From positions 121,821 through 185,820 of the forward strand of contig NZ_JAERLY010000008.1 in assembly GCF_018256155.1 (NCBI RefSeq): a stretch of 64,000 nucleotides of DNA, in the 5' to 3' direction. This DNA comes from Gluconobacter sp. Dm-62. Its GTDB lineage: Bacteria > Pseudomonadota > Alphaproteobacteria > Acetobacterales > Acetobacteraceae. The notes under the pieces were generated by a model. The model did no database searches. It was not told where the DNA came from and saw only the letters and a list, made by a program, of their open reading frames with translations. Shown in pieces: positions 1 through 64,000 of the stretch. Made by a program: the position numbers and the translations under genes. Positions within the stretch are counted from its first letter, which is position 1. The number at the start of each line of letters is the position of its first letter.

Positions 1-845
1 TCTGGTCCGGGGTTAACCCCGGACCAGAGGGCCTCGGCACGTCATGATACGCCTCATCGGGCGTACGTCCAGCCAGCGCCGTATGCGGACGCTTCCCGTT
101 ATAATGGGCGATCCATCCGGCAAGCCCGGCCCGTAGCTCTGATCCGGTCTCGAACGCATGCAGGTAGACGCATTCATATTTCAATGATCGCCACAAACGT
201 TCGATGAACACGTTATCCAGCCAGCGACCGCGCCCATCCATGCTGATGCGAACCTGGCGTCGTTCCAGAACCTCGGTGAACCGGGGCGTCGTGAATTGTG
301 AACCCTGGTCCGTGTTGAAAATCTCTGGGGAGCCGTAGCGCACCAGCGCATCCCGGAGTGCCTCGACGCAGAACTCCGCATCCATTGTGTTCGACAGACG
401 CCAGGACAGCACCTTGCGCGTGTGCCAATCCATCCACCGCCACCAGATAGAGAAAGCCCTTGTGCATCGGGATATAAGTGATGTCGGAACACCAGACCTG
501 GTCAGGCCGATTGATGACCAGATCCCGCAGCAGATATGGATATTTCCGATGCTCCGGATGGGGCACGGTCGTGCGCGGCTTCTGGTAGATCGCCCGCAGG
601 CCCATGATCGCCATGAGCCGCCGGACCCTCTTGCGGCCCACTTCATGTCCCAGGCGGCGCAGATGCCATGTCATCTGCCGTGAGCCATAATACGGCGTTT
701 CCAGGAACTGGGCGTCGATCAGCCGCATCAGCTCCAGATTGGCCTCGCTCTGTGGCACAGGCCGATAGTAGACGCCCGACTGGTTGAGTTGCAGCAGCGT
801 GCATTGCCGGATTATCGGCAGACGCGCTCGCTTCGGGTCAATCAT
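1..845 (-). pseudogene. IS3-family transposase OrfB (DDE integrase), frameshifted and open at the window edge
   Basis: The reading begins at 845 (MIDPKRARL), overlapping the orfA stop, and carries the HTH_21-like segment and the start of the rve integrase core, including the first catalytic Asp in VWCSDITYI. Near position 435 one extra G (minus-strand GTGGATGGATTGG where GTGATGGATTGG is expected) shifts the frame. The original product then continues in another frame as MDWHTRKVLSW, FNTDQGSQFT (second Asp) and DNVFIERLWRSLKYE (catalytic Glu), and stays open to base 1. All three catalytic residues are therefore encoded but split between frames. A read error cannot be excluded, since the insertion extends a short G run. 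The typical length of about 270-280 codons fits the combined frames. Confidence 0.85.
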
Positions 846-1153
846 CTGCCGCCTCTGATCACGCCCAACCGAGCAGAGGCATCGCGCAAAAAATCACGTT
901 CCACCAGCAATTGGCCGATCTTCGCATGCAGCTTCTCCACATCGGCCGGGCTGGCTGTCGCTTCCGGTGCTGCCTTGCCAGAAAAGAGGCTCGCCATGCC
1001 CTCGATCGCCTGGCGCTTCCATTGGGCGATCATCGTCTGATGCACGCCGTGCTTCGACGCCAGTTCCGCCAGCGTCTGCTCACCACGGATCGCCTCCAGC
1101 GCAACACGAGACTTGAACTCACCCGAATACCGTTTCCGCGTAACCTTACCCAT
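842..1153 (-). CDS. IS3-family transposase OrfA
   Basis: A 103-residue protein with the helix-turn-helix of IS3 OrfA proteins: an N-terminal RKRYSGEFKSRVALEAIRG segment, then TLAELASKHGVHQTMIAQWKR, then a short coiled region. OrfA binds the element ends and combines with OrfB in the active transposase. The stop codon overlaps the start of orfB, the usual arrangement in this family. The frame itself is intact; only its partner is broken. Confidence 0.88.
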   Translation of the reverse strand: MGKVTRKRYSGEFKSRVALEAIRGEQTLAELASKHGVHQTMIAQWKRQAIEGMASLFSGKAAPEATASPADVEKLHAKIGQLLVERDFLRDASARLGVIRGGR

Positions 1154-1189
1154 AAACCCGTCCTCTCTCAGATCGGATTATAGCTTATC

Positions 1190-1218
1190 GTCCTGTCCGA
1201 AAAATGGGGGCCACCTCA
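1190..1218 (-). repeat. Probable terminal inverted repeat of the IS3-type element
   Basis: Read on the minus strand this stretch starts TGAGGTGGCCCCC and ends TTTCGGACAGGA. It resembles ends of IS2-like IS3 elements and lies 36 bases upstream of the orfA start, where the end of the element is expected. The matching repeat is beyond base 1, so this is a placement by position and style only. Confidence 0.5.
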
Positions 1219-1337
1219 CAGGTAGCATTTCGTCTTTCGAGTAATCTTGATCATAGAGGCTTTCTGTTCTGGCTGATCGTAGAGTCTGCACCATGTTGTG
1301 ATATGAGTGAGGCCCTACTACCGAGGGTCAAAAGATT

Positions 1338-1478
1338 TATGGTGTGACTGCGATACAGATCTGTCTAATGCTGAAAGCTCTGGTCGGCTTTGCCTTGCGC
1401 CAGACGACACGTGGAGGGATCGAAGAACCGCTAACTGACGCGCTTGGCTTTCGGTATTTCAATTTGTGGTTGCCGTGA
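1338..1478 (+). pseudogene. Short IS5-type transposase remnant
   Basis: In the frame starting at 1338 the translation begins YGVTAIQICLMLKALVGFA and continues LRQTTRG. This corresponds to the N-terminal core of IS5-family transposases (pattern YSDTAIQTCLTLKVLFGLALRQTTGF). After that the similarity fades and a stop comes at 1476-1478. There is no start codon and no downstream DDE domain, so this is a fragment. It is on the opposite strand from the neighbouring IS5-like remnant, so it probably derives from a separate insertion. Confidence 0.6.
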
Positions 1479-1553
1479 TGACTTTTGATTTGCGTCTCTC
1501 ACAGATCGGGAATTATCATCCTCTGGGTTGCTACGCCGTGGCGCTGATCCGTT

Positions 1554-2286
1554 TCAGGAAGGGAAGAGGTGCATATTATAGATGATATTGGCCAGCCCGA
1601 TCCTTATGGTAGCTCGGGCGATGCCTACGGTCCGGATGAACAGTCCCGTCTGTAATTTCTGATCAGCAAAGACATGCTCGACAAGCGATCGAATGACCGA
1701 CTTTTCGTCGTTAAATCTTTGGATATGCCAGGACATAAGCTTGAGATGTGGCTTCTTCCTGTAGACCTTCGAGACAAAGCCCTGCTTCTCCATGAAGTCT
1801 TCATTGACTTTCGAGCAATAGGCTGTGTCGGCCCAGACCGTTGAGGCCGTGTTGGTTTTATCCAGCAGGCCTGCGCGCAGTCTGGCGCCATCACTGGCGG
1901 CCGCATCGGTTGTTTTCCACTTTCGCATCAGACGGAAACTTCTGCTCGATGGAAAGATGCGATCTGTAGCCAGAGAATAGGATGGCGAGATCGGTTGGAG
2001 GGAGCGTCCCATCATCCTGACGCTTCGCCTTGGTGAACTTCAATGTCCAGCGGGCGTGCCTGTGCTTGTGGGGCAGTTTGGCTCACTTGTCTTGCCACTC
2101 TTTGAGAATACGCTCCGCAGGTAAACCCACTTTCTCAGTGTTAGTGGTGCGCTGCTGGGGGTTGCAACCAATGTCGCGTCTAGGATTTGGACTGACATGG
2201 GGAGATAACCAGTCTTCCCGAAACCTCGATTTCTCACTGTCGGAGTTGGGTTGCTCTGGGCGCGCGGGTGGAATTGGCGGGGACAT
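1554..2286 (-). pseudogene. Decayed IS5-family transposase
   Basis: The C-terminal half is readable in one frame (1554-2015): DAAASDGARLRAGLLDKTNT, WADTAYCSK, and EHVFADQKLQTGLFIRTVGI near the end are hallmarks of the DDE_Tnp_1 domain of IS5-family transposases. Further upstream the same protein continues in two other frames: GYLPMSVQILDATLV in one (about 2140-2210) and TEKVGLPAERILKEWQDK in another (about 2083-2140). At least two frameshifts and an N-terminal truncation near 2286 are therefore present. Similar elements (IS1031/IS12528 type) are common in acetic acid bacteria. The terminal repeats were not identified. Confidence 0.8.
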
Positions 2287-2582
2287 AGAACCGGTTGAGC
2301 AAATTGTTAGCAGATTATAGCGTTCGGGAATCTCTACCTATGTCGCCGCTGTCCGGAAAAGGCTAAGGAATGTTATATAATACACGACAATTATCCATAT
2401 GGGCGTTGTCGCATAGCTTGTTAGGTAGTAATGGCGACAAGACAGACCATTTATGATCGGCAAATTCGCAACACTAGCACTTCAGTAAGATTTCCTCAGT
2501 CCAAAGACTTGGGTCAAGGCAGCCGTTGAAAACCCATAATTTTTATAAGCTTGCGACCTAGAAAATTTATAAAAAATGTATA
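2287..2582. other. Intergenic stretch between IS remnant and AT-rich gene
   Basis: No credible reading frame is seen. Base composition becomes AT-rich towards 2580, matching the following gene. A small inverted repeat, TTGTCGC and GCGACAA, lies near 2405-2440 within a GGGCGTTGTCGCATAG context that looks like an insertion-sequence end, but no partner end was found. No clear promoter or ribosome binding site is visible before 2583. Confidence 0.4.
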
Positions 2583-3947
2583 ATGATGCAATACAAAATG
2601 AAAATCAAGGAAAACAAAAAAGTGAGCGATACATATAAATATAAATATTCAATTATGACGTGCTGTCGCTGGGAGTATAATAATATATCTGAGTGGGTAT
2701 CCTTCTATAAAAAATTAGGATTCGATCATATTTATGTATACTGCAATGATGATGACCCAAGGGATTTATACACAAATTGTCTTCCATTTCTTTCAGGAGA
2801 AGAAAAATATATAACATTTGTTCATTACACAGAGGTTGGAAATCAAATTGGAATGATATTGGATTTTCTGAGGAGATTTAAAAACCAGACGGAATGGATT
2901 ACGTTTTTAGATATAGATGAATTTTTGTTACTGAAAAATATTAATAACATTAAAGATTTTATGGTAAAATTCGAGGAGAATGATGCTGTTTACTTTAATT
3001 GGTCTATGTTTGGCACAAACTCTTTTGAAAAAAGACCTGAAGGAAGCGTTCTTCTGAATTATTGCTATAGAGAAGAAAAACTTCACCCGCTCACAAAAGT
3101 AATATCTAGAACAAAAATATATTCAGATGAATGGATTGAAAAAAATCCAGTTGATTCTATTCATCACGGAATAAGCAAATATCTTATGGATTTTAATTGT
3201 GTCAATGTTATTGGCAAAAATATGAATGAATTCATTGATAGTCCTATCGAAAGGCATATTGAATATTTATCTCTAGAATCTAATGCTATTAGAGAGATTG
3301 CTGTATTAAATCATTATTTTATGAAGTCTACTGAAGATTTTGTCCGGCGTTGGCAGCGAAGTGTAAGTAAGACCTTTTCGGGGCAGACGATTTGGAAGGA
3401 TGCATTTGATAACGGCGGGTATAAGGATATAATTAAGTTATCCAATATAAAAGATACATATTTACGCGATTTTTGGAGAAAGACAACAAACGGTGCTTTT
3501 GATATTGCCGTAGGAGATAAGGATGTTGTTATTTCTCTAGGAAAAAATTGTACACAAAGTTCTTTATCGGAATGGTCCAAAGGGTCCTCCTTGGAAGAAG
3601 ATGCGGGTCTGTTGGTTGGTGCTATAGATGATGGTGCTTACAGCAACCATACTGCTTTTGAAGAAAATCCTTGGTGGTCAATAGACCTTGGATCTATAAA
3701 AGAAATAAAAGAAATAAAGATTTACAACAGGAATGATTCTTCTTCAGATAGAATAAAGAATATATCTATTTATTTCTCGAATTTTGGAGATGATTGGAGA
3801 AATAAAATCTCGGTTAATGATATAAATTGGGTTGATGATAACGAGTTTTCTATAAAATTAATGGAAAATACAATAGATGCAAGGTTTATAAAAATAGAAG
3901 TTGTTGGAAATAATTTTTTGCACTTCAGGAGGGTGGAGATTTACTAA
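2583..3947 (+). CDS. GT92/DUF23-like glycosyltransferase with C-terminal discoidin-like (F5/8 type C) domain
   Basis: A 454-residue protein. Residues about 20-260 look like the bacterial DUF23/GT92-like (Glyco_tranf_2_4) glycosyltransferases: YSIMTCCRWEYNNISEWVSF near the start, LGFDHIYVYCNDD, the DxD-type FLDIDEF at residues 108-114, and NHYFMKSTEDFVRRW near 243. Residues about 315-454 resemble a discoidin/F5-8 type C carbohydrate-binding fold: an N-terminal NCTQSS segment, then NPWWSIDLGSIKEIKEIKIYN and the terminal FIKIEVVGNNFLHFRRVEIY. The likely role is transfer of a sugar to surface polysaccharide; donor and acceptor are unknown. No signal peptide is visible, so it is probably cytosolic or membrane-peripheral. 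The gene is far more AT-rich than everything around it and uses AT-ending codons, so recent transfer is likely. The start at 2583 has no good ribosome binding site; Met6 is an alternative. Confidence 0.75.
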   Translation: MMQYKMKIKENKKVSDTYKYKYSIMTCCRWEYNNISEWVSFYKKLGFDHIYVYCNDDDPRDLYTNCLPFLSGEEKYITFVHYTEVGNQIGMILDFLRRFKNQTEWITFLDIDEFLLLKNINNIKDFMVKFEENDAVYFNWSMFGTNSFEKRPEGSVLLNYCYREEKLHPLTKVISRTKIYSDEWIEKNPVDSIHHGISKYLMDFNCVNVIGKNMNEFIDSPIERHIEYLSLESNAIREIAVLNHYFMKSTEDFVRRWQRSVSKTFSGQTIWKDAFDNGGYKDIIKLSNIKDTYLRDFWRKTTNGAFDIAVGDKDVVISLGKNCTQSSLSEWSKGSSLEEDAGLLVGAIDDGAYSNHTAFEENPWWSIDLGSIKEIKEIKIYNRNDSSSDRIKNISIYFSNFGDDWRNKISVNDINWVDDNEFSIKLMENTIDARFIKIEVVGNNFLHFRRVEIY

Positions 3948-4536
3948 TTATTGTTATTTGTTCGGTGGTGCACATTAAGAGTATATATTTATTTTCAATG
4001 GAGTGATGCATCTAATTTTGGCCAATTCTAACACTACAGTTGTGTTCTCAAAATGGTAGGCGTAGGCGGTTCTCTAATGCTTTCTTCGGGAATGTGACTC
4101 ATGCTGGATATGGTTGAGAGAAATCCGTAGTTCGCCTGTGCTCTGATTTCGCCCATCAAGGCACAGGCAAGCATGATAGACGACACGTAATGACGGCCGC
4201 CCGCCCGCCAAGGCCACGCTTCATTGAGATCGAGGTCAAATTCTTTTTGTTCGTTTTGAAGCCTTCCTCGCTCCGCCAGTGTGTCCCTTGGACTTGGACA
4301 GGTGTTTTAGCCGGCGTTGTGCCTGACGAACATCAGGCGGTAAAATGCGAGAGATATCCAGCGGCTGAATTGTGCTTCAAAAGTAGAATCAAGATCTAGG
4401 CTCTGGAGCACCTGCGATATCGTCTACTCTTCCGAGGTGGGTGAGCGGAGATCAAAACTACTCATACTAGCCGCTGCCTCTCTTCCCATGTCCAACTGAC
4501 AAGAATCAACTCGCGTTGATAAAAGATCTACTGGCC
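3948..4536. other. Non-coding or degenerate stretch between the AT-rich gene and hisD
   Basis: Composition returns to the GC-rich average across this interval. A start-less open frame lies on the minus strand (4034-4306, listed separately). A plus-strand frame at 4190-4399 starting MTAARPPRPRF is judged spurious. A short dyad ATCAAC/GTTGAT (4505-4520) follows the hisD stop and could be a weak terminator for the minus-strand his genes. The interval probably holds further decayed mobile DNA. Confidence 0.4.
4034..4306 (-). other. Start-less open frame, possible gene fragment
   Basis: Between a stop at 4307-4309 and a stop at 4034-4036 the minus strand stays open for about 90 codons and reads like real protein: TLAERGRLQNEQKEFDLDL, NEAWPWRAGGRHYVSS and IMLACALMGEIRAQANYG. 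There is no plausible start upstream. I do not recognise the family. Its setting beside IS remnants suggests the tail of a decayed transposase or other transferred gene. Confidence 0.3.
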
Positions 4537-5829
4537 CTAGTTCTTTTCCAGACGGACCGACAGGCTGAGCGCATGGGCGTCCAGCCCTTCGGACTTTGCC
4601 AGAGCCACGCCGGCCGGACCGATCCGGCGCAGGCCGGCTTCGTCGGTTTCGATCGTGGTCGTGCGCTTGATGAAGTCGAAGACTGACAGGCCGGAGGCGA
4701 AACGCGCCGTGCGGCTGGTCGGCAGGACGTGGTTCGGGCCACCGACATAATCGCCCACGGCTTCGGGGCAATAGCGGCCCATGAAGATCGCGCCCGCATG
4801 ACGGATCATGGGCGAGAACTCACGCGGGGCGTCGAGCATGACTTCCAGATGCTCGGGTGCCAGCGCGTTGACGATCTCGGCGGCTTCTTCCAGCGAACGT
4901 ACCACGATGATTGCGCCGTGGTCTTCCCAGCTTTTCGTGGCGATGGTCGTACGGGGAAGCGTTTCCAGCTCCTTGCAGACGGCTTCGGCAGCACGCTCGG
5001 CAAAGGCGGCATCCGTCGTAATGAGGATGGCCTGCGCCTGCTCGTCATGCTCCGCCTGGGCCAGCAGATCGAGCGCTACGAGGCGCGGCTCGTTTTGGCC
5101 ATCGGCCACGACCACGACTTCGGACGGTCCGGCGATGCTGTCGATTCCAACATGGCCAAAGACCTGCCGCTTGGCTTCCGCGACATACGCATTGCCCGGG
5201 CCGACGATGCGGTCCACCGGGGCCATGAGGTCCGTACCAAACGCCATTGCGCCGACGGCCTGTGCGCCACCGATGCGGTAGATTTCCGTAACGCCGCAAA
5301 GCTGCGCGGCTGCGAGAACCAGCGGGTTCAGCACACCATCCGGCGTCGGGACGCACATGGCCAGCCGCTTCACACCCGCCACACGGGCGGGTAGGGCGTT
5401 CATCAGCACGGAAGACGGATAGGCCGCCTTGCCGCCTGGAACATACAGCCCAACCGCATCCAGCGGGGTCCAGCGCATGCCGAGGCGAATGCCGTCCTCA
5501 TCTGTGAAATCCAGATCCTTGGGCATCTGTGCGGCGTGAAACGTCTCGATCCGGCGGGCGGCGGTGCGTAAGGCATCCATCAGATCCGCAGGGACGCGCG
5601 CGGCTTCGGACGCGATTTCTTCAGCGCTGATCCGCAGCTTTTCAGCCGGAAGCGTCAGGCGGTCAAAGCGGGCAGTATAGTCGCACAGGGCTTCGTCACC
5701 CCGGCTGCGCACATCGGCAAGGATCGCGCGGACCGGCTCGGCCACGCTGCGTTCGTCGCTGCCACGCGCGGCCAGCAGTGTTGCGAAGTCTTCGGCGAAA
5801 CCGGTAGCGGACGTATCGAGGCGTTTCAT
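4537..5829 (-). CDS. hisD: Histidinol dehydrogenase
   Basis: HisD catalyses the last two steps of histidine synthesis, the NAD-dependent oxidation of L-histidinol through histidinal to histidine, in the cytosol with a bound zinc. The 430-residue length is normal for the family. Recognisable blocks are VGLYVPGGKAAYPSSVLMNA, RIGGAQAVGAMAFGT, DRIVGPGNAYVAEAKR, DSIAGPSEVVVVAD, AQAEHDEQAQA and GPNHVLPTSRTARFASGLSV. The start overlaps the stop of hisG by one base (TGATG), so the two are translationally coupled. The rest of the his pathway is not in this window. Confidence 0.98.
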   Translation of the reverse strand: MKRLDTSATGFAEDFATLLAARGSDERSVAEPVRAILADVRSRGDEALCDYTARFDRLTLPAEKLRISAEEIASEAARVPADLMDALRTAARRIETFHAAQMPKDLDFTDEDGIRLGMRWTPLDAVGLYVPGGKAAYPSSVLMNALPARVAGVKRLAMCVPTPDGVLNPLVLAAAQLCGVTEIYRIGGAQAVGAMAFGTDLMAPVDRIVGPGNAYVAEAKRQVFGHVGIDSIAGPSEVVVVADGQNEPRLVALDLLAQAEHDEQAQAILITTDAAFAERAAEAVCKELETLPRTTIATKSWEDHGAIIVVRSLEEAAEIVNALAPEHLEVMLDAPREFSPMIRHAGAIFMGRYCPEAVGDYVGGPNHVLPTSRTARFASGLSVFDFIKRTTTIETDEAGLRRIGPAGVALAKSEGLDAHALSLSVRLEKN

Positions 5830-6554
5830 CAGACCGTCCCCTCCGTGGCGAGGGCCGCACGGAAGCGTTCGATCAGGGCGCTGATTTCTTCGGGACGGGT
5901 CTTGAGCGCGACACGGTTGACGATCAGGCGGCTCGTGACATGGGCGATGGTCTCGGTTTCCATCAGGCCATTGGCGCGCAGTGTGGAGCCGGTATCGACC
6001 AGATCGACGATCACGCTCGCCAGATCCAGCGTCGGCGCGAGTTCCATTGCACCGTTCAGATGCACGATCTCGGCGTTAATGGCGCGGGAGGCGAAATGGC
6101 GGCGGGCGATGGTGGGATATTTCGTGGCGACGCGCAGACGGGACTGGCCGGTCGCGGGGTCTTCCACCATGGCCTTCGGGCGCGCCACGCAGATGCGGCA
6201 GCCGCCAATGCCCAGATCGAGCGGGGCGTAGATGTCCGGATAGTCAAATTCCATCAGCACATCCGCGCCGCACACGCCGATATCAGCGCCGCCATAGGCC
6301 ACGAAGGTCGCGACATCGAAAGAGCGGACGCGCACGACGTCCAGATTTGGATCGGACGTGCCAAAGCGCAGGCGGCGGCTGCTTTCGGTCAAACAGTCCG
6401 GGTCGGGCTCGATGCCCGTACGCGTCAGGACAGGAGCGAGCGCCTTGAGGATGCGCCCTTTCGGCAACGCCAAGATCAGCGGCGTGCGATGATGCGCGAT
6501 CGTGTCCGTTCCGTTCCGGGGTATGATCGGGGGGTCGGTCTGGAGCGCTGTCAT
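5829..6554 (-). CDS. hisG: ATP phosphoribosyltransferase, short form
   Basis: HisG starts histidine synthesis by joining ATP and PRPP to N1-(5-phosphoribosyl)-ATP. From the ATG at 6554 (MTALQTDPPI) the protein has 241 residues. The frame extends upstream to 6725, but that part (MQRGVSATCW onward) looks like non-coding translation. Typical blocks are LILALPKGRILKAL, DVVRVRSFDVATFVAYGGADIGVCG and the PRPP-binding region ending LASVIVDLVDTGSTLRANGL. It lacks the C-terminal regulatory domain of the long form, so by family knowledge it should need a HisZ partner, which is not in this window. It is co-transcribed with hisD and lies 115 bases downstream of gmk. Confidence 0.96.
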   Translation of the reverse strand: MTALQTDPPIIPRNGTDTIAHHRTPLILALPKGRILKALAPVLTRTGIEPDPDCLTESSRRLRFGTSDPNLDVVRVRSFDVATFVAYGGADIGVCGADVLMEFDYPDIYAPLDLGIGGCRICVARPKAMVEDPATGQSRLRVATKYPTIARRHFASRAINAEIVHLNGAMELAPTLDLASVIVDLVDTGSTLRANGLMETETIAHVTSRLIVNRVALKTRPEEISALIERFRAALATEGTV

Positions 6555-6669
6555 GCGACGTCTGGTCCTTGGCTGTCCGCAGTCACTGGGTAGGCAGCGC
6601 ATATCACGAAGCCGGAATCTTCCCAAGTCTTGGCCGTAGGCGATGGCTCGGCCAGACGCGCCGACGGGG

Positions 6670-7296
6670 TCAGCGGCTGAAGCTGGCGACCATCTCCAGC
6701 AGGTTGCGCTGACGCCGCGTTGCAAGCCGCGCGGCTGTCAGAACCGAGCGGGCCTGCGAAATCGCCGTGTCCAGCTCCGAGTTGATGATCGTATGATCGA
6801 ACTCGGCCCAGTGGGAAATTTCATCCAGCGCTGCCTTCATGCGCTTGGCAATTTCTTCCGGATGGTCTGAAGCGCGCTTGTTCAGCCGGCGCTCCAGTTC
6901 TTCTAAGGAAGGCGGCAGGACGAACAGGCTTACCACATCGTCCGGCAAGGCGGCGCGCAGAAGGCGGTGTCCCTGCCAGTCGATATCGAAGACCATGTCA
7001 TGCCCGGCATCCAGTGCTTCCTCGACCGGCGCGCGTGGCGTGCCATATCCCCGACCAAAGACCTCCGCCCATTCCAGCAGTTCACCATCCGCAGCCATGC
7101 GGCGGAACTCCGCGATATCCCGGAAATGGTAATGTACACCCTCGACTTCCCCCGGACGCGGCCCGCGCGTCGTGACCGAGACGGAATGGCGCAGGGTTGG
7201 CTCCGAAGCGCGCAGGGCGTTGGCAATGGTGGACTTGCCCGCACCAGACGGGGCCGAGATCACCAGACAGACGCCACGGCGGGGCAGTTGGGTCAT
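6670..7296 (-). CDS. gmk: Guanylate kinase
   Basis: Gmk phosphorylates GMP to GDP with ATP in the cytosol. The 208-residue protein has the P-loop SAPSGAGKST at residues 14-23, followed by the GMP-binding segment SVSVTTRGPRPGEVEGVHYHF and the lid/adenine region DIDWQGHRLLR and FVLPPSLEELERRL. The ATG at 7296 is preceded by AAGGAGA at a good distance. The upstream intergenic space holds copy A of the dispersed hairpin repeat. Confidence 0.97.
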   Translation of the reverse strand: MTQLPRRGVCLVISAPSGAGKSTIANALRASEPTLRHSVSVTTRGPRPGEVEGVHYHFRDIAEFRRMAADGELLEWAEVFGRGYGTPRAPVEEALDAGHDMVFDIDWQGHRLLRAALPDDVVSLFVLPPSLEELERRLNKRASDHPEEIAKRMKAALDEISHWAEFDHTIINSELDTAISQARSVLTAARLATRRQRNLLEMVASFSR

Positions 7297-7374
7297 GGGG
7301 TCTCCTTGGAATAATGAACCGGACAGGAATGTTCTGCCGAAGCGTCTAGCGTAAAGGGGGCGGCTCTGGCCAGA

Positions 7375-7491
7375 TATTCAGGGCGCTGCCCTGAAACCCG
7401 CCAAAGGCCGGGGGCCTTTGGAAACCGCTTGATTTGGAATCGGGATCAAAGGGGCGAGCCCCTTTGTGGGGCGCGGGGCAAAGCCCCGATC
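7375..7491 (+). repeat. Dispersed multi-hairpin repeat, copy A
   Basis: Nearly identical over its first 50 bases to 26145-26261. It folds into four consecutive hairpins: CAGGGC/GCCCTG, CCAAAGGCC/GGCCTTTGG, CAAAGGGG/CCCCTTTG and CGGGGC/GCCCCG. In the other copy the third stem is CAAAGGGA/TCCCTTTG and the fourth extends to GTATGGGGC/GCCCCATAC, so the differences are paired and preserve the stems. The copy sits directly after the stop of the PerM-like gene and upstream of gmk. It resembles a REP/MITE-like intergenic element. Confidence 0.85.
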
Positions 7492-7492
7492 C

Positions 7493-8752
7493 TCACGGTT
7501 CTGACTGCAACTGCGCAACAATGGCACTACTGATCGTCCGCCTCGTCGGGCCGCCCAGCACATGGCCGAGCGGCGCCAGAACCTCGATATGGTCACAGAC
7601 GATCTTGAAAACCGCGAGCATTGGCACGGACAGGAAGGCGCCCGAAATGCCCCACATCCAGTCCCAGAACAGCAGCGATCCCATGACGAAAACGGGATTG
7701 AGCGTGAAGCGCCGGGCCAGCAGCATGGGCGTGATAGTCTCGCCTTCCAGCACATGGATCAGCAGATAGATCGATGGCGGCAGGAGCGCGTAAAGCAGCG
7801 AGGGGAAGCTGAAGAGCCCGACCACGAAATAGACCACGACACCCGTGAGCGGGCCGATGATGGGAATGTAGTTCAGCAGGAAGGCTAGAACGCCCCACAG
7901 GAGCGGATTGGGCATGCCGGTCGCCCAGCACTGGATCATGTTCACCAGCCCGACACCCAGATTCATCATCGTGATCGTCACGAGATAGAGCGAGACGTTC
8001 TGCTCGATCTGGGTCGCCATTTCCACGAGACGGCGTTTCTTGGCGTAGGTCGGCATGATCTCGACGCAGCGCCGCAGAAGCGTGTCGCCTTCCGTCATGA
8101 GGAAGAACAGCATCAGCAGCATCGAGAAAAAGCCGCCCGCAAGTTCGCGCGTGCCAGCCAGAACGGAAGAGCCGAGCCGCGACAGGGCCGTTTCCCCACT
8201 GATCGGGGCGGTGACGCCATGAGTGGTGTGCGTACTGCCCGAATGTCCGCTGAACATGGCAGACAGACGCATGTAGTCGCGCTGAACGACGTCGATCGGC
8301 CCGCTGAGCACCGCCAGCTTGCTTTGCAGGGCGGGGAGCGTCTGTGGGGCGCGGGTGATCCAGCCGGCGGCAGGAACGGAAATGGTTGTGGCGATTCCGC
8401 CTACGACTCCGAACATCATGACGATCAGCAGCAGTCCCGCCAGATGCCTGGGCAGACGCAGGCGCTGGGTCAGGAATCGCATGGGTGCGATCATGAGCAG
8501 GTTCAGAACGAGCGCGAAGACGAAGGGCAGCAGGATGGGTGCCGTGAAATACAGCGAATAGAACACGGCCAGAATTGTCAGGATCAGGACGCACATGTCC
8601 CGGATGTTCAGGTGTTCGCGCAGCAGGTTCCGGTCGAGGGTCGGATCTGGAAAATCGCCGTCGGGCGCCAGTCTTTCACTGGGTTTTCCGGATGGGGGCG
8701 GACTATCGCTACAGGCAGGGTCGGCGGAAGACGCAGAGGGACGGCCGGACAT
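7493..8752 (-). CDS. AI-2E/PerM-family membrane transporter
   Basis: A 419-residue inner-membrane protein of the AI-2E family (PF01594), whose members include the E. coli TqsA exporter and several cation/proton antiporters; the substrate here is unknown. After a Pro/Ser-rich cytosolic N-terminus there are paired membrane segments (VLILTILAVFYSLYFTAPI, then FVFALVLNLLMIAPM), a long periplasmic section, and the conserved C-terminal half with NPLLWGVLAFLLNYIPIIGP and VLEGETITPMLLARRFTLNP. I chose the ATG at 8752 (MSGRPSAS); the frame continues to 8917, but that part overlaps the promoter region of the divergent pqqA. The downstream repeat starts at its stop codon. Confidence 0.9.
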   Translation of the reverse strand: MSGRPSASSADPACSDSPPPSGKPSERLAPDGDFPDPTLDRNLLREHLNIRDMCVLILTILAVFYSLYFTAPILLPFVFALVLNLLMIAPMRFLTQRLRLPRHLAGLLLIVMMFGVVGGIATTISVPAAGWITRAPQTLPALQSKLAVLSGPIDVVQRDYMRLSAMFSGHSGSTHTTHGVTAPISGETALSRLGSSVLAGTRELAGGFFSMLLMLFFLMTEGDTLLRRCVEIMPTYAKKRRLVEMATQIEQNVSLYLVTITMMNLGVGLVNMIQCWATGMPNPLLWGVLAFLLNYIPIIGPLTGVVVYFVVGLFSFPSLLYALLPPSIYLLIHVLEGETITPMLLARRFTLNPVFVMGSLLFWDWMWGISGAFLSVPMLAVFKIVCDHIEVLAPLGHVLGGPTRRTISSAIVAQLQSEP

Positions 8753-8837
8753 GTTTTTTTGCCTGTAACGAAGACGGATCGTCTGGATCAAACGATCCGC
8801 GAAAGGACACAGTTGCGTGTTCTGCCCAAAAACCCCC

Positions 8838-8868
8838 TTGAACTCCAGTGCCATCAGGTCACTAAATA
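8838..8868 (+). promoter_or_regulatory. Possible pqqA promoter
   Basis: TTGAAC at 8838-8843 and TAAATA at 8863-8868 could serve as -35 and -10 elements, with a longish 19-base spacer, about 80 bases upstream of the pqqA start. The region is the only AT-richer patch in the divergent space between the PerM-like gene and pqqA. Visual judgement only. Confidence 0.3.
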
Positions 8869-8946
8869 ATGAGGAGCGCCTGTGGGTGTGCATGGATGGA
8901 CCATCTGTCGCATTCACCGGTTATCGCAGACTTAAGGAGAACCATT

Positions 8947-9027
8947 ATGGCCTGGAACACACCGAAAGTTACCGAAATCCCGCTGGGCGCAGAAATCAAC
9001 TCGTATGTCTGCGGCGAGAAGAAATAA
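8947..9027 (+). CDS. pqqA: Coenzyme PQQ precursor peptide PqqA
   Basis: A 26-residue ribosomal peptide, the substrate from which PQQ is made. The core has Glu16 and Tyr20 in the E-x3-Y arrangement (GAEINSY) that PqqE crosslinks. The start is well supported by AAGGAGA at 8934-8940. It is followed by a strong hairpin before pqqB, so it may be transcribed in excess over the enzymes. PQQ is the cofactor of the periplasmic alcohol, glucose and polyol dehydrogenases of acetic acid bacteria. Confidence 0.98.
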   Translation: MAWNTPKVTEIPLGAEINSYVCGEKK

Positions 9028-9063
9028 GCTCTTTCCCCAGGCCCCGTCCTTGAGGAATATGGC

Positions 9064-9093
9064 ACGGCCGCTCCCCCATGGAGCGGCCGTTTT
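9064..9093 (+). terminator. Intercistronic hairpin/attenuator between pqqA and pqqB
   Basis: A perfect 10-base stem, ACGGCCGCTC pairing with GAGCGGCCGT around a 7-base loop, is followed at once by TTTCGTT. This is the form of an intrinsic terminator, yet it lies inside the pqq operon. It would partly stop transcription after pqqA or stabilise the 3' end of a short pqqA transcript, giving more peptide message than enzyme message. Confidence 0.75.
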
Positions 9094-9140
9094 CGTTCAT
9101 GGGTGCCGCAGGGTGCCCCAGTCAGACGGTTTGTGAAAAA

Positions 9141-10055
9141 ATGATTGATGTCATCGTGCTCGGCGCGGCGGCAGGGGGCGGTTTTCCGCAGTGGAACTCC
9201 GCAGCGCCCGGCTGTGTGGCCGCCCGCACGCGACAGGGCGCAAAAGCCCGGACCCAGGCCTCCATTGCCGTCAGCGCCGACGGAAAACGCTGGTTCATTC
9301 TCAACGCCTCGCCCGATCTGCGTCAGCAGATCATCGAGACCCCGGCCCTGCACCATCAGGGCAGCCTGCGTGGCACACCCATTCAGGGCGTCGTGCTGAC
9401 CTGTGGCGAGATCGACGCCATAACCGGGCTCCTGACATTGCGTGAGCGTGAACCTTTTACGCTGATGGGGAGCGACTCGACCCTTCAGCAGCTTGCGGAC
9501 AACCCGATTTTCGGCGCGCTTGACCCCGAAATTGCTCCGCGCGTCCCGCTTATTCTTGATGAAGCCACGTCCCTGATGAACAAGGACGGGATCCCGTCCG
9601 GTCTTCTGCTCACGGCGTTTGCCGTTCCCGGCAAGGCGCCTCTTTACGCGGAAGCCGCAGGCTCACGCCCGGACGAAACGCTGGGCCTGTCCATTACGGA
9701 TGGAAAGAAGACGCTGCTCTTCATTCCCGGCTGCGCGCACATCACGCCGGAGATCGTGGAACGGGTCGCTGCGGCCGATCTTGTGTTCTTCGACGGGACG
9801 TTGTGGCGGGATGATGAAATGATCCGCGCCGGATTGAGCCCCAAGAGCGGACAGCGGATGGGGCACGTGTCGGTGAATGACGCCGGTGGGCCGGTCGAAT
9901 GTTTCACAACATGCGAAAAACCTCGCAAGGTGTTGATTCATATCAACAACTCAAATCCGATTCTGTTTGAAGACAGCCCCGAACGCAAAGACGTCGAACG
10001 CGCCGGATGGACGGTTGCGGAAGACGGCATGACTTTCAGACTGGACACACCATGA
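9141..10055 (+). CDS. pqqB: PQQ biosynthesis protein PqqB
   Basis: PqqB is a metallo-beta-lactamase-fold protein that acts on an intermediate of PQQ synthesis, probably as an iron-dependent hydroxylase of the tyrosine moiety. The 304-residue product starts MIDVIVLGAAAGGGFPQWNS, the classic PqqB N-terminus, which is why I chose the ATG at 9141 rather than the in-frame ATG at 9078. Later blocks are GVVLTCGEIDAITGLLTLRE, VFFDGTLWRDDEM and GHVSVND. The stop overlaps the pqqC start (ATGA). Confidence 0.98.
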   Translation: MIDVIVLGAAAGGGFPQWNSAAPGCVAARTRQGAKARTQASIAVSADGKRWFILNASPDLRQQIIETPALHHQGSLRGTPIQGVVLTCGEIDAITGLLTLREREPFTLMGSDSTLQQLADNPIFGALDPEIAPRVPLILDEATSLMNKDGIPSGLLLTAFAVPGKAPLYAEAAGSRPDETLGLSITDGKKTLLFIPGCAHITPEIVERVAAADLVFFDGTLWRDDEMIRAGLSPKSGQRMGHVSVNDAGGPVECFTTCEKPRKVLIHINNSNPILFEDSPERKDVERAGWTVAEDGMTFRLDTP

Positions 10056-10771
10056 CGCTCCTTACGCCCGACCAGCTTGAAGCAAAGCTTCGTCAGATCG
10101 GTGCCGAGCGGTATCACAACCGCCATCCGTTCCATCGCAAGCTGCATGATGGCAAGCTCGACCGCGCGCAGGTTCAGGCCTGGGCGCTGAACCGCTATTA
10201 TTATCAGGCCCGCATCCCTGCCAAGGACGCGACGCTTCTCGCACGTCTGCCGACGGCCGAGCTGCGCCGGGAATGGCGTCGCCGGATCGAGGATCATGAC
10301 GGCACGGAGCCCGGAACGGGTGGTGTCGCGCGCTGGCTGATGCTGACGGACGGTTTGGGACTGGATCGCGAGTATGTGGAAAGCCTCGACGGTCTGCTTC
10401 CGGCGACGCGCTTTTCGGTGGATGCCTATGTGAATTTCGTGCGGGACCAGTCGATTCTGGCCGCCATCGCATCGTCGCTCACGGAACTGTTCTCGCCGAC
10501 GATTATCAGCGAGCGCGTGTCCGGAATGCTGCGGCACTATGATTTCGTGTCGGAAAAGACACTGGCCTATTTCACCCCCCGTCTGACGCAGGCGCCGCGG
10601 GATTCCGATTTCGCTCTGGCTTATGTGCGCGAAAACGCCCGCACTCCTGAACAGCAGAAAGAGGTTCTGGGCGCGCTGGAGTTCAAGTGTTCCGTGCTGT
10701 GGACGATGCTGGACGCGCTCGACTACGCCTATGTGGAAGGTCATATTCCGCCAGGCGCCTTCGTTCCATGA
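10052..10771 (+). CDS. pqqC: Pyrroloquinoline-quinone synthase PqqC
   Basis: PqqC catalyses the last step, the cofactor-free ring closure and eight-electron oxidation of AHQQ to PQQ with oxygen. The protein has 239 residues and a heme-oxygenase-like all-helical fold. Visible family blocks are HPFHRKLHDGKLDRAQVQAW, NRYYYQARIPAKDATLLARL, DHDGTEPGTGGVARWL and the C-terminal VLWTMLDALDYAY. The start overlaps the pqqB stop and its stop overlaps the pqqD start, both as ATGA, so translation is coupled. Confidence 0.98.
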   Translation: MTLLTPDQLEAKLRQIGAERYHNRHPFHRKLHDGKLDRAQVQAWALNRYYYQARIPAKDATLLARLPTAELRREWRRRIEDHDGTEPGTGGVARWLMLTDGLGLDREYVESLDGLLPATRFSVDAYVNFVRDQSILAAIASSLTELFSPTIISERVSGMLRHYDFVSEKTLAYFTPRLTQAPRDSDFALAYVRENARTPEQQKEVLGALEFKCSVLWTMLDALDYAYVEGHIPPGAFVP

Positions 10772-11058
10772 CGGAAGCCCCCCCGGGTATCGCGGAGGAG
10801 ACAGTGCTCTCCTTCGCCCGTGGCCACCGGCTCCAGCACGATCGCGTGCGGGATCTGTGGATCGTGCAGGCCCCTGAAAAAGCGTTTGTGATTGAGGGCT
10901 CCGCGCCGCATATTCTGCGGCTGCTGGATGGGAAACGCAGCGTCGGCGATATCATCCAGCAGCTTGCAAACGAGTTTTCCGCCCCGCGTGAGGTCATTGC
11001 GAAGGATGTCCTCGCGCTTCTTTCTGAACTGACAGAAAAGAACGTTCTGCACATATGA
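10768..11058 (+). CDS. pqqD: PQQ biosynthesis chaperone PqqD
   Basis: PqqD is the RiPP-recognition protein that binds PqqA and presents it to PqqE. The 96-residue frame starting [13 protein letters not shown] has the winged-helix family pattern: RHRLQHDRV-type N-terminal strand region, then [19 protein letters not shown] and [19 protein letters not shown]. The frame extends upstream within pqqC, but the ATG at 10768 forms an ATGA overlap with the pqqC stop and fits the family length. Confidence 0.96.
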
Positions 11059-12125
11059 CACTTCCTTCGCCGCCGATGAGCCTTCTGGCTGAACTGACGC
11101 ATCGATGCCCACTGTCCTGCCCCTACTGCTCCAATCCGCTTGAGCTTGAACGCAAGGCGGCAGAACTCGATACAGCCACCTGGCGCACCGTGCTGGAGCA
11201 GGCTGCCGAGCTCGGTGTGCTGCAGGTTCATTTCTCCGGCGGCGAGCCCATGGCCCGTCCGGATCTGGTTGAACTGGTTTCCGTTGCCCAGAAGCTCAAC
11301 CTGTATTCCAACCTGATTACGTCAGGCATCCTGCTGGACGAGCCAAAGCTGGAAGCGCTCGACAGGGCTGGCCTGGATCATGTTCAGCTGTCTTTCCAGG
11401 ATGTGACGGAAGCGGGCGCCGAGCGTATTGGCGGTCTCAAGGGGGCGCAGCAGCGGAAGATCGAAGCAGCACGGTTGATCCGGGCGTCCGGCATTCCGAT
11501 GACGCTGAACTTTGTGGTGCACAGGGAAAATGTTGCCCGTATCCCCGAGATGTTCGCATTGGCGCGGGAGCTGGGGGCGGGGCGGGTCGAGATCGCCCAT
11601 ACCCAGTATTATGGGTGGGGTCTGAAGAACCGTGATGCGCTGCTGCCCAGCCGCGAGCAGCTACAGGAATCCACGCGCGCCGTGGAGGTGGAGCGTGCGA
11701 AGGGCGGTCTTTCCATCGATTATGTGACGCCGGACTATCATGCTGACCGACCCAAACCCTGCATGGGAGGCTGGGGGCAGCGGTTCGTGAATGTTACGCC
11801 TTCCGGGCGTGTGTTGCCGTGCCATGCGGCCGAAATCATTCCCGATGTCTCGTTCCCGAATGTGAAGGATGTGAGCCTGTCCGAGATCTGGAACGCCTCG
11901 CCGCTCTTCAACATGTTCCGTGGTACGGACTGGATGCCCGAGCCCTGCCGGTCCTGTGAACGCAAGGAACGGGACTGGGGTGGCTGCCGGTGTCAGGCAA
12001 TGGCGCTGACGGGAAATGCAGCAAACACTGATCCCGTCTGCAGCCTTTCTCCGTTCCACGACCGGGTGGAACGGGCTGTGACCGAGGCGTCAGAAAGGCC
12101 GGAACTTCTTTATCGGCGTTTCTGA
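11055..12125 (+). CDS. pqqE: PqqA peptide cyclase PqqE, radical SAM
   Basis: PqqE forms the carbon-carbon bond between Glu and Tyr of PqqA using radical SAM chemistry. The 356-residue protein has the cluster motif with Cys18, Cys22 and Cys25 ([11 protein letters not shown]), the SAM-binding [11 protein letters not shown] and a C-terminal SPASM domain with cysteines at 298, 301, 311, 313 and 329 for auxiliary iron-sulfur clusters. The ATG overlaps the pqqD stop. No pqqF or pqqG follows; another protease outside the window must process the peptide. The gene ends 31 bases from the convergent ribH. Confidence 0.98.
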
Positions 12126-12156
12126 CGGAACGGGCATAAACCCCTTTTTGGGATGA

Positions 12157-12636
12157 TCAGGGCTGGCCGGGAACGTTGCGCAGGAAGGCCACGCTTTCGA
12201 CGCAGGCTGCGGCGGCTTCGCGGCCCTTGTTTTCGGCGTCCTTGCGGGAGCGGTCCACGGCCTGCTGCTCGGTGTAGGTCGTCAGGATTCCGAAGGCGAT
12301 CGGCACTTCTGTTGCAAGCTGGGCCTGCATGATGCCAATGGTCGCGCCCAGCGAGATGAACTCGAAATGCGCAGTGTCACCCTTGATGACGCAGCCCAGG
12401 CAGATCACGCCTTCATACTGGCCGGACTTCGCCAGACGCTGTGCCAGAAGCGGCAGCTCGAAAGCGCCGGGCGCGTCATAGACGTCCACATCCGTGATGC
12501 CGCGCTCTTCGAGCCATTCGAGCGAGCCGTTCTTCAGGCCGCCCGTGATGTTCGTGTTGAAGCGGCTGACCACGATAGCCATTTTCGGCGCGGGCGAAAG
12601 ACGCAGATCGGGGGCTACGGGGATGTGCTTGCTCAT
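12157..12636 (-). CDS. ribH: 6,7-dimethyl-8-ribityllumazine synthase
   Basis: RibH condenses 5-amino-6-ribitylaminouracil with dihydroxybutanone phosphate to lumazine, the penultimate step of riboflavin synthesis. The 159-residue protein shows VVSRFNTNITGGLKNGSLE, DVYDAPGAFELPLLAQRL, GVICLGCVIKGDTAHFEFIS and PIAFGILTTYTEQQAVDR. It is the last gene of the rib operon, and its start overlaps the ribBA stop (ATGA). Confidence 0.97.
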   Translation of the reverse strand: MSKHIPVAPDLRLSPAPKMAIVVSRFNTNITGGLKNGSLEWLEERGITDVDVYDAPGAFELPLLAQRLAKSGQYEGVICLGCVIKGDTAHFEFISLGATIGIMQAQLATEVPIAFGILTTYTEQQAVDRSRKDAENKGREAAAACVESVAFLRNVPGQP

Positions 12637-13886
12637 GCCGGCTGTTCCTGAAGGAAATGGCCCATCCGCGTGCGTTTGGTCGCAAGATAGGCGCGGTTGA
12701 AAGGATTGGCTTCGATTTCCAGACGCTCGCTGGATTTCACGTCAAAGCCGAAGCGGACGAGGTTGGATTCCTTGTCCGGATTGTTCGTCAGAAGGCGCAG
12801 CGAACTCACGCCCAGATGGCGCAGCAGGTCGGCCGCCGCATCCCATTCGCGGGCATCGGCGGGCAGGCCGAGGGCCTCATTAGCCTCGACCGTGTCCATG
12901 CCGTGATCCTGAAGTTCATAGGCGCGGATCTTGTTGGCCAGGCCGATCCCGCGGCCTTCATGGCCCCGCAGATAGACCAGAACGCCGGATTCCGACGCTG
13001 AAATCCGCTCCAGTGCCTCGCGGAGTTGCGCGCCACAGTCGCAGCGCAGGGAGCCGAGCGCATCGCCCGTCACGCATTCGGAGTGCAGCCGGATCAACGG
13101 CACGCCTTTGGATGGGTCGCCCTTCACCAGCGCGACGTGCTCCACGCCATCGACGGCGCGGAAGGCATGGATCCGCAGATCGTGGCCCCCGAAGATGCTC
13201 GGCAACGCGGAGTCCGCCACCATTTCGCCCGCAGCCGGAACGGGCGTGCAGATCAGGTCATGACCTGCCACGGCGCCGCGCCCGTGCTCGCGGCACCAGT
13301 CCTGAAGGTCCGCGATGCTGACGACGGGCATGTTGTGGCGGGCAGCATATTTCCGAAGTTCCGGCAGGCGCATCATGCTGCCGTCATCGGCCATGATTTC
13401 GCAGATCACGCCAGCGGGTTCCAGCCCGGCTAGACGCGCGATGTCGATGGAGCCTTCGGTATGGCCATTGCGGCCCAGCACGCCTTCCGGATGCGCGCGG
13501 AGCGGGAAGATATGCCCCGGCGAGACAAGATCGTCCGCCTTGGCCGCGGGATTGGCAGCCACGACAATCGTGCGGGCGCGGTCGGCGGCGGAAATGCCGG
13601 TCGTCACGCCTGTTGCCGCTTCGATCGAGACCGTGAAGGCCGTGCCGCGCGGGTCGCGATTGCGCGCCACCATGGGAGGCAGGGCGAGACGGTCGGCCTG
13701 TTCGGCTTCCAGCGGCAGGCAGATCAGTCCGCGCGCCTCACGGACCATGAAGTTGATTGCTTCCGGCGTGGCGAACTGCGCCGCCATGACCAGATCGCCC
13801 TCGTTCTCCCGGTTCTCATCATCGACCATAACGACCATGCCTCCCGCGCGGATGGCCTCGATGGCGGCTTTCAGGGACGGCTTCAT
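12633..13886 (-). CDS. ribBA: Bifunctional dihydroxybutanone-phosphate synthase / GTP cyclohydrolase II
   Basis: A 417-residue fusion supplying both entry branches of riboflavin synthesis. Residues 1-205 are the RibB domain, with the acidic substrate loop [10 protein letters not shown] (22-31) and [12 protein letters not shown]. Residues 206-417 are GTP cyclohydrolase II, with the zinc ligands Cys271, Cys282 and Cys284 ([16 protein letters not shown]) and [20 protein letters not shown]. The cysteines and catalytic blocks are present, so both halves look active, unlike some alphaproteobacterial fusions with a degenerate RibA part. Both ends overlap neighbours by ATGA. Confidence 0.96.
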
Positions 13887-14521
13887 GAGGCCACCTTTCC
13901 AAGGCTGGGGGAGAACCGCAGCAGGTTCTCGACATATTTTGAGAGCACATCGACTTCCACATCCATCCGGTCCCCGACCGACAGTGTGGAGAGGTTGGTG
14001 TGTTCCCAGGTGTGCGGAATGATCGTCAGGCCAACTTCGAAACCGGCCTGATTGCCGCGCGTGATGTCGTCATGCAGGTCGTTCACCGTCAGGCTGATGC
14101 CGTCGAAGGTGATGGAGCCCTTTTCCACGACATACTGGCGCAGCGCCTGTGGAACGAACACACGCAGGGCATAGGAATCGCCTGCTTTTTCAACGTTGGC
14201 GAGGGTCGCGACGCCATCCACATGGCCCTGCACGATATGGCCCGAAAGGCGCGTGCTGGCGGCAACGGCGCGTTCCAGATTGACGCGTGATCCGGCCCTG
14301 AGCTGATCCAGGGGGGTGCGGGACAGCGTCTCGCCGCTGAGATGGAACGTCGCCACGCCCGCTGCATCGAAGGTCTCGACCGTCAGACACACGCCGTTCA
14401 CGGCCACGCTCTCGCCGAGTTCCAGATCGGGGAAGCCTGTCTCCACGGTCAGGTCCATGGCCCTGTCACGGACAGAAGCCGAGCGGACGGTTCCCAGACG
14501 CTCTATGATTCCAGAGAACAT
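13883..14521 (-). CDS. ribE: Riboflavin synthase, alpha subunit
   Basis: This enzyme dismutates two lumazine molecules to riboflavin and the ribitylaminouracil. The 212-residue protein consists of two similar barrels: [14 protein letters not shown] with [13 protein letters not shown] in the first, and [11 protein letters not shown] with [14 protein letters not shown] in the second. Both carry the family substrate-binding motifs. It begins inside the last codons of ribD (19-base overlap) and its stop overlaps the ribBA start. Some alphaproteobacterial genomes call the gene ribC. Confidence 0.96.
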
Positions 14522-15552
14522 GCGTTTTCCCTCAGCAGTCGCAGCGGGCTCTCGTCCCGCGATTTCAGATCAATGCGGTCAGCGCCCGCAGTTTTGTGAC
14601 CCGCAGTTTTATGAATGGTGAGCCAGTCGTCCCACAGCCCGGCTTCGGCCACTGAGGCCAGCAGGGCAGGCCCGGCTTCGATCATCGCCCAGTTCGAGCC
14701 GCGCTCCGCCAGCATGGCGGGGACCGAGAGCAGATCGGGGCTGGAAATGACGTCGAATCCGGCCTGCGTCATCTCGGCTGTCCAGTCTGCCGGAAGTCTT
14801 CCGTGCCGGTCGCACACGACGAGCAGGCGCGGCTTGCGGTTATCATGGTCCGGCACATGCCGGACCGTGAAGCGCGGGCGGTCCGTCAGAACGGTGCCGA
14901 TGCCCGTGATGATCGCATCCGTTGCCCGGCGCAGGCGATGCGCGAGGACGAGCGAGTCCGAGGATGTGAAGGTTTTCTGCCCTGGCGGCGGCACCATGGA
15001 GCCATTTTCGTCCAGCGCCTGTTTGACGCTGATCCAAGGGCGGTGCCGGACGACGCGGCTTGCGAAAGGTGCCAGAAGGGCCCGGCAGTCCCGCGCCAGA
15101 TCCGCCATATCCGGCCGATCCGCCAGCATGACCACGCGCTTTGCACCCGGCATTTCGCGGAGCCGAGATGCCCCCCCCGCAGCCTGCGGGTTGGGGTCGG
15201 CCGCACCGATCCAGACCTCGCGGACCGGGCTGTTGCGCAGGGCCTCGCTGCATGGCGGTGTGCGCCCCGTGTGATTGCAGGGTTCCAGCGTGACGAGAGC
15301 CACACGCGCCTGATCCAGCACACCCGCTGCCCGGGCCTGCGCCAGAGCCATCGCTTCGGCATGGGGCTGTCCGACGCGCGGATGAACGCCAACCGTCAGG
15401 ATGCGGCCTTGCGCATCCAACAGCGCGCATCCTACAGACGGGTTGGGAGCCGTGGCACCGAAGGTTTCGACAGCCTGCGAAATGGCCGTACGGAACCCGT
15501 CGCGGATTGCGTTCAGCGCTACAGTGTCGGAAAGGGTGATCTGGTCAGCCAA
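14503..15552 (-). CDS. ribD: Bifunctional diaminohydroxyphosphoribosylaminopyrimidine deaminase / uracil reductase
   Basis: RibD performs deamination and then NADPH-dependent reduction in riboflavin synthesis. In the 349-residue product the deaminase domain has HAEAMAL (64-70) and the zinc cysteines in PCNHTGRTPPC (91-101). The C-terminal half is the reductase domain (RPWISVKQALDENGSM, then DAIITGIGTVLTDRPRF). The first codon that fits is TTG at 15552; no ATG is available near the family N-terminus, so a weak start follows the riboswitch. It is the first gene of the operon. Confidence 0.95.
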   Translation of the reverse strand: MADQITLSDTVALNAIRDGFRTAISQAVETFGATAPNPSVGCALLDAQGRILTVGVHPRVGQPHAEAMALAQARAAGVLDQARVALVTLEPCNHTGRTPPCSEALRNSPVREVWIGAADPNPQAAGGASRLREMPGAKRVVMLADRPDMADLARDCRALLAPFASRVVRHRPWISVKQALDENGSMVPPPGQKTFTSSDSLVLAHRLRRATDAIITGIGTVLTDRPRFTVRHVPDHDNRKPRLLVVCDRHGRLPADWTAEMTQAGFDVISSPDLLSVPAMLAERGSNWAMIEAGPALLASVAEAGLWDDWLTIHKTAGHKTAGADRIDLKSRDESPLRLLRENACSLES

Positions 15553-15565
15553 GTTGCGTCTTCTG

Positions 15566-15584
15566 GTCCCGTTACAATCGGGAC
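15566..15584 (-). promoter_or_regulatory. Hairpin next to the ribD start, possible riboswitch expression platform
   Basis: On the minus strand GTCCCG pairs with CGGGAC around a 7-base loop and ends 13 bases before the TTG start of ribD. Its position between the FMN aptamer and the start codon suggests control of ribosome access. No U-run follows, so translational rather than transcriptional control is more likely. Confidence 0.45.
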
Positions 15585-15671
15585 GCTCGCAAGGCGCACG
15601 CCGCCCTCAGCCGATACGGAAAACAGGCCGGGCAACAGATGCCCGAACCTGTCCGTCACCGGACAAGTGCT

Positions 15672-15824
15672 GCGTTCTCTTCCATCCGGACTCTAACCGT
15701 CGGCTCCGGAGTCTCACCGGATCTGCTTGTCCCTTCCAGACCGAAATCCGGAAGGCGCTCGCGGGCTGAGGCGGAGAAATCCGCCAATACCGCCGGTGGG
15801 GAATTTCACCCCGCCCTGAGAACG
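15672..15824 (-). ncRNA. FMN riboswitch (RFN element)
   Basis: The minus strand upstream of ribD contains the conserved RFN blocks in order: GGGCGGGGTGAAATTCCCC, ACCGGCGGTA, AGCCCGCGAGCGCC, CAGATCCGGTGAGACTCCGG, AGCCGACGGTTAGAGTCCGG and a closing GAGAACG that pairs with CGTTCTC at the 5' edge. Binding of FMN should lower expression of ribD-ribE-ribBA-ribH. A GGAAGGAC-type arm is somewhat enlarged between the blocks. Confidence 0.96.
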
Positions 15825-15944
15825 TCTTTGTTCAACTCAAACTATGGGACTGTCTGAGTACGGATGACAAGTAAAAATCTGCATACTGCCTTCACCTGAG
15901 GGAGAGGCGGCCTGCTGGAGGGTGGGCAGAAGGGAGCAGGGCAA

Positions 15945-15975
15945 TAAAAAACCGCCGGTCGAGAGACCGGCGGTT
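15945..15975 (-). terminator. Intrinsic terminator of the entericidin-like gene
   Basis: On the minus strand AACCGCCGGTC pairs perfectly with GACCGGCGGTT around a four-base loop and is followed by a run of T. It lies 27 bases after the stop of the small lipoprotein gene. Confidence 0.92.
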
Positions 15976-16001
15976 CAATGAACCCGAGCTGGATGTCAGG
16001 C

Positions 16002-16193
16002 TCAGTGTGTGGATGCGTCCGTGTTGCGCTGAATGGCATCCTGTGTCGCATTGGCCCCGCGAGAGACATTGTGTCCAATGGAGCTGACGTCCTGACCCGC
16101 ACCGTGGACCGTGTTGCAGGCTGAAAGCGAAACGCCAGCGCCGGACAGGAGAGCCAGGGACAGGGCAATGCGTGCGATGGACTTGGTGGACAT
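16002..16193 (-). CDS. Entericidin-family small lipoprotein
   Basis: A 63-residue protein with a signal peptide (MSTKSIARIALSLALLSGAG) ending in a lipobox LSAC, followed by NTVHGAGQDVSSIGHNVSR, the conserved pattern of entericidin A/B lipoproteins. Family members are small stress-associated membrane lipoproteins; the E. coli pair acts as toxin and antidote. Only one member is present here, so no pair is inferred. The start has a GAGGAA ribosome binding site, and a terminator follows at once, so the gene is monocistronic. Confidence 0.88.
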   Translation of the reverse strand: MSTKSIARIALSLALLSGAGVSLSACNTVHGAGQDVSSIGHNVSRGANATQDAIQRNTDASTH

Positions 16194-16392
16194 AGGTAAA
16201 ATTCCTCTAAAGAGCGTTTTGCCTTGTAAACGACATCCGGGAGCAATGGTTCACCGCAGGAAAGGAAAATTTTTCTCAGGTAATCATCTGCGCAGGCCCA
16301 GAAATAACTTAATCCTGTTCTGGAAAAAGCCATTCTGAACGAACGGTGCCGTCAGGCGCTGTATGAAGCGTTTTCCCCTGCTGTGAGGATCC

Positions 16393-17832
16393 ATGTCCAG
16401 TTCCCAGAACCGCCCTGCCATCGTCTGGTTTCGAGACGATCTGCGCATGGCAGATCATCCTGCCTTGCATGAAGCGGCAGCGTCGGGTCGCCCGCTGATC
16501 TGTGTTTATATTCTTGATGACGAGACCCCGGCCCTGCACCCGCCTGGCGCGGCTTCGCGCTGGTGGTTGCATGGCGCGCTGGCGGAATTGCGAGGGCATC
16601 TGGAAGCGCAGGGTGGCACGCTGCTGACGCTTTCAGGCTCGGCGGAGAAACTGCTTCCACAACTGGCGGAACAGACGGAGGCAGCCTCCGTGCATTTGCA
16701 TCATCGTCTGCATGAGCGGGAGCGGACGCAGGATGATCGTATCCGGCAAGCACTGGGGCGGCAGGGAGGCGAGGTCAGGGCGCACTGGGGGACGGTTCTG
16801 CTTGATCCGGATGCTGTGCGGACAAAGCAGGGCGGGTTTTATAAAGTCTGTGGGTCGTTCTGGAAGGCGTTACAGACGCATGCCGTTCCTGAGCCGCTTG
16901 AGGTTCCGGTCAGTCTGACGTTTCATGCGGTTCCAAAAACCATTCTGTCCGGGGCGCGGCTGAACGAGAAAGATCTTTGCCCGCAGACTCCGGACTGGGC
17001 GGAAGGGTTTCGGAAAACCTGGGAGCCGGGTGAGGCGGAAGGGCAAGAGCATCTTGAGGATTTTCTCAAGGATGCTGTCGCCGGTTATCCAAGGGGGCGG
17101 GATCGCGTGGCAGAGGAAGGGACCTCACGTCTGTCTCCCTATCTGGCTTCCGGCGCGGTTTCGCCACGGCAGGTCTGGGCGGCCCTTCAGAAACATGGCG
17201 CGCATACGGATGGCCCGCGGATATTCCTGTCGGAACTCGGCTGGAGGGAGTTTGCCCGCTACACGCTGTACCATCTGCCGAACCTGCCGTTTGAAAACCT
17301 GAGCCCCAAATTTTCCGCCATGCACTGGCGGAAAAGCGCGTCTGATCTGAAGGCGTGGCAGCGTGGACAGACGGGGGTGCCGATCGTGGATGCGGGGATG
17401 CGTCAGCTCTGGCAGACAGGCTGGATGCATAACAGGGCGCGCATGATCGTGGGCTCTTTCCTGACAAAGCACCTGCTGATTGACTGGAAGGCAGGGGAAG
17501 CCTGGTTCCGCGACACGCTGGTGGACGCCGATTTCGCGAACAATGCCATGAACTGGCAGTGGGTTGCGGGAACGGGCATCGAGGCCACGCCATTTTTCAG
17601 GATTTTCAATCCGACGCGACAGGCCGAAAAGTTCGATCCGGACGGCGATTATATTCGCCAGTGGGTGCCTGAGCTGGGCCGCCTTTCCGGCAAGGCCCTG
17701 TTTGAACCCTGGGCAGCGGGAGAGGAGGAACTGCGGAAGGGAGGAGTCATTCTCGGCAGAACCTATCCGCGTCCCGTTGTCGATCTGAAGGAAGGGCGGG
17801 ACCGGGCCCTTCAGGCTTTCAGATCTCTGTAG
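16393..17832 (+). CDS. phrB: Deoxyribodipyrimidine photo-lyase (class I)
   Basis: This flavoenzyme repairs cyclobutane pyrimidine dimers in DNA with blue light. The 479-residue length is standard. The N-terminal antenna domain begins IVWFRDDLRMADHPAL. The C-terminal FAD/DNA-binding domain has LSPYLASGAVSPRQVWAAL, LGWREFARYTLYHLPNL, GVPIVDAGMRQLWQTGWMHN, RMIVGSFLTKHLLIDW and DADFANNAMNWQWVAGTG. The ATG at 16393 follows a GAGGA. It is divergent from the entericidin-like gene and convergent with a secreted coiled-coil protein gene. Confidence 0.96.
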   Translation: MSSSQNRPAIVWFRDDLRMADHPALHEAAASGRPLICVYILDDETPALHPPGAASRWWLHGALAELRGHLEAQGGTLLTLSGSAEKLLPQLAEQTEAASVHLHHRLHERERTQDDRIRQALGRQGGEVRAHWGTVLLDPDAVRTKQGGFYKVCGSFWKALQTHAVPEPLEVPVSLTFHAVPKTILSGARLNEKDLCPQTPDWAEGFRKTWEPGEAEGQEHLEDFLKDAVAGYPRGRDRVAEEGTSRLSPYLASGAVSPRQVWAALQKHGAHTDGPRIFLSELGWREFARYTLYHLPNLPFENLSPKFSAMHWRKSASDLKAWQRGQTGVPIVDAGMRQLWQTGWMHNRARMIVGSFLTKHLLIDWKAGEAWFRDTLVDADFANNAMNWQWVAGTGIEATPFFRIFNPTRQAEKFDPDGDYIRQWVPELGRLSGKALFEPWAAGEEELRKGGVILGRTYPRPVVDLKEGRDRALQAFRSL

Positions 17833-17842
17833 GCTGCTGAAA

Positions 17843-17874
17843 CCCCGGCCCTGTCACGCCTGACAGGGCCGGGG
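17843..17874. terminator. Strong bidirectional hairpin between convergent genes
   Basis: CCCCGGCCCTGTCA pairs perfectly with TGACAGGGCCGGGG over 14 bases around a 4-base loop. It lies between the phrB stop and the end of the minus-strand gene at 17883. There is no T-run on either side, so it may act as a 3' stabiliser or a weak terminator. Confidence 0.65.
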
Positions 17875-17882
17875 CGGTCGGA

Positions 17883-18338
17883 TCAGAGACCGCCGTTCAG
17901 GAAGTTGTTAACGTCACCGCGGGTTTTGGTGCCAAGGGCGTTGGCGCGGTCGCGCTGTTCCTGCGGGGCATTTTTGAGCTGCTGCAGACGCTGGGTCTGC
18001 TGGTCACGCATATTCGTCAGCTTGGACTGCTCGCCGCTGATCTGCTTCTGAAGGCGGGCCTTCTGATTGGCCGGGGCGTTCGTGTACTTGTCCTTCAGGT
18101 CCTGAATCCGCTTCTCACGGCTGGCCTGCGCATCCTGGGACTGCTTCTGATAGTTCTGAACCCGGTTGTTCAGGCAGTCTTCCCGCTGTGCCAGACGTCC
18201 AAGGACACCATTCTGGCCGCTCTGCTGGCAGGCTGTGGACGTCGTGCTGTCGACGGCATGCGCCTGCGGAGCAAGAGATACGGCTCCGGCAATCAGTCCT
18301 GCGGCAAGCATCGAGCGGGAAAAAAGGGTGAAGTTCAT
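17883..18338 (-). CDS. Secreted coiled-coil protein of unknown function
   Basis: A 151-residue protein with a clear signal peptide cut after APQAHA (about residue 28). The mature part has two cysteines (ACQQSGQNG and REDCLNNR) and then a long charged, Gln/Lys-rich coiled-coil region from about residue 60 to 130, with repeats such as KRIQDLKDKY and QTQRLQQLKN. It is predicted to be periplasmic. I do not recognise the family. The ATG has an excellent AGGAGA ribosome binding site. It could be a chaperone- or envelope-stress-like protein, but nothing in the sequence decides this. Confidence 0.8.
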   Translation of the reverse strand: MNFTLFSRSMLAAGLIAGAVSLAPQAHAVDSTTSTACQQSGQNGVLGRLAQREDCLNNRVQNYQKQSQDAQASREKRIQDLKDKYTNAPANQKARLQKQISGEQSKLTNMRDQQTQRLQQLKNAPQEQRDRANALGTKTRGDVNNFLNGGL

Positions 18339-18411
18339 AAAATCTCCTGTAAACGGATCAGTAAATCAGAGCACGCCCTGATGGCGGGAATGTGGCCCTT
18401 GAGGAAAAGGG

Positions 18412-19134
18412 CTATTCCATGCCTTCGGCGATCGTCGATATCCGTTCGGGCATCAGTAACGTGATATGGGTAATGCTTCTGATACTGATAAGTTTCTCTT
18501 TTTTGAATGCGCTGAGGATCCGGCTGACTGTTTCAATAGTGAGTCCGAGGTAATCCGCAATATCGGTGCGCGGCATTGGCAGGTCGAGTTCGATCGGGTG
18601 CGACAGGTCGGGTCTGTCCAGATGGGTGCAGCGTTCGATCAGGAATGTGGCCACACGTTCACGCGCTGTTTTGCGTCCCAATAGTGTCATGCGGGCCTGC
18701 ATCAGGGCGAGCTCGCGGGAGGCTTCCTCGCGAAGGCGATGTTCGAGGCTGGGAAAGCGTTCGGTCAGGCGCTGCATGCCGGCATGGGGGAAACGGCAGA
18801 GTGTGGCGCTGCCGAGGGCTTCGGCTCCAAAAGCATAGCTCGTCGAGGCTGCAAGCCCGAGAAAGTCCCCGCCTTCCGCAAAGCCGGTAATCTGGCGCCG
18901 GCCATCTGGAAGAAGGGTGAAGAGCTTGACCCTGCCGCCGGTCACGACAAAGAAATCATGGGCCGGAGCACCCTCTTCTATAAAGGACCGACCGTCTGAG
19001 ACTGTCATGCGGGAAGACTCGTTGGCAAGAACGGCCAGATCACAGTCGTCAATGCTGCTGCAGATACTAAGACGTCTGCCCACGCAATGGGCGCATCGAT
19101 CATGGACATCCTCTGAATTATGTGACGCTGACAT
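18412..19134 (-). CDS. FNR-type Crp/Fnr transcriptional regulator with [4Fe-4S] cysteines
   Basis: An oxygen- or redox-responsive DNA-binding regulator. From the ATG at 19134 the protein has about 240 residues. Cys14, Cys17 and Cys25 in an N-terminal DRCAHCVGRRLSIC motif and Cys113 (TLCRFPH) match the cluster ligands of FNR. The cyclic-nucleotide-binding-type sensor fold spans about 30-140, and the C-terminal helix-turn-helix has ETVSRILSAF, with the Glu, Ser and Arg that read TTGAT half sites. It resembles the Gluconobacter FNR-type regulator GoxR as I recall it, but identity is not proven. A GTG at 19185 would give a longer N-terminus. An FNR-like box lies in the divergent space to ompW. 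Confidence 0.92.
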   Translation of the reverse strand: MSASHNSEDVHDRCAHCVGRRLSICSSIDDCDLAVLANESSRMTVSDGRSFIEEGAPAHDFFVVTGGRVKLFTLLPDGRRQITGFAEGGDFLGLAASTSYAFGAEALGSATLCRFPHAGMQRLTERFPSLEHRLREEASRELALMQARMTLLGRKTARERVATFLIERCTHLDRPDLSHPIELDLPMPRTDIADYLGLTIETVSRILSAFKKEKLISIRSITHITLLMPERISTIAEGME

Positions 19135-19207
19135 GATGAACCCTGTTCCCGTTGCGCTGATCTCGGCCTGAAGACTTTCAGCCACACTACCACATAATTT
19201 ACCAGAC

Positions 19208-19221
19208 TTGATTCAGGTCAA
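19208..19221 (+). promoter_or_regulatory. FNR-type operator
   Basis: TTGATTCAGGTCAA differs from the FNR consensus TTGAT-N4-ATCAA at one base. It lies between the regulator gene and ompW, 58 bases before the ompW start, a fitting place for regulation of ompW, autoregulation, or both. Confidence 0.7.
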
Positions 19222-19279
19222 GGTGATGGGTGGGGAGGAGTGCTTTGTGAGCCTCAACGAATGTTGATGGAACTTTCAA

Positions 19280-20083
19280 ATGAAACTTAACGCTTTCGCG
19301 CTGGCTGCCGTAATCGGTGCCGTTGCAACTCCCGCGTTTGCCCAGACGGCTCCGGCAGCTGCTCCTGCCGCACCCCAGGTCATGATCAGCGCGCCCATGA
19401 CGGCAGCTCCGGTGCCTTCCGTGAACATCCATGCGCCGGCTTCGGGCCATTGCGGCCTGTTCCAGACCTGCTCCAACACACGCATCGGACTGGGCAAGGG
19501 TGATTTCATTGTCCGTCTGTCCGCGCTCGGCGTCCTGCCGGAAGACCGTGACAGCAGCCTGTCCCTGAACGGCGCCCATCTTGGCGGTCGCGTGAAGACG
19601 ACGCGTCAGGTCATGCCGGAGCTGACGTTCGAATACTTCTTCACCGATAACCTGTCGGTTGATCTGATCGCCGCCAGCACGCGTCACGAAATTGCTGCTG
19701 AAGGCGTTCCGGGTCTGGGCAAGGTCGATGTTGGCAGTGCCTGGGTTCTGCCGCCGACTGTCACGTTCGCCTGGCACTTCCGTCCGCACAAGCGCTTCAA
19801 TCCGTATGCGGGTGTTGGCGCAACGCTGGCGTGGTTCCACAACGTCTCCCCCGCCGGTGGCCCGCTCACGCAGAAGCTTAATGTCGGCGTGACCGGCGGT
19901 CCGTCCGTCAATGTCGGCTTCGATTATCAGGTCGTCGGCAACTGGTTCTTCAACTTCGACGTGAAGCAGATGTTCATGCGTGTCCATGCCTGGGCCCAGA
20001 ACAATGCCGAAACCACGAAGATCACGGCACATGATTCCCTCGACCCGACCGTCGTGGGCGCAGGTATCGAATACCGCTTCTAG
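19280..20083 (+). CDS. ompW: OmpW-family outer membrane protein
   Basis: A 267-residue protein with a signal peptide ending TPAFAQ. An unusual Ala/Pro-rich stretch (about residues 22-55) precedes the barrel. From about residue 72 it shows OmpW features: GDFIVRLSALGVLPEDRDSS near the first strand, LTFEYFFTDNLSVDLIAAS, and the WHFRPHKRFNPYAGVGATLAWF block, ending in GAGIEYRF with the terminal Phe of outer-membrane barrels. OmpW proteins form small eight-stranded channels for hydrophobic solutes. An FNR-like box upstream agrees with ompW being an FNR target in enteric bacteria. A strong terminator follows. Confidence 0.93.
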   Translation: MKLNAFALAAVIGAVATPAFAQTAPAAAPAAPQVMISAPMTAAPVPSVNIHAPASGHCGLFQTCSNTRIGLGKGDFIVRLSALGVLPEDRDSSLSLNGAHLGGRVKTTRQVMPELTFEYFFTDNLSVDLIAASTRHEIAAEGVPGLGKVDVGSAWVLPPTVTFAWHFRPHKRFNPYAGVGATLAWFHNVSPAGGPLTQKLNVGVTGGPSVNVGFDYQVVGNWFFNFDVKQMFMRVHAWAQNNAETTKITAHDSLDPTVVGAGIEYRF

Positions 20084-20112
20084 TCTTCGGATCAGAGCAC
20101 AGTGTCTGGGAG

Positions 20113-20142
20113 GCGGCCTTTCTCCGGAAAGGCCGCTTTTTT
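20113..20142 (+). terminator. Intrinsic terminator of ompW
   Basis: GCGGCCTTT pairs with AAAGGCCGC around a 6-base loop and is followed by six T. It lies 30 bases after the ompW stop and separates it from the efflux operon. Confidence 0.92.
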
Positions 20143-20358
20143 GCATTTTTGTGGCAATCTCATAAAACTTTTGCAATACGGTCATTCCATCAGTGCAAAA
20201 GTCCTTTCGTTTCCGTATGTGACATCTGACGTCCTGCCATGACCATGGTAAGACCGTCTGCCATGAAATTGTCCGAGTGATGGCAGACAGATCATTCTCC
20301 AGACGTTTCGGACGAAACGGGACGTCTGTCCTGACAGATTACGGGGTTTCCTATCAGC

Positions 20359-21495
20359 ATGCGCGTTACACGCGTCGGCGCGCTGGCCATTGGCCTGCTA
20401 TGCCTGGCCATTCTTCTCGTCGTTGTTCTGCGATTCCGAACCCCGCATTCACCCGTCACAACGGCTGAATCCCCCATGGTGACATCGTCGCAGGGTCATC
20501 TTGTGGTCCGCGAAGGCAGTCCACTTGAGAAACGCCTGACCATACAGGCTGTTGCAAGTGTCTCCCGTGGTCATGGTCTCGCGCTTCCGGCACAGGTGAT
20601 GACGGAACCTGACCGGCAGGTGAATGTCTACGCTCCCGTAACCGGCCGGATCACGGGTGTGTCCGTGCATCTGGGGCAGCGCGTCCAACGTGGTCAGGTG
20701 CTTGCCACCATTGCCGCTGGTGATCTGGATCAGGCCTGGGCTGACGATACCCGCGCCCGTGCTGCCCTTGATTTTGCGCGCCGGGCCTATGCGCGTGCGC
20801 AGGGTGTTCAGGCGATCGGTGGCAATGCCGTCAAGGATCTGGAATCCGCCCGCAATGATCTGGCTCAGGCGCAGGCGGAAGCTGAACGTACGCAGCGCAG
20901 GCTTCAGGTTCTGGGGGCGCGGCCGGGCTATTCCGCTCAGGGTCAGGCCCCACTGGTTTCTCCCGTGGACGGTGTGGTGTCCATGACCGTGATGGCGCCG
21001 GGAGAGAACATCACCGATCCGACCGCCATCCAGATGACGGTGCTGGACCTGTCCGAAGTCTGGATTGCCGCAGCCATTCCCCAGGACAGTCTGGCCCAGA
21101 TCAGCGACGGCAATGTGCTGTCAGTCAGTTTTGACGAGTTTCCGGGGCGCACCTGTTCGGGACGTGTCGTCAGCTTCGATCCTGCGCTTCATGCCGATAC
21201 GCGCCGGGTCAATGCCTATATCGCCTGTCCGAACACCGATGGCGTGCTGCGCCCCGGCATGTTCGTGGACGCGACACTCAATGTTCCGCAGGGAAACGAC
21301 ATCATCATTCCCAAGACTGCACTTCTGATGAACAACGACCAGGTTTCCGTGTTTGTCGAAACGGCACCACGCACATTCCAGCGCCGCGATATCGTCATCA
21401 GCTATGATGAGGGCGACAGCGTCCGCGTGCTCAAAGGGCTGCTCGCCGATGAACGCGTCGTGACGAGCGGTGCCATCCTTCTGAATGATGACTGA
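20359..21495 (+). CDS. RND efflux periplasmic adaptor subunit
   Basis: A 378-residue membrane-fusion protein. The N-terminal hydrophobic segment (VGALAIGLLCLAILLVVVL) anchors it to the inner membrane. Next come a lipoyl-like half domain (VNVYAPVTGRITGVSVHLGQ), an alpha-hairpin coiled coil of about residues 125-190 (ARAALDFARRAYARAQG and ARNDLAQAQAEAERTQRRL), the second lipoyl half (VSPVDGVVSMTVMAPG) and a barrel domain. It bridges the inner-membrane pump and the outer-membrane channel encoded directly downstream (18 bases to the pump gene). No His/Met-rich metal-binding tail is visible. It belongs to the CusB/CzcB-like group by context. Confidence 0.92.
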   Translation: MRVTRVGALAIGLLCLAILLVVVLRFRTPHSPVTTAESPMVTSSQGHLVVREGSPLEKRLTIQAVASVSRGHGLALPAQVMTEPDRQVNVYAPVTGRITGVSVHLGQRVQRGQVLATIAAGDLDQAWADDTRARAALDFARRAYARAQGVQAIGGNAVKDLESARNDLAQAQAEAERTQRRLQVLGARPGYSAQGQAPLVSPVDGVVSMTVMAPGENITDPTAIQMTVLDLSEVWIAAAIPQDSLAQISDGNVLSVSFDEFPGRTCSGRVVSFDPALHADTRRVNAYIACPNTDGVLRPGMFVDATLNVPQGNDIIIPKTALLMNNDQVSVFVETAPRTFQRRDIVISYDEGDSVRVLKGLLADERVVTSGAILLNDD

Positions 21496-21513
21496 TCCGG
21501 TGGCCCTGAGCTG

Positions 21514-24500
21514 ATGATCGAACGTTTCATCTCCTGGTGCTTCAATCACCGGAACATTGTTTTCTTTTCCGCCCTGATTCTGGCGCTTCTCGGCGGTCTT
21601 TCATGGAAGATCCTGCCGGTCGAGGCGTATCCGGATCTGGGTGCCGTCAGCGTGTCGATCACGACCCAGCAGGAGGGTCTGGCCGCCGAGGAAATGGAGC
21701 AGCAGGTCACGATTCCGCTGGAGCGGACGCTGGCCAGCGTTCCCGGCGTGACCGACAGTCGCTCCACCAGCACGTTCGGCCTGTCGCTCATCACGCTGAT
21801 CTTCCGTGAAGGCACGAATGTCTATGCGGCGCGCCAGCTTGTCGAGACGCAGCTTGCCAATAACCCGCTGAGCAACGGCGCCATGCCGTCGTTGGGGCCG
21901 ATTTCCGGCCCGAGCGGTGAGATCTATCGCTACACGCTGGAATCCGACGACAAGAACCTGCTGGAACTGTCCGATCTTCAGCGCTGGACCGTCATTCCGG
22001 CGATCCAGCATGTGCCGGGCGTTGTCAGCGTGGACAATTTTGGCGGCCTGACGCGCGAGTACCAGCTCGTTCTCGATCCTGCCTCGCTGATGCGCTACCA
22101 TATCGGCCTTGAAGACGTGCTGACGGCCATCCGCAACAGCAACGTCAATGCCGGTGGCGGTCGCGTCAGCCGGGGTGAGCAGTCCTACATCATCCGCGGG
22201 ATCGGCATGATCCACACGCTGGATGATATGGGGAACATAGTCGTCGCCAGCCATGGCGGTGTGCCGGTCTTCGTGAAGGATCTGGGCCGCGTCCAGTTCG
22301 GGCATCAGGTCCGTCAGGGCATCCTCGGCAAGGACCGCAATCCCGATACGATCGAAGGCGTGGTGACAATGCTGAGCGGGGAAAACCCCTCGCTTGTGCT
22401 CGATGGTCTTCACACTACGGTGGCCAAGCTACAGCAGCAGCTTGCCCCGAGCCATGTCCGCATCGTGCCGTATATGGACCGCGACCATCTCGTCCTGTCC
22501 ACGACCCATAAGGTCACGGAAACGATGATCGAGGGCATCGTCCTCGTCGGTGTGATCCTGACCCTGTTCCTTGGCAGTCCGCGCAGTGCCATCGTCACGG
22601 CTGTGACGATTCCGCTCGCGCTGTCAGTCGTGTTCGTGCTGATGCACAGCTTTGGCATGTCGGCGAACCTGTTCTCGCTCGGCGCCATTGATTTCGGCGT
22701 GATCGTGGACGGTGCGATTGTCATTACCGAGACGATCCTCCGTATCCGTGAGGAACGCCCGACTGAAACTCTTGATCCCGTCGAAGTGCTGCCCGTAGCG
22801 CAACGGGCCGGGCGGGCGATTTTTTCGTCCACCCTCGTCATCATCGTGGCCTACAGCCCGCTTTTTGCCTTCGAAGGCAGCGAGGGGAAGCTGTTCCGCC
22901 CGATGGCCTATACCGTCAGCTTCGCGCTGCTCGGCGCGCTGCTCTGTGCCCTGACGCTCATTCCGGCGCTGACCTATCTGGCGCTGCGCAAGCCCAAGCA
23001 CATCTGGCACAATCGCCCGCTGGAATGGCTGCATGCGCGTTATACGCACTGGCTCGGCCATTTTATCGACCGTCCGCTGATCGCCTATGGCGCGGGTGTT
23101 GCGGCAATGGTTGCGGTTGTGGTCCTTGGGGTGTCGATCGGTCGGGAGTTCCTGCCGGATCTGGATGAAGGGTCACTCTGGCTTCAGGTCCAGATGCCGA
23201 CGGGTATTTCGCTGGAAAAAGGCGAGTCCATCGCCAACGAACTGCGTCATGCGATCCGCGAGTTCCCCGAGACATCCTATGCCATTACGCAGCTTGGACG
23301 CTCGGATGACGGCACCGACCCCTGGACGCCCTCGCATATCGAAATGCCAGTCGGGCTCAAGCCGTATGACCAGTGGCCGTCCGGCGAGACCAAATCACAG
23401 TTCGTCGAGCGCCTGCGGACGCGCCTGTCGCAGATTCCGGGCATTGATTTCGGCATCAGCCAGCCCATCCAGGACAATATGAGCGATCTGGTCGGCGGTG
23501 CGCACAGCCCGCTCGTCCTGCGCGTCTATGGCAACGATTTCCAGGAACTGCGCCGCATTGGCCAGCAGATCGTGGATATCCTCCATCAGGTTCCCGGAAC
23601 GGCTGAGGCGTCGATCTTCCAGGAGCCGCGTATTCCGCAGATTGACGTGGTGGCGGACCGTCTGGCTGCGGCCCGCTATGGCATTCATATCTCGGACATC
23701 TCCGATGTCGTGTCGAATGCCATTGGTGATGCGCCCATCACGACCGTCTATGTGGATGACCGTTTCTATAACGCGACGCTTCATATCCGCCGCAAGGACT
23801 TGCAGGATCTCCAGTCCCTGGCGCAGATCCCGCTTCTGGATGCGGACGGCGCCTATATTCCGCTGTCGCAGGTTGCGCATGTCGGGCTGCATATGGGCGA
23901 GAGCAATATCGCCCATGAGATGAGCCATCGTCAGATCACCATCCGCGTGGATAATGGCAAGCGGCCCCTGTCGCAGTATCTGGCGGATGCACAGGGCCGT
24001 ATCGACCAGCAGCTGCATTACGACAAGGAAAAATACTCGCTCGAATGGGCCGGCTCCTTCCAGCAGGAAGAACGGGCCCAGAAGCGTCTGATGATCGCGC
24101 TGGGCGTGATGTTTGCCGTCATGCTGGTGCTGCTCTTCGCCGAGTTCCGCAAGATCCGTCAGGCGTTGCTGATCCTGAGCGTCGTGCCGCTGGCGACACT
24201 GGGCGGCCTGATCGCGCTGCATGTCCGGGGTGAGACGCTGAATATCGCGACCGCCGTGGGCTTCATCGCGCTGTTCGGTGTGGCCGTGCAGAACGGCATC
24301 ATCATGATCGCCAGCATCAACCGCCATCGGGTGGAAGGTCTGGGCGTGCGGGATGCGACCATCGCCGGTGCGGGCGAGCGGTTCCGTCCGGTTCTCATGA
24401 CCGCGACGGTGGCGACGGCCGGGATGCTCCCGGCTGCTCTCGCCACGGGTGTTGGCACGGACGTGCAGCGCGGCCTGGCGACGGTCGTGGTGGGTGGTCT

Positions 24501-24624
24501 GGGTATTGCAACCCTCCTGACGCTGTTTGCCCTGCCGGTCTATTTCAGTGAGCTTGAAATGTGGGTTGAACGCCGCGATGCGAAGAAGCGTCCGAAACCT
24601 GCCACAGAGGGAGCCGGATCATGA
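21514..24624 (+). CDS. RND efflux transporter of the CusA/CzcA (HME-like) type
   Basis: A 1036-residue inner-membrane proton-driven pump. The first membrane helix (NIVFFSALILALLGGLSW) and DLGAVSVSITTQQEGL are typical of heavy-metal-efflux RND proteins, as is the fourth-helix signature IDFGVIVDGAIVITE (Asp393 and Asp399), which carries the protons. EFLPDLDEGSLWLQVQMPTG and ISQPIQDNMSDLVGGAHSP follow in the second half. The three-methionine metal path of CusA cannot be confirmed by eye, so the substrate could be a metal or an organic compound. The stop overlaps the channel gene start (ATGA). Confidence 0.93.
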   Translation: MIERFISWCFNHRNIVFFSALILALLGGLSWKILPVEAYPDLGAVSVSITTQQEGLAAEEMEQQVTIPLERTLASVPGVTDSRSTSTFGLSLITLIFREGTNVYAARQLVETQLANNPLSNGAMPSLGPISGPSGEIYRYTLESDDKNLLELSDLQRWTVIPAIQHVPGVVSVDNFGGLTREYQLVLDPASLMRYHIGLEDVLTAIRNSNVNAGGGRVSRGEQSYIIRGIGMIHTLDDMGNIVVASHGGVPVFVKDLGRVQFGHQVRQGILGKDRNPDTIEGVVTMLSGENPSLVLDGLHTTVAKLQQQLAPSHVRIVPYMDRDHLVLSTTHKVTETMIEGIVLVGVILTLFLGSPRSAIVTAVTIPLALSVVFVLMHSFGMSANLFSLGAIDFGVIVDGAIVITETILRIREERPTETLDPVEVLPVAQRAGRAIFSSTLVIIVAYSPLFAFEGSEGKLFRPMAYTVSFALLGALLCALTLIPALTYLALRKPKHIWHNRPLEWLHARYTHWLGHFIDRPLIAYGAGVAAMVAVVVLGVSIGREFLPDLDEGSLWLQVQMPTGISLEKGESIANELRHAIREFPETSYAITQLGRSDDGTDPWTPSHIEMPVGLKPYDQWPSGETKSQFVERLRTRLSQIPGIDFGISQPIQDNMSDLVGGAHSPLVLRVYGNDFQELRRIGQQIVDILHQVPGTAEASIFQEPRIPQIDVVADRLAAARYGIHISDISDVVSNAIGDAPITTVYVDDRFYNATLHIRRKDLQDLQSLAQIPLLDADGAYIPLSQVAHVGLHMGESNIAHEMSHRQITIRVDNGKRPLSQYLADAQGRIDQQLHYDKEKYSLEWAGSFQQEERAQKRLMIALGVMFAVMLVLLFAEFRKIRQALLILSVVPLATLGGLIALHVRGETLNIATAVGFIALFGVAVQNGIIMIASINRHRVEGLGVRDATIAGAGERFRPVLMTATVATAGMLPAALATGVGTDVQRGLATVVVGGLGIATLLTLFALPVYFSELEMWVERRDAKKRPKPATEGAGS

Positions 24625-26141
24625 TGCGGCACTCCATGATGTCCCGTCATGCAACGCTTCTGCTGTGCCTGACGGCGCTTTCCGCCTGTGCGGTTGGGCC
24701 GGATTTCCATCGCCCGGATCTGCCGAAGAACGCGGCCTATCAGGGCCAGCCGCTGACCGCGACCACCGGACACGGTGCCGCAGGTGCAACCGTGCCCCAG
24801 CAGTTTCAGGCGGGCGTGGATATTCCGGGCAAGTGGTGGACGGTGTTTGGCAATCCGTCCCTGAATGCGCTTGTCGATCAGGCACTGGCGAACAACCAGT
24901 CCCTGCGCGCCATGCAGCAGGGACTGAAATCTGCCTGGGAACAGCGCCGGATCGAGGGCGCGGGCCTGTATCCGACGCTCTCCGCTTCGTTCAATCCGAC
25001 GCGGAACAAGACCTCGAAGGTTTACTCCCCCGTCCCGAATTCGAATGTGTGGCTCTATAACGTCCATACCGCGCAGCTGAATATTGGCTATGTGCCGGAT
25101 CTGTGGGGCGGAACGCGCAGGGCGATTGAGGCGGCCGGAGCGCAGGCGGATCTCCAGAAGTTCCAGCTTGAAGCCACCGCGCTGACCATGATTTCCGATC
25201 TCGTGAATGCGACGATCGAGGAAGCCACGATCCGCGCTGAAATCGACGCCACCAACGAACTGATCCGCAGCCAGCGCGCGGTGCTGAAGACCGTGACGGC
25301 AGAGCAGGGCATCGGCAATGCATCGCGGCAGGACATGGTCCAGCAGCTGGCCTCCGTGGCGCAGCTTGAGGCGACGCTTCCGGGCCTGAGCCTGCAACTG
25401 GCCCAGACACGGGACCAGATGGCCGTTCTGGTTGGTGTGACGCCCAATTCACCGCTGCCCGAATTCCGGCTGGAGCAGTTCACTCTGCCCAAGACGCTCC
25501 CGGTCTCGCTGCCGGGTGATCTGCTGAACCAGCGTCCCGATATCCGGGCTGCGCAGGCGCAGATCCAGTCCGCCAGCGCGCAGATCGGTGTGGCCATCGC
25601 CAACCGTCTGCCGAACGTGCAGCTTAGCGCCACACCGGCGCAGGCTGTCGGGGTGATGAGTGACTTCTTCAAGCCCGGTTATGGCAACTGGACGATCGCT
25701 GCGACCCTCATGCAACCAATCTTTCAGGGTGGTTCGCTGCTGCATGCCGAGCGTCAGGCGCGCGACAACCTGCTTCAGGCCAACGAGACCTACAAAGCTA
25801 CGGTCCTGTCCGCGATTCAGGACGTGGCGGACAGTCTGCATGCCGTCACGTTCGACGCCGATGCCCTGAAGGCCGATGAGGATCTTCTGAAGGCAACGAC
25901 GCAGAGCCTGACGATTGCCCACGGGCAGTTGCGTCTGGGAGATGTCAGCGAACTCGTGCTGCTTCAGGCGCAGCAGACCGATGCTCAGGCGCGTCTGGCC
26001 TACGTTCAGGCCGAAGGTGCGCGTTTTTCTGACAGTGTGGGGCTATTCCAGTCGCTTGGCGGTGGCTGGTGGAACCGTAATGACATGGGAATGACGCCGG
26101 CCGCGCAGAAGGCGCTCGGGAAGTCGCTGCTGCCTTGGTGA
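24621..26141 (+). CDS. Outer-membrane efflux lipoprotein (NodT/OprM type)
   Basis: A 506-residue TolC-like channel. The signal peptide ends in a lipobox (LTALSACAVGPDFHRP), and CAVGPDF is the common start of NodT-type lipoproteins. The WWTVFGNPSLNALVDQAL block and two repeats of paired helices and strands follow, for example PDLWGGTRRAIEAAGAQ and NQRPDIRAAQAQIQSASAQI. It completes the tripartite pump with the adaptor and RND proteins upstream. The second copy of the dispersed hairpin repeat begins four bases after its stop. Confidence 0.94.
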   Translation: MMRHSMMSRHATLLLCLTALSACAVGPDFHRPDLPKNAAYQGQPLTATTGHGAAGATVPQQFQAGVDIPGKWWTVFGNPSLNALVDQALANNQSLRAMQQGLKSAWEQRRIEGAGLYPTLSASFNPTRNKTSKVYSPVPNSNVWLYNVHTAQLNIGYVPDLWGGTRRAIEAAGAQADLQKFQLEATALTMISDLVNATIEEATIRAEIDATNELIRSQRAVLKTVTAEQGIGNASRQDMVQQLASVAQLEATLPGLSLQLAQTRDQMAVLVGVTPNSPLPEFRLEQFTLPKTLPVSLPGDLLNQRPDIRAAQAQIQSASAQIGVAIANRLPNVQLSATPAQAVGVMSDFFKPGYGNWTIAATLMQPIFQGGSLLHAERQARDNLLQANETYKATVLSAIQDVADSLHAVTFDADALKADEDLLKATTQSLTIAHGQLRLGDVSELVLLQAQQTDAQARLAYVQAEGARFSDSVGLFQSLGGGWWNRNDMGMTPAAQKALGKSLLPW

Positions 26142-26144
26142 AGG

Positions 26145-26261
26145 TATTCAGGGCTCTGCCCTGAAACCCGCCAAAGGCCGGGGGCCTTTGGAAACCGCTT
26201 TATTGGAATCGGGATCAAAGGGACCGCGTCCCTTTGCGGGGTATGGGGCAGCGCCCCATAC
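26145..26261 (+). repeat. Dispersed multi-hairpin repeat, copy B
   Basis: Same element as 7375-7491, in the same plus-strand orientation although the flanking gene here is on the other strand relative to copy A. Stems are CAGGGC/GCCCTG, CCAAAGGCC/GGCCTTTGG, CAAAGGGA/TCCCTTTG and GTATGGGGC/GCCCCATAC. The last two stems differ from copy A by paired changes. It lies between the efflux channel gene and the convergent M61 peptidase gene. Confidence 0.85.
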
Positions 26262-26262
26262 A

Positions 26263-26296
26263 GGCTGATCTGACTCTTCACAGGATCAGATCAGCC
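26263..26296. terminator. Hairpin between convergent genes
   Basis: GGCTGATCTGA pairs perfectly with TCAGATCAGCC around a 12-base loop, directly after repeat copy B and 12 bases before the end of the M61 gene. There is no long T-run, so it is a possible bidirectional terminator. Confidence 0.5.
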
Positions 26297-26307
26297 CAAG
26301 ACGCCCC

Positions 26308-28248
26308 TTACGGACGCGGCGCGTAAATCGCGCTCAGGCGATCCGGCGTGCCTTCGATGCGCTCCAGATGCGGGTAACGCAGGCCATCGTGATAGGGGAT
26401 GGAGACCGTGCTGACATGGTCGCCGGATTTCACGATCAGGCGGATGTCCTGCTTCGGATCCTTTTGCGCGTCCGTGACGGCATGGAGCAGACGCTGGGGC
26501 GTGAAGCTCATGTCGTTGACGGCCACGATCGTCGTGCCAGGGATCACGCCTGCCTTGAAGGCCGGGCTCATCCAGTGCTCGCGTCCCACATGTCCGGCGC
26601 CATTCACTGTCAGGCCGAGGGAGAAGGACAGGTCCGTAGAGTGACGGGCGGCTTCGCTGGCTTTGACGAAGGAGGTGGGCTTGGACGTGTAGACCAGCTT
26701 GTAGCCGCCATTGGTCAGGCCATTGAGTGGAGCATGCAGCTGGATTGTGTCCAGACGGTCGTGCAGGAACTTCGCCCAGTCATAGGGCTGTACGCTGTTG
26801 AGCGTCGCGACCACATCGTTGAACTGATAGGGGCTGACGACGAAGCTGCCGCTGTTCGTGCCGAAGAAGGCCTTGGCGAAATCATCCAGCGACTTGTGGT
26901 CGTTGGACAGCTTGCGGATCAGAGCATCGGCATCCAGCCAGACGAGCTGGCCTTCGACGTAATAGTCTTCCGAACGCTGCCAGTCGCGCCATGACAGCGG
27001 TGCACGCTGGGCGATAACCGGATCGTTCGTCGTGTCTTGCAGCGGGCGCCACTGACGGCCCGTCTGGTTGTCATAGGACGCCGCCATATAGGCCAGCGCT
27101 TCGAAGCCCTGATCCTTCGTCACGAGCCCGGAGCGCGCGGCCAGAACATTGCCCCAGTACTGCGTCTGTCCTTCATAGACCCAGAGCAGGGAGCCACGCT
27201 GCGGCGTGTTGAAGTTCGGCGCCCACATATCGGCCGGACGGCGATACTTGCCGTTCCAGGAATGGGTGTATTCATGGGCCAGCAGGTCACGCGTAGGGAA
27301 TGTCTTGTCCCATTCCGTGAAATAGCCCGGTGCCGCGCTGTTCTCGCTGGACTGGTGATGCTCGAGGCCGATGCCGCCAAGCTCTTCCGTCAGAGCCAGC
27401 AGGAAGTCGTAATGGTCATAGTGATGCGAGCCGAACAGGGATGTGGCCTGACGCACGAGGTTCTGATGCGCGGCAACCTGCTGCGGCGTGGCGTCCAGTG
27501 AATCCGGATCATCTGCCACGACATCCAGCGAGACCGGAACATGGTCCGGCCCGGTCAGGTCGAACTTGCGGAAATAGCGCCCGGCGTAGATCGGTGAGTC
27601 CACGAGCGTGTTGAAGGTCGTGGCGTTGAAATGCGTCTCGTCGCCATAGGTGGCAGCACGGAGGGCCGAGCCGATCTGCCAGCCATGCGGCACGCGCACG
27701 GAGGGCTGAACCGAAATATCGCGGGTAAAATACCCGGCCGGGTAGAGCGAAACCTGATCCCACTGCACGTTGACGATGGACGGCGTCATGACCATCCGGC
27801 CCTGACCCGGCGCAATCGGGGTCATAAGCTGGAAATGCAGATCCAGGCTCGGCGTGCTGCTGGAGACCGGGACGTGGAAGGCGGCGACGTTCACCGTGTC
27901 GCGCTTCCACTCCAGCGTGCGCCCACCGCTCTGTACGTGCAGGCTGGCGAACTGTTCGATGACGCCCGTCGGGGAATGGTCGCCAGGGATCCACATCGGA
28001 TACAGAAGGATCATCTCGCCCTTCTGCTGCGCCTCTTTCGGCACAGGAACCGTCTCATGGATCGACATGACATGATGGACTGTGTCGGTCGCATCGACTG
28101 AAACCGTCAGGTTGCCCGGGAAGGGGCGATCCAGCGGTTCGGGGATGGGAGCCGGCATGGGAAGCGGCATCGGTTGGGTCTGGGCAAGTGCAGGGGAGAC
28201 CAGACCGCTGAAAGCCGTCAGGGCAGCCAGAAGGCGCAGAGAGGACAT
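26308..28248 (-). CDS. M61-family metallopeptidase with PDZ domain
   Basis: A protein of about 646 residues from the ATG at 28248 (MSSLRLLAAL); a TTG at 28272 adds eight residues. A signal peptide (cut near ALAQ) sends it to the periplasm. The N-terminal beta domain resembles glycyl-aminopeptidase precatalytic regions. The zinc site HEYTHSWNGKYRRP lies near residue 325, with the Glu of LLWVYEGQTQYWG as third ligand. A PDZ domain is visible near the C-terminus (FKAGVIPGTTIVAVNDMSF). Family members cleave N-terminal Gly/Ala residues. It is probably a monocistronic housekeeping peptidase of the periplasm. Confidence 0.93.
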   Translation of the reverse strand: MSSLRLLAALTAFSGLVSPALAQTQPMPLPMPAPIPEPLDRPFPGNLTVSVDATDTVHHVMSIHETVPVPKEAQQKGEMILLYPMWIPGDHSPTGVIEQFASLHVQSGGRTLEWKRDTVNVAAFHVPVSSSTPSLDLHFQLMTPIAPGQGRMVMTPSIVNVQWDQVSLYPAGYFTRDISVQPSVRVPHGWQIGSALRAATYGDETHFNATTFNTLVDSPIYAGRYFRKFDLTGPDHVPVSLDVVADDPDSLDATPQQVAAHQNLVRQATSLFGSHHYDHYDFLLALTEELGGIGLEHHQSSENSAAPGYFTEWDKTFPTRDLLAHEYTHSWNGKYRRPADMWAPNFNTPQRGSLLWVYEGQTQYWGNVLAARSGLVTKDQGFEALAYMAASYDNQTGRQWRPLQDTTNDPVIAQRAPLSWRDWQRSEDYYVEGQLVWLDADALIRKLSNDHKSLDDFAKAFFGTNSGSFVVSPYQFNDVVATLNSVQPYDWAKFLHDRLDTIQLHAPLNGLTNGGYKLVYTSKPTSFVKASEAARHSTDLSFSLGLTVNGAGHVGREHWMSPAFKAGVIPGTTIVAVNDMSFTPQRLLHAVTDAQKDPKQDIRLIVKSGDHVSTVSIPYHDGLRYPHLERIEGTPDRLSAIYAPRP

Positions 28249-28328
28249 GAGGATATTCCGCTTGTAAATCAAATTACTCCAAGCCCTAAACGGCTTGGCA
28301 AACCTTCACAAGAGGCTGTTCGGCAGTT

Positions 28329-28925
28329 TCAGATCAGGGCGGGGGTGTGGATGGTCCAGCCGGCCTGTCCGGGTTCGAGAAACATCGGCACGGCATTGGG
28401 CAGGCGGACATTTACCGGGAGTCCCATTCCTGCACGCAGCCCTCTGAAAAGTGCGCCATGAGCCACGAACAGCGGGGTTCCTCCGGCTGCGAGTTCGCGG
28501 TTGATGGCGGTGACGGCGCGGGCCGTCAGGGCATCAAAGCTCTCGCCACCTTCCAGAAGGTGGCCCTGTTCGATCCAGGGCTCGTACCAGTCTCCCATCG
28601 GTGTGCCTTCCTGAACCCCAAAGCAGACTTCCGCGAGTTCGTCCTCGACCCTGAACGGCAGCGTCACACCAGTCATGTCGCGAATGGCGTCATGGGTATG
28701 GGTGGCGGTCACAAGTGCGCGGCTCAGGGGAGACGACACGATCCGGTCGAAAGGCTGCTGCCCGTCACGGAAAAGCCCGGCAAGCGTCTCTCCCGCCCGC
28801 GTCGCCTGGGTCAGGCCGGTTTCGTTAAGGGGGATATCCGTTCGACCCTGTGCCAGTCCCTGACGGTTCCAGTCAGTTTCACCGTGGCGAAGATACCAGT
28901 AAGAGCTGAGGGCAATCTGCGACAT
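28329..28925 (-). CDS. Histidine phosphatase family protein (phosphoglycerate-mutase-like)
   Basis: A 198-residue protein starting at the ATG at 28925 (MSQIALSSY); the frame runs further upstream but without a better start. The phosphohistidine motif LRHGETDWNRQG and the second histidine in LFVAHGALFRGL define the histidine phosphatase superfamily, and RIVSSPLSRALVTATH carries the conserved arginine. The substrate is unknown: members include cobalamin phosphatases, sugar phosphatases and PhoE-type enzymes. It lies 50 bases downstream of prs on the same strand and may be co-transcribed, which would hint at a phosphorylated sugar substrate, but this is inference. Confidence 0.9.
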   Translation of the reverse strand: MSQIALSSYWYLRHGETDWNRQGLAQGRTDIPLNETGLTQATRAGETLAGLFRDGQQPFDRIVSSPLSRALVTATHTHDAIRDMTGVTLPFRVEDELAEVCFGVQEGTPMGDWYEPWIEQGHLLEGGESFDALTARAVTAINRELAAGGTPLFVAHGALFRGLRAGMGLPVNVRLPNAVPMFLEPGQAGWTIHTPALI

Positions 28926-28974
28926 GGCGAAAGTCCGTTCACGAAGACTGGACCGTGAAACGGGCCGATAAACC

Positions 28975-29907
28975 TCAGTCGAAGAGAGAAGAGACTGAGC
29001 TTTCATCGGCAACGGCGCTCATGGCCCGGGCGAGCAGGTTGGCTGTGGTGATCTGGCGGATATTCGGGGTCTCGAGGAGAGCCTCGGTTGCCGGAATACT
29101 GTCAGTCAGCGTCAGCATGTTCAACGGACTGTCTTTCACGCGCTGGCAGGCATTGCCAGTCAGAACGCCGTGAGTGACGTAAGCTTCCACGCCCTCTGCA
29201 CCGCGGGCCATGAGGGCGTTGGCAGCGTTGCACAGCGATCCGCCACTGTCGATGATGTCGTCCACCAGGACGCAGTAGCGACCTGCGACGTCACCGATGA
29301 CGTTCATGACTTCCGACACCCCCGCGCGTTCACGGCGCTTGTCGATGATGGCGAGATCCACATTCAGGCGCTGTGCGAGCTGACGGGCACGGACCACACC
29401 ACCCACATCCGGGGAGACAATGATGAGTTCGCGGTCAGGCAGACGGGTCTTGAGGTCGCGCACGAACAGCGGCGCGGCATAGAGATTGTCGGTCGGGATG
29501 TCGAAAAAGCCCTGGATCTGCATGGCATGCAGATCCATCGTCAGGATGCGGTTGGCACCGGCTTCGGTCAGCAGGTTCGCGACGAGTTTGGCGCTGATCG
29601 GTGTGCGCGGGCCGGATTTGCGATCCTGCCTTGCGTAACCGAAATATGGCATGACGGCCGTGACGCGCTTGGCCGATCCGCGACGCAGCGCATCGAGCAT
29701 GACCAGCAGTTCCATGAGATGGTCATTCGTCGGCATGCAGGTGCTCTGCACGACGAAGACGTCCTCACCGCGGACGTTTTCCTGAATCTCGACGAACACT
29801 TCGCCATCGGCAAAGCGTTTTACCACGGTTTTGCACAGAGGCATCCGGAGTTCATGGGCGACCGCGCGGGCCAGCGGCAGGTTACTGTTGCAGGCTACGA
29901 TCTTCAT
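28975..29907 (-). CDS. prs: Ribose-phosphate pyrophosphokinase
   Basis: Prs makes PRPP from ribose 5-phosphate and ATP, the precursor for nucleotides, histidine and NAD. The 310-residue length is normal. Key blocks are [70 protein letters not shown]-type [20 protein letters not shown], and the PRPP loop [21 protein letters not shown] feeds HisG, encoded 22 kb away. Confidence 0.97.
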
Positions 29908-30059
29908 GAAAAACGGCCTCGTCCGGTGTCCGACAGGGAAGTTGCTGGCCTTCTAACAGCGCAGCGCCCCCCTGTCATCCGTCCTGTCTCATTCTTTCTG
30001 CGTACCAGTTGGTCGGCATCTGCATGCCGTGCCAACCCGATACACTCAGTCCGGCTGTC

Positions 30060-30944
30060 TCAGAACTGCCAGGCCAGTCCGGCGTGCAGCTTCAGACCGT
30101 TGCTCAGGGCACTTGAGGTGCCTGAATAGGAATATGCCGATACCACCTGGTTGCTGAATACTTCGCCATTCCGGTCACGGCCGTAGGAAATATAGGAGTA
30201 GTCTCCGCCCGCCGTCAGATGGAGACGCCGCGTCATGCGGTAATCCATGCCAAGCCCACCTTCCCACAAGGGACGTGGCTGGTTGTTGTAGGAAATACCG
30301 GAATTGAGGACTTCCGCCCATCCGAACCGTCCACGCAGGACGAGGCGGGATGTGAGGGCGTAATCAGCCTTCAGGCCGGCACCGGCGAAGTAACGTCCGG
30401 ACCCGTAGCCGAAATCTCCGTCACTGCCGCTCGTGACATATCCACCCTGAATGAAAGGCGTCAGCAGAAAGGTATCGGAGAGCAGAAGAAAACCCTTGCC
30501 GATCTCTCCCCGATTATCCGTGCCATTGGAGCTGTCGTTTCCGCCCGCTGAAAATCCGAACGGCGCAGAATTGCTGGAGTAGCTGCGATAATGAGACTTG
30601 TAGTTCCTCTGGCCGTCTTCAAGCGAGAAATGCAGGGCGCCGTAAAGATTTTCGATCCCGAAGGCATTGAACATGACCGACGCATCGGCCTGAAAACCTG
30701 GGGTCCAGCCGATGGTGCGATAGCGCGAGGCGCTTGCGGATTGGGTGATAAATCCGGAACCGCCATTCTCCGTTGCGCGGGCATTGTAGCCGCTGACGCT
30801 GTTGCGGAACGTACCTGTCATCGAAAGGCCGATCTCACGGTTCACGGCAATGACAGGTGCGGGGTCAGCGAGGGCGGAAACAGTGGGGATGAGACCCGCG
30901 CAGAGAGTCACGGTGGATAGGAGAGGACGGAACAAGCGACGCAT
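30060..30944 (-). CDS. Outer-membrane beta-barrel protein, family not identified
   Basis: From the ATG at 30944 (MRRLFRPLLSTV), which has GGAG upstream, the product has 294 residues, a signal peptide cut after VSALA, and a terminal LHAGLAWQF ending in Phe as in outer-membrane barrels. Alternating strands such as LRGRFGWAEVLNSGISY and GGLGMDYRMTRRLHLTAGGDYSYI, plus a Ser/Asn-rich surface loop (SYSSNSAPFGFSAGGNDSS), support a porin-like barrel of 10-12 strands. The function is unknown; it is probably a small channel or adhesin. It lies 101 bases downstream of a lipoprotein gene. Confidence 0.82.
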   Translation of the reverse strand: MRRLFRPLLSTVTLCAGLIPTVSALADPAPVIAVNREIGLSMTGTFRNSVSGYNARATENGGSGFITQSASASRYRTIGWTPGFQADASVMFNAFGIENLYGALHFSLEDGQRNYKSHYRSYSSNSAPFGFSAGGNDSSNGTDNRGEIGKGFLLLSDTFLLTPFIQGGYVTSGSDGDFGYGSGRYFAGAGLKADYALTSRLVLRGRFGWAEVLNSGISYNNQPRPLWEGGLGMDYRMTRRLHLTAGGDYSYISYGRDRNGEVFSNQVVSAYSYSGTSSALSNGLKLHAGLAWQF

Positions 30945-31045
30945 CAGAAACTCCGGATGAAAAAGCCAGAGTCGTGTAACAAACAGGATTACATAAATAT
31001 ACAAAGAGTTACAAATATATGTCTCTGTTATGATTTCATCTGCGA

Positions 31046-31981
31046 TCAGGCGGCTTTTTTCGGCGTATTCTTCGTCTCCGGCAGAGGAGCATGTTCCCGG
31101 CCCGAGAAGTTTGTGACGATGGTCCGCACGCCCTGAGCAGCCTCTTCTGCGGCCATGTCGGCGGTATCGCCCCATGCGCCATCCAGCGAGTGGGGGGCGA
31201 TGTCGTGCAGCTGGGTGGCGGCTCCGGCCTCTTTTCCGGCCGGTGTCAGGACGTGCCAGACAATCTCGATATGATCGACAGGATGTCCGGTGTTGCCCGC
31301 TGCGCCTGTTTTGAGGTCGACCGTTCCACGGACAATGAAGTCCGCGCCCTTTTCAGTGGTTGTCACTGTGTTGGTCTTGTCTGGCAGTGAGGAATAGAAG
31401 GCACGGGCCAGTGCGACATTGCCGTCGCCGGGTGCGCCGGTGACACCCTTGAAGCAGATCTTTGCAGGCCGGTTCATGAGGCTGTGCGGGTCCTGCTGCA
31501 TCATGTTGGCCTGGATGCCCGTGAGCAGGTTCGCCAGCTGGGGTGCTTCCTGAACGGCAGCGCCCTGAAGTGCCATCCTGTCGCCAGCGCTCCATCCCGC
31601 CATATCCACCGCGGGTCCGTCCGTTTCCGCCCGGATCTTTCCTTCCGGCGTCATGATGACGTAGTGGGGCACAACTGTCCCTCCGTGGGTGGCTGCGCTC
31701 ATTTTCAGCCACCAGTCCCCCTTCTTGCGCGGCTGGGCGATGGCAGGAACGGACTGGCCGACCATGGCCTGTGCCATGTCATGAGCCCAGAGTGCGGCGG
31801 CATCGTCGGACAGCAGGGAGTCTGTGGGTGTCGGAACGGCGAGGCGGGCCGGGGGTAGATTTGCCGCTGTCAGATATCTAGCCTGCTGCCCCGGATCGGC
31901 GAAGGGCCGTGAAAGATTGAAGCACCCTCCCAGGACAAGGGGGAAGCAGAGAGGCAGCAGGGTAAAGCAGAGGCGGCGCAT
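31046..31981 (-). CDS. Lipoprotein of unknown function
   Basis: A 311-residue protein with a lipoprotein signal (PLCFPLVLGGC; Cys19 is the acylation site). The next residue is Phe rather than Asp, so it should be sorted to the outer membrane. The mature part is mixed alpha/beta with no recognised domain; conserved-looking stretches are PAKICFKGVTGAPGDGNVAL, KGADFIVRGTVDLKTG and VDHIEIVWHVLTPAGKEAG, which recall periplasmic proteins that handle assembly or export factors. It lies downstream of a TonB-type gene (79-base gap) and upstream of the barrel protein. The three may be one transcriptional unit. Confidence 0.8.
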   Translation of the reverse strand: MRRLCFTLLPLCFPLVLGGCFNLSRPFADPGQQARYLTAANLPPARLAVPTPTDSLLSDDAAALWAHDMAQAMVGQSVPAIAQPRKKGDWWLKMSAATHGGTVVPHYVIMTPEGKIRAETDGPAVDMAGWSAGDRMALQGAAVQEAPQLANLLTGIQANMMQQDPHSLMNRPAKICFKGVTGAPGDGNVALARAFYSSLPDKTNTVTTTEKGADFIVRGTVDLKTGAAGNTGHPVDHIEIVWHVLTPAGKEAGAATQLHDIAPHSLDGAWGDTADMAAEEAAQGVRTIVTNFSGREHAPLPETKNTPKKAA

Positions 31982-32060
31982 CGGTGTTCCGGTAACAGGA
32001 CAGTGACCCGGAGGACTGTATGGGATTGCGGCTCCGATGTCGAAGCCGCGCCCTCTGCCC

Positions 32061-33179
32061 TTACCGGCGGATCAGGATGTAGTTGATCGTCACGTCGATA
32101 TCGAAATGGTCGCCCTTCATGTCCGGCGGAACCGGTGGCAGATGCGCGCCCTGGAACATGCCGGTCGTCGCGGCATCCAGCGAATAGGACCCGGACTGGC
32201 TCATGAGCCGGACGGACTTCACATGGCCCGAACGGTCCAGCACCACATGCACCGAGGACGGACCATCCTCGCCGGCGCGGGCGGCCTCTTCCGGATAGTA
32301 CATATGCGCCCGGATCCAGCGGTCGATCTCGCCGCCGTAATCCTCGCTGACGCCCTTAACGCTCGTGCGGGTCTGATACGGTGCGTTGATGGCGCCGTTC
32401 ATGCTGAGTGGCCCCAGCGACATATCGATTGGGCCGCCAGACCCGGATGCACGACCGCGATGACGACGATAGGGCGAGGGCTGTTCGCCGAACGACAGGT
32501 CCATCGGATGCGCGAATGGATTGTTCCGATCGGAGCGCACGGAACGCTGCGAGTGATGGGCGTGCGGGGACGTCTGCTGGCTGCGATGGCTTGGCGCTGC
32601 ACCAGGTGTGATGGGCGCAGGCGTGGGCGCGGTCTTGGGCAGTTCGGCCGAGGGTTCCTCGGGCACGTCGGGCGCGGATGGCGTTTCAGGTGTCGGGACA
32701 GCCGGGGTCGGTGCAGCCTGTTCCTTTTCCGGCTGCTGCTGGTTTTCCTGCGTCTCCTGCGGACTCTCGGCCGCGGGGGGAGGCGGCGCGCCACCTTCCT
32801 CATGCTCGCGGGGGCCGCGCATGCTGCTTTTCGATGGCGGCGTATCGAAGACCATTTCAACCTGCGGCTGTTCCTGCCCGGCAGGTGAGCCATGCACGCC
32901 CTGATGCTGCATCAGGAGGAAGGCCAGAACGGCGGCGTGAAGTCCGGCCGAGAAAATGAACGGAACTGTCGGCCCGTTCTCGACAATGGTCTGCGGCCGC
33001 ATCATCGGCGTCAGCACCGGGCGGACCGGAACTGCTGGCGGTACGTAGTCTCTCAGGCGCTCGCGGGTGCCTGCGGGGGCATGCTGTGGACGTGCGGGAG
33101 CTGTCCGCGCCGAGGGGGCGAAGAGCTGGGGCTCGCGTTTCTGCGGCTTTCCGGACGTGACGGCGGCCGTTCCGCTCAT
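32061..33179 (-). CDS. TonB-like energy transducer
   Basis: A 372-residue protein. Residues 1-70 are cytosolic (long for TonB), a single membrane anchor (VPFIFSAGLHAAVLAFLLM) follows at about 72-90, and then comes a Pro/Glu/Gln-rich periplasmic linker (about 100-215) including a His-rich SHRSQQTSPHAHHSQRS stretch. The C-terminal domain (about 290-372) has the TonB_C pattern: YYPEEAARAGEDGPSSVHVVLDRSGHVKSVRLMSQSGSYSLD and VTINYILIRR. It should couple the proton-motive force to outer-membrane receptors, one of which lies 22 kb away, together with ExbB/ExbD outside this window. Confidence 0.85.
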   Translation of the reverse strand: MSGTAAVTSGKPQKREPQLFAPSARTAPARPQHAPAGTRERLRDYVPPAVPVRPVLTPMMRPQTIVENGPTVPFIFSAGLHAAVLAFLLMQHQGVHGSPAGQEQPQVEMVFDTPPSKSSMRGPREHEEGGAPPPPAAESPQETQENQQQPEKEQAAPTPAVPTPETPSAPDVPEEPSAELPKTAPTPAPITPGAAPSHRSQQTSPHAHHSQRSVRSDRNNPFAHPMDLSFGEQPSPYRRHRGRASGSGGPIDMSLGPLSMNGAINAPYQTRTSVKGVSEDYGGEIDRWIRAHMYYPEEAARAGEDGPSSVHVVLDRSGHVKSVRLMSQSGSYSLDAATTGMFQGAHLPPVPPDMKGDHFDIDVTINYILIRR

Positions 33180-33416
33180 ATGCGGATCAGTCCATCGGGA
33201 AAGGACCTGGCAGAAAACAGCCGGTCGGCGAAGGGAAGGTGGCGTCGCATCATCGCCAGACCTTTTGCACCAGGGCGGTCGGGGTTGTCATCCGGCAGGC
33301 TGGTTATCCGGGGCTGGGGGTGGGCGTATATCTTGGCGTATCATGGCAGTAATGCGAGACCCACGAAAGACACAAAGAGTCACGCGAACCTTAACTTCCG
33401 GAAAGGCATGTTCCTG

Positions 33417-34064
33417 ATGGCTGATTCTGCCACACTTCTTGGCGCAGATCCCGATCTTGCGGCGGTCATCGCCCGGATTGGACCGTGCACCCTGCGCGGT
33501 GATGATGGGCAGGAGCCCTATGATGCCCTTCTGCGAGCCATTGCCGGACAGCAGCTGCACGGTGCGGCGGCGCGGAAGATTTTTGGGCGTCTGTGCCTTC
33601 TTGGTGAGCCGGGCAGCCTGGAGGGACCACCACCGGTGCCGGAGCGGATTCTTTCGCTTTCCGAAGAAAGTCTTCGGGCCTGCGGTCTTTCCGGAAGCAA
33701 GCTGCTGGCTATGAGGGGCGTTGCACAGGCGCGTCTGGATGGCATCGTGCCCAGCCGTTCCGAAGCCGCTGGCATGACGGATGAAGAGCTGATCGCACGT
33801 CTTATCACCCTACGGGGCATCGGGCGCTGGACGGTCGAGATGCTGTTGATGTTTACGCTCAACCGTCCCGACGTAATGCCGGTTGATGATTTTGGTGTGC
33901 GGGAGGGGTGGCGCCGGATCAGGAGACTTGAGCTGTCACCCAAGCCAAAGGCATTGAAGGAAGAGACGGCCCGCTTCTCTCCCTACCGCTCTACGCTGGC
34001 CTGGTATTGCTGGCGCGTGGCGGAGGAAGGGAAGAAAACGGCTCCCAATCCGTTGACGGCCTGA
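33417..34064 (+). CDS. DNA-3-methyladenine glycosylase II (AlkA-type)
   Basis: A 215-residue helix-hairpin-helix glycosylase that removes alkylated purines from DNA. Visible motifs are YDALLRAIAGQQLHGAAARK near residue 45, the hairpin LRGIGRWTVEML, and the catalytic Asp region MPVDDFGVREGW. The ATG at 33417 (MADSATLLG) is preferred over 33408 because the GGAAAGG ribosome binding site then has normal spacing; the much longer upstream frame is not coding. It converges with the GGDEF-EAL gene with a 7-base gap. Confidence 0.93.
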   Translation: MADSATLLGADPDLAAVIARIGPCTLRGDDGQEPYDALLRAIAGQQLHGAAARKIFGRLCLLGEPGSLEGPPPVPERILSLSEESLRACGLSGSKLLAMRGVAQARLDGIVPSRSEAAGMTDEELIARLITLRGIGRWTVEMLLMFTLNRPDVMPVDDFGVREGWRRIRRLELSPKPKALKEETARFSPYRSTLAWYCWRVAEEGKKTAPNPLTA

Positions 34065-34071
34065 TGCCCGC

Positions 34072-36438
34072 TCAGGAGGCTTCCATTACGGCCGGAATTG
34101 CAGCCATGAACTGGCGGGTATCTTCGGGAGACAGGGGGCGTGAGAGCAGATACCCCTGCACTTCCGTGCAGCCCAGACGCTTGAGGTAGGATAGCTGTTC
34201 CTGGCTTTCCACACCTTCCGCGGTCACAGCCACACCGAGATCGATCGACAGATCGACCACGGCACGAACAATGGATGCAGCCCGGGATTCGCGCAGCATG
34301 TCCCTGACGAAAAGGCCATCCAGCTTGATCTTGGAGAATGGGAAAAACCGCAGATATCCGAGAGACGAGAACCCTTTGCCGAAATCGTCGAGCGCAATGG
34401 AAATCCCGGCGCTCTGAAGACGGCTCAGCAGGGTGAACGTCGCGGCATCCGGCTCCATGAAGATGTTCTCGGTCATTTCGATCTGAAGGCAGCGGGCTGG
34501 AAAGCCGGTATTCTCAAGAATCTGGAACGTGTCTTTGAGGAACGCAGGAGCTTCCAGCTGCCCGACCGAAACATTGATCGAGAGGATCAGCCCTTCGTCC
34601 CACTCGCGCGCAAAAATGCAGGCCCGTTCCATGACATAGACGCCAAGACGGTGAATGAGCCCTGCTTCTTCCGCCAGCTGGATGATCCGCTCGGGCGGCA
34701 CGCGGCCATATTCGGGGTGAGACCAGCGGATCAGCGCCTCGAATCCACAGAGTTTCTGACTCTGGGTGTTGAAGAAGGGCTGGTACACAATTCCCAGCTT
34801 TCCCTCCTCGAGGGCCTCAGGAAGGGCGCGGATCAGGTCCCGGTTCCGCTTGGCAACGGTGCGCAGTTCAGGATTGTAAAAGCGGTGCGTATGGCCGCCG
34901 AGACTCTTGGCCTCGTAAAGCGCCAGGTCACTGGCTTCCAGCAGACTTCCCACGCGTTCCGAGCCCCCGATGGACAGGACGATTCCCACGCTGAGGCCGA
35001 CTGCGCAACGCACGCCTTCGCCAATCCGGATAGGAACATTTGTCAGCGCATTGATCAGACCCGTGGCCGTGGTGGCGACCTGAGCGGGGGTCGTCTGGCG
35101 CTCCAGAAGCATGAATTCGTCGCCACCAAAGCGATAGAGCCTGTGACGCTCGCTCAATGTCCGGCTAAGAACGACCGTAACTTTCCGCAGCATCTCGTCG
35201 CCGGCGGAATGGCCATAGCGGTCATTGATCTGCTTGAAACCGTCCAGATCAAGGTTGAGCAGCGCAAACGCTTCGCCCGTCCGTTCGGCCTCGATGAGAT
35301 AGCTTTCCATGTCGTCGAGGAAGGCGCCGCGGTTTGGCAGGCCAGTCAACAGATCATGCCTTGCCCGGAAAGAGGCGCTTTCCTGTGCCCAGTGCGTCTG
35401 GGTCACGTCCGTTCCGACGCCGCGATAGCCGATGAATATGCGGTCCTGAAAAACGGGACGGCCACTCAGCGACCAGAAGCGCTGCTGACCATGCAGGGTT
35501 CCTGATACGACGATGTCCCGGAAGAAAATCCGGTTGTCGAGACACTGGCGCAGTCGGCCGAGCCCGGTGCGCTCGTCACCGTCAAAAGCCGACGGGCCTG
35601 CAAGATCGGACAGGATGTCAAAAAAGACCCGCTTTTCCAGCCATTCCCGACTGTTGCCGAAAGCAGAGGCCAGACTGGCCGAAACATTGTGCAGGGTGCC
35701 TGACGCGCAGGTTTCCCAAAGCCAGTCGCCGGTGTCGTCATCGGCATTCCGAAGCAGAAGCTGCACGATGCTGTTGCGCTGTTCGAGGGAATACCGGCTG
35801 ACCAGGAATGCCTTGAACAGGGCCCGCACTGCCATCGTCAGGGACAGGACAAAGAACAGATACACCGCGAGTTCGATGGCGATGTAGAAATAGAACGATC
35901 CGTGGTCGATTTCCCACGCCTGAAAAAGAGCGCTGCAGCAGGAAAAGACCAGCATGAGGGCAATGATCTCTCCCAGTCCCGTCAGGGGCATCAGGGTGAT
36001 CGTCGTTGCCGTCAGTCCAACCATGATCCCCGCGACCATGACCCTGTCATTGGCATCCCCATAGGGAAAGACGATGGGCGGAAGTGTGATCCAGCAGAGC
36101 GCGAATGCGAAATTGAGCCCTTTGAGAATCCAGGACTGCCGAGTGTCGACCAGCTTTTCGGTGGGGATCGCATAGAAGCAGATGTTGTAGACCACGAGCA
36201 GGAACATGACGGCCCCGGCCAGGATCATGCCGTAGGTCGGATAGTTCCGCATCAGGCAAAGGCCAGCAATCGGGCCGCAACTGATCTGGGGAACGAAATG
36301 AAAGAAGTTCAGGCCGCGGAGCACCCGGCAGCGCGAGAGACGAATGTCTTCCTCCGCTCCGGCCGGGATTTCAGCGCGGAAGGGAAAAAAACGCGTCAGC
36401 TGCATCTGTTTCAGCAGGGCGGTCATTGTGACGCGCAT
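34072..36438 (-). CDS. Membrane GGDEF-EAL cyclic-di-GMP protein with PAS-like sensor
   Basis: About 788 residues from the ATG at 36438 (MRVTMTALL); an ATG at 36426 and a longer frame to 36516 are alternatives. The N-terminal third holds six or seven membrane helices (for example AGAVMFLLVVYNICFYAI and FYFYIAIELAVYLFFVLSLTM). A PAS-like segment follows (DWLWETCASGTLHNVSAS). The GGDEF domain has an intact RFGGDEFMLLE, and the EAL domain has GFEALIRWSHPEYG and DDFGKGFSSLGYLRFF. Both synthesis and breakdown of cyclic-di-GMP are possible; the net direction cannot be told. It may affect cellulose/polysaccharide production or motility, both relevant in this genus. Confidence 0.92.
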   Translation of the reverse strand: MRVTMTALLKQMQLTRFFPFRAEIPAGAEEDIRLSRCRVLRGLNFFHFVPQISCGPIAGLCLMRNYPTYGMILAGAVMFLLVVYNICFYAIPTEKLVDTRQSWILKGLNFAFALCWITLPPIVFPYGDANDRVMVAGIMVGLTATTITLMPLTGLGEIIALMLVFSCCSALFQAWEIDHGSFYFYIAIELAVYLFFVLSLTMAVRALFKAFLVSRYSLEQRNSIVQLLLRNADDDTGDWLWETCASGTLHNVSASLASAFGNSREWLEKRVFFDILSDLAGPSAFDGDERTGLGRLRQCLDNRIFFRDIVVSGTLHGQQRFWSLSGRPVFQDRIFIGYRGVGTDVTQTHWAQESASFRARHDLLTGLPNRGAFLDDMESYLIEAERTGEAFALLNLDLDGFKQINDRYGHSAGDEMLRKVTVVLSRTLSERHRLYRFGGDEFMLLERQTTPAQVATTATGLINALTNVPIRIGEGVRCAVGLSVGIVLSIGGSERVGSLLEASDLALYEAKSLGGHTHRFYNPELRTVAKRNRDLIRALPEALEEGKLGIVYQPFFNTQSQKLCGFEALIRWSHPEYGRVPPERIIQLAEEAGLIHRLGVYVMERACIFAREWDEGLILSINVSVGQLEAPAFLKDTFQILENTGFPARCLQIEMTENIFMEPDAATFTLLSRLQSAGISIALDDFGKGFSSLGYLRFFPFSKIKLDGLFVRDMLRESRAASIVRAVVDLSIDLGVAVTAEGVESQEQLSYLKRLGCTEVQGYLLSRPLSPEDTRQFMAAIPAVMEAS

Positions 36439-36572
36439 GCCCGGGAGGGGGCAACAGGATCCGGTGAGACAGGCAGGGGCATCATGAACCTTCCCAATAG
36501 AGGAGGAGGGTGCCACGATGACAGGGATTTATGAAGTTTTTCTTTGTGGCTTACGAATTTGTTGCGGGCAAC

Positions 36573-36611
36573 ATCTCCGTGCGTCGGTTATGGCACACCG
36601 TGCACGGAGAT
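36573..36611. repeat. Inverted repeat downstream of the gene at 36636
   Basis: ATCTCCGTGC and GCACGGAGAT form a perfect 10-base stem with a 19-base loop. It lies 25 bases after the stop of the minus-strand gene and upstream of the GGDEF-EAL gene. It may be a weak terminator or an operator; no T-run follows. Confidence 0.45.
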
Positions 36612-36635
36612 TGCCGGTAAAAGCTTAATGTTTCG

Positions 36636-37364
36636 TTAGTGAGCCATTTCCGGCGTTGTGGCGTAAATTTCGAAGCTTGCCTTTTCGAACATCTCGATAC
36701 ACTCGCGCATGTTCGCCGTCAGAGCGGCGCGCGTGATGTCCGGATCGTTGGACGGATAGTAAGCGCGGGCCAGATCTTCGTCGATTTCCAGATGGGACGG
36801 GCCGTCATGCTCGTGTTCGTCATGGGCCAGGCCCCAGGTCCAGTGCTTCTTTGCGAACAGGCTGGTGAACTTCGGTGCATGACACAGATAGGCGGCCAGT
36901 TCCTCGGCGATGTATTCCACCGCTGCAAGCCAGGAGAAGAAGATCACGGGATCTTCGCTGTCGGCATTGGCAATCAGCTTCTGGACGGTTGGCAGCGTAT
37001 CGTAATGGGTTCCGAACAGATCGAGGCCGAATTCCTTTGCGCCATCGGCCCACAGGATGGCGTGTGAGCCTTCCTCTTCCTTCATTTCGCGGACAGCTTC
37101 ACGCGCTTCCGAGAAGAAGGCCTTGATGCGCGTCTGTCCAAAACGCTGGACGAGCGGCTTGATGGGCAGGTGGCCGACACGCACGTCAATAGCGCGCTCA
37201 AAAGCCTGAATAAAAGGCCACCATCCAATCATCATTGCCCGAATAGTCTCTTTATCGCCGTGGGCTGCACCACGGGCCAGCGCGGAAGAATAGATCTTCT
37301 CACGTGTAAAGACACGCATTTCGGTACGATTTACCAAAGACTCGGAGAACAGTAGAGCGTACAT
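36636..37364 (-). CDS. Heme-oxygenase/TenA-fold protein, candidate diiron enzyme
   Basis: A 242-residue, largely helical soluble protein without signal peptide. Acidic and histidine residues are spaced as in heme-oxygenase-like diiron oxidases: Glu56, an ExxH pair (Glu98, His101 in EEEGSHAILW), Glu150 and Glu154 in AAVEYIAEELAAYLC, and a C-terminal His/Asp cluster (HDEHEHDGPSHLEIDED, residues 181-197). Related folds include TenA, PqqC and iron-containing redox enzymes. The function and cofactor are not established; TenA-type thiaminase is less likely because no thiamine genes are near. The gene is monocistronic, followed by an inverted repeat and preceded by an AT-rich control region. Confidence 0.65.
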   Translation of the reverse strand: MYALLFSESLVNRTEMRVFTREKIYSSALARGAAHGDKETIRAMMIGWWPFIQAFERAIDVRVGHLPIKPLVQRFGQTRIKAFFSEAREAVREMKEEEGSHAILWADGAKEFGLDLFGTHYDTLPTVQKLIANADSEDPVIFFSWLAAVEYIAEELAAYLCHAPKFTSLFAKKHWTWGLAHDEHEHDGPSHLEIDEDLARAYYPSNDPDITRAALTANMRECIEMFEKASFEIYATTPEMAH

Positions 37365-37586
37365 CCGCGTAATCCTGATGAAGTTTATTACATGAGCCGT
37401 TCTGGCCTTGTTGTTGTAGTTGTTAATTTTTCAGAAAAGTAACTTTTTTACTTTAATTTTAATTGAGTTTTATTAAAATATCAAAAAATTAATATATTAG
37501 AATTTCATTATGTTGCTTTATCGAAATAAAATGATTCGTACAAAACCGCCGTCTTTTGGTCTGATTTGATTGTGTAACGTTTCCCG
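37365..37586. other. AT-rich intergenic region
   Basis: A 222-base stretch much richer in A and T than its surroundings, with runs such as TAACTTTTTTACTTT and AAATATCAAAAAATTAATAT. No frame is credible. It probably holds the promoter and upstream element of the minus-strand gene at 36636. Confidence 0.5.
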
Positions 37587-38354
37587 TCAGGCCGGAGCGT
37601 TAAGGAATTCCATCATTTCCCGCAGGAATGGACGAGGCTGTTCGGCATGGAGCCAGTGTCCGGCATCAGGAAGGGACCGGATCATGGCGTGAGGGAACAG
37701 GGATCGGATCTGGTCGTGATGCTCGGGTCTGACATAGGGCGATGCACCGCCGCGAAGGAAAAGAACGGGTCCTTCGTAAGGTGCAATCTGCAGATTTGGC
37801 CAGTTCTCGATCTCATGAATATCACGGGCCAGATCATCGAAACCGATGCTCCAGCCAGGGGATTCGCCCAGCCGGACGTTCTGGAGCAGGAGCTCGGCAA
37901 CAGGTCTGCTGCCTGCGGCTGGTTCAAGAAGATCCAGACCTTCCCGCCGTTCAAGCGACGCCGGGAATGTAATGTCGGCCAGTCGGGCAATCATGTCGCC
38001 ATGACCGTGGCCCGTCCGGGCCGGTGCGATATCCGCAACCATCAGCTTCGTCACGCGCTCGGGGGCGGCGAGAGCCAGCATCATTCCGACTTTTCCGCCC
38101 ATGGAATGTCCCACGACGGCGAAACGCTCGATTCCCATATCGTCCAGCGTTTCGAGCACGTCCTGCGCCATGAGAGCATAGGTGACAGGGCCATGCGGGC
38201 TGTGTCCGTGATTGCGCAGATCCAGTGCAAGGGTGCGAAAATCCGCAGATGCACCGCGCTGGAGAAAACCGAGGTTCCGGGCGCGTCCGAACAGCCCATG
38301 AAGGAAGATGACCGTCTCCGGGCCTTCGCCCCGTTCGATGACATGCAGTTTCAT
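37587..38354 (-). CDS. Alpha/beta hydrolase (YbfF-like esterase)
   Basis: A 255-residue cytosolic hydrolase. From the ATG at 38354 (MKLHVIERGEG) the ribosome binding site GGAAGGA has good spacing; an ATG at 38369 would add five residues but overlaps this site. The HG oxyanion motif is IFLHGLFGRARNLG, the nucleophile elbow is VGHSMGGKVG, and the catalytic His is in LPDAGHWLHAEQP. It most resembles YbfF-type acyl esterases. The substrate is unknown. It is divergent from the chloride channel gene. Confidence 0.9.
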   Translation of the reverse strand: MKLHVIERGEGPETVIFLHGLFGRARNLGFLQRGASADFRTLALDLRNHGHSPHGPVTYALMAQDVLETLDDMGIERFAVVGHSMGGKVGMMLALAAPERVTKLMVADIAPARTGHGHGDMIARLADITFPASLERREGLDLLEPAAGSRPVAELLLQNVRLGESPGWSIGFDDLARDIHEIENWPNLQIAPYEGPVLFLRGGASPYVRPEHHDQIRSLFPHAMIRSLPDAGHWLHAEQPRPFLREMMEFLNAPA

Positions 38355-38476
38355 CCATGATCCTTCCATGACAGCTGTTGATCGGCGGCGCGCTTGCCGT
38401 CAAACAGGACCACACCTGCCGCCCGGGAGCCCGCTTGTCCACCAGTCCCGCCCCTTTTCAGGATCGTTCGCGTGCC

Positions 38477-40267
38477 ATGCGTCAGCAAATGAGCCGCTTT
38501 CAGGTGCGTCTGTTTCCGCATGCGCCATCAAATCTGCGAACGCTGGTGCGTGGAAACGAGATCTGGCTGAGTGTTCTGGCGGGGTTTGTCGGGATTCTGT
38601 CAGGTTTGTGCGTGGTCGCCATGACCCATCTCACCTTCTTCATGCACAGGCTTCTTTTTGGCATGCCGGGTCTGTCCGGAGGCCACCTGTCCGGTCTGAC
38701 CGTCCTGCCACCCCTGCGAACGGTTGCCGTGCTGACCGGGGGAGGGCTTGTGATCGGGCTGTTCGGCGTCATGATCGCAAAAATCATGCCCCGCAGCCCG
38801 GTCGATCCCATTGAAGCGAATGCGCTGCATGGCGGCCGTATGTCCGTGCGGGACAGTCTGGTTATTGTCTGCCAGACGGTTCTGTCCAACGGCGTGGGTG
38901 GGTCTATCGGGCTTGAGGCCGGATTTACCCAGATCGCGGCGGCTTTCGGTTCCCGCATCGGGCGGTCCTTCCGTGTCCGTCGGGAGGATCTGCGTGTTCT
39001 GGTAGGCGCCGGGGCCGGCGCGGCCATCGGGGCCGCGTTCGATGCGCCGGTGGCCGGGGCGTTTTATGCGTTCGAGCTCGTCATCGGGTCCTATTCGCTG
39101 GGCAGCCTGTCTCCGGTGGCTGTTGCCGCGCTGGCGGGTGTGGGTGTGACGCGGGTGCTCGGAAGCGTCCCGCCCGGGATCATTATTCCGTCGCCGGGCA
39201 CCTTGTCGTGGGAAGGGACGGCCGGTGCGGTTCTCATCAGCGTCCTCACGGCCCTGACGGCCATCGGCCTGATGTTCTGCGTTACGCAGACCGAAGCCCT
39301 GTTCCGACGGCTGCCCGGCCCGGTCTGGCTGCGGCCCGCCGTGGGCGGCCTGATCGTAGGGGGGCTGGCGACGCTGCACCCCTCCGTCCTGTCCGCAGGT
39401 CATGAGGCAATGCGCGCCGTCTTTGCCGGGAACGTGACCGCACGCATGGCGGTGGTCCTGCTGCTCATGAAGGCGCTGGCATCCTGCCTGTGTATCGGTT
39501 CCGGATTTCGCGGAGGACTGTTCTTCGCATCGCTGTATCTCGGGTCTCTCGCAGGGACGATTTACGGCACGCTTCTGGCGCCGCTGGGCATTGCGCCGGA
39601 TTCCGTCACGGCCTGTGCCCTGATCGGCATGAGCGCGATGGCTGTGGCCGTCATCGGCAGTCCTATGACCATGGTCTGCCTGATGCTGGAACTGACCGGC
39701 AGCGTGTCCATGAGTGGTGCCACACTGGTGGCTGCGGTCCTGTCCCTGCTCACGGTCCGTCGCCTGTTCGGTTACAGCTTTGCGACATGGCGCTTCCATC
39801 TGCGAGGCGAATCCATCCGCTCCGCCGTTGATATCGGCTGGATGCGTTCGCTCAATGTGCGCCGCATGATGCGTGGACAGGTCCGGACCCTCCCGTCCGA
39901 GACCTCCCTCAGCCGCGCGCAGACCCTCTTTCCCCTTGGCTCGGCCCAGCGGATCGTCCTGCTGGATGGGGACGGGCATTATGATGGCATCGTCCAGCTG
40001 GCGGACCTGCACGCCGTACCCGGCGCCCAGACAGCCATCGGAACGCTGGCCCTGTTCCGCAAGGCCATGCTCACCCCGCATATGAACATCCGCGAGGCCA
40101 TCGAACTGTTCGAAAAGGCCGAGGCCGACGCGCTGGTGGTGGTCGAGGACCAGCAGTCCCGGCAGGTGATCGGCACCCTGACCGAACAGCACGCCCTGCG
40201 CCGCTATGCCGAAGAACTCGAACGCAGCCGCAGAAGCCTTGCGGGCGACGAAAGTCCGCCAGCCTGA
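38477..40267 (+). CDS. ClC-family chloride channel/antiporter with CBS domains
   Basis: About 596 residues from the ATG at 38477 (MRQQMSRFQV); the frame begins at 38378 and an ATG at 38489 is also possible. Roughly residues 30-430 form the ClC membrane domain, with the gating Glu in GGSIGLEAGFTQ (Glu147 in this numbering), PVDPIEANALHGGRM at the position of the GSGIP motif, and GSGFRGGLFFASLYLG at the GxFxP motif. The first and third motifs thus depart from the consensus, lacking Ser and Pro. Two CBS domains at the C-terminus (LPSETSLSRAQTLFPLGSAQ and MNIREAIELFEKAEADALVV) may sense nucleotides. It probably exchanges Cl- and protons across the inner membrane. Confidence 0.9.
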   Translation: MRQQMSRFQVRLFPHAPSNLRTLVRGNEIWLSVLAGFVGILSGLCVVAMTHLTFFMHRLLFGMPGLSGGHLSGLTVLPPLRTVAVLTGGGLVIGLFGVMIAKIMPRSPVDPIEANALHGGRMSVRDSLVIVCQTVLSNGVGGSIGLEAGFTQIAAAFGSRIGRSFRVRREDLRVLVGAGAGAAIGAAFDAPVAGAFYAFELVIGSYSLGSLSPVAVAALAGVGVTRVLGSVPPGIIIPSPGTLSWEGTAGAVLISVLTALTAIGLMFCVTQTEALFRRLPGPVWLRPAVGGLIVGGLATLHPSVLSAGHEAMRAVFAGNVTARMAVVLLLMKALASCLCIGSGFRGGLFFASLYLGSLAGTIYGTLLAPLGIAPDSVTACALIGMSAMAVAVIGSPMTMVCLMLELTGSVSMSGATLVAAVLSLLTVRRLFGYSFATWRFHLRGESIRSAVDIGWMRSLNVRRMMRGQVRTLPSETSLSRAQTLFPLGSAQRIVLLDGDGHYDGIVQLADLHAVPGAQTAIGTLALFRKAMLTPHMNIREAIELFEKAEADALVVVEDQQSRQVIGTLTEQHALRRYAEELERSRRSLAGDESPPA

Positions 40268-40367
40268 TCCGGCTTCCCACCGTGCCCCCTTGGCAGCAGG
40301 CCGTTCCCGTTTCAACATGCGGCCCTGACAGATGCCCACTCTGGGCGCCCGAACCGGAGACTTTCCC

Positions 40368-40835
40368 ATGACCGCGACCCCCGAATCCCGCCTCGCCGCC
40401 CTCGACATCACGCTGCCGGTCGCAGCCGCTCCGGTTGCGAACTACGTCACGACCGTTCTGACGGGAAACCTGCTCGTCGTGTCCGGTCAGCTCCCGCTGG
40501 TGGACGGCAAGCTGCTTATTACAGGCAAGCTTGGTGACGCAGTTTCGGCCCATGCCGGTGTGGCCTGTGCCCGCGCCTGCCTCATCAATGTTCTGGCACA
40601 GGCCAAGGCAGCACTGAACGGCGATCTTTCCCGCATCACGCGCGTTGTCCGTCTGGGCGGCTTCATCGCCTGCACGCCCGAATTCACCGATCATGCCACC
40701 GTCATGAACGGCGCGTCCGATCTGGCTGTTGACGTGTTCGGGGATGCCGGACGTCACGCGCGCTCCACCATTGGCGTGCCGAGCCTGCCCGTAAACGCTC
40801 CGGTCGAAGTCGAGGCACTGTTCGAAATCGCCTGA
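40368..40835 (+). CDS. RidA/YjgF-family protein
   Basis: A 155-residue protein starting MTATPESRLAAL, with GGAGA upstream. RidA proteins are trimeric and hydrolyse reactive enamine/imine intermediates. Features are the N-terminal NLLVVSGQLPLVDGKL, AACL-type repeats around VACARACLINVLAQ, the GRHARSTIGVPSLP segment with the conserved Arg, and the terminal VEVEALFEIA. It belongs to the UK114-like subgroup with the VSGQ motif. It lies 23 bases before the DUF482 gene, so the two may form an operon after the ClC gene. Confidence 0.93.
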   Translation: MTATPESRLAALDITLPVAAAPVANYVTTVLTGNLLVVSGQLPLVDGKLLITGKLGDAVSAHAGVACARACLINVLAQAKAALNGDLSRITRVVRLGGFIACTPEFTDHATVMNGASDLAVDVFGDAGRHARSTIGVPSLPVNAPVEVEALFEIA

Positions 40836-40858
40836 TCACCCCGGATGGGAGAAACCGA

Positions 40859-42040
40859 ATGGGAGAACCGGACACCGTCCCCACCCCCGACTGGAGCCTG
40901 AGCCTCCACGCCTCGATCCACGAGATCGGGGCCGAGGCCTGGGATATTTGTGCGGGAGCCGACAATCCGTTCGTCTCTTTCGGTTTCCTGTCCGCCCTTG
41001 AAGATAGCGGTTCTGTCGCGGACCGCTCCGGCTGGCTTGTGCGCCATGCCGCATTACGCGCGCCAGACGGGACCATCGCAGCTCTCGCCCCGCTCTACGG
41101 AAAATCCCATTCCTGGGGCGAGTACGTCTTCGATCAGAACTGGGCGCGCGCCTATGAGGCTGCGGGCGGTCGCTACTATCCGAAATTCGTCTGCGCCGTC
41201 CCGTTCTCACCTGTCCCCGGACCCAGACTGCTGCTGCGGCCCGATCTGCCCGATCCGAAAGGCGTAGCGCAGGCTCTTGCCGCCGCGCTAATTCAGGCCA
41301 CGGCCCAGCTTGGCCTGTCATCCCTGCATGCCAATTTCTGTGATACCGCTTCTCTGCAGGCCTTTACCGATGCCGGATATCTGCCACGCACGGGCCTTCA
41401 GTATCACTGGCAGAATAACGGCTACACCACGTTCGATGACTTTCTGGCCGCTTTAGCCTCCCGCAAACGCAAGGCCATCCGCAAGGAACGCAATGCCGCG
41501 CAGTCCTGCGGCCTTGCCTTCAGCACCCTGCGCGGGGACGAGATCACGCCGGACGACTGGCAGGCATTTTACCGCTTCTATCAGTCCACGATCGACCGGA
41601 AATGGGGCAGCGCTTACCTGACCGAGCGCTTCTTTCCCATGCTGTCCGAACACCTCGGAGACCGCGTGGTCCTGATGATGGCCCGACATGACGGAAAAGC
41701 CGTCGCCGGGGCCCTGAACCTTATGGGGACAGACGCGCTGTTTGGCCGCAACTGGGGCTGCGAGGGGGACTGGCCCTTCCTGCATTTCGAGCTGTGTTAC
41801 TATCGTGCGATCGAGTTTGCGATTGAGCACGGCCTGTCCCGTGTCGAAGCCGGGGCGCAGGGTGAACACAAGATCCAGCGCGGCTACCTTCCGGCATTCA
41901 CCCATTCCGCCCACGCCATTCTCGATCCCGGCCTGCGACAGGCTGTCGCAGCCTTTGTGGACGAGGAACGGACCGCCATGCAGGCAGAGGCGGCGGAGCT
42001 GCTGACTCTTTCACCATATCGTCACGACGAGTCGGGTTAA
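40859..42040 (+). CDS. GNAT-like DUF482 protein (COG3146)
   Basis: A 393-residue soluble protein of the family once called peptidoglycan biosynthesis/recognition (DUF482), related to FemAB/GNAT acyltransferases. Recognisable parts are NPFVSFGFLSALEDSGS, YGKSHSWGEYVFDQNWARAYE, PNFCDTAS-like ANFCDTASLQAF, RTGLQYHWQNNGYTTFDDFLAAL and ALNLMGTDALFGRNWGCEGDWPFLHFELCYYRAIEFAI. The biochemical activity in this family is not known to me. The start has GGGAGA upstream. Confidence 0.92.
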   Translation: MGEPDTVPTPDWSLSLHASIHEIGAEAWDICAGADNPFVSFGFLSALEDSGSVADRSGWLVRHAALRAPDGTIAALAPLYGKSHSWGEYVFDQNWARAYEAAGGRYYPKFVCAVPFSPVPGPRLLLRPDLPDPKGVAQALAAALIQATAQLGLSSLHANFCDTASLQAFTDAGYLPRTGLQYHWQNNGYTTFDDFLAALASRKRKAIRKERNAAQSCGLAFSTLRGDEITPDDWQAFYRFYQSTIDRKWGSAYLTERFFPMLSEHLGDRVVLMMARHDGKAVAGALNLMGTDALFGRNWGCEGDWPFLHFELCYYRAIEFAIEHGLSRVEAGAQGEHKIQRGYLPAFTHSAHAILDPGLRQAVAAFVDEERTAMQAEAAELLTLSPYRHDESG

Positions 42041-42122
42041 GGCCGTTCGTTTAACGATTGGGAAAGCTTTCTACCGCTACGCTGTGCTCTGAAATCGGGA
42101 TTGACCGGAGCCTGTAAAGCCC

Positions 42123-42863
42123 ATGGAGAACAGTACCTATATCGCGCTTTCGCGCATGGATGCCCAGCAACGCGCCATGTCCGTGGTCGCGGCCAACATG
42201 TCGAATGCGTCGACCGTGGGCTACAAACGCGAAAATGTCCTTTTCAGTGACTTCCTGTCCCATCAGCACGGCTCCAAACAGCCGGAGGGTGCGGATACGG
42301 AATCCTATACGCAGGACCGCGCGACATACAGGGACTTCCAGCAGGGTGACATGCAGTCCACCGGAAATCCGCTTGATATGGCGCTAGGGGGCGAAGGCTA
42401 TTTTCAGGTCCGCACTGCCAACGGTGTGCGCCTGACACGGGCAGGGCGCTTTGAAGAACAGCAGGACGGCGCCGTTGTTGATGAAAACGGAAATGCCCTG
42501 CTGGACCGCGACGGCCAGCCGATTGAAATTCCCCAGACGGACCATCGCATCACCATTTCTTCCGACGGCGTGATCTCGACCGAAACCGGCGAGCAGGGCC
42601 AGATCGGCATCGTGACAGCACAGGACGATAACAAGCTTCAGGCAGAAGGCAGCAGGCTTCTGCGTACCGACCAGCCGACTACGGCTGTCGAGCGGCCCAA
42701 TATCGTGCAGGGCATGGTGGAAGGTAGCAACGTCCAGATGATGACCGAAGTCACGAAGATGATGGAAATCCAGCGGAACTTCGACTTCATGGCGCAGTTC
42801 GTCGACGCCGAAGCGACGCGCCAGAAGAACGCCATCGACAAGATCGTTCAGGTCTCGGCCTGA
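42123..42863 (+). CDS. flgF: Flagellar basal-body rod protein FlgF
   Basis: FlgF forms part of the proximal rod of the flagellar basal body. The 246-residue product has the N-terminal rod motif MDAQQRAMSVVAANMSNAST, a central hook-like domain (LGGEGYFQVRTANGVRLTRAG) and the C-terminal coiled motif QGMVEGSNVQMMTEVTKMM. It starts a flgF-flgG-flgA cluster; exported by the flagellar type III pathway, it needs no signal peptide. The following flgG starts 34 bases downstream. Confidence 0.95.
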   Translation: MENSTYIALSRMDAQQRAMSVVAANMSNASTVGYKRENVLFSDFLSHQHGSKQPEGADTESYTQDRATYRDFQQGDMQSTGNPLDMALGGEGYFQVRTANGVRLTRAGRFEEQQDGAVVDENGNALLDRDGQPIEIPQTDHRITISSDGVISTETGEQGQIGIVTAQDDNKLQAEGSRLLRTDQPTTAVERPNIVQGMVEGSNVQMMTEVTKMMEIQRNFDFMAQFVDAEATRQKNAIDKIVQVSA

Positions 42864-42896
42864 TTACTGACCCTTACGGGACAAGGATAACTCTCC

Positions 42897-43680
42897 ATGC
42901 GCGCACTCGATATCGCCGGAACGGGCATGCAGGCCCAGCAGACCAACGTCGAAACCATTTCCAACAATATCGCGAACATGAGTACCACGGGATACAAACG
43001 CTCCCGTGCCGAATTCCAGGATCTGATCTACCAGAACATCCGCCGCGTGGGTGCAAGTTCGTCCGATACTGGCACGACCATCCCGGCAGGTGCCCAGGTT
43101 GGCCTCGGTGTGAAGACGGCCGCGATCTACCGCATCAACGATCAGGGCAGCCTTGAGCAGACCAGCAACTCACTGGATCTGGCTGTTCAGGGGCGCGGGT
43201 ATTTTCAGGTCCAGCTTCCTTCCGGTCAGCTTGCCTATACCCGTGACGGCACGTTTTCGATGGACAACAACGGCTCCCTCGTAACTGCAGACGGCTATCT
43301 CATCAGCCCGACGATCACGATCCCGAACAATGCCCAGAGCATCTCGGTTGATCAGTCGGGTCAGGTCAGTGTGCAGATTGCCGGGCACGACACTTGTCGG
43401 ACAGCTTCAGCTGGGCATCTTCACCAACGAGAACGGTCTGGCCGCAATGGGGCAGAACCTGTTCACGCAGACGACGGCATCCGGCGATGCCATGATGGGT
43501 AACCCCGAAGCTGTCGGATACGGCAGCATCATGCAGGGTTACGTCGAAAACTCGAACGTCAATGTCGTGACGGAAATCACCGATCTCATCACGGCCCAGC
43601 GCGCCTATGAGATGAACAGCAAGGTCATCACCGCGTCTGACGACATGATGAAAACCGTGACCAATCTGGGTGGTGGTTAA
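42897..43680 (+). pseudogene. flgG: Distal rod protein FlgG, split by a one-base frameshift
   Basis: The reading from 42897 has the FlgG N-terminus (IAGTGMQAQQTNVETISNNI) and rod domain to about residue 163. An extra G in the run at 43383-43385 (minus one G restores AGTTLVGQLQLG) then shifts the frame, and the first frame ends at 43502. The true C-terminus, ending RAYEMNSKVITASDDMM and TNLGGG, reads in another frame to 43680. Without the extra G the protein would have 260 residues, the normal FlgG length. The rest of the gene is well conserved, so the shift is recent, a reversible slippage, or a sequencing error. If real, the strain should be non-motile, since FlgG is needed for the rod. Confidence 0.9.
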
Positions 43681-43683
43681 ACC

Positions 43684-44676
43684 ATGAACCGCATCCTGCT
43701 GACAGGTGGCATGCTGCTGCTGGCAGGATGCTCTGTCCTCTCATTCGCCTCTGCCGCGACATTGCGGACGAACGTCAATGTTGATCACCCACGCGTACGC
43801 CTGTCCGATCTGTTTGCCGATCTGGGCAAGGGGCAGGATACCGAGATCGGCGACGCGCCAGCTCTGGGCGCCAGCTATGTTGTCGGCGGTCCGCAGCTGA
43901 CAGCCATTGCTGCACAATTCGGTGTGGATTGGCCCGATGCGTCGCCGCTGGTCTCTACGACCGTAACGCACACGGCCCGCATGATTGCCGTGGATGATGT
44001 CCTGCCTGTTATCCGGGAGGGGTTGGAGTTACCTTCCGAGGCCCGGGTGGAAGTGGCTCTGACGGGATTTAAACCTGTCGCGGTTCCGGTTGGGGATCAG
44101 GGTGCACCGACAATCCTGCATATTGATCGCCCCCCTCATGGGAGTGAACATTTTACAGCGCGGCTCGAAGTCCCTTCGGCAAGCGGTGGCCAGGGCACGA
44201 CTTTCAATGTGAGCGGCACGGCGACGATGGAAGTGCGGGCGGTGACCCTGCGCCATGCCATGCATCTGGGGCAGCCGATTCTTCCTGAAGATGTCACCAT
44301 GACATTTGTCCGGGTTGGTCTGATTCCGGATGACGCTTTGCAGGCACCAGAAGATGCTGTCGGTCTTGAGGCGCGAGGCGTGCTTGCTGCCGGTCAGGTT
44401 CTCAGTGTGTCGGAACTTGCACATCCGCAGCTCGTGCATCGCGGATCGCCCGTTGTGGCGACATTCTCTGGCCAGAGCCTTCATTTGACTGTTTCAGGAA
44501 CAGTTCTGGAAGCCGGTGGAAAAGGTGACACTGTGCATGTGTACAATGCCAGCAGTCATATGGTCCTGACGGGACGCGTCGTAGATCGGACGGAAGTGGA
44601 CGTCATTCCCGGTATCATGCCCCTGTCTGCAGATAACCGGGCGCGCCAGCAGACAACGGCCCTGCCCTCGCTCTGA
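43684..44676 (+). CDS. flgA: Flagellar basal-body P-ring formation protein FlgA
   Basis: FlgA is a periplasmic chaperone for FlgI during P-ring assembly. The 330-residue protein has an N-terminal signal (MLLLAGCSVLSFASA); LLLAGC could be a lipobox, unusual for FlgA. The SAF domain lies in the C-terminal half (AMHLGQPILPEDVTMTFVRV with GVLAAGQVLSVSEL), followed by VTFSGQ-like VATFSGQSLHLTVSG and GDTVHVYNASSHMVLTGRV. The length exceeds that of enteric FlgA (about 220) because of a longer N-terminal domain. Follows flgG with a 3-base gap. No flgH follows. Confidence 0.93.
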   Translation: MNRILLTGGMLLLAGCSVLSFASAATLRTNVNVDHPRVRLSDLFADLGKGQDTEIGDAPALGASYVVGGPQLTAIAAQFGVDWPDASPLVSTTVTHTARMIAVDDVLPVIREGLELPSEARVEVALTGFKPVAVPVGDQGAPTILHIDRPPHGSEHFTARLEVPSASGGQGTTFNVSGTATMEVRAVTLRHAMHLGQPILPEDVTMTFVRVGLIPDDALQAPEDAVGLEARGVLAAGQVLSVSELAHPQLVHRGSPVVATFSGQSLHLTVSGTVLEAGGKGDTVHVYNASSHMVLTGRVVDRTEVDVIPGIMPLSADNRARQQTTALPSL

Positions 44677-44698
44677 CTTTACAGAGTGGAGAGGGCAG
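44662..44698. terminator. Possible hairpin between convergent flgA and peptidase genes
   Basis: CTGCCCTC pairs with GAGGGCAG, and inside it CTCTG pairs with CAGAG, around the flgA stop. There is no T-run, so it is at best a weak bidirectional terminator. Confidence 0.4.
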
Positions 44699-44715
44699 CG
44701 CCTGATCTGATTGTC

Positions 44716-46641
44716 TTATTTCACCAGATAACGGTCGAACCAGTGAATGGTGCGCTGTACGGCGTCGTCCCAGGCCTGTGGGCTGCTCATGCCATGTCCC
44801 TGTCCGGGATAGATGACGAGTGAGCTCGGAACATGCAGCGTCTGGAGCGCATGGAAGAATTCCTGGCTCTGGGGCATCGGGCATTCCTCATCAGCCGATC
44901 CGACGAAAATGAAGGTCGGCGTATGTGCCTGCCGGATATAGAGGATGGGTGAGGAGTGGGCGTAGATGTCCGGATCGTCGTAAACGGATTTCCCGAAGAA
45001 CGGCAGCATCCAGCTGTCGATGTTGTTTTCGCCGTAATAGGAGAGCCAGTTTGAAATGCCGGCTCCGGCGACAGCCGCACGGAAACGGTCTGTCTGGGTG
45101 ACGCTCCACATCGTCATGTAGCCGCCATAGGAAAAGCCGGTCAGACCAAGGCGGTGATCATCGACGGGAGCCACTTTCTCGGCTGTATCGATCCCGCGCA
45201 GGACGTCACGCAGATCTCCATGTCCGAAATCCCGGCGGTTTGCGGCGGTGAACGCCTCACCCTGTCCGTAGCTGCCCCGTGGGTTAGGCATGAAGACGTC
45301 ATAGCCCGCATTCAGGAGCGCCATCGCCAGCTTGCTGTTGTCGCGGAAATAGCGCGGGTTGGAGGCGCTGGACGGTCCGCCGTGAACGTAGACGATCATC
45401 GGAACCTTGCCGTTCTGCTCCACGCCCGGCTTGCGTGTCAGGGGTTCCAGAAGCCAGCCCTGCACGGAATAGCCATCGCTTTTCCATGTCAGGCTTCGCG
45501 CCTTGAGATGCGCCGGAAGGGCGGCATTGTCGCGATTGACGGGCTTCCACTGTCCGATGGGACCAGCCGCAATCTCCGGTGCTTTTTCAAAGCTCTGCCG
45601 GATAATGGCGGTGTGCTGCCCGGCGCAGGACAGGCTTGGTTCGGAGCGTCCGTTGGACAGCATCATGGTCTCTTCCCACAGCGACCTTTGGCCTCCCTGA
45701 AGGGACCAGATAACGCTGCGGTCTCCCTTGAGACCTGTTGCAATAAGGCCTGGCCCACAATCCCAGGAAAGGTCGGTAACAGTGGCCTTTAGCCCTGGTG
45801 TCAGGTTGACGGGTTTTGCACCGGCCTTTGTCAGATCCAGACTGTAAGCATCGCCGCCAATCGCGCCATAGTCACTCATCAGGCCGCCGATGAAGGAAAC
45901 CTGTTTTCCGTCAGGAGAGACGCGCGGAAGATTGAGCTGCTGTTCCTGAGGCGGACTGTAAAGCACGGTGTCCGTGCCGTTTCCGATAGCGTGGAGCTTT
46001 GCAATCCACCAGTGATCGTCGCCGTTTCCCGGAGCAGCGGTGGCGATAAAACCCTCGCCGTTCGGGCGCCAGTCATATTCATAAACATACAGATCGGCGG
46101 GTGACTGCCAGTTCAGGCGACCATTTTCGATCGTGGCGATCCGCTGTTCATCGATCTGTGCGTTGATTTCTCCAGCCGGAGGCGCGCCCGCTTCCATCGC
46201 CCCGGGCTGGCGGTGTGCATTTTCGATTGCCAGAACGCCAAGCTGCCCTTTGGGTCCGTAGGACAGGGACTGAAGTGTCCCCGTGAAGGTCAGGACCTGC
46301 TTTGCATGCTGACCATCCCGGTCCGCTTCCCAGACCGACAGTGTTTTGACCGAAGGGTCTTTCAGAACATAGGCCAGTGCCTGTCCGTCCCGACGCCAAG
46401 CGAACGCGCTTGCTTCACAACCATGACACAGAGACAGAGTGCTGCGGGCCCCGGACGGGAGAGTGTACAGTACGGGCTGGGAAATGGTGTTCTGCGGAGA
46501 CTCTCCAACCGGCTCCTGCAGCGAGAGCAGTCGGCTTCCATCAGGGGAGATGGAAATGTGGTCGAAAAGCTGAACGGGCGCAGCAAGCGCCGTCATGGGA
46601 AACAGGGCTGCCAGCAGTGCGATGCGACGGGATAGGGTCAT
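44716..46641 (-). CDS. S9-family peptidase (prolyl oligopeptidase type)
   Basis: A 641-residue secreted serine peptidase. After the signal peptide (cleaved after MTALAA) comes a beta-propeller-like region with repeated SPDG segments (residues about 30-370). The C-terminal alpha/beta hydrolase domain has PMIVYVHGGPSSASNPRYF, the nucleophile Ser in GLTGFSYGGYMTMW, the Asp near SADEECPMPQSQEFFHAL and the His in YPGQGHGMSSP. All three catalytic residues are present. It resembles acylaminoacyl or dipeptidyl peptidases. It lies 21 bases downstream of the RND transporter gene, same strand, perhaps co-transcribed. Confidence 0.93.
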   Translation of the reverse strand: MTLSRRIALLAALFPMTALAAPVQLFDHISISPDGSRLLSLQEPVGESPQNTISQPVLYTLPSGARSTLSLCHGCEASAFAWRRDGQALAYVLKDPSVKTLSVWEADRDGQHAKQVLTFTGTLQSLSYGPKGQLGVLAIENAHRQPGAMEAGAPPAGEINAQIDEQRIATIENGRLNWQSPADLYVYEYDWRPNGEGFIATAAPGNGDDHWWIAKLHAIGNGTDTVLYSPPQEQQLNLPRVSPDGKQVSFIGGLMSDYGAIGGDAYSLDLTKAGAKPVNLTPGLKATVTDLSWDCGPGLIATGLKGDRSVIWSLQGGQRSLWEETMMLSNGRSEPSLSCAGQHTAIIRQSFEKAPEIAAGPIGQWKPVNRDNAALPAHLKARSLTWKSDGYSVQGWLLEPLTRKPGVEQNGKVPMIVYVHGGPSSASNPRYFRDNSKLAMALLNAGYDVFMPNPRGSYGQGEAFTAANRRDFGHGDLRDVLRGIDTAEKVAPVDDHRLGLTGFSYGGYMTMWSVTQTDRFRAAVAGAGISNWLSYYGENNIDSWMLPFFGKSVYDDPDIYAHSSPILYIRQAHTPTFIFVGSADEECPMPQSQEFFHALQTLHVPSSLVIYPGQGHGMSSPQAWDDAVQRTIHWFDRYLVK

Positions 46642-46662
46642 GGGGCGTTATTTTATCCGGTT

Positions 46663-49600
46663 TCAGATCTGTTTGGCGGAAGGGCTGGCGGTGCCGTGGC
46701 GGCGCAGAAGCCCGAGCAGCCAATGACACAGACGCTTCGTTCTCGCACCGATGGCATCCATCCACAGATAGACGATCGGTGTGGTGTAAAGGGTCAAAAG
46801 CTGACTGACAACCATTCCGCCCAGGATCGAAACACCCAGTGGACGGCGCATTTCCGCGCCATATCCATTGCTGATGATGAGCGGGACTGCCCCGAGTGCG
46901 GCTGCCAGAGAGGTCATCAGGATAGGGCGGAAACGGGTGATCGAGGCTTTGAAGATGGCATCCCTGGGAGACAGCTTGTCGACGCGCTCGGCATGGATGG
47001 CGAAATCGATGACGAGAATGGCGTTCTTCTTGACGATGCCCGTCAGCAGGATGATGCCGATCATGGCAATGATGCTGAAGGACTCTCCCGCGATCCACAG
47101 GCCCAGAACCGCGCCGATACCGGCGGAAGGCAGGGTGGACAGGATCGTGATGGGGTGGATCAGGCTTTCATAGAGAATGCCCAGAACGATATACATCACG
47201 GCAATCGCGGCGAGGAACGCCAGTGCGCCGTTGACCATGAGCTTGCGGGTGTCGCCTGCCGTTCCGGTGAAGTCACCCAGGACGCCATCAGGAGCGCGGG
47301 TGCTCTGCATGGTCTGTTTGATCAGCTCGACCGCGTCATTGTAGCTCACGCCGCTCGCCAGATCGAACGAGATATTGGCGGAATAGTAGTTGCCGCGATG
47401 GGTGATATCGAGAGGCTGTGGCTTCCACAGAACGGAGGCGACATTGGTCAGGGGGATCATGGTTTCGGTCGCGGAGGAGACAGCGCTTCCGCTTGAGGAG
47501 TTGCCCGAAATCTGGTTGGCCAGTGAGTTCTGGATGGACGCCGTGGCCAGGGACGTGAAGCTGCTTGCCGAGGTGCTGGCATCACTGCGGGCTCGGATCA
47601 GGTTCGAGGCAACGCCACCAGCCGCCGTGCCCGCAGATGTGGAAATCCAGACCTGGCTGAGTGTGTTCGGGTCCATGCGGTATTGCGGTGCCAGCACCAT
47701 GACCACGCGGTGTTCGGTCGTGGGCAGATGGATTGTCGAGACGATGGCCTGACCGTAGGAATCGTACAGGACGTTCTGGATCAGCTGCGGTGTGACGCCG
47801 TAGCGCGCTTCCGTATCACGGTGGACGGTGATGTAGGCCGCAACGGACTGCCCTTCGGTCGTGGATGAAATATTGACGAGCTTGCCCGAGGCCCGCAGGG
47901 CGCCCAGCAGGGTTGGGAGGTATCCGAACAGGTCGGCAACGTTTTCTCCCCGTAGGACATAACGGTAGCTGCCGGTATTCTTGGAACTGCTGCCGCCCTG
48001 GCTGCTGCCACCAACGCTCCAGAACGATACGTCCGCTCCGGGTTCGTTGGGCAGGCGTTTGCGAATACGATCCAGAACGGTTTCGGCGGACGCGCGTTCG
48101 GCCTTTTCCTTCAGATGGAGGTAGAGCTCCCCACTGTTCTTGTCATCGCTGAAGATGGTGGTGGAGATGACGTCCGGGTCCGTCTGGGCGATGGCGCCGA
48201 CTTCCCGCAGACGGCGGTCGATATCCTGGAATGACATGGTGGCGTCACCCTTGATGCGTCCCGCCAGCAGCGACATGTCCTGCGAGGGGATGAATTCCTT
48301 GGGCATCAGGGCCACGGAGCCGACCAGCACCATGAAGCTGAGCGGAAGGGTCAGTCCCATCAGAACCGGATGGCGGAGGCACCAGTGCATGGAGCGCGCA
48401 TACTGTTTCAGCGTCCAGTCCAGCGAGGTCTCCGTAATGACGACAATGTAGCCCAATACGCCCTTCCTCGGCTGGTCGCCGTGGTCGATTTCCAACAGAT
48501 GTGCGCACATCATCGGCGTCAGGGTCAGGGACAGCCACATGGAGATGACGATGGCGGAGATCATCGTCATGCAGAACTCGAACATGATCGAGCCTGCTCC
48601 GCCAGGCAGGAACAGCAGCGGGATGAACACCGCGACCAGCGAGGCGCTGATGGACAGGACGGTGAAGCCGATTTCCGAAGCGCCGATCAGGCTGGCCTCG
48701 TACCGGTCCTTTCCGTCTTCCATGTGCCGGGCGATGTTTTCCAGAACGACAATCGCGTCATCAACCACGAAGCCAACCGCGATGGTCAGGGACATGAGTG
48801 ACAGGACATCGAGCGTAAAGTTGAAGGCAGCCATGGCCGCCAGCGTGCCGGACAGGGCGATGGGGACCGTCACGGCGGGAATGAGCGTCGTGATCATCCT
48901 GCGGAAGAACACCAGGATCACAAGCACGACCAGCACGACGGACAGGATCAGTGTCAGACGGGCATCCGCGAGGGATGCGCGGATCGAGCGGGATGTATCG
49001 AGTCCCACGACCAGATTGACGTCCGCCGGCAGGGCGTCGCGCAGATGTGTCAGGTTGGCGTTGATGCCGTCCACGATGGCCACGGTGTTGGCATGGGGCT
49101 GGGCCGTCACGACCAGAGTAACGGCGCGATGGCCGTTGATATAACTGGTCTGATAGACGTCCTGAACGCTGTCGCTGACGGTAGCGATATCACTCAGCCG
49201 GACAGGATAGAAATTGTTGCGGTAGCCGACGATCAGGTCGCGATACTGAGCCGCATTGATGGCCTGATCGTTGGTGGACAGCATCATCCGTTGGCCATGG
49301 CTGTCGATGAAACCCTTGGGCGTGAAGGCATTGGCCGAGGCCAGGGCAGTACGCACATCCTCAAAGCCGATGCCCCATTTGTAGAGCGGACCAGGATTGA
49401 GCTCGACACGTACGGCGGGGTTCGTTGAGCCCACGACTTCCACACGGCCCACGCCCTTGACCTCGGCCAGGAGCGGTTTGATGCGGATATTGGCAATATC
49501 GTAAAGCTCGGCCTGGGTTTTCTGATCGCCGGTCAGACTCATCAGATAGACTGGAAATCCACCGCCATCCATTTTGAAGGCCTGCGGGTCGGCATCCATG

Positions 49601-49968
49601 GTTCCGGTCGGCAGGTCGGCTCGGGCAGCGCGCAGGGCCGCCTGCGTGTCACGCAGGGCGCCGTCGATATTGCGCGACGATGAGAATTCGAGAAAAATCT
49701 GGGCCTGTCCGGCACTGGTGTCGGACTCGATGCTCTCAAGATCCGCGATGGATCCGAGTCTTCGCTCCAGCGGTGTGGTGACGGATGTCGCCATCTGCTG
49801 CGGGTCGGCACCCGGCTGGGTTGCCACGACCATGATGGCGGTCGTGGTCATGTCTGGCATCGTCGCGACGGGGAGAAGCGGATAGCAGATGAATCCCGCC
49901 ATGAAGATGGCAATGGACATCAGTGTCGTCGCGACCGGGCGGTCTATGAACAGGCGGCAGAAATTCAT
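46663..49968 (-). CDS. AcrB-type (HAE1) RND efflux transporter, orphan
   Basis: A 1101-residue inner-membrane pump, about 60 residues longer than MdtB/AcrB. The fourth-helix proton relay is present as GFVVDDAIVVLENIARHMED (Asp403, Asp404). The excess lies mostly in residues 776-835, a Ser/Ala/Thr-rich insertion between YRMDPNTLSQVWIST and the IPLTNVASV strand, within the second periplasmic porter/docking region. A shorter Ser/Gly-rich segment is at 651-665. No adaptor or outer-membrane channel gene is adjacent, unlike the pump at 21-24 kb, so it must use partners encoded elsewhere. The substrate is unknown. Confidence 0.92.
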   Translation of the reverse strand: MNFCRLFIDRPVATTLMSIAIFMAGFICYPLLPVATMPDMTTTAIMVVATQPGADPQQMATSVTTPLERRLGSIADLESIESDTSAGQAQIFLEFSSSRNIDGALRDTQAALRAARADLPTGTMDADPQAFKMDGGGFPVYLMSLTGDQKTQAELYDIANIRIKPLLAEVKGVGRVEVVGSTNPAVRVELNPGPLYKWGIGFEDVRTALASANAFTPKGFIDSHGQRMMLSTNDQAINAAQYRDLIVGYRNNFYPVRLSDIATVSDSVQDVYQTSYINGHRAVTLVVTAQPHANTVAIVDGINANLTHLRDALPADVNLVVGLDTSRSIRASLADARLTLILSVVLVVLVILVFFRRMITTLIPAVTVPIALSGTLAAMAAFNFTLDVLSLMSLTIAVGFVVDDAIVVLENIARHMEDGKDRYEASLIGASEIGFTVLSISASLVAVFIPLLFLPGGAGSIMFEFCMTMISAIVISMWLSLTLTPMMCAHLLEIDHGDQPRKGVLGYIVVITETSLDWTLKQYARSMHWCLRHPVLMGLTLPLSFMVLVGSVALMPKEFIPSQDMSLLAGRIKGDATMSFQDIDRRLREVGAIAQTDPDVISTTIFSDDKNSGELYLHLKEKAERASAETVLDRIRKRLPNEPGADVSFWSVGGSSQGGSSSKNTGSYRYVLRGENVADLFGYLPTLLGALRASGKLVNISSTTEGQSVAAYITVHRDTEARYGVTPQLIQNVLYDSYGQAIVSTIHLPTTEHRVVMVLAPQYRMDPNTLSQVWISTSAGTAAGGVASNLIRARSDASTSASSFTSLATASIQNSLANQISGNSSSGSAVSSATETMIPLTNVASVLWKPQPLDITHRGNYYSANISFDLASGVSYNDAVELIKQTMQSTRAPDGVLGDFTGTAGDTRKLMVNGALAFLAAIAVMYIVLGILYESLIHPITILSTLPSAGIGAVLGLWIAGESFSIIAMIGIILLTGIVKKNAILVIDFAIHAERVDKLSPRDAIFKASITRFRPILMTSLAAALGAVPLIISNGYGAEMRRPLGVSILGGMVVSQLLTLYTTPIVYLWMDAIGARTKRLCHWLLGLLRRHGTASPSAKQI

Positions 49969-50048
49969 GCGGTCAGTTTATCCACAAAACCGCGCTTCGG
50001 GTCATTACTGATAGGACACAAAATGTCAGATATCTGCCGTGCGGAGCG

Positions 50049-50852
50049 TCAGAAGTCGGGCATACCCGCTGGCTGGGCAGAAGGCTGGGTTCCGTAATAC
50101 CGTTCTGCCAGACGGGGTGGCAGCAGGTCCATAAGGCGCGAGCCCATGACCAGCCATGCCGGGAAGATTATCCGCCGCGTCTGGCGCAGCGTGCCGCGCA
50201 GGATCCTGCGCACGGCTTCTTCCGTGGACACCAGACCCGGCATTGGAAAACGGTTTCCCTTCACCATGGCCGTATCGACAAATCCGCAGCACACGCTGGT
50301 CAGGCTGATGCCAAAACTGCCCAGACGGGAGGCGTTGCCAATAATGAAGCGGTCAAGTGCGGCTTTGGAGGCGGAATAGGATGGCGTGCCGGGATAGCAG
50401 ACGAACCCCGCGACGGAGGCCATCACACAGATCCGGCCCCGAAGGTTTTCGCCGTTTCGGTCCTGCGTGCGCATGGCTTTCACGACTGGAAAGAACGTGT
50501 TGAGCGTTCCAGTCAGATTGGTGTCGAGCATCTCCCACACACGTTCTTCGCGCTCCAGCACCAGACCGTCGTCGGCTTCGGGAGGCAGGCCCCCCGTGAT
50601 GCCCGCACAGAGGAACGCCATGTCCAGCCGCTCGCCCGATGCTGTGGCGATCCAGTCCGCCATGCCCTGCCGGTTCCGTGTGTCCAGAATGGCCGGGACT
50701 GTGTGCGCGCCCTGCCTGTCGCACTGTCGGGCTGTTTCTGTCAGGCCTTCTGCCGCATGGTCGCAGAGTTGAAGGGAAACGCCCGGCCGGGCCAGCTTCA
50801 GGGCAAGACCGCGTCCGATACCGGATGCGGCCCCTGTAATCAGGATATTCAT
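50049..50852 (-). CDS. Short-chain dehydrogenase/reductase
   Basis: A 267-residue SDR from the ATG at 50852 (MNILITGAASGIGRGLALKL); the frame continues upstream to 50993 without a plausible start. The nucleotide-binding motif TGAASGIG, the NAG-type loop replaced by FLCAGITGGLPPE, and the catalytic YSASKAALD (Tyr and Lys) are present. The C-terminus is longer and more basic than usual (LVMGSRLMDLLPPRLAERYYG) and may contact the membrane. The substrate is unknown. It follows the lipase-like gene by 70 bases on the same strand. Confidence 0.92.
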   Translation of the reverse strand: MNILITGAASGIGRGLALKLARPGVSLQLCDHAAEGLTETARQCDRQGAHTVPAILDTRNRQGMADWIATASGERLDMAFLCAGITGGLPPEADDGLVLEREERVWEMLDTNLTGTLNTFFPVVKAMRTQDRNGENLRGRICVMASVAGFVCYPGTPSYSASKAALDRFIIGNASRLGSFGISLTSVCCGFVDTAMVKGNRFPMPGLVSTEEAVRRILRGTLRQTRRIIFPAWLVMGSRLMDLLPPRLAERYYGTQPSAQPAGMPDF

Positions 50853-50922
50853 CCGGCGGAGTCTAACAGAGTGTTTCCGGGATGCGACCCCCGAGGGGCG
50901 AAAACATCTCCTTCCCGTAGGA

Positions 50923-52119
50923 TCAGTGAGGTGAATTGCAGTCCGAGCGGGGTTTCGTGCCCTCAAGGAGTTGTCCGGCGAAACTGTGGGCATCCGTGAT
51001 CATGGCGGCGAGTGTGCCATTGTGGCTGGCGTCATGAATCCGGTGCGTCACGGGCGTTCCGGCGGCGCAGAGCCGCGCGACAAGGCGTTTCTGCTGGCCG
51101 GTGGATGTATGAAGATCCTGCGCGCCGGATTCGATAAGGACAGGTGAGGGCAGGGAGAAGCCCGGATATTTCGCCCAGTCGAACACCGGCGCCAGCACAC
51201 GTCCTGCGTCGGGTTCGAGCAGGGTTGCGGGTGTCAGGCCGGAGCGTTTCGCGATCGGGAAGAAATCTGAAGCGCACATGGAGCCTGCATCATGCAGAAG
51301 GCGCTGCCCCCGTGGGGTGAAGGCTTCGTTGATGTCGGTGGACTGGTCAGCTTCGGCCAGTGATTGCCCGAGGGTCAGCAGTTCAGGCACGGCCGGGGAG
51401 AAGCTGCGCGGATTGGCAGGGTGCAGAAGTTCCTGCGCCGTCTGTTCGTCCAGATAGGGCGGAGCGGCGGCGATCGTGCCCAGAATCCGCAGATGCGGGG
51501 CGTAGGTCGAGGCCATGGCCGCAGCCGCTAGAGCCGCCTGTCCGCCCTGGGCATGGCCGTTCAGCACCACGTTTGAGGACAGGTCCGGCAGGCGTTCGCG
51601 CGCCGCGCGCACGGAATCCAGAACGCTCATGCCCTCCGAACGCGCATTCAGCAGAAGCGGCGCGCCGGGCTCGCCCATGCCGGGATAGTCGGTCGCGACG
51701 ATCGCAAAACCCTGACGCAGCCAGCCGTCATAGAAATGCGCCTGTACGGTCCCAATTCCCATCACAGACGGCGCACAGGTCAGATGCAGGCCGCTCTCTC
51801 CATGCGCCCAGGCCAGAACGGGCCAGCCGCCTGCCGGAGCAGGCCTGCGCGGAACCAGAACCTGCGCCGAAACGCGGACGAGTTGATGCGGGTCTCGCGC
51901 ATCCGTGCTGCGATAGGTCAGCCGATATACGGAGGCCGGTTCATGGGATGGCACGGAATCCAGCCGGATCGCCTGCCCCGCCGAGACGGGCGCGCTGACG
52001 GACCAGTTGTCGTCATCGTCATCCGAAGCGCAGCCGGACAGGACGGTGCCCGCTGTCAGAAGCATGACAAGCGATGCCAGAGCGGTCAGCGGTGTGTGGC
52101 GAAAAGAGCGGTACGGCAT
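50923..52119 (-). CDS. Secretory-lipase-like lipoprotein with the nucleophile Ser replaced by Ala
   Basis: A 398-residue protein with a lipoprotein signal (LTAGTVLSGC, Cys30) followed by an acidic DDDDD stretch. The alpha/beta-hydrolase fold resembles secretory lipases (LIP family, PF03583): GGWPVLAWAHGESGL, AIVATDYPGMGEPG, the elbow segment VVLNGHAQGGQAALAAAA, SPVLIESGAQDLHTSTGQQ with the expected Asp, and IHDASHNGTLAA with the expected His. The elbow reads GHAQGG (Ala190, codon at 51550-51552) where GHSQGG is expected, so the normal nucleophile is missing. The protein may be inactive or binding-only. A single base substitution (T to G) would explain the change. Confidence 0.85.
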   Translation of the reverse strand: MPYRSFRHTPLTALASLVMLLTAGTVLSGCASDDDDDNWSVSAPVSAGQAIRLDSVPSHEPASVYRLTYRSTDARDPHQLVRVSAQVLVPRRPAPAGGWPVLAWAHGESGLHLTCAPSVMGIGTVQAHFYDGWLRQGFAIVATDYPGMGEPGAPLLLNARSEGMSVLDSVRAARERLPDLSSNVVLNGHAQGGQAALAAAAMASTYAPHLRILGTIAAAPPYLDEQTAQELLHPANPRSFSPAVPELLTLGQSLAEADQSTDINEAFTPRGQRLLHDAGSMCASDFFPIAKRSGLTPATLLEPDAGRVLAPVFDWAKYPGFSLPSPVLIESGAQDLHTSTGQQKRLVARLCAAGTPVTHRIHDASHNGTLAAMITDAHSFAGQLLEGTKPRSDCNSPH

Positions 52120-52300
52120 GGACGGTCTGTCTCCGACGGGAAGCGTCTCTCATAGCAGTGCTCTGCGTCCTGTGGGAGCGGCCATGTCTTGTTTCAGAAC
52201 GGGAGCGGGCTTGGAGAGCCGCCCATCCGGCGCTACAGAGAAAACCTCTGACGAGCCGGTCCGACATGATCGGATCTGATACAACGAGGATAGCCCCGCC

Positions 52301-52552
52301 ATGACCGACACCATTCCCGATCGTCTCTCCGCCAGCCCGGACAGCCCGTATTACAACGAAGAGCTGCTGTCGCGTGGCATCGGTGTCCGCTTCAAGGGTG
52401 AAGAGCGCACCACCGTTGAGGAATACTGCATTAGCGAAGGCTGGGTGCGTCTGGCCGTTGGCAAGTCCATGGACCGCCGTGGCCGTCCGATGACGATCAA
52501 GGTTACGGGACCGGTCGAGGTCTGGATCAAGGACTCCGAAGAAGAAGCATGA
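52301..52552 (+). CDS. DUF3297 family protein
   Basis: An 83-residue cytosolic protein with the DUF3297 pattern: DRLSASPDSPYYNEELLSRG at the start and GKSMDRRGRPMTIKVTGPVE near the end. It is common in alphaproteobacteria and has no known function. The stop overlaps the nucleoside hydrolase start (ATGA), so the two are co-translated, a hint of a shared role in nucleoside use, but only a hint. Confidence 0.92.
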   Translation: MTDTIPDRLSASPDSPYYNEELLSRGIGVRFKGEERTTVEEYCISEGWVRLAVGKSMDRRGRPMTIKVTGPVEVWIKDSEEEA

Positions 52553-53517
52553 TGACACAGGCCGGCTCCGCAGCAATCGCACCCCGCCGCATCGTTATCG
52601 ACACCGATCCGGGTCAGGACGATGCGGTCGCCATCCTGCTGGCGCTGGCCTCGCCGGAACTGACGGTCGAGGCCATCACGACCGTCGCCGGCAATGTTCC
52701 TGTCGCTCTGACGACGAAAAATGCCTGTGCCCTGCTCGAACTGGCGGGGCGCACGGATATTCCCGTTTTCGCGGGCGCGGCACGCCCGCTGCATCGCGCG
52801 CCCATCAGCGCCGAGCATGTCCATGGCGAAACGGGCATGGCCGGCGCCGATCTCCCCGATCCGACGCTGCGTCCGCAGGCGATTGATGCCGCGACCTGGC
52901 TTGTGGATCTGCTGCGCCGCGAGCCGGAAGGCGCGATCACGCTCGTCTGCCTCGGCCCTATGACGAATCTGGCTCTCGCGCTCACGCATGCGCCGGATAT
53001 CGCGTCCCGGATTGCGGGAATCGTGGCCATGGGCGGGGCACAGCGTGAGGGCGGCAACATCACGCCGACCGCAGAATTCAATTTTTTCGTGGACCCACAC
53101 GCTGCCCGGATCGTCATGCGCTCCGGCATTTCCATCACACTCCTGCCGCTGGACGTGACACACCGCGCCATCGCCACACCGGCCCGTCTGGCGCCGATTG
53201 CCGCGATCGGCTCGCCGGTCACAGATATGGTGGCGCGGATGCTGGGTGCGGAAGACCGTTTCGAGAAGCAGAAATATGGTTGGGAAGGTGGCGCGCTGCA
53301 TGATCCGCTCACCATCGGTTTTCTTCTGTGGCCCGAGCTTTTCTCGGGGCGGGACTGCAATGTGGAAATCGAGGTCGACGCGCCGCTGTGTGTGGGTCAG
53401 AGTGTTGTTGACCTGTGGAACGTAACCGATCGCGTTCCGAACGCGTTATGGATCAATGACGTTGATTCAGACGCCTTCTATTCCCTTCTGACGGAAAGAC
53501 TTGCCCTTCTGGACTAG
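52549..53517 (+). CDS. Inosine-uridine-preferring nucleoside hydrolase family protein
   Basis: A 322-residue enzyme hydrolysing nucleosides to base and ribose. The calcium-binding N-terminus RIVIDTDPGQDDAVAILLAL is the family signature, followed by TTVAGNVPVALTTKNACALLELAG, VHGETGMAGADLP, AEFNFFVDPHAARIV and the LHDPLTIGFLLWPELF block with the last active-site Asp. No signal peptide is visible, so it acts in the cytosol. The exact specificity cannot be set by eye. Confidence 0.95.
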   Translation: MMTQAGSAAIAPRRIVIDTDPGQDDAVAILLALASPELTVEAITTVAGNVPVALTTKNACALLELAGRTDIPVFAGAARPLHRAPISAEHVHGETGMAGADLPDPTLRPQAIDAATWLVDLLRREPEGAITLVCLGPMTNLALALTHAPDIASRIAGIVAMGGAQREGGNITPTAEFNFFVDPHAARIVMRSGISITLLPLDVTHRAIATPARLAPIAAIGSPVTDMVARMLGAEDRFEKQKYGWEGGALHDPLTIGFLLWPELFSGRDCNVEIEVDAPLCVGQSVVDLWNVTDRVPNALWINDVDSDAFYSLLTERLALLD

Positions 53518-53555
53518 ACTCTTTCCGTCGTACAATGACGTTGGAGTAACCGAAC

Positions 53556-54791
53556 ATGGCAGACCCGACCCAGCAGGATCGCTTCTCAGTCGTCATCGTT
53601 GGTGGTGGTGCCGCCGGCATCACCATCGCAGCACAGCTCAGGCGCGAACGCGCCAACCTGTCGATCGCCATCATCGAGCCGTCCACAACTCACGCTTACC
53701 AACCCGGCTGGACGCTTGTGGGCGCAGGTGTGATGACGTTGTCTGAAACGTTGCGGCAGGAAGGCGGCCTTATCCCGCGCAATGTTGAATGGCTGCGCGA
53801 CAGCGTTGAGAGTTTCCAGCCCGAAGCCAACACTGTGACGCTGAAAAGCGGTCGTGTTGTCGAGTATCGCCGTCTGGTGGTGTGCCCAGGCCTTCAGCTT
53901 GACTGGGACAAGATCGAAGGGCTGCCCGAAACGCTGGGCCGCAATGGTGTGACGTCGAACTATTCGCGTGAGACGGCTGCCTATACGTGGGAATGCATCC
54001 GTCATCTCGACGGCGGTAAGGCACTGTTCACGCAGCCGCCCATGCCGATCAAATGCGCTGGTGCACCGCAGAAGATCGTTTATCTGGCCTGTGATCACTG
54101 GCGCCGCGAAGGCTCTCTGCATCGCACGGATGTCGATTTCTCGCTGGCTGGAAACGCGCTGTTCGGCGTGTCCTATTACGTCCCGTCGCTTCAGCGCCAG
54201 ATCGACTATTACGGCGTGAACCTCCACATGAAGGAAAACCTGATTAAGGTGGACGGCGAGAAGCGCGAGGCCACGTTCCAGATCGTCGGAACGGATCAGA
54301 CCGTGGTTCGCCAGTTCGACATGCTGCATGTCGTGCCGCCGCAGAGTGCTCCGGATTTCGTCAAGAAAAGCCCGCTCGCCAACGACGCTGGCTGGCTGGA
54401 CGTCGATCCGACCGTTCTGCGTCACAAGACCTATGACAACATCTTTGGGGCTGGCGACGTTCTGGGTACCAGCAACGCCAAGACTGCTGCTGCGGCTCGT
54501 GAACAGGCTCCGGTCGTCGTGGGGAACCTGCTGGCCTCGCTCGATGGCCGCCCGCAGATGGGCAGTTATGACGGATACGGCGCCTGCCCGCTGACTGTGT
54601 CCTATGGCAAGGTCGTGCTGGCCGAGTTCCTGTATGGCGGCAAGGTTGCGCCGAGCTTCCCCTACGACCAGCGCAAGCCCAGCCGCTTTGCCTGGTTCCT
54701 CAAGACGGAAGTCTTTCCCCGTCTGTACTGGTACGGGATGCTCAAGGGCTACAATATCAAGGTCAAGCATACGTCTAAAGAGACGGGCTGA
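53556..54791 (+). CDS. Sulfide:quinone oxidoreductase-like FAD protein
   Basis: A 411-residue flavoprotein of the disulfide reductase family. The dinucleotide motif VVIVGGGAAGITIAAQL opens the protein. Cys167 in PIKCAGAPQKI and Cys344 in YGACPLTV sit where the two redox cysteines of sulfide:quinone oxidoreductases (about 160 and 356) are found, and the Cys-rich C-terminal region (FAWFLKTEVFPRLYWYGML) fits a membrane-docking amphipathic helix. It should oxidise sulfide and pass electrons to ubiquinone, but type II NADH dehydrogenases are related, so an assay-free assignment is provisional. A strong terminator follows. Third gene of a same-strand group after DUF3297 and the hydrolase. Confidence 0.88.
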   Translation: MADPTQQDRFSVVIVGGGAAGITIAAQLRRERANLSIAIIEPSTTHAYQPGWTLVGAGVMTLSETLRQEGGLIPRNVEWLRDSVESFQPEANTVTLKSGRVVEYRRLVVCPGLQLDWDKIEGLPETLGRNGVTSNYSRETAAYTWECIRHLDGGKALFTQPPMPIKCAGAPQKIVYLACDHWRREGSLHRTDVDFSLAGNALFGVSYYVPSLQRQIDYYGVNLHMKENLIKVDGEKREATFQIVGTDQTVVRQFDMLHVVPPQSAPDFVKKSPLANDAGWLDVDPTVLRHKTYDNIFGAGDVLGTSNAKTAAAAREQAPVVVGNLLASLDGRPQMGSYDGYGACPLTVSYGKVVLAEFLYGGKVAPSFPYDQRKPSRFAWFLKTEVFPRLYWYGMLKGYNIKVKHTSKETG

Positions 54792-54822
54792 GCTTTTCCG
54801 TTATTGTAAGCTGGAAGCAGGA

Positions 54823-54854
54823 ACGGGGCGGATTTTCATCCGCCCCGTTTTTTT
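54823..54854 (+). terminator. Intrinsic terminator of the SQR-like gene
   Basis: ACGGGGCGGAT pairs with ATCCGCCCCGT around a TTTC loop and is followed by a run of T. It lies 32 bases after the stop. Confidence 0.93.
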
Positions 54855-54871
54855 GTCTGATTAATGCCTAC

Positions 54872-54900
54872 AAAAAAAGAGGGGCTGAAGCCCCTCTTTT
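54872..54900 (-). terminator. Intrinsic terminator of the TonB-dependent receptor gene
   Basis: On the minus strand AAAAGAGGGGCT pairs with AGCCCCTCTTTT and is followed by T. It lies downstream of the receptor gene, and the flanking A and T tracts make it usable on both strands. Confidence 0.88.
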
Positions 54901-54965
54901 CGAATGTTCCTTCTGAACCCGGCATTTGGGAAGCATGAGCTTCAGCGCCGGGTCTGGAAAGGCCC

Positions 54966-57900
54966 TTACAGGCTTACATTCACACCGAACTGGAAGGAGC
55001 GGAGAACCACACCCTTCTGCGTCCAGGAGGAGTTGTAAAGGTAACCACCATACGTTGCGTAGTCGAGCGGTGCACGGAAGCCGAGCAGGTTGTAGATGTT
55101 CGCGTAGACGGACCAACGCTTGTTGACACGGTAGTTAACCGTCATGTCGACATCCCAGAAGCCCTTGACCTTGCACTGTGACGCCGGAGCAGCGTTGTTG
55201 TAGCTGCCAGACAGTGTACCTGCGCAAGAGTGGCTGTAGGTCGTGTTGTTTGCGTTGAGGGCAGACGCACCGGAGTCATCAGCAACGGTCTTGTAGCCGC
55301 TGGTGTAATAGACAGTCGGTGTGACAGCCAGATTTTTCCAGGTAAGCGTGTTGGACCAGTTGGCGCGCCAGCGGGGCGTTCCTGATGCTGACACAGCCGA
55401 GTAAGGACCAAGCGTCCCGGCAAAGCGGTAGACCGTGCCATCAGCATTGACCTGGTTGAAGCGACGCACATACGTGCCCTGACCCTTACTGTACCACATC
55501 ACGTCGTGGAAAATGCCGGGCAGGCGATGATGGACTTCAATACCAAAGTCGAAACCGTCCGTCATCAGGCTGCGCGCGTTTACATACTGAGCGCTGATAA
55601 TGCCAGGAGACGGCTGGGCGTTCGGATACTGCGGGTCAGCCGGATTTGGCGTAACAGTCACGCCAGCCGGAAGGCAGCTGTTACCGCATGCCAGCCACTG
55701 GTTACCGACTGAACTTGCAGCAAGCGTATCACCGGTGATGTAGTGGTTCTTCTTGATGTACCAGTATTCAAAGTCCAGCGTCATCCAGCTGGTCGGCTTG
55801 AAGATCGGGCCAGCGGAAATGTTGGTGGACGTCTCAGGCCGCAGGTTCGGATTTCCGACGTTCTGAAGACCGATGCTCGTGCCCTGAGAATAGGCATTGT
55901 TGCCGTGAGACGCCTGCCATGCCGCGTTGTTGACGGTCCAGCCTGTATAACCAACGGTCGTACCACCAGTTTCTGCAAAGCTGGGAACGCGGAAGCCCTT
56001 CGAGAAGGTGCCGCGCAGGGTCAGTTCCTTGAACGGCTTGAACTGCGCACCGACCTTCGGGGAGAAGTGATGGAAGCCTTCCGAATAGTTGTCGTAACGG
56101 CCAGACGTGTCGATGTTCAGCATCTTCACGACCGGAATGTTGACTTCATAGAAGCCAGCTTCGACCCAGCGCGAACCCTGAGCGCTGACAGGGTTGATTG
56201 CGCTCGTGTACTGCGCACCCAGATCGCTGTAGTCGATCGGGTTGGCGCTCGGATCGTTAACAGATTCCCAACGGATGTTGCCGCCGATAGCAAGCTTGAC
56301 CATACCGCCTGGCAGTTTGAACAGGCCCTTGGTTGCCGTTGCTTCGCCTGAATATTCCTGCGACCGGGCATGGATGGTGTTGACCGGGAAAATGGAATTC
56401 AGCACAGAACGGGAGTTCTGTGACTGGTCTACAAAGTTGTAGGTGCCGTTATTGATGGCGTTATTGATGCCATTAATCGTCGGGATGCCTGTGTATGTCT
56501 GGTCGAGCAGTGAGTTCATGCCGACGAAGTTGGCGTCGTAGCCCCAGTCAGAGCCCCATTTGGACGGTTCCCATCCGGAATAACGGACAGATCCACGATA
56601 GTTCTGTGTGGTCTGTGTGGTGGTGGGGATGGTATCGAACCGGCCCAGAATCTGAGCTTCTTCGCCCTGAGCCGCATACGGGTTGTTCGGGTTCAGCGCA
56701 CCATTGATGGTGACAGGCAGCAGCGTCAGGCTGGATGTTGCAAGACGGTCCTGCGTGTAGACGCCAATGGCAGACGGAGTGCCGGTTGTGATCGTCCGTG
56801 TCTGCGACCAGTTGAACATTGCAACGAGCTGCGAACGGTCGGTCACATTTGCCGTGAAGTGTGCTGTGCCTTCGATGCGACGCTGGTCAGGTGCAACCTG
56901 TGCATACTGCTGTGAATTCTGCATGCAGGTCTGCGTAGCGCCACCGGGAGCGCTCACCAGGCTGCCAGAAACCATCTGTCCGACCGAGCTGCATCCAGCC
57001 GACTGGTTCAGCAGGCTGTAAGGACCTGTTCCCTTGGTTGCGCCGGGCGTAACTGGACGAACAACTGATGCAGGGGTCGCACCAAAGAACGTCGAGTTGA
57101 TGCTGCCATCCGGGGAGAGGGCATTTGTATTGCCGTTTATGCCGCCGAGGCTTGTGAGATCACCGTTGTTATAGGGCGACTGCAGCTGGCGGTAATAGAG
57201 CGGGTCATCCTGCTGGTATTCGCCGTTGATATAGAAGTTATATCCGTCGCTGTGCAGGTCACCGTGACCGAACGTCGCGTAAAGACGCTGATGTCCGCTA
57301 TCGCCACGCTGGGAAAGGCCACCTTCGGCATTTCCTTCGAAACCCTTGATTTCTTTACGGGTGATGTAGTTGACCACACCGGCAACAGCGTCAGCACCGT
57401 AGGTTGCGGAGCCACCGTCCTGCTGTACGTCAACCGCTTCGATGATGGACTGCGGGATCCAGTTCGTATCAACGAAGTTACGGACACCGTCATCGGCCAG
57501 CGGGTAGTAGGAGTTACGCTGTCCGTCCATCAGCACCAGCGTCGAGTCCGTGCTGAGGCCGCGAAGTGACGGAGCCGAGCCACCGGCTGCGAAGCCGCCG
57601 CCAGCAGACCAGGCATTGGTCAGGTTGCCTGCACCGTTGGATGAAAGCTGCTGCACGACATCCGTGGCAGTTTTCAGGCCACGCTGCTGCATGTCCTGAC
57701 GGGTCAGGTGTGTGATCGGCGAGGAACTGTGTGTGTTCGGGTCACGAAACAGCGTGCCGGTCACGACGATGTTTTCGCTGCCGGAAGGAGCAGCGGCCGG
57801 GGGGGCATCGTTCTGTGCCTGCACGATGGCAGCCTGGCGAGCCGGAGAAGCGCTTGCCTGAACTGGTGCGGCCGGTGTGGCCTGAACCGTTTTCTTGGCA

Positions 57901-58088
57901 GCAGCCTTCTTCTTGACTGCGGCTTTCTGTGTTGTGGTGTGCTTCGCCGGAGCTGTCGTGGCGGTCTGTGCATGGGCACCGACACTTGGCAGGACGCTGT
58001 AGGAAATTCCTGCCATCAGGAACATCCGGACTACTGTCCGGGGGGCAGGAGTGCGTCTCTTCAAGGAATGTTGCACAGAGGTGGTCAT
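54966..58088 (-). CDS. TonB-dependent outer-membrane receptor
   Basis: A 1040-residue receptor. The signal peptide is long and ends near GAHAQ (about residue 41). Next is an unusual Lys/Ala/Thr-rich stretch (about 46-95, with QKAAVKKKAAAKKTVQA). The plug domain begins at about 108 (ENIVVTGTLFRDPNTHSS) and includes LRGLSTDSTLVLMDGQR, SIIEAVDVQQDGGSATYGADAVAGVVNYITRK. The barrel (about 240-1040) ends GVVLRSFQFGVNVSL. The substrate is unknown: siderophores, vitamin B12 or oligosaccharides are possible. A very long AT-rich region precedes the gene, so regulation (perhaps by iron) may be elaborate; no Fur box was identified by eye. Confidence 0.93.
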   Translation of the reverse strand: MTTSVQHSLKRRTPAPRTVVRMFLMAGISYSVLPSVGAHAQTATTAPAKHTTTQKAAVKKKAAAKKTVQATPAAPVQASASPARQAAIVQAQNDAPPAAAPSGSENIVVTGTLFRDPNTHSSSPITHLTRQDMQQRGLKTATDVVQQLSSNGAGNLTNAWSAGGGFAAGGSAPSLRGLSTDSTLVLMDGQRNSYYPLADDGVRNFVDTNWIPQSIIEAVDVQQDGGSATYGADAVAGVVNYITRKEIKGFEGNAEGGLSQRGDSGHQRLYATFGHGDLHSDGYNFYINGEYQQDDPLYYRQLQSPYNNGDLTSLGGINGNTNALSPDGSINSTFFGATPASVVRPVTPGATKGTGPYSLLNQSAGCSSVGQMVSGSLVSAPGGATQTCMQNSQQYAQVAPDQRRIEGTAHFTANVTDRSQLVAMFNWSQTRTITTGTPSAIGVYTQDRLATSSLTLLPVTINGALNPNNPYAAQGEEAQILGRFDTIPTTTQTTQNYRGSVRYSGWEPSKWGSDWGYDANFVGMNSLLDQTYTGIPTINGINNAINNGTYNFVDQSQNSRSVLNSIFPVNTIHARSQEYSGEATATKGLFKLPGGMVKLAIGGNIRWESVNDPSANPIDYSDLGAQYTSAINPVSAQGSRWVEAGFYEVNIPVVKMLNIDTSGRYDNYSEGFHHFSPKVGAQFKPFKELTLRGTFSKGFRVPSFAETGGTTVGYTGWTVNNAAWQASHGNNAYSQGTSIGLQNVGNPNLRPETSTNISAGPIFKPTSWMTLDFEYWYIKKNHYITGDTLAASSVGNQWLACGNSCLPAGVTVTPNPADPQYPNAQPSPGIISAQYVNARSLMTDGFDFGIEVHHRLPGIFHDVMWYSKGQGTYVRRFNQVNADGTVYRFAGTLGPYSAVSASGTPRWRANWSNTLTWKNLAVTPTVYYTSGYKTVADDSGASALNANNTTYSHSCAGTLSGSYNNAAPASQCKVKGFWDVDMTVNYRVNKRWSVYANIYNLLGFRAPLDYATYGGYLYNSSWTQKGVVLRSFQFGVNVSL

Positions 58089-58721
58089 CGCGGCCGTAGT
58101 CCCTTCTCGATTAATGGTCGCAAGAAAATTTTTGTATCTCTGAGAGCATTTTCATCGGAAAGCGAAACGGTACGCAATGCTTTTGAAGGGTGAATGCAAC
58201 AGAGGTGTCACATATCACCCAAGGCGTTGCGCTTATGTCACATCTTTATGTTGTGATGAATTTAAAGTGCGGAAATTTAAAGAAATATAGAATATATAAA
58301 CAATATTATTAAGTAATTTTAAAAAAGAAATCAGATGAAAAATTAGATGAATAATTTGGAAAATATCCACATGACTTTAGTTTTATCAAAATAATCGCGT
58401 TTTTTTTTCGAATTATTTATCAGGGTTAATTTTAGAATGTATTCATTGCTTCAGTATTTTTTCTGATGAATTCAATTCCGTTACCGTTGCGATATGCGGA
58501 TTAACCGAAGTAGGGTCAAAAGCCCGACTTTGTCACGTTTTGTCGTAGTGTCTTTGAAGAGAGTCTTCCAAGACGCGACACCCTGAAATTTAAGGAAAAA
58601 CGTCGCAGGGTCGTCCTGCGGATGCAGAATCTACGAAAATGAGTTGGTATTTCCTGCTTCCGGATAACTGGATGTCGAATTGTTTCCGGAAGTGACCGCT
58701 TCTGAAGCGCGGAATAAGAAA
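58089..58721. other. Long AT-rich intergenic region upstream of the receptor gene
   Basis: About 630 bases, AT-rich from about 58200 to 58460, with runs such as AAAGAAATATAGAATATATA. No credible frame is seen. Two small hairpins are present: CGCAGG/CCTGCG near 58604-58619, and CTTCCGGA (58657-58664) with TCCGGAAG (58685-58692). The region probably holds the promoter and leader of the TonB-dependent receptor; no known riboswitch was recognised. Confidence 0.5.
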
Positions 58722-58762
58722 GGACACACCCGGACTGGCATGGGGCCAGCCCGGGTGTGTCC
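58722..58762 (-). terminator. Terminator of the hpnN-VOC-cupin unit
   Basis: GGACACACCCGG pairs with CCGGGTGTGTCC around an inner CTGG/CCAG arm. On the minus strand it is followed by TTTCTTATT, as for an intrinsic terminator. It lies 29 bases after the cupin gene stop. Confidence 0.8.
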
Positions 58763-58790
58763 TGAAAATTGTGTCAGGCGCTCTGATTGT

Positions 58791-59306
58791 TCAATGAAAG
58801 CGGCAGGGCTGATCCACGGTCGGTTTTTCGTCGGTCTGGATCACCATCAGGGTAACAGGACCGTCTCCGATATTGCCTGCGAAATGACCAACATGTCCCT
58901 TCGCGTCTTTGCGGCTCATCTGGTCTTCGCCAAGAGAGACATCGCCCGGACCCATGATCGCCTTTTTTCCGTCCATGGCCGTAACGTACCAGGAGCCCTT
59001 CAGCGGGATGATCCATTGGACTTTCGGATCTGGATGCCAGCTTCCGTCCCAATGCGCGGGTTGTACGGTGGAGATGATCTGCGCATTGCCTTCGTGCACA
59101 TGATCCTGCCATTGCGGCCCTGCGGGCTTGGACATGGTTTTCAGGTCGTAGTTATGGAACGGACAGCGGGTCATGTGGCTGATGCCGTCATGATCCGTCC
59201 AGTTGTGCCAGTACCAGGCTGTTGGTGGGGTGGGATCAGCGGCGTGTGCGGCACTGAAGGTCGTGACCGCGAGGAGTGCCGCAGCGAGCGGGAGAAGTCG
59301 TGTCAT
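58791..59306 (-). CDS. Secreted cupin-like protein
   Basis: A 171-residue protein with a signal peptide cut after SAAHA. The mature domain looks like a single cupin: HVHEGNAQIISTVQPAHW, GSWHPDPKVQWIIPLKGSWYVTAMDG with possible metal-binding His, and AIMGPGDVSLGEDQMSRK. No family name could be fixed; the metal ligands need checking because the second cupin motif is only partly visible. The start overlaps the VOC gene stop (ATGA), so it is translated with it. Its periplasmic location separates it from its cytosolic upstream neighbour. Confidence 0.8.
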   Translation of the reverse strand: MTRLLPLAAALLAVTTFSAAHAADPTPPTAWYWHNWTDHDGISHMTRCPFHNYDLKTMSKPAGPQWQDHVHEGNAQIISTVQPAHWDGSWHPDPKVQWIIPLKGSWYVTAMDGKKAIMGPGDVSLGEDQMSRKDAKGHVGHFAGNIGDGPVTLMVIQTDEKPTVDQPCRFH

Positions 59307-59854
59307 GCGTCTGATCCTTCAAGCGGAGGTGGCTGATAGCGGTTCATGGGGGCGATGTCGTTGAAGCGCTCCTGATGCGGGGTGCAGACGAGTTCCACGA
59401 TCATGCCCCAGGGCGTACGGCCGTAGCAGAACATGTTGCCCGGTGCGGCTTCGAGCGAGGGCTGGCCCTGGGGTTCGGTCAGGAATGTACCGCCGGCTTC
59501 CCTGAAGCGGTGGCAGGCCGCATGGATGTCATCGACATAGACGGCGAAATGCTGAAGGCCCCAGTCACAGGGACGGGCGGCCTCGCGCTGGTCCGGGCCC
59601 TTCATTTCAAAAAGCTCGATCCCGGGACCATGCCCGAGCGCCATCATGCACATCTCGATGACGACGGTCCCCTGTGGCAGGCCGAGGATCTTTTCCGTCT
59701 CCGGGCCTTTCTGGGGCTGGGTGCGGGTGACATTGCGGTAGAGGGCGACGGCGCCAAACGCTTCTTCAAGGAAGCGGATGGCGGCGTTGATATCGGGGAC
59801 GGTGACGCCGACATGGTCGATGCCACGCGGCAGGCCTGAATGCTCTTTGTTCAA
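59303..59854 (-). CDS. VOC-family protein (glyoxalase/dioxygenase superfamily)
   Basis: A 183-residue protein with two VOC half-folds: GIDHVGVTVPDINAAIRFLEEAFG at the start and LQHFAVYVDDIHAACHRFREAG in the second half, with AGGTFLTEPQG and GRTPWGMIVELV completing the domain. His (IDHVG), Glu (VIEMC), His (LQHFA) and Glu (IVELV) are plausible metal ligands. The substrate is unknown. The start codon is a TTG at 59854, preceded by GAGGATC. It is 112 bases downstream of hpnN and overlaps the cupin gene. Confidence 0.88.
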   Translation of the reverse strand: MNKEHSGLPRGIDHVGVTVPDINAAIRFLEEAFGAVALYRNVTRTQPQKGPETEKILGLPQGTVVIEMCMMALGHGPGIELFEMKGPDQREAARPCDWGLQHFAVYVDDIHAACHRFREAGGTFLTEPQGQPSLEAAPGNMFCYGRTPWGMIVELVCTPHQERFNDIAPMNRYQPPPLEGSDA

Positions 59855-59966
59855 GGGCGAGATCCTCCATTCTGGAAGATCTCAACCCCTGAGGAAACGC
59901 ACGGTTGCCAGAATGTGGGTCACATTGCTGCAAACCATGTCAGCTGCCGGTAGAGCGTGCCCTGGC

Positions 59967-62555
59967 TCAGGCTTCGTCGATCGGACGCTTGGGCAGCAGG
60001 GCCGGGACGAAGACCATCGTGCAAAGCAGTGTGCAGCCGAGGGACATCAGCAGCAGACGCCCCATGCTGGCTGTCCCCGGATGACCCGAACGTGCGAGCG
60101 AGCCGAAGGCCGTGGCGGTCGTGAGCGCCGAGAACAGCACCGCGCGCGCCGTCGGCGAGGTCAGCGGACCCTTCACGCCTTCACGCCAGTTCATGACGAA
60201 ATAGATGTTGAACGACACGCCCACACCCAGCAGCAGCGGCAGGGCGATGATGTTGGCGTAGTTCAGCGTCTCCGGCACGGTGACGACCAGAATGACCGTC
60301 AGCAGGGCGGACATCAGCAGCGGCGCCATGACAAGGGCCGCATCCAGCAGGCGGCGCAGGACGACCAGCAGGATGATGGCGATCATGATGAGAGCGCAGA
60401 TGGCCGCCACCGTGAAGGCATGAACGATCGTGTTGGCACTCTCCGTGATTTCCATTGCGGGGCCGGCGACATCCGGATTGACGGAGCGCAGTTCCTTGAC
60501 GAAGCGGTGCAGCACCGGCGTTTCGGACATCTGGCCCTTAGGATGGATCGTCAGGCGTGCGCGGCCGTCCGGCAGGATATAATCCTGACGCACATCCTGC
60601 GGGATGCTTTCCATCGTGACCGGCGTGGGCTGGAGCGCCGTGCGCAGCATCGACAGTTCGTCTGGCAGGAAGCGCGTCAGGGACGTGCTGGCCTGAAGCA
60701 GCGTACTGTCCTGAGCCGTCGAGAGCGTGTGCAGGGCCTGACGGATCTTTTCCAGCGGAGCGGGGAGCTGATCCTTCACGGCATCCAACTTCTGCGCGGC
60801 CGTGATCGCGGCGGCACGGATGGCCGCGGCATCGGGGGCGGCCTCAGGGCTGGCGACCGTGATGGTCGGTAGCAGGATGGAGGCCGTGTCCTCGATCATG
60901 GCCAGCTTGGTTTTCTGGTCATCGGGGACCAGCGCGCCAAGCCAGAGCACGTCATGCACGCTCGGCAGTTTCGAGAATTCTGTGGCCTGTTTCGCGGCTT
61001 CCGTGAGGTTCGGCGTCAGGACCTGCGCGCTGTAGGGCGTGGTGAGCGGATTGGCTTCCAGGAGGTGCAGGGCGCGCATGCCCTCGGTGTTGGGGTCCTT
61101 GGTGTGCAGCGGGTCGGCGTCGAACTTCAGGAGCGGCATGAGGGCGAGGCCCACAATTCCCAGCAGCGCGAAAATGCCGACAACCTTGCGACGCTTGTGC
61201 CGCAGGAACGCGTCAGCGGGTGCCATAAAGGCAAAACCCGGTGTTCCGCTGCCCAGCTTTGCACGGAACACGAACAGCAGCGCGGGTAGCAGCGTCATGG
61301 TGCAGAAAAAGGCGATCAGCATGCCAAAGCCTGCGATCAGCCCGAGCTGTGCAACGCCGATGAAGCTCGTGGGATAGAACGCGAGGAAGCCTGCCGCCGT
61401 TGCGAGTGCCGCGACAAGGATCTGCGCGCCGCTTTCCTGACCCGTCAGGACGATGGCGTCATGCAGGGACGGGTGCGAGCCGTCCTCGTTGCGCTGTCCG
61501 CGCAGACGCACCGTGTACTGGATGGCGAAATCGACCGCGATGCCGACGAACAGGATCGCGAAAGCGACCGAGATCAGGTTCAGCTCACCGACCGCCAGAG
61601 CCGCAAAGCCCGTCGTCAGCAGCAGGCCGCTGATGAGGGTCAGCAGGATGGGGATAATGACGCGCGGAGAATGAACCGCGAGGATCAGCCAGACCGCGAT
61701 CAGAACGAGCGAAATGATGAGGCCCAGCACCATGCCGTGGGCAACGGTGGAGAACTCTTCGTCTGACAGCTTCACTTCACCGGTGATGATGCCGGAGGCC
61801 TGCTTCGTCTTCACGAATTCAAGGTTGTTGATCGCCTGACGCATGGCGGTCGTGGCACCCTCGCCGGGCTGGAACGAGCTGTAATCGAGCTTCGGCTGCG
61901 TGACAACGAACTCGTATTGCGAGCCCAGCTCTGCCAGCTTGCCGATCAGCAGGTTCTGCCAGGACATGTCCTGCGGATGGCCGTTTGCTGCTGCGGTCAG
62001 GGAATTTGCAAATCCGTCCAGCGCGCCATTGAAACCGCTGGGGATGCCCTGTCCGGCCTTGATGCCCTCGCCGATCAGGCCCAGTGCGCCGAACAGGCCA
62101 CGGGCGGACGGATCAGCGGCCAGCGTGCCGAGGAAGGGCTGTGCGGAGACGATCGAATCCAGAAGCGGTTCCAGATCCTTGGTGTCGAGGAACAGGAACC
62201 CGTGGCTGTTATAGAAGGCGTTGTCGCCGGGCAGGCTGACAGTCTTGAAATGCGTGTGGTCCTGACCGAGCGTCGCCGCGAGCTGGCGCGCGGCTGCGCG
62301 GCCCTGCTCGGGGATGCGGCTGTCGATGATGGCGACGAGCTGGTTGCTGTCCTGCGGGAACAGGCGCGTGAGCTCCATACTCCGCTTTTTCCACGGCAGA
62401 CTGTTGGCAAACATCTTGCTCGTGTCAGTGGTCACACTGATCCGCGTGACACTCAGGGCAACGCAGCCAGCACACAGCAGTGCGAACAGCGCCAGAACAA
62501 GGGGCGCACGACGCGCGCAGACGGCATTCAGCCGCCCGGTCAGATCCGAAAACAT
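59967..62555 (-). CDS. hpnN: HpnN-like MMPL/RND hopanoid transporter
   Basis: An 862-residue membrane protein from the ATG at 62555 (MFSDLTGRLN); the frame runs upstream to 62642 but the MMPL start fits here. The first helix (APLVLALFALLCAGCVALSV) precedes a large periplasmic domain, then helices 2-6 with IAVDFAIQYTVRL. A second half repeats this plan, ending in GVGVSFNIYFVMNWREGV and MVFVPALLPKRP. This two-part plan is that of HpnN, which moves hopanoids to the outer membrane. No other hpn genes are adjacent. It is divergent from the YigZ gene and upstream of the VOC and cupin genes. Confidence 0.85.
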   Translation of the reverse strand: MFSDLTGRLNAVCARRAPLVLALFALLCAGCVALSVTRISVTTDTSKMFANSLPWKKRSMELTRLFPQDSNQLVAIIDSRIPEQGRAAARQLAATLGQDHTHFKTVSLPGDNAFYNSHGFLFLDTKDLEPLLDSIVSAQPFLGTLAADPSARGLFGALGLIGEGIKAGQGIPSGFNGALDGFANSLTAAANGHPQDMSWQNLLIGKLAELGSQYEFVVTQPKLDYSSFQPGEGATTAMRQAINNLEFVKTKQASGIITGEVKLSDEEFSTVAHGMVLGLIISLVLIAVWLILAVHSPRVIIPILLTLISGLLLTTGFAALAVGELNLISVAFAILFVGIAVDFAIQYTVRLRGQRNEDGSHPSLHDAIVLTGQESGAQILVAALATAAGFLAFYPTSFIGVAQLGLIAGFGMLIAFFCTMTLLPALLFVFRAKLGSGTPGFAFMAPADAFLRHKRRKVVGIFALLGIVGLALMPLLKFDADPLHTKDPNTEGMRALHLLEANPLTTPYSAQVLTPNLTEAAKQATEFSKLPSVHDVLWLGALVPDDQKTKLAMIEDTASILLPTITVASPEAAPDAAAIRAAAITAAQKLDAVKDQLPAPLEKIRQALHTLSTAQDSTLLQASTSLTRFLPDELSMLRTALQPTPVTMESIPQDVRQDYILPDGRARLTIHPKGQMSETPVLHRFVKELRSVNPDVAGPAMEITESANTIVHAFTVAAICALIMIAIILLVVLRRLLDAALVMAPLLMSALLTVILVVTVPETLNYANIIALPLLLGVGVSFNIYFVMNWREGVKGPLTSPTARAVLFSALTTATAFGSLARSGHPGTASMGRLLLMSLGCTLLCTMVFVPALLPKRPIDEA

Positions 62556-62635
62556 GGGGCCTACCCTTAACAGAACGGGCAGCGTTTCCCTACCCCATCC
62601 TGACATTTCAGCGATCCTGAGGCAGAAGGAAAGCC

Positions 62636-63223
62636 ATGACATGGACTCTTCCCGGCCTCGCGACCTATGAAAGTGTGATTCGTAACAGTGTTTTTCGTGC
62701 TTCCGCAGCTCCTGTGGAAGACGAAGCTGCCGCCATGTCTTTCTTTCGCGAGGTCGCCGTTCTGGATGCGACCCATAACTGCTGGGCCTTCAAGACGGGC
62801 CAGCGTTTCCGGTGCAGCGATGATGGAGAGCCGGGCGGCACGGCGGGACGGCCGATTCTGTCTGCCATCGAAGGGCAGGATTTCGACAATGTCATGATCA
62901 TCGTCACGCGCTGGTATGGCGGCGTGCAGCTTGGCGCTGGCGGGCTGGTGCGAGCCTATGGCGGCGCGGCGTCGGCCTGTCTGCGCGAAGCGGAACGGAT
63001 CGAACGGATCGAAACCGTGCCCCTGCGCTTTCACTGTCCGTTTTCCAGTTATGCGATGGTGGAATCGAAGATCGAGGGCTGGCGGGCAAGCCGGACGGAA
63101 TGCGAGTTCGATGGGGAGGGGGCCTGGATGACGCTGGCCGTCCCCGTGGAAGAGGCTGATGCCATCACGGACTGGCTGCGGGATCTGACGCGCGGGCAGA
63201 TGGACATCACGCGCCCTGATTAA
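62636..63223 (+). CDS. YigZ-family protein (UPF0029/IMPACT)
   Basis: A 195-residue protein of the YigZ/IMPACT family. The N-terminal UPF0029 domain has HNCWAFKTGQRFRCSDDGEP, GTAGRPILSAIEGQDFDNVMIIVTRWYGGVQLGAGGLVRAYGG, which is the family signature; a shorter C-terminal domain (about residues 125-195) follows. It may act in RNA or ribosome-related processes; its function is not established. The gene is divergent from hpnN with an 80-base gap and appears monocistronic. Confidence 0.93.
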   Translation: MTWTLPGLATYESVIRNSVFRASAAPVEDEAAAMSFFREVAVLDATHNCWAFKTGQRFRCSDDGEPGGTAGRPILSAIEGQDFDNVMIIVTRWYGGVQLGAGGLVRAYGGAASACLREAERIERIETVPLRFHCPFSSYAMVESKIEGWRASRTECEFDGEGAWMTLAVPVEEADAITDWLRDLTRGQMDITRPD

Positions 63224-63321
63224 AACTATATGAAATGGTGTGAATTATTTAAAACTATGGAGATTGATGTTTTCTAATCTCTGAATAATGTTCTGCGAAC
63301 CCCGTCTGGAGTTTTCAGGGC

Positions 63322-64000
63322 ATGTCGCGTCATCATTCATACTGGAGCCGGTCCCTTCTTGCCCTGATGGCGCTGGCAATGTGCACGCCCCGACTGTCCA
63401 TGTCGGCTGAAACCATAGTGTCGGTGGCGTCTCCGGAAGAGCCCGCTGCTCCTCTCAAAACGGAAGAATGGATCCGGGTGCCGTCTACGGAGCGGCCGCC
63501 CATCCAGAACTATCCGCACGCCGGTGTCGTGGGCCAGCCGCGTCGTGTAGTGGCTAGCCAGAACCATGCACCGCAGGGGCGGCAGGGGCCGTGGGGTGCG
63601 TTTAGCTACGGCAACGGTGAATCAGCTGGTTTCGGGCCGGTCGGGCGTTACGGTGTGGCGCCCTGGGCGGAAGACTGGAGCTTTCTGCGTGATAAGAGCC
63701 GTCGGGATGATCCGTTCGATCCGCTCAAGTTCATTGCCCTGAACGATGCGAAAACCATCTGGCTCTCCTTTTCCGGCGAGACGCGTCTGCGCAACTGGTA
63801 CGAGGAGACGCCGTTTCTGGGAAAGAAAGGCGGCAGCAATTCCGGCCGTTTCGGCGTGCGGAACCTGTATGGCGCGGACCTGCATTTGGGCGAGCATGTC
63901 CGTCTGTTCGGACAGCTCATCAACGCCGATGCCGGCGGCTGGAAAGGCTTCGGCTACAACACGACTTACCGTAAACGGCTGGATCTTCAGCAGGCTTTCA
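63322..64000 (+). CDS. Alginate-export-type outer-membrane porin, truncated by the window end
   Basis: The frame starting at the ATG at 63322 (MSRHHSYWSRSLLAL) stays open to base 64000, so only about 226 residues are seen. After a signal peptide (cut near RLSMSA) comes a Pro/Gly/Arg-rich linker of about 75 residues (TERPPIQNYPHAGVVGQPRR). From about residue 138 the sequence resembles the Alginate_exp barrel (PF13372): DPLKFIALNDAKTIWLSFSGETRLRNWYE, then FGVRNLYGADLHLGEHVRLFGQLINA. The family forms polysaccharide or small-solute porins; the substrate here is unknown. Confidence 0.82.
   Translation, partial: MSRHHSYWSRSLLALMALAMCTPRLSMSAETIVSVASPEEPAAPLKTEEWIRVPSTERPPIQNYPHAGVVGQPRRVVASQNHAPQGRQGPWGAFSYGNGESAGFGPVGRYGVAPWAEDWSFLRDKSRRDDPFDPLKFIALNDAKTIWLSFSGETRLRNWYEETPFLGKKGGSNSGRFGVRNLYGADLHLGEHVRLFGQLINADAGGWKGFGYNTTYRKRLDLQQAF

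What the first reader, a model, noticed from the sequence alone, without database searches (positions are those of the whole stretch)
2583..3947. Glycosyltransferase fused to a discoidin-like domain
The protein joins a DUF23/GT92-like catalytic domain (residues about 20-260) with a C-terminal F5/8 type C-like fold (about 315-454). Discoidin domains are usually extracellular carbohydrate binders, but no signal peptide is visible. The combination might bind the acceptor glycan inside the cell or in a surface assembly complex.
Basis: inference. Interest (0 to 1): 0.5.

Follow-up and report, generated by a model that had tools for sequence, protein, structure and literature searches.

The report
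Glycosyltransferase with built-in F-type lectin
An acetic acid bacterium carries a probably cytoplasmic sugar-adding enzyme whose tail is a lectin of the fucose-binding type, an arrangement found repeatedly in its bacterial family that probably lets the enzyme recognise the glycan it extends.

Summary
Window 2583-3947 (+) encodes one 454-residue protein. Residues 19-300 are a GT92 glycosyltransferase: Pfam above cut-off, fold like plant galactan synthase GalS1 (Z 17.9). Residues 312-454 are an F5/8C-superfamily domain of the F-type lectin (fucolectin) type (lectinolysin Z 19.4, 1.7 A), with the His/Arg/Arg fucose-site motif.

The fusion is not a local accident. 65 of the 80 best-scoring related loci encode both domains in one ORF, joined by a linker of nearly constant length (median 15 residues). 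In 40 aligned sequences H356 is present in 40 and R390 in 38. The same lectin type also sits on GT61 (one in this island), GT17 and multi-GT chains. A crude scan saw no export signal.

Best explanation: a cytoplasmic GT whose lectin holds the growing acceptor glycan, as in GalS1 or GALNTs. The ligand is open: this genome has no gmd over cut-off and no fucose pyrophosphorylase, and genomes with the fusion have gmd no more often, if anything less often, so self-made L-fucose is doubtful. The gene lies in an AT-rich (32% GC) island interrupted by IS remnants. An acyltransferase gene accompanies it here and in Acetobacter pomorum. New variant of a known kind.

The parts
2583..3947 (+). GT92 + F-type lectin fusion gene, 454 aa; an alternative start GTG at 2622 would give 441 aa
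   Evidence: alternative start from sequence, relative L027 and low pLDDT of residues 1-14
2637..3482 (+). GT92 catalytic domain, residues 19-300
   Evidence: Pfam PF01697 at 32-264 and PF13704 at 29-126; GalS1 8d3t Z 17.9, 3.5 A, 230 aligned; profile hit to 8d3t E 2.2e-5
2910..2921 (+). D110-I-D112-E113, presumed metal/nucleotide-sugar DxD motif
   Evidence: invariant in 40 of 40 rows of A2; aligned with the DVDE of GalS1
3516..3944 (+). F-type lectin-like domain, residues 312-454
   Evidence: PF00754; 4gwj Z 19.4, 1.7 A, 132 aligned; 2j1t Z 19.2; 3cqo Z 18.7; 1k12 Z 17.5
3648..3650 (+). H356, first residue of the fucose-site motif
   Evidence: 40 of 40 rows of A2; aligned with the H of 4gwi and 3cqo
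3729..3731 (+). R383, second residue of the motif
   Evidence: 30 of 40 rows (T/V/S/I in 10)
3750..3752 (+). R390, third residue of the motif
   Evidence: 38 of 40 rows, K in 1, gap in 1
1..1217 (-). part of an IS3-family insertion sequence (it reaches the window edge), between this gene and the other two AT-rich genes of the island
   Evidence: 91.6% identical to an IS3 transposase region of an Acetobacter ascendens plasmid; HTH_Tnp_1 in 842-1153
1554..2015 (-). fragment of a DDE transposase
   Evidence: PF01609 E 5.8e-7

Best explanation
It is a soluble, most likely cytoplasmic, metal-dependent GT92 glycosyltransferase carrying its own acceptor-binding lectin. The GT-A domain transfers one sugar (galactose is the family precedent) from a nucleotide sugar. 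The C-terminal F-type lectin domain, held by a short linker of nearly constant length, grips a particular sugar of the growing surface glycan, probably a lipid-linked repeat unit at the inner membrane. It thereby selects and positions the acceptor. Shown: both folds (predicted), the fusion, conservation of both sites, and absence of export signals by a crude scan. Inferred: acceptor binding, the glycan class, the location and the donor. Unknown: the sugar bound. L-fucose is the motif's precedent, but this genome lacks the two GDP-fucose routes that were tested.
For: GT92 by profile and fold. F-type lectin by profile and fold. Motif H-X26-R-X-D-X4-R present. In 40 aligned sequences (P0001 and 39 relatives that I chose from the 80 loci) H356 is 40 of 40 and R390 38 of 40, while mean lectin identity is only 38%. 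Linker median 15 residues, 5-95% range 13-22, in the 61 of 66 ORFs with one domain of each kind. Domain distances are correlated, r 0.79, reached by 0 of 2000 permutations, which fits joint inheritance. Against G. morbifer dN/dS is about 0.10 in both domains, with dS above 1. 63 of 66 fusions have no strongly hydrophobic 19-residue stretch; P0001's highest 19-residue mean is 0.66, well under the 1.6 used. The same lectin type ends GT61 (3 of 3 members scanned), GT17 and multi-GT polypeptides. Two of the three closest loci have a related hexapeptide acyltransferase gene nearby, 46.5% identical over 187 residues, as glycan-decorating genes would. Precedents: GalS1 joins a CBM95 to a GT92 domain (PMC11062476, passages); GALNT and GnT-IV lectin domains serve substrate recognition (PMC11254600, passages).
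Against: No binding or activity was measured. The genome has no gmd match over cut-off (best 70 of 415 bits) and no fucose pyrophosphorylase match. Among 299 family genomes gmd (E <= 1e-90) does not go with these lectins: 34 of 77 lectin genomes against 110 of 222 others (p 0.43). With the near full-length fusion it is 11 of 34 against 133 of 265 (p 0.07), or 11 of 37 against 133 of 262 with three partial matches added (p 0.02): a lack, not an excess. R383 is replaced in 10 of 40 sequences. Against A. pomorum dN/dS of the lectin is higher, about 0.25, and dS of the GT could not be computed. 15 of 80 related GT loci have no lectin in the same ORF, so not every such GT needs it. The lectin type also sits on proteins with esterase-like or unclassified N-terminal parts, so it is not purely a GT module. 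In structure, chitosan-binding modules (Z 17.4) tie with eel agglutinin (17.5), 2 below the best F-type lectins.
Confidence: 0.6

Rival explanations
1. The lectin binds the enzyme's own product or polymer, for processivity or chain-length control, rather than choosing the acceptor.
For: Multi-GT chains end in one lectin (L047: GT61, GT2_4, GT92, lectin; L070: three GTs, lectin), and two of the fusions carry two lectins (L036, L039), as an assembly line holding its chain might.
Against: The window protein has one GT and one lectin. Nothing computed here separates acceptor from product.
Confidence: 0.15
2. The domain is a structural or oligomerisation jelly roll that has lost sugar binding.
For: R383 is replaced in 10 of 40 sequences; the strict calcium motif is not in P0001 and in 1 of 69 GT92-lectin stretches; no tested fucose route in this genome.
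Against: H356 is invariant and R390 nearly so in the 40; these are the sugar-binding residues of the published motif (PMC5712786, passages). All three of this genome's domains keep the His and both Arg (alignment A3).
Confidence: 0.13
3. The lectin binds fucose of an insect or plant host, so the enzyme acts outside the cell or on imported host glycans.
For: The closest relatives are in G. morbifer and A. pomorum, listed together in papers on fly-associated bacteria (listing only). The bacterium seems unable to make GDP-fucose by the routes tested.
Against: No signal peptide or membrane helix by hydropathy; a GT needs nucleotide sugars, which are scarce outside cells (general knowledge).
Confidence: 0.07
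4. The fusion is a decaying mobile-island relic without function in this strain.
For: AT-rich island interrupted by transposase remnants.
Against: Intact frame, catalytic and lectin sites conserved, and dN/dS about 0.1 against the nearest kin, though that value describes past selection and dS is saturated.
Confidence: 0.05

Closest known systems
GalS1, plant beta-1,4-galactan synthase (GT92 with N-terminal CBM95; PDB 8d3t, 8d3z)
   Same: GT92 catalytic domain (Z 17.9 over 230 residues) joined to a module that the review calls an RG-I backbone-binding domain
   Different: The module is another family (CBM95) and N-terminal; GalS1 is a plant cell wall enzyme, this bacterial protein has no export signal that I could see
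C. elegans GALT-1 (GT92; galactosylates core fucose)
   Same: GT92, and its acceptor sugar is a fucose (title of the GALT-1 paper in the reference list of PMC10151413)
   Different: No F-type lectin mentioned in the passages I read; an animal enzyme; the acceptor here is unknown
F-type lectins: lectinolysin, SpX/CBM47, FBP32, eel agglutinin AAA
   Same: Fold (Z 17.5-19.4) and the H...R.D....R motif
   Different: Those are lectins, or modules of secreted proteins; this one is fused to a GT and lacks the strict calcium motif
GALNT (ricin-B lectin) and GnT-IV lectin domains; B4GALNT3 PA14 domain
   Same: A GT with an attached lectin-type domain that serves substrate recognition or activity (PMC11254600, passages)
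   Different: Other domain and GT families (recalled); enzymes of the mammalian secretory pathway
Bacterial enzymes carrying F-type lectin domains (Bishnoi et al. 2015, as reviewed in PMC5712786)
   Same: F-type lectin domains joined to glycoenzymes, lipases and methyltransferases are on record (passage)
   Different: Glycosyltransferases are not named in the passages I read; the word does not occur in the review's main text; the original paper was not held

Membership tests
GT92 (Glyco_transf_92) | Pfam profile match above the curated cut-off | tested here: met
   49.3 bits, cut-off 23, residues 32-264
GT92 (Glyco_transf_92) | GT-A fold like GalS1 with an acidic DxD | tested here: met
   8d3t Z 17.9, 3.5 A, 230 aligned; D110 and D112 invariant in 40 of 40 and aligned with GalS1 DVDE
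GT92 (Glyco_transf_92) | catalytic histidine reported for GalS1 (PMC11062476) | tested here: inconclusive
   H244 is invariant in 40 of 40, but the profile alignment to GalS1 covers only 47 residues and does not reach it
GT92 (Glyco_transf_92) | metal-dependent galactosyltransferase activity | not testable with these tools
   needs an enzyme assay
F-type lectin domain | F-type jelly-roll fold | tested here: met
   the nine best rows are F-type lectins, Z 18.7-19.4; best other domains (chitosan-binding modules) Z 17.4
F-type lectin domain | fucose motif, H, spacer, R-x-D-x4-R/K | tested here: met
   H356, R383, D385, R390 with spacer 26. Published spacer is 24, and the 24 form is not in P0001; the FBP32 chain shown also has 26, counted by eye
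F-type lectin domain | cation motif h2DGx | tested here: not met
   not found in P0001; strict form in 1 of 69 GT92-lectin stretches, looser hhDG in 16, hhNG in 11, none in 34, no anchor for the test in 7. I therefore call the domain F-type lectin-like
F-type lectin domain | binding of L-fucose | not testable with these tools
   needs a binding assay; genome context gives no support
Generic discoidin / F5/8C (CBM32-like) | nearest structural relatives are CBM32-like or clotting-factor C domains rather than F-type lectins | tested here: not met
   best such rows: chitosan-binding modules Z 17.4, a named CBM32 Z 16.2; F-type lectins 18.7-19.4, eel agglutinin 17.5. Same superfamily nonetheless (PF00754)

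The most novel reading that the evidence does not exclude
Acetobacteraceae run a family-wide cytoplasmic glycan-assembly scheme in which an interchangeable F-type lectin module, attached to GT92, GT61, GT17 and other enzymes and to multi-GT chains, reads one common sugar of the growing surface glycan. The animal-style fucose pocket has been re-tuned to a sugar that these bacteria make themselves, since most sampled genomes with the GT92 fusion (23 of 34) show no gmd match.
Probability: 0.3. Interest if true: 0.65.

Novelty: new variant of a known kind. Interest (0 to 1): 0.45.

Why it matters
F-type lectins are best known as recognition proteins of animals and as modules of bacterial toxins and exoenzymes. 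A recurrent, probably cytoplasmic form fused to glycosyltransferases would make this module a tool for building glycans as well as reading foreign ones. It gives a testable set of enzymes in which the lectin ligand should report the acceptor, useful for solving acetic acid bacterial surface glycans and for designing glycosyltransferases with chosen acceptors.

Tried and rejected
NCBIfam gave no match for P0001. Fucose as a self-made ligand was tested by gmd and fucose pyrophosphorylase and not supported. Of the 144 genomes counted as gmd-positive, 89 have a match over the curated cut-off; the rest pass only E <= 1e-90. Rhamnose was tested through rmlD: 268 of 299 genomes have it, and all 34 near full-length-fusion genomes do (Fisher p 0.03), too common to say much, and relatedness was not controlled. 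A conserved neighbourhood was sought in 81 loci: the commonest neighbour recurs in 17 (RNase E/G by Pfam), the next in 14 (malate synthase); two glycan-type neighbours recur in 5 loci each, a group with the Hint/AIDA and GT4 proteins of this genome, and a protein with two GT2 domains. So there is no general operon, but glycan genes are not absent. A phage or plasmid origin of the whole gene: no record covers 80% of the protein in 72,556 plasmids (best an Acetobacter aceti plasmid, residues 15-322, 32.9%) or in 50,697 phages. Promoter and terminator scans gave no more than shuffles. Solved-structure searches for two other lectin carriers gave, in the rows shown (50 of 50 and 60 of 93), only matches to the lectin half apart from one at E 0.8 (A4, A5). 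The 83 lectin ORFs are not a random sample: 36 loci came from the tools' best matches and 40 stretches were chosen by me.

Full report
What is there. The window is part of contig C51 of a 3.46 Mb genome. Its genus in the tool's grouping also holds a genome whose contig length (G218:C175, 173,352 bases) equals that of a Gluconobacter thailandicus record, so genus Gluconobacter and family Acetobacteraceae are inferences. ORF 2583-3947 (+) is intact. Pfam finds GT92 at residues 32-264 and F5/8 type C at 347-442, both above cut-off. A single-sequence PDB search ranks F-type lectins first (4gwi 3e-10, 3cqo, 2j1r, 1k12). A profile of 16 sequences adds GalS1, a plant GT92 galactan synthase, at E 8e-5, and a profile of the GT part alone gives E 2e-5 with the DxD of GalS1 aligned to D110-I-D112.

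Structure. AlphaFold2 with an alignment of 40 sequences gives mean pLDDT 88 and pTM 0.81. In the second look at solved structures, residues 312-454 match lectinolysin (Z 19.4, 1.7 A, 132 aligned), SpX (19.2), FBP32 (18.7) and eel agglutinin (17.5); chitosan-binding modules follow at 17.4, tied with the last. Residues 6-307 match GalS1 (Z 17.9, 3.5 A, 230 aligned).

Sites. The published fucose motif is H, spacer 24, R-x-D-x4-R/K (PMC5712786, passages). P0001 has H356-X26-R-N-D-X4-R390; the spacer of 26 is also that of the FBP32 chain aligned, by my count. In 40 aligned sequences (P0001 and 39 relatives) H356 is present in 40, R383 in 30, D/E385 in 38 and R390 in 38 (plus one K and one gap). In a wider set of 73 lectin stretches, including six ORFs without GT92, the counts are H 68, R383 52, D/E 67, R390 65. 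A regular expression found the full motif in 39 of 63 GT92-fused stretches. The strict cation motif is in 1 of 69 stretches and not in P0001; a looser hhDG is in 16. The GT side keeps D110, D112, E113 and H244 in 40 of 40.

Distribution. In GTDB contigs 270 relatives were found and the best 80 kept. 65 of these 80 loci encode GT92 and lectin in one ORF (the lectin match is under 100 residues in six), and 15 do not; two of the 15 run to a contig edge. Because the best full-length matches were kept, this share is biased upward. By record title 48 of the 65 bear Acetobacteraceae names (genus to family from my own knowledge), five Methylobacterium or Methylorubrum, one Caulobacter, and 11 are named only to a higher rank. 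With a lectin profile, 77 of 299 family genomes match, 4 of 385 in the class sample and 13 of 398 in the phylum sample, five of these in the own family. By the kinship order of the listing the class sample seems to hold five family genomes, so 4 of 5 against 0 of 380 (Fisher 5.5e-9); the split rests on that reading. In the phylum sample eight matches lie outside the family, three of them in the same class. The lectin type is enriched in the family, not exclusive to it.

Carriers. Of 83 distinct lectin ORFs (76 loci, not a random sample), 31 are GT92-like, 1 is a weak case and 51 have no GT92 match. Among the 51, N-terminal parts fall by blastp into groups of 11, 10, 10, 6 and 2, plus six singles; six have almost no N-terminal part in the fetched stretch. 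Pfam was run on some members only. Group of 11: three scanned, all GT61. First group of 10: three scanned, two esterase-like below cut-off, one none. Second group of 10: three scanned, none. Group of 6: two scanned, one weak GT11 below cut-off, one none. Single L162 is GT17 above cut-off, and the single on L120, the same gene as L068:9448-10848 by place, carries Glyco_tranf_2_4. Two related loci string several GTs before one lectin: L047 (GT61, GT2_4, GT92) and L070 (three GTs). This genome has three lectin proteins: the window one, a GT61 fusion 4.3 kb away on the other strand, and one on contig C11 with no recognised N-terminal family.

Context. The gene is 32% GC in a region of about 60%. 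Just outside the window lie two more AT-rich genes, the GT61 fusion and a hexapeptide acyltransferase. Between them and the gene are an IS3 element (window 1-1217) and a DDE transposase fragment; no IS was identified on the right side. The two nearest relatives, 75% (G. morbifer) and 70% (A. pomorum), are also 31% GC and lie among other genes. In A. pomorum a hexapeptide acyltransferase about 1 kb downstream is 46.5% identical over 187 residues to the one of this island (E 6e-49); none was found in the G. morbifer stretch held. This fits lateral transfer of the fusion gene, at least sometimes with an acyltransferase. Domain distance matrices correlate (r 0.79, 0 of 2000 permutations). dN/dS against G. 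morbifer is near 0.10 in both domains with dS above 1; against A. pomorum it is about 0.25 for the lectin and not computable for the GT.

Mechanism. A crude hydropathy scan finds no signal or membrane helix in P0001 and no strongly hydrophobic stretch in 63 of 66 fusions, so the enzyme probably works in the cytoplasm. The conserved pocket residues, short constant linker and recurrence on several GT families favour a lectin that holds the acceptor. The nearest precedents are GalS1 (CBM95 + GT92) and eukaryotic GTs with lectin domains. GALT-1, a GT92 enzyme, is titled a core-fucoside galactosyltransferase in a reference list; the paper itself was not held. That makes a fucose-like acceptor attractive, but the genome evidence does not support it: no gmd over cut-off and no fucose pyrophosphorylase here, and no positive association across 299 genomes (34 of 77 against 110 of 222; 11 of 34 against 133 of 265, p 0.07, or 11 of 37 against 133 of 262, p 0.02). 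The genomes are related, so these tests are rough. rmlD is present in all 34 fusion genomes but also in most others. Acetan, an Acetobacteraceae heteropolysaccharide, contains rhamnose (PMC10097950, passage). The ligand stays open.

Novelty. F-type lectin domains joined to bacterial glycoenzymes and other enzymes are on record (review passage). I did not find a glycosyltransferase fusion described in searches of the open-access library (listings; passages), but the key survey paper was not held, so absence from print is not claimed. I file it as a new variant of a known kind: a GT92 enzyme with an F-type lectin-like module, part of an Acetobacteraceae habit of adding this module to glycan enzymes.

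Noticed in passing
L024:10437-12080 (-), G000:C51:118437-120080, outside the window: A GT61 glycosyltransferase fused to the same lectin type, 33% GC, in the same AT-rich island; its lectin is only 30% identical to that of the window protein.
   Followed up: partly
L024:12901-13518 (-) and L028:10316-11077 (+): Related hexapeptide acyltransferases (46.5% over 187 residues) near the fusion gene here and in A. pomorum.
   Followed up: partly
L025:10058-11530 (+), G000:C11: Third lectin-bearing protein of the genome, N-terminal 344 residues without a Pfam family; the one of its five relatives that was scanned (L121) hits GT11 weakly, below cut-off.
   Followed up: partly
L047:6063-9356 and L070:250-3477: Single polypeptides with several glycosyltransferase domains followed by one F-type lectin-like domain.
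   Followed up: partly
L149, L150, L151, L153, L161, L164, L170: Ten ORFs with related N-terminal parts and the same lectin type; two of three scanned resemble esterases below cut-off; L153 has two lectins.
   Followed up: no
L024:12731-12794 and 15359-15422, the second inside the window near its DDE fragment: A 64-nt inverted repeat, 77% complementary, one arm at the end of the DDE transposase ORF and the other beside the acyltransferase gene: perhaps a second copy of the same IS end.
   Followed up: no
L024:31-4839 and 4869-6809 (+), outside the window: A protein of at least 1602 residues with AIDA-stalk and Hint_2 domains next to a GT4-type glycosyltransferase, upstream of the island.
   Followed up: no
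window 9078-12125: ORFs that look like a pqqBCDE cluster by recall (no family search made), in the ordinary 60% GC background.
   Followed up: no
GT92-type lectins in 10 of 40 aligned sequences: R383 of the sugar site is replaced by T, V, S or I, which may mark a changed sugar preference.
   Followed up: no
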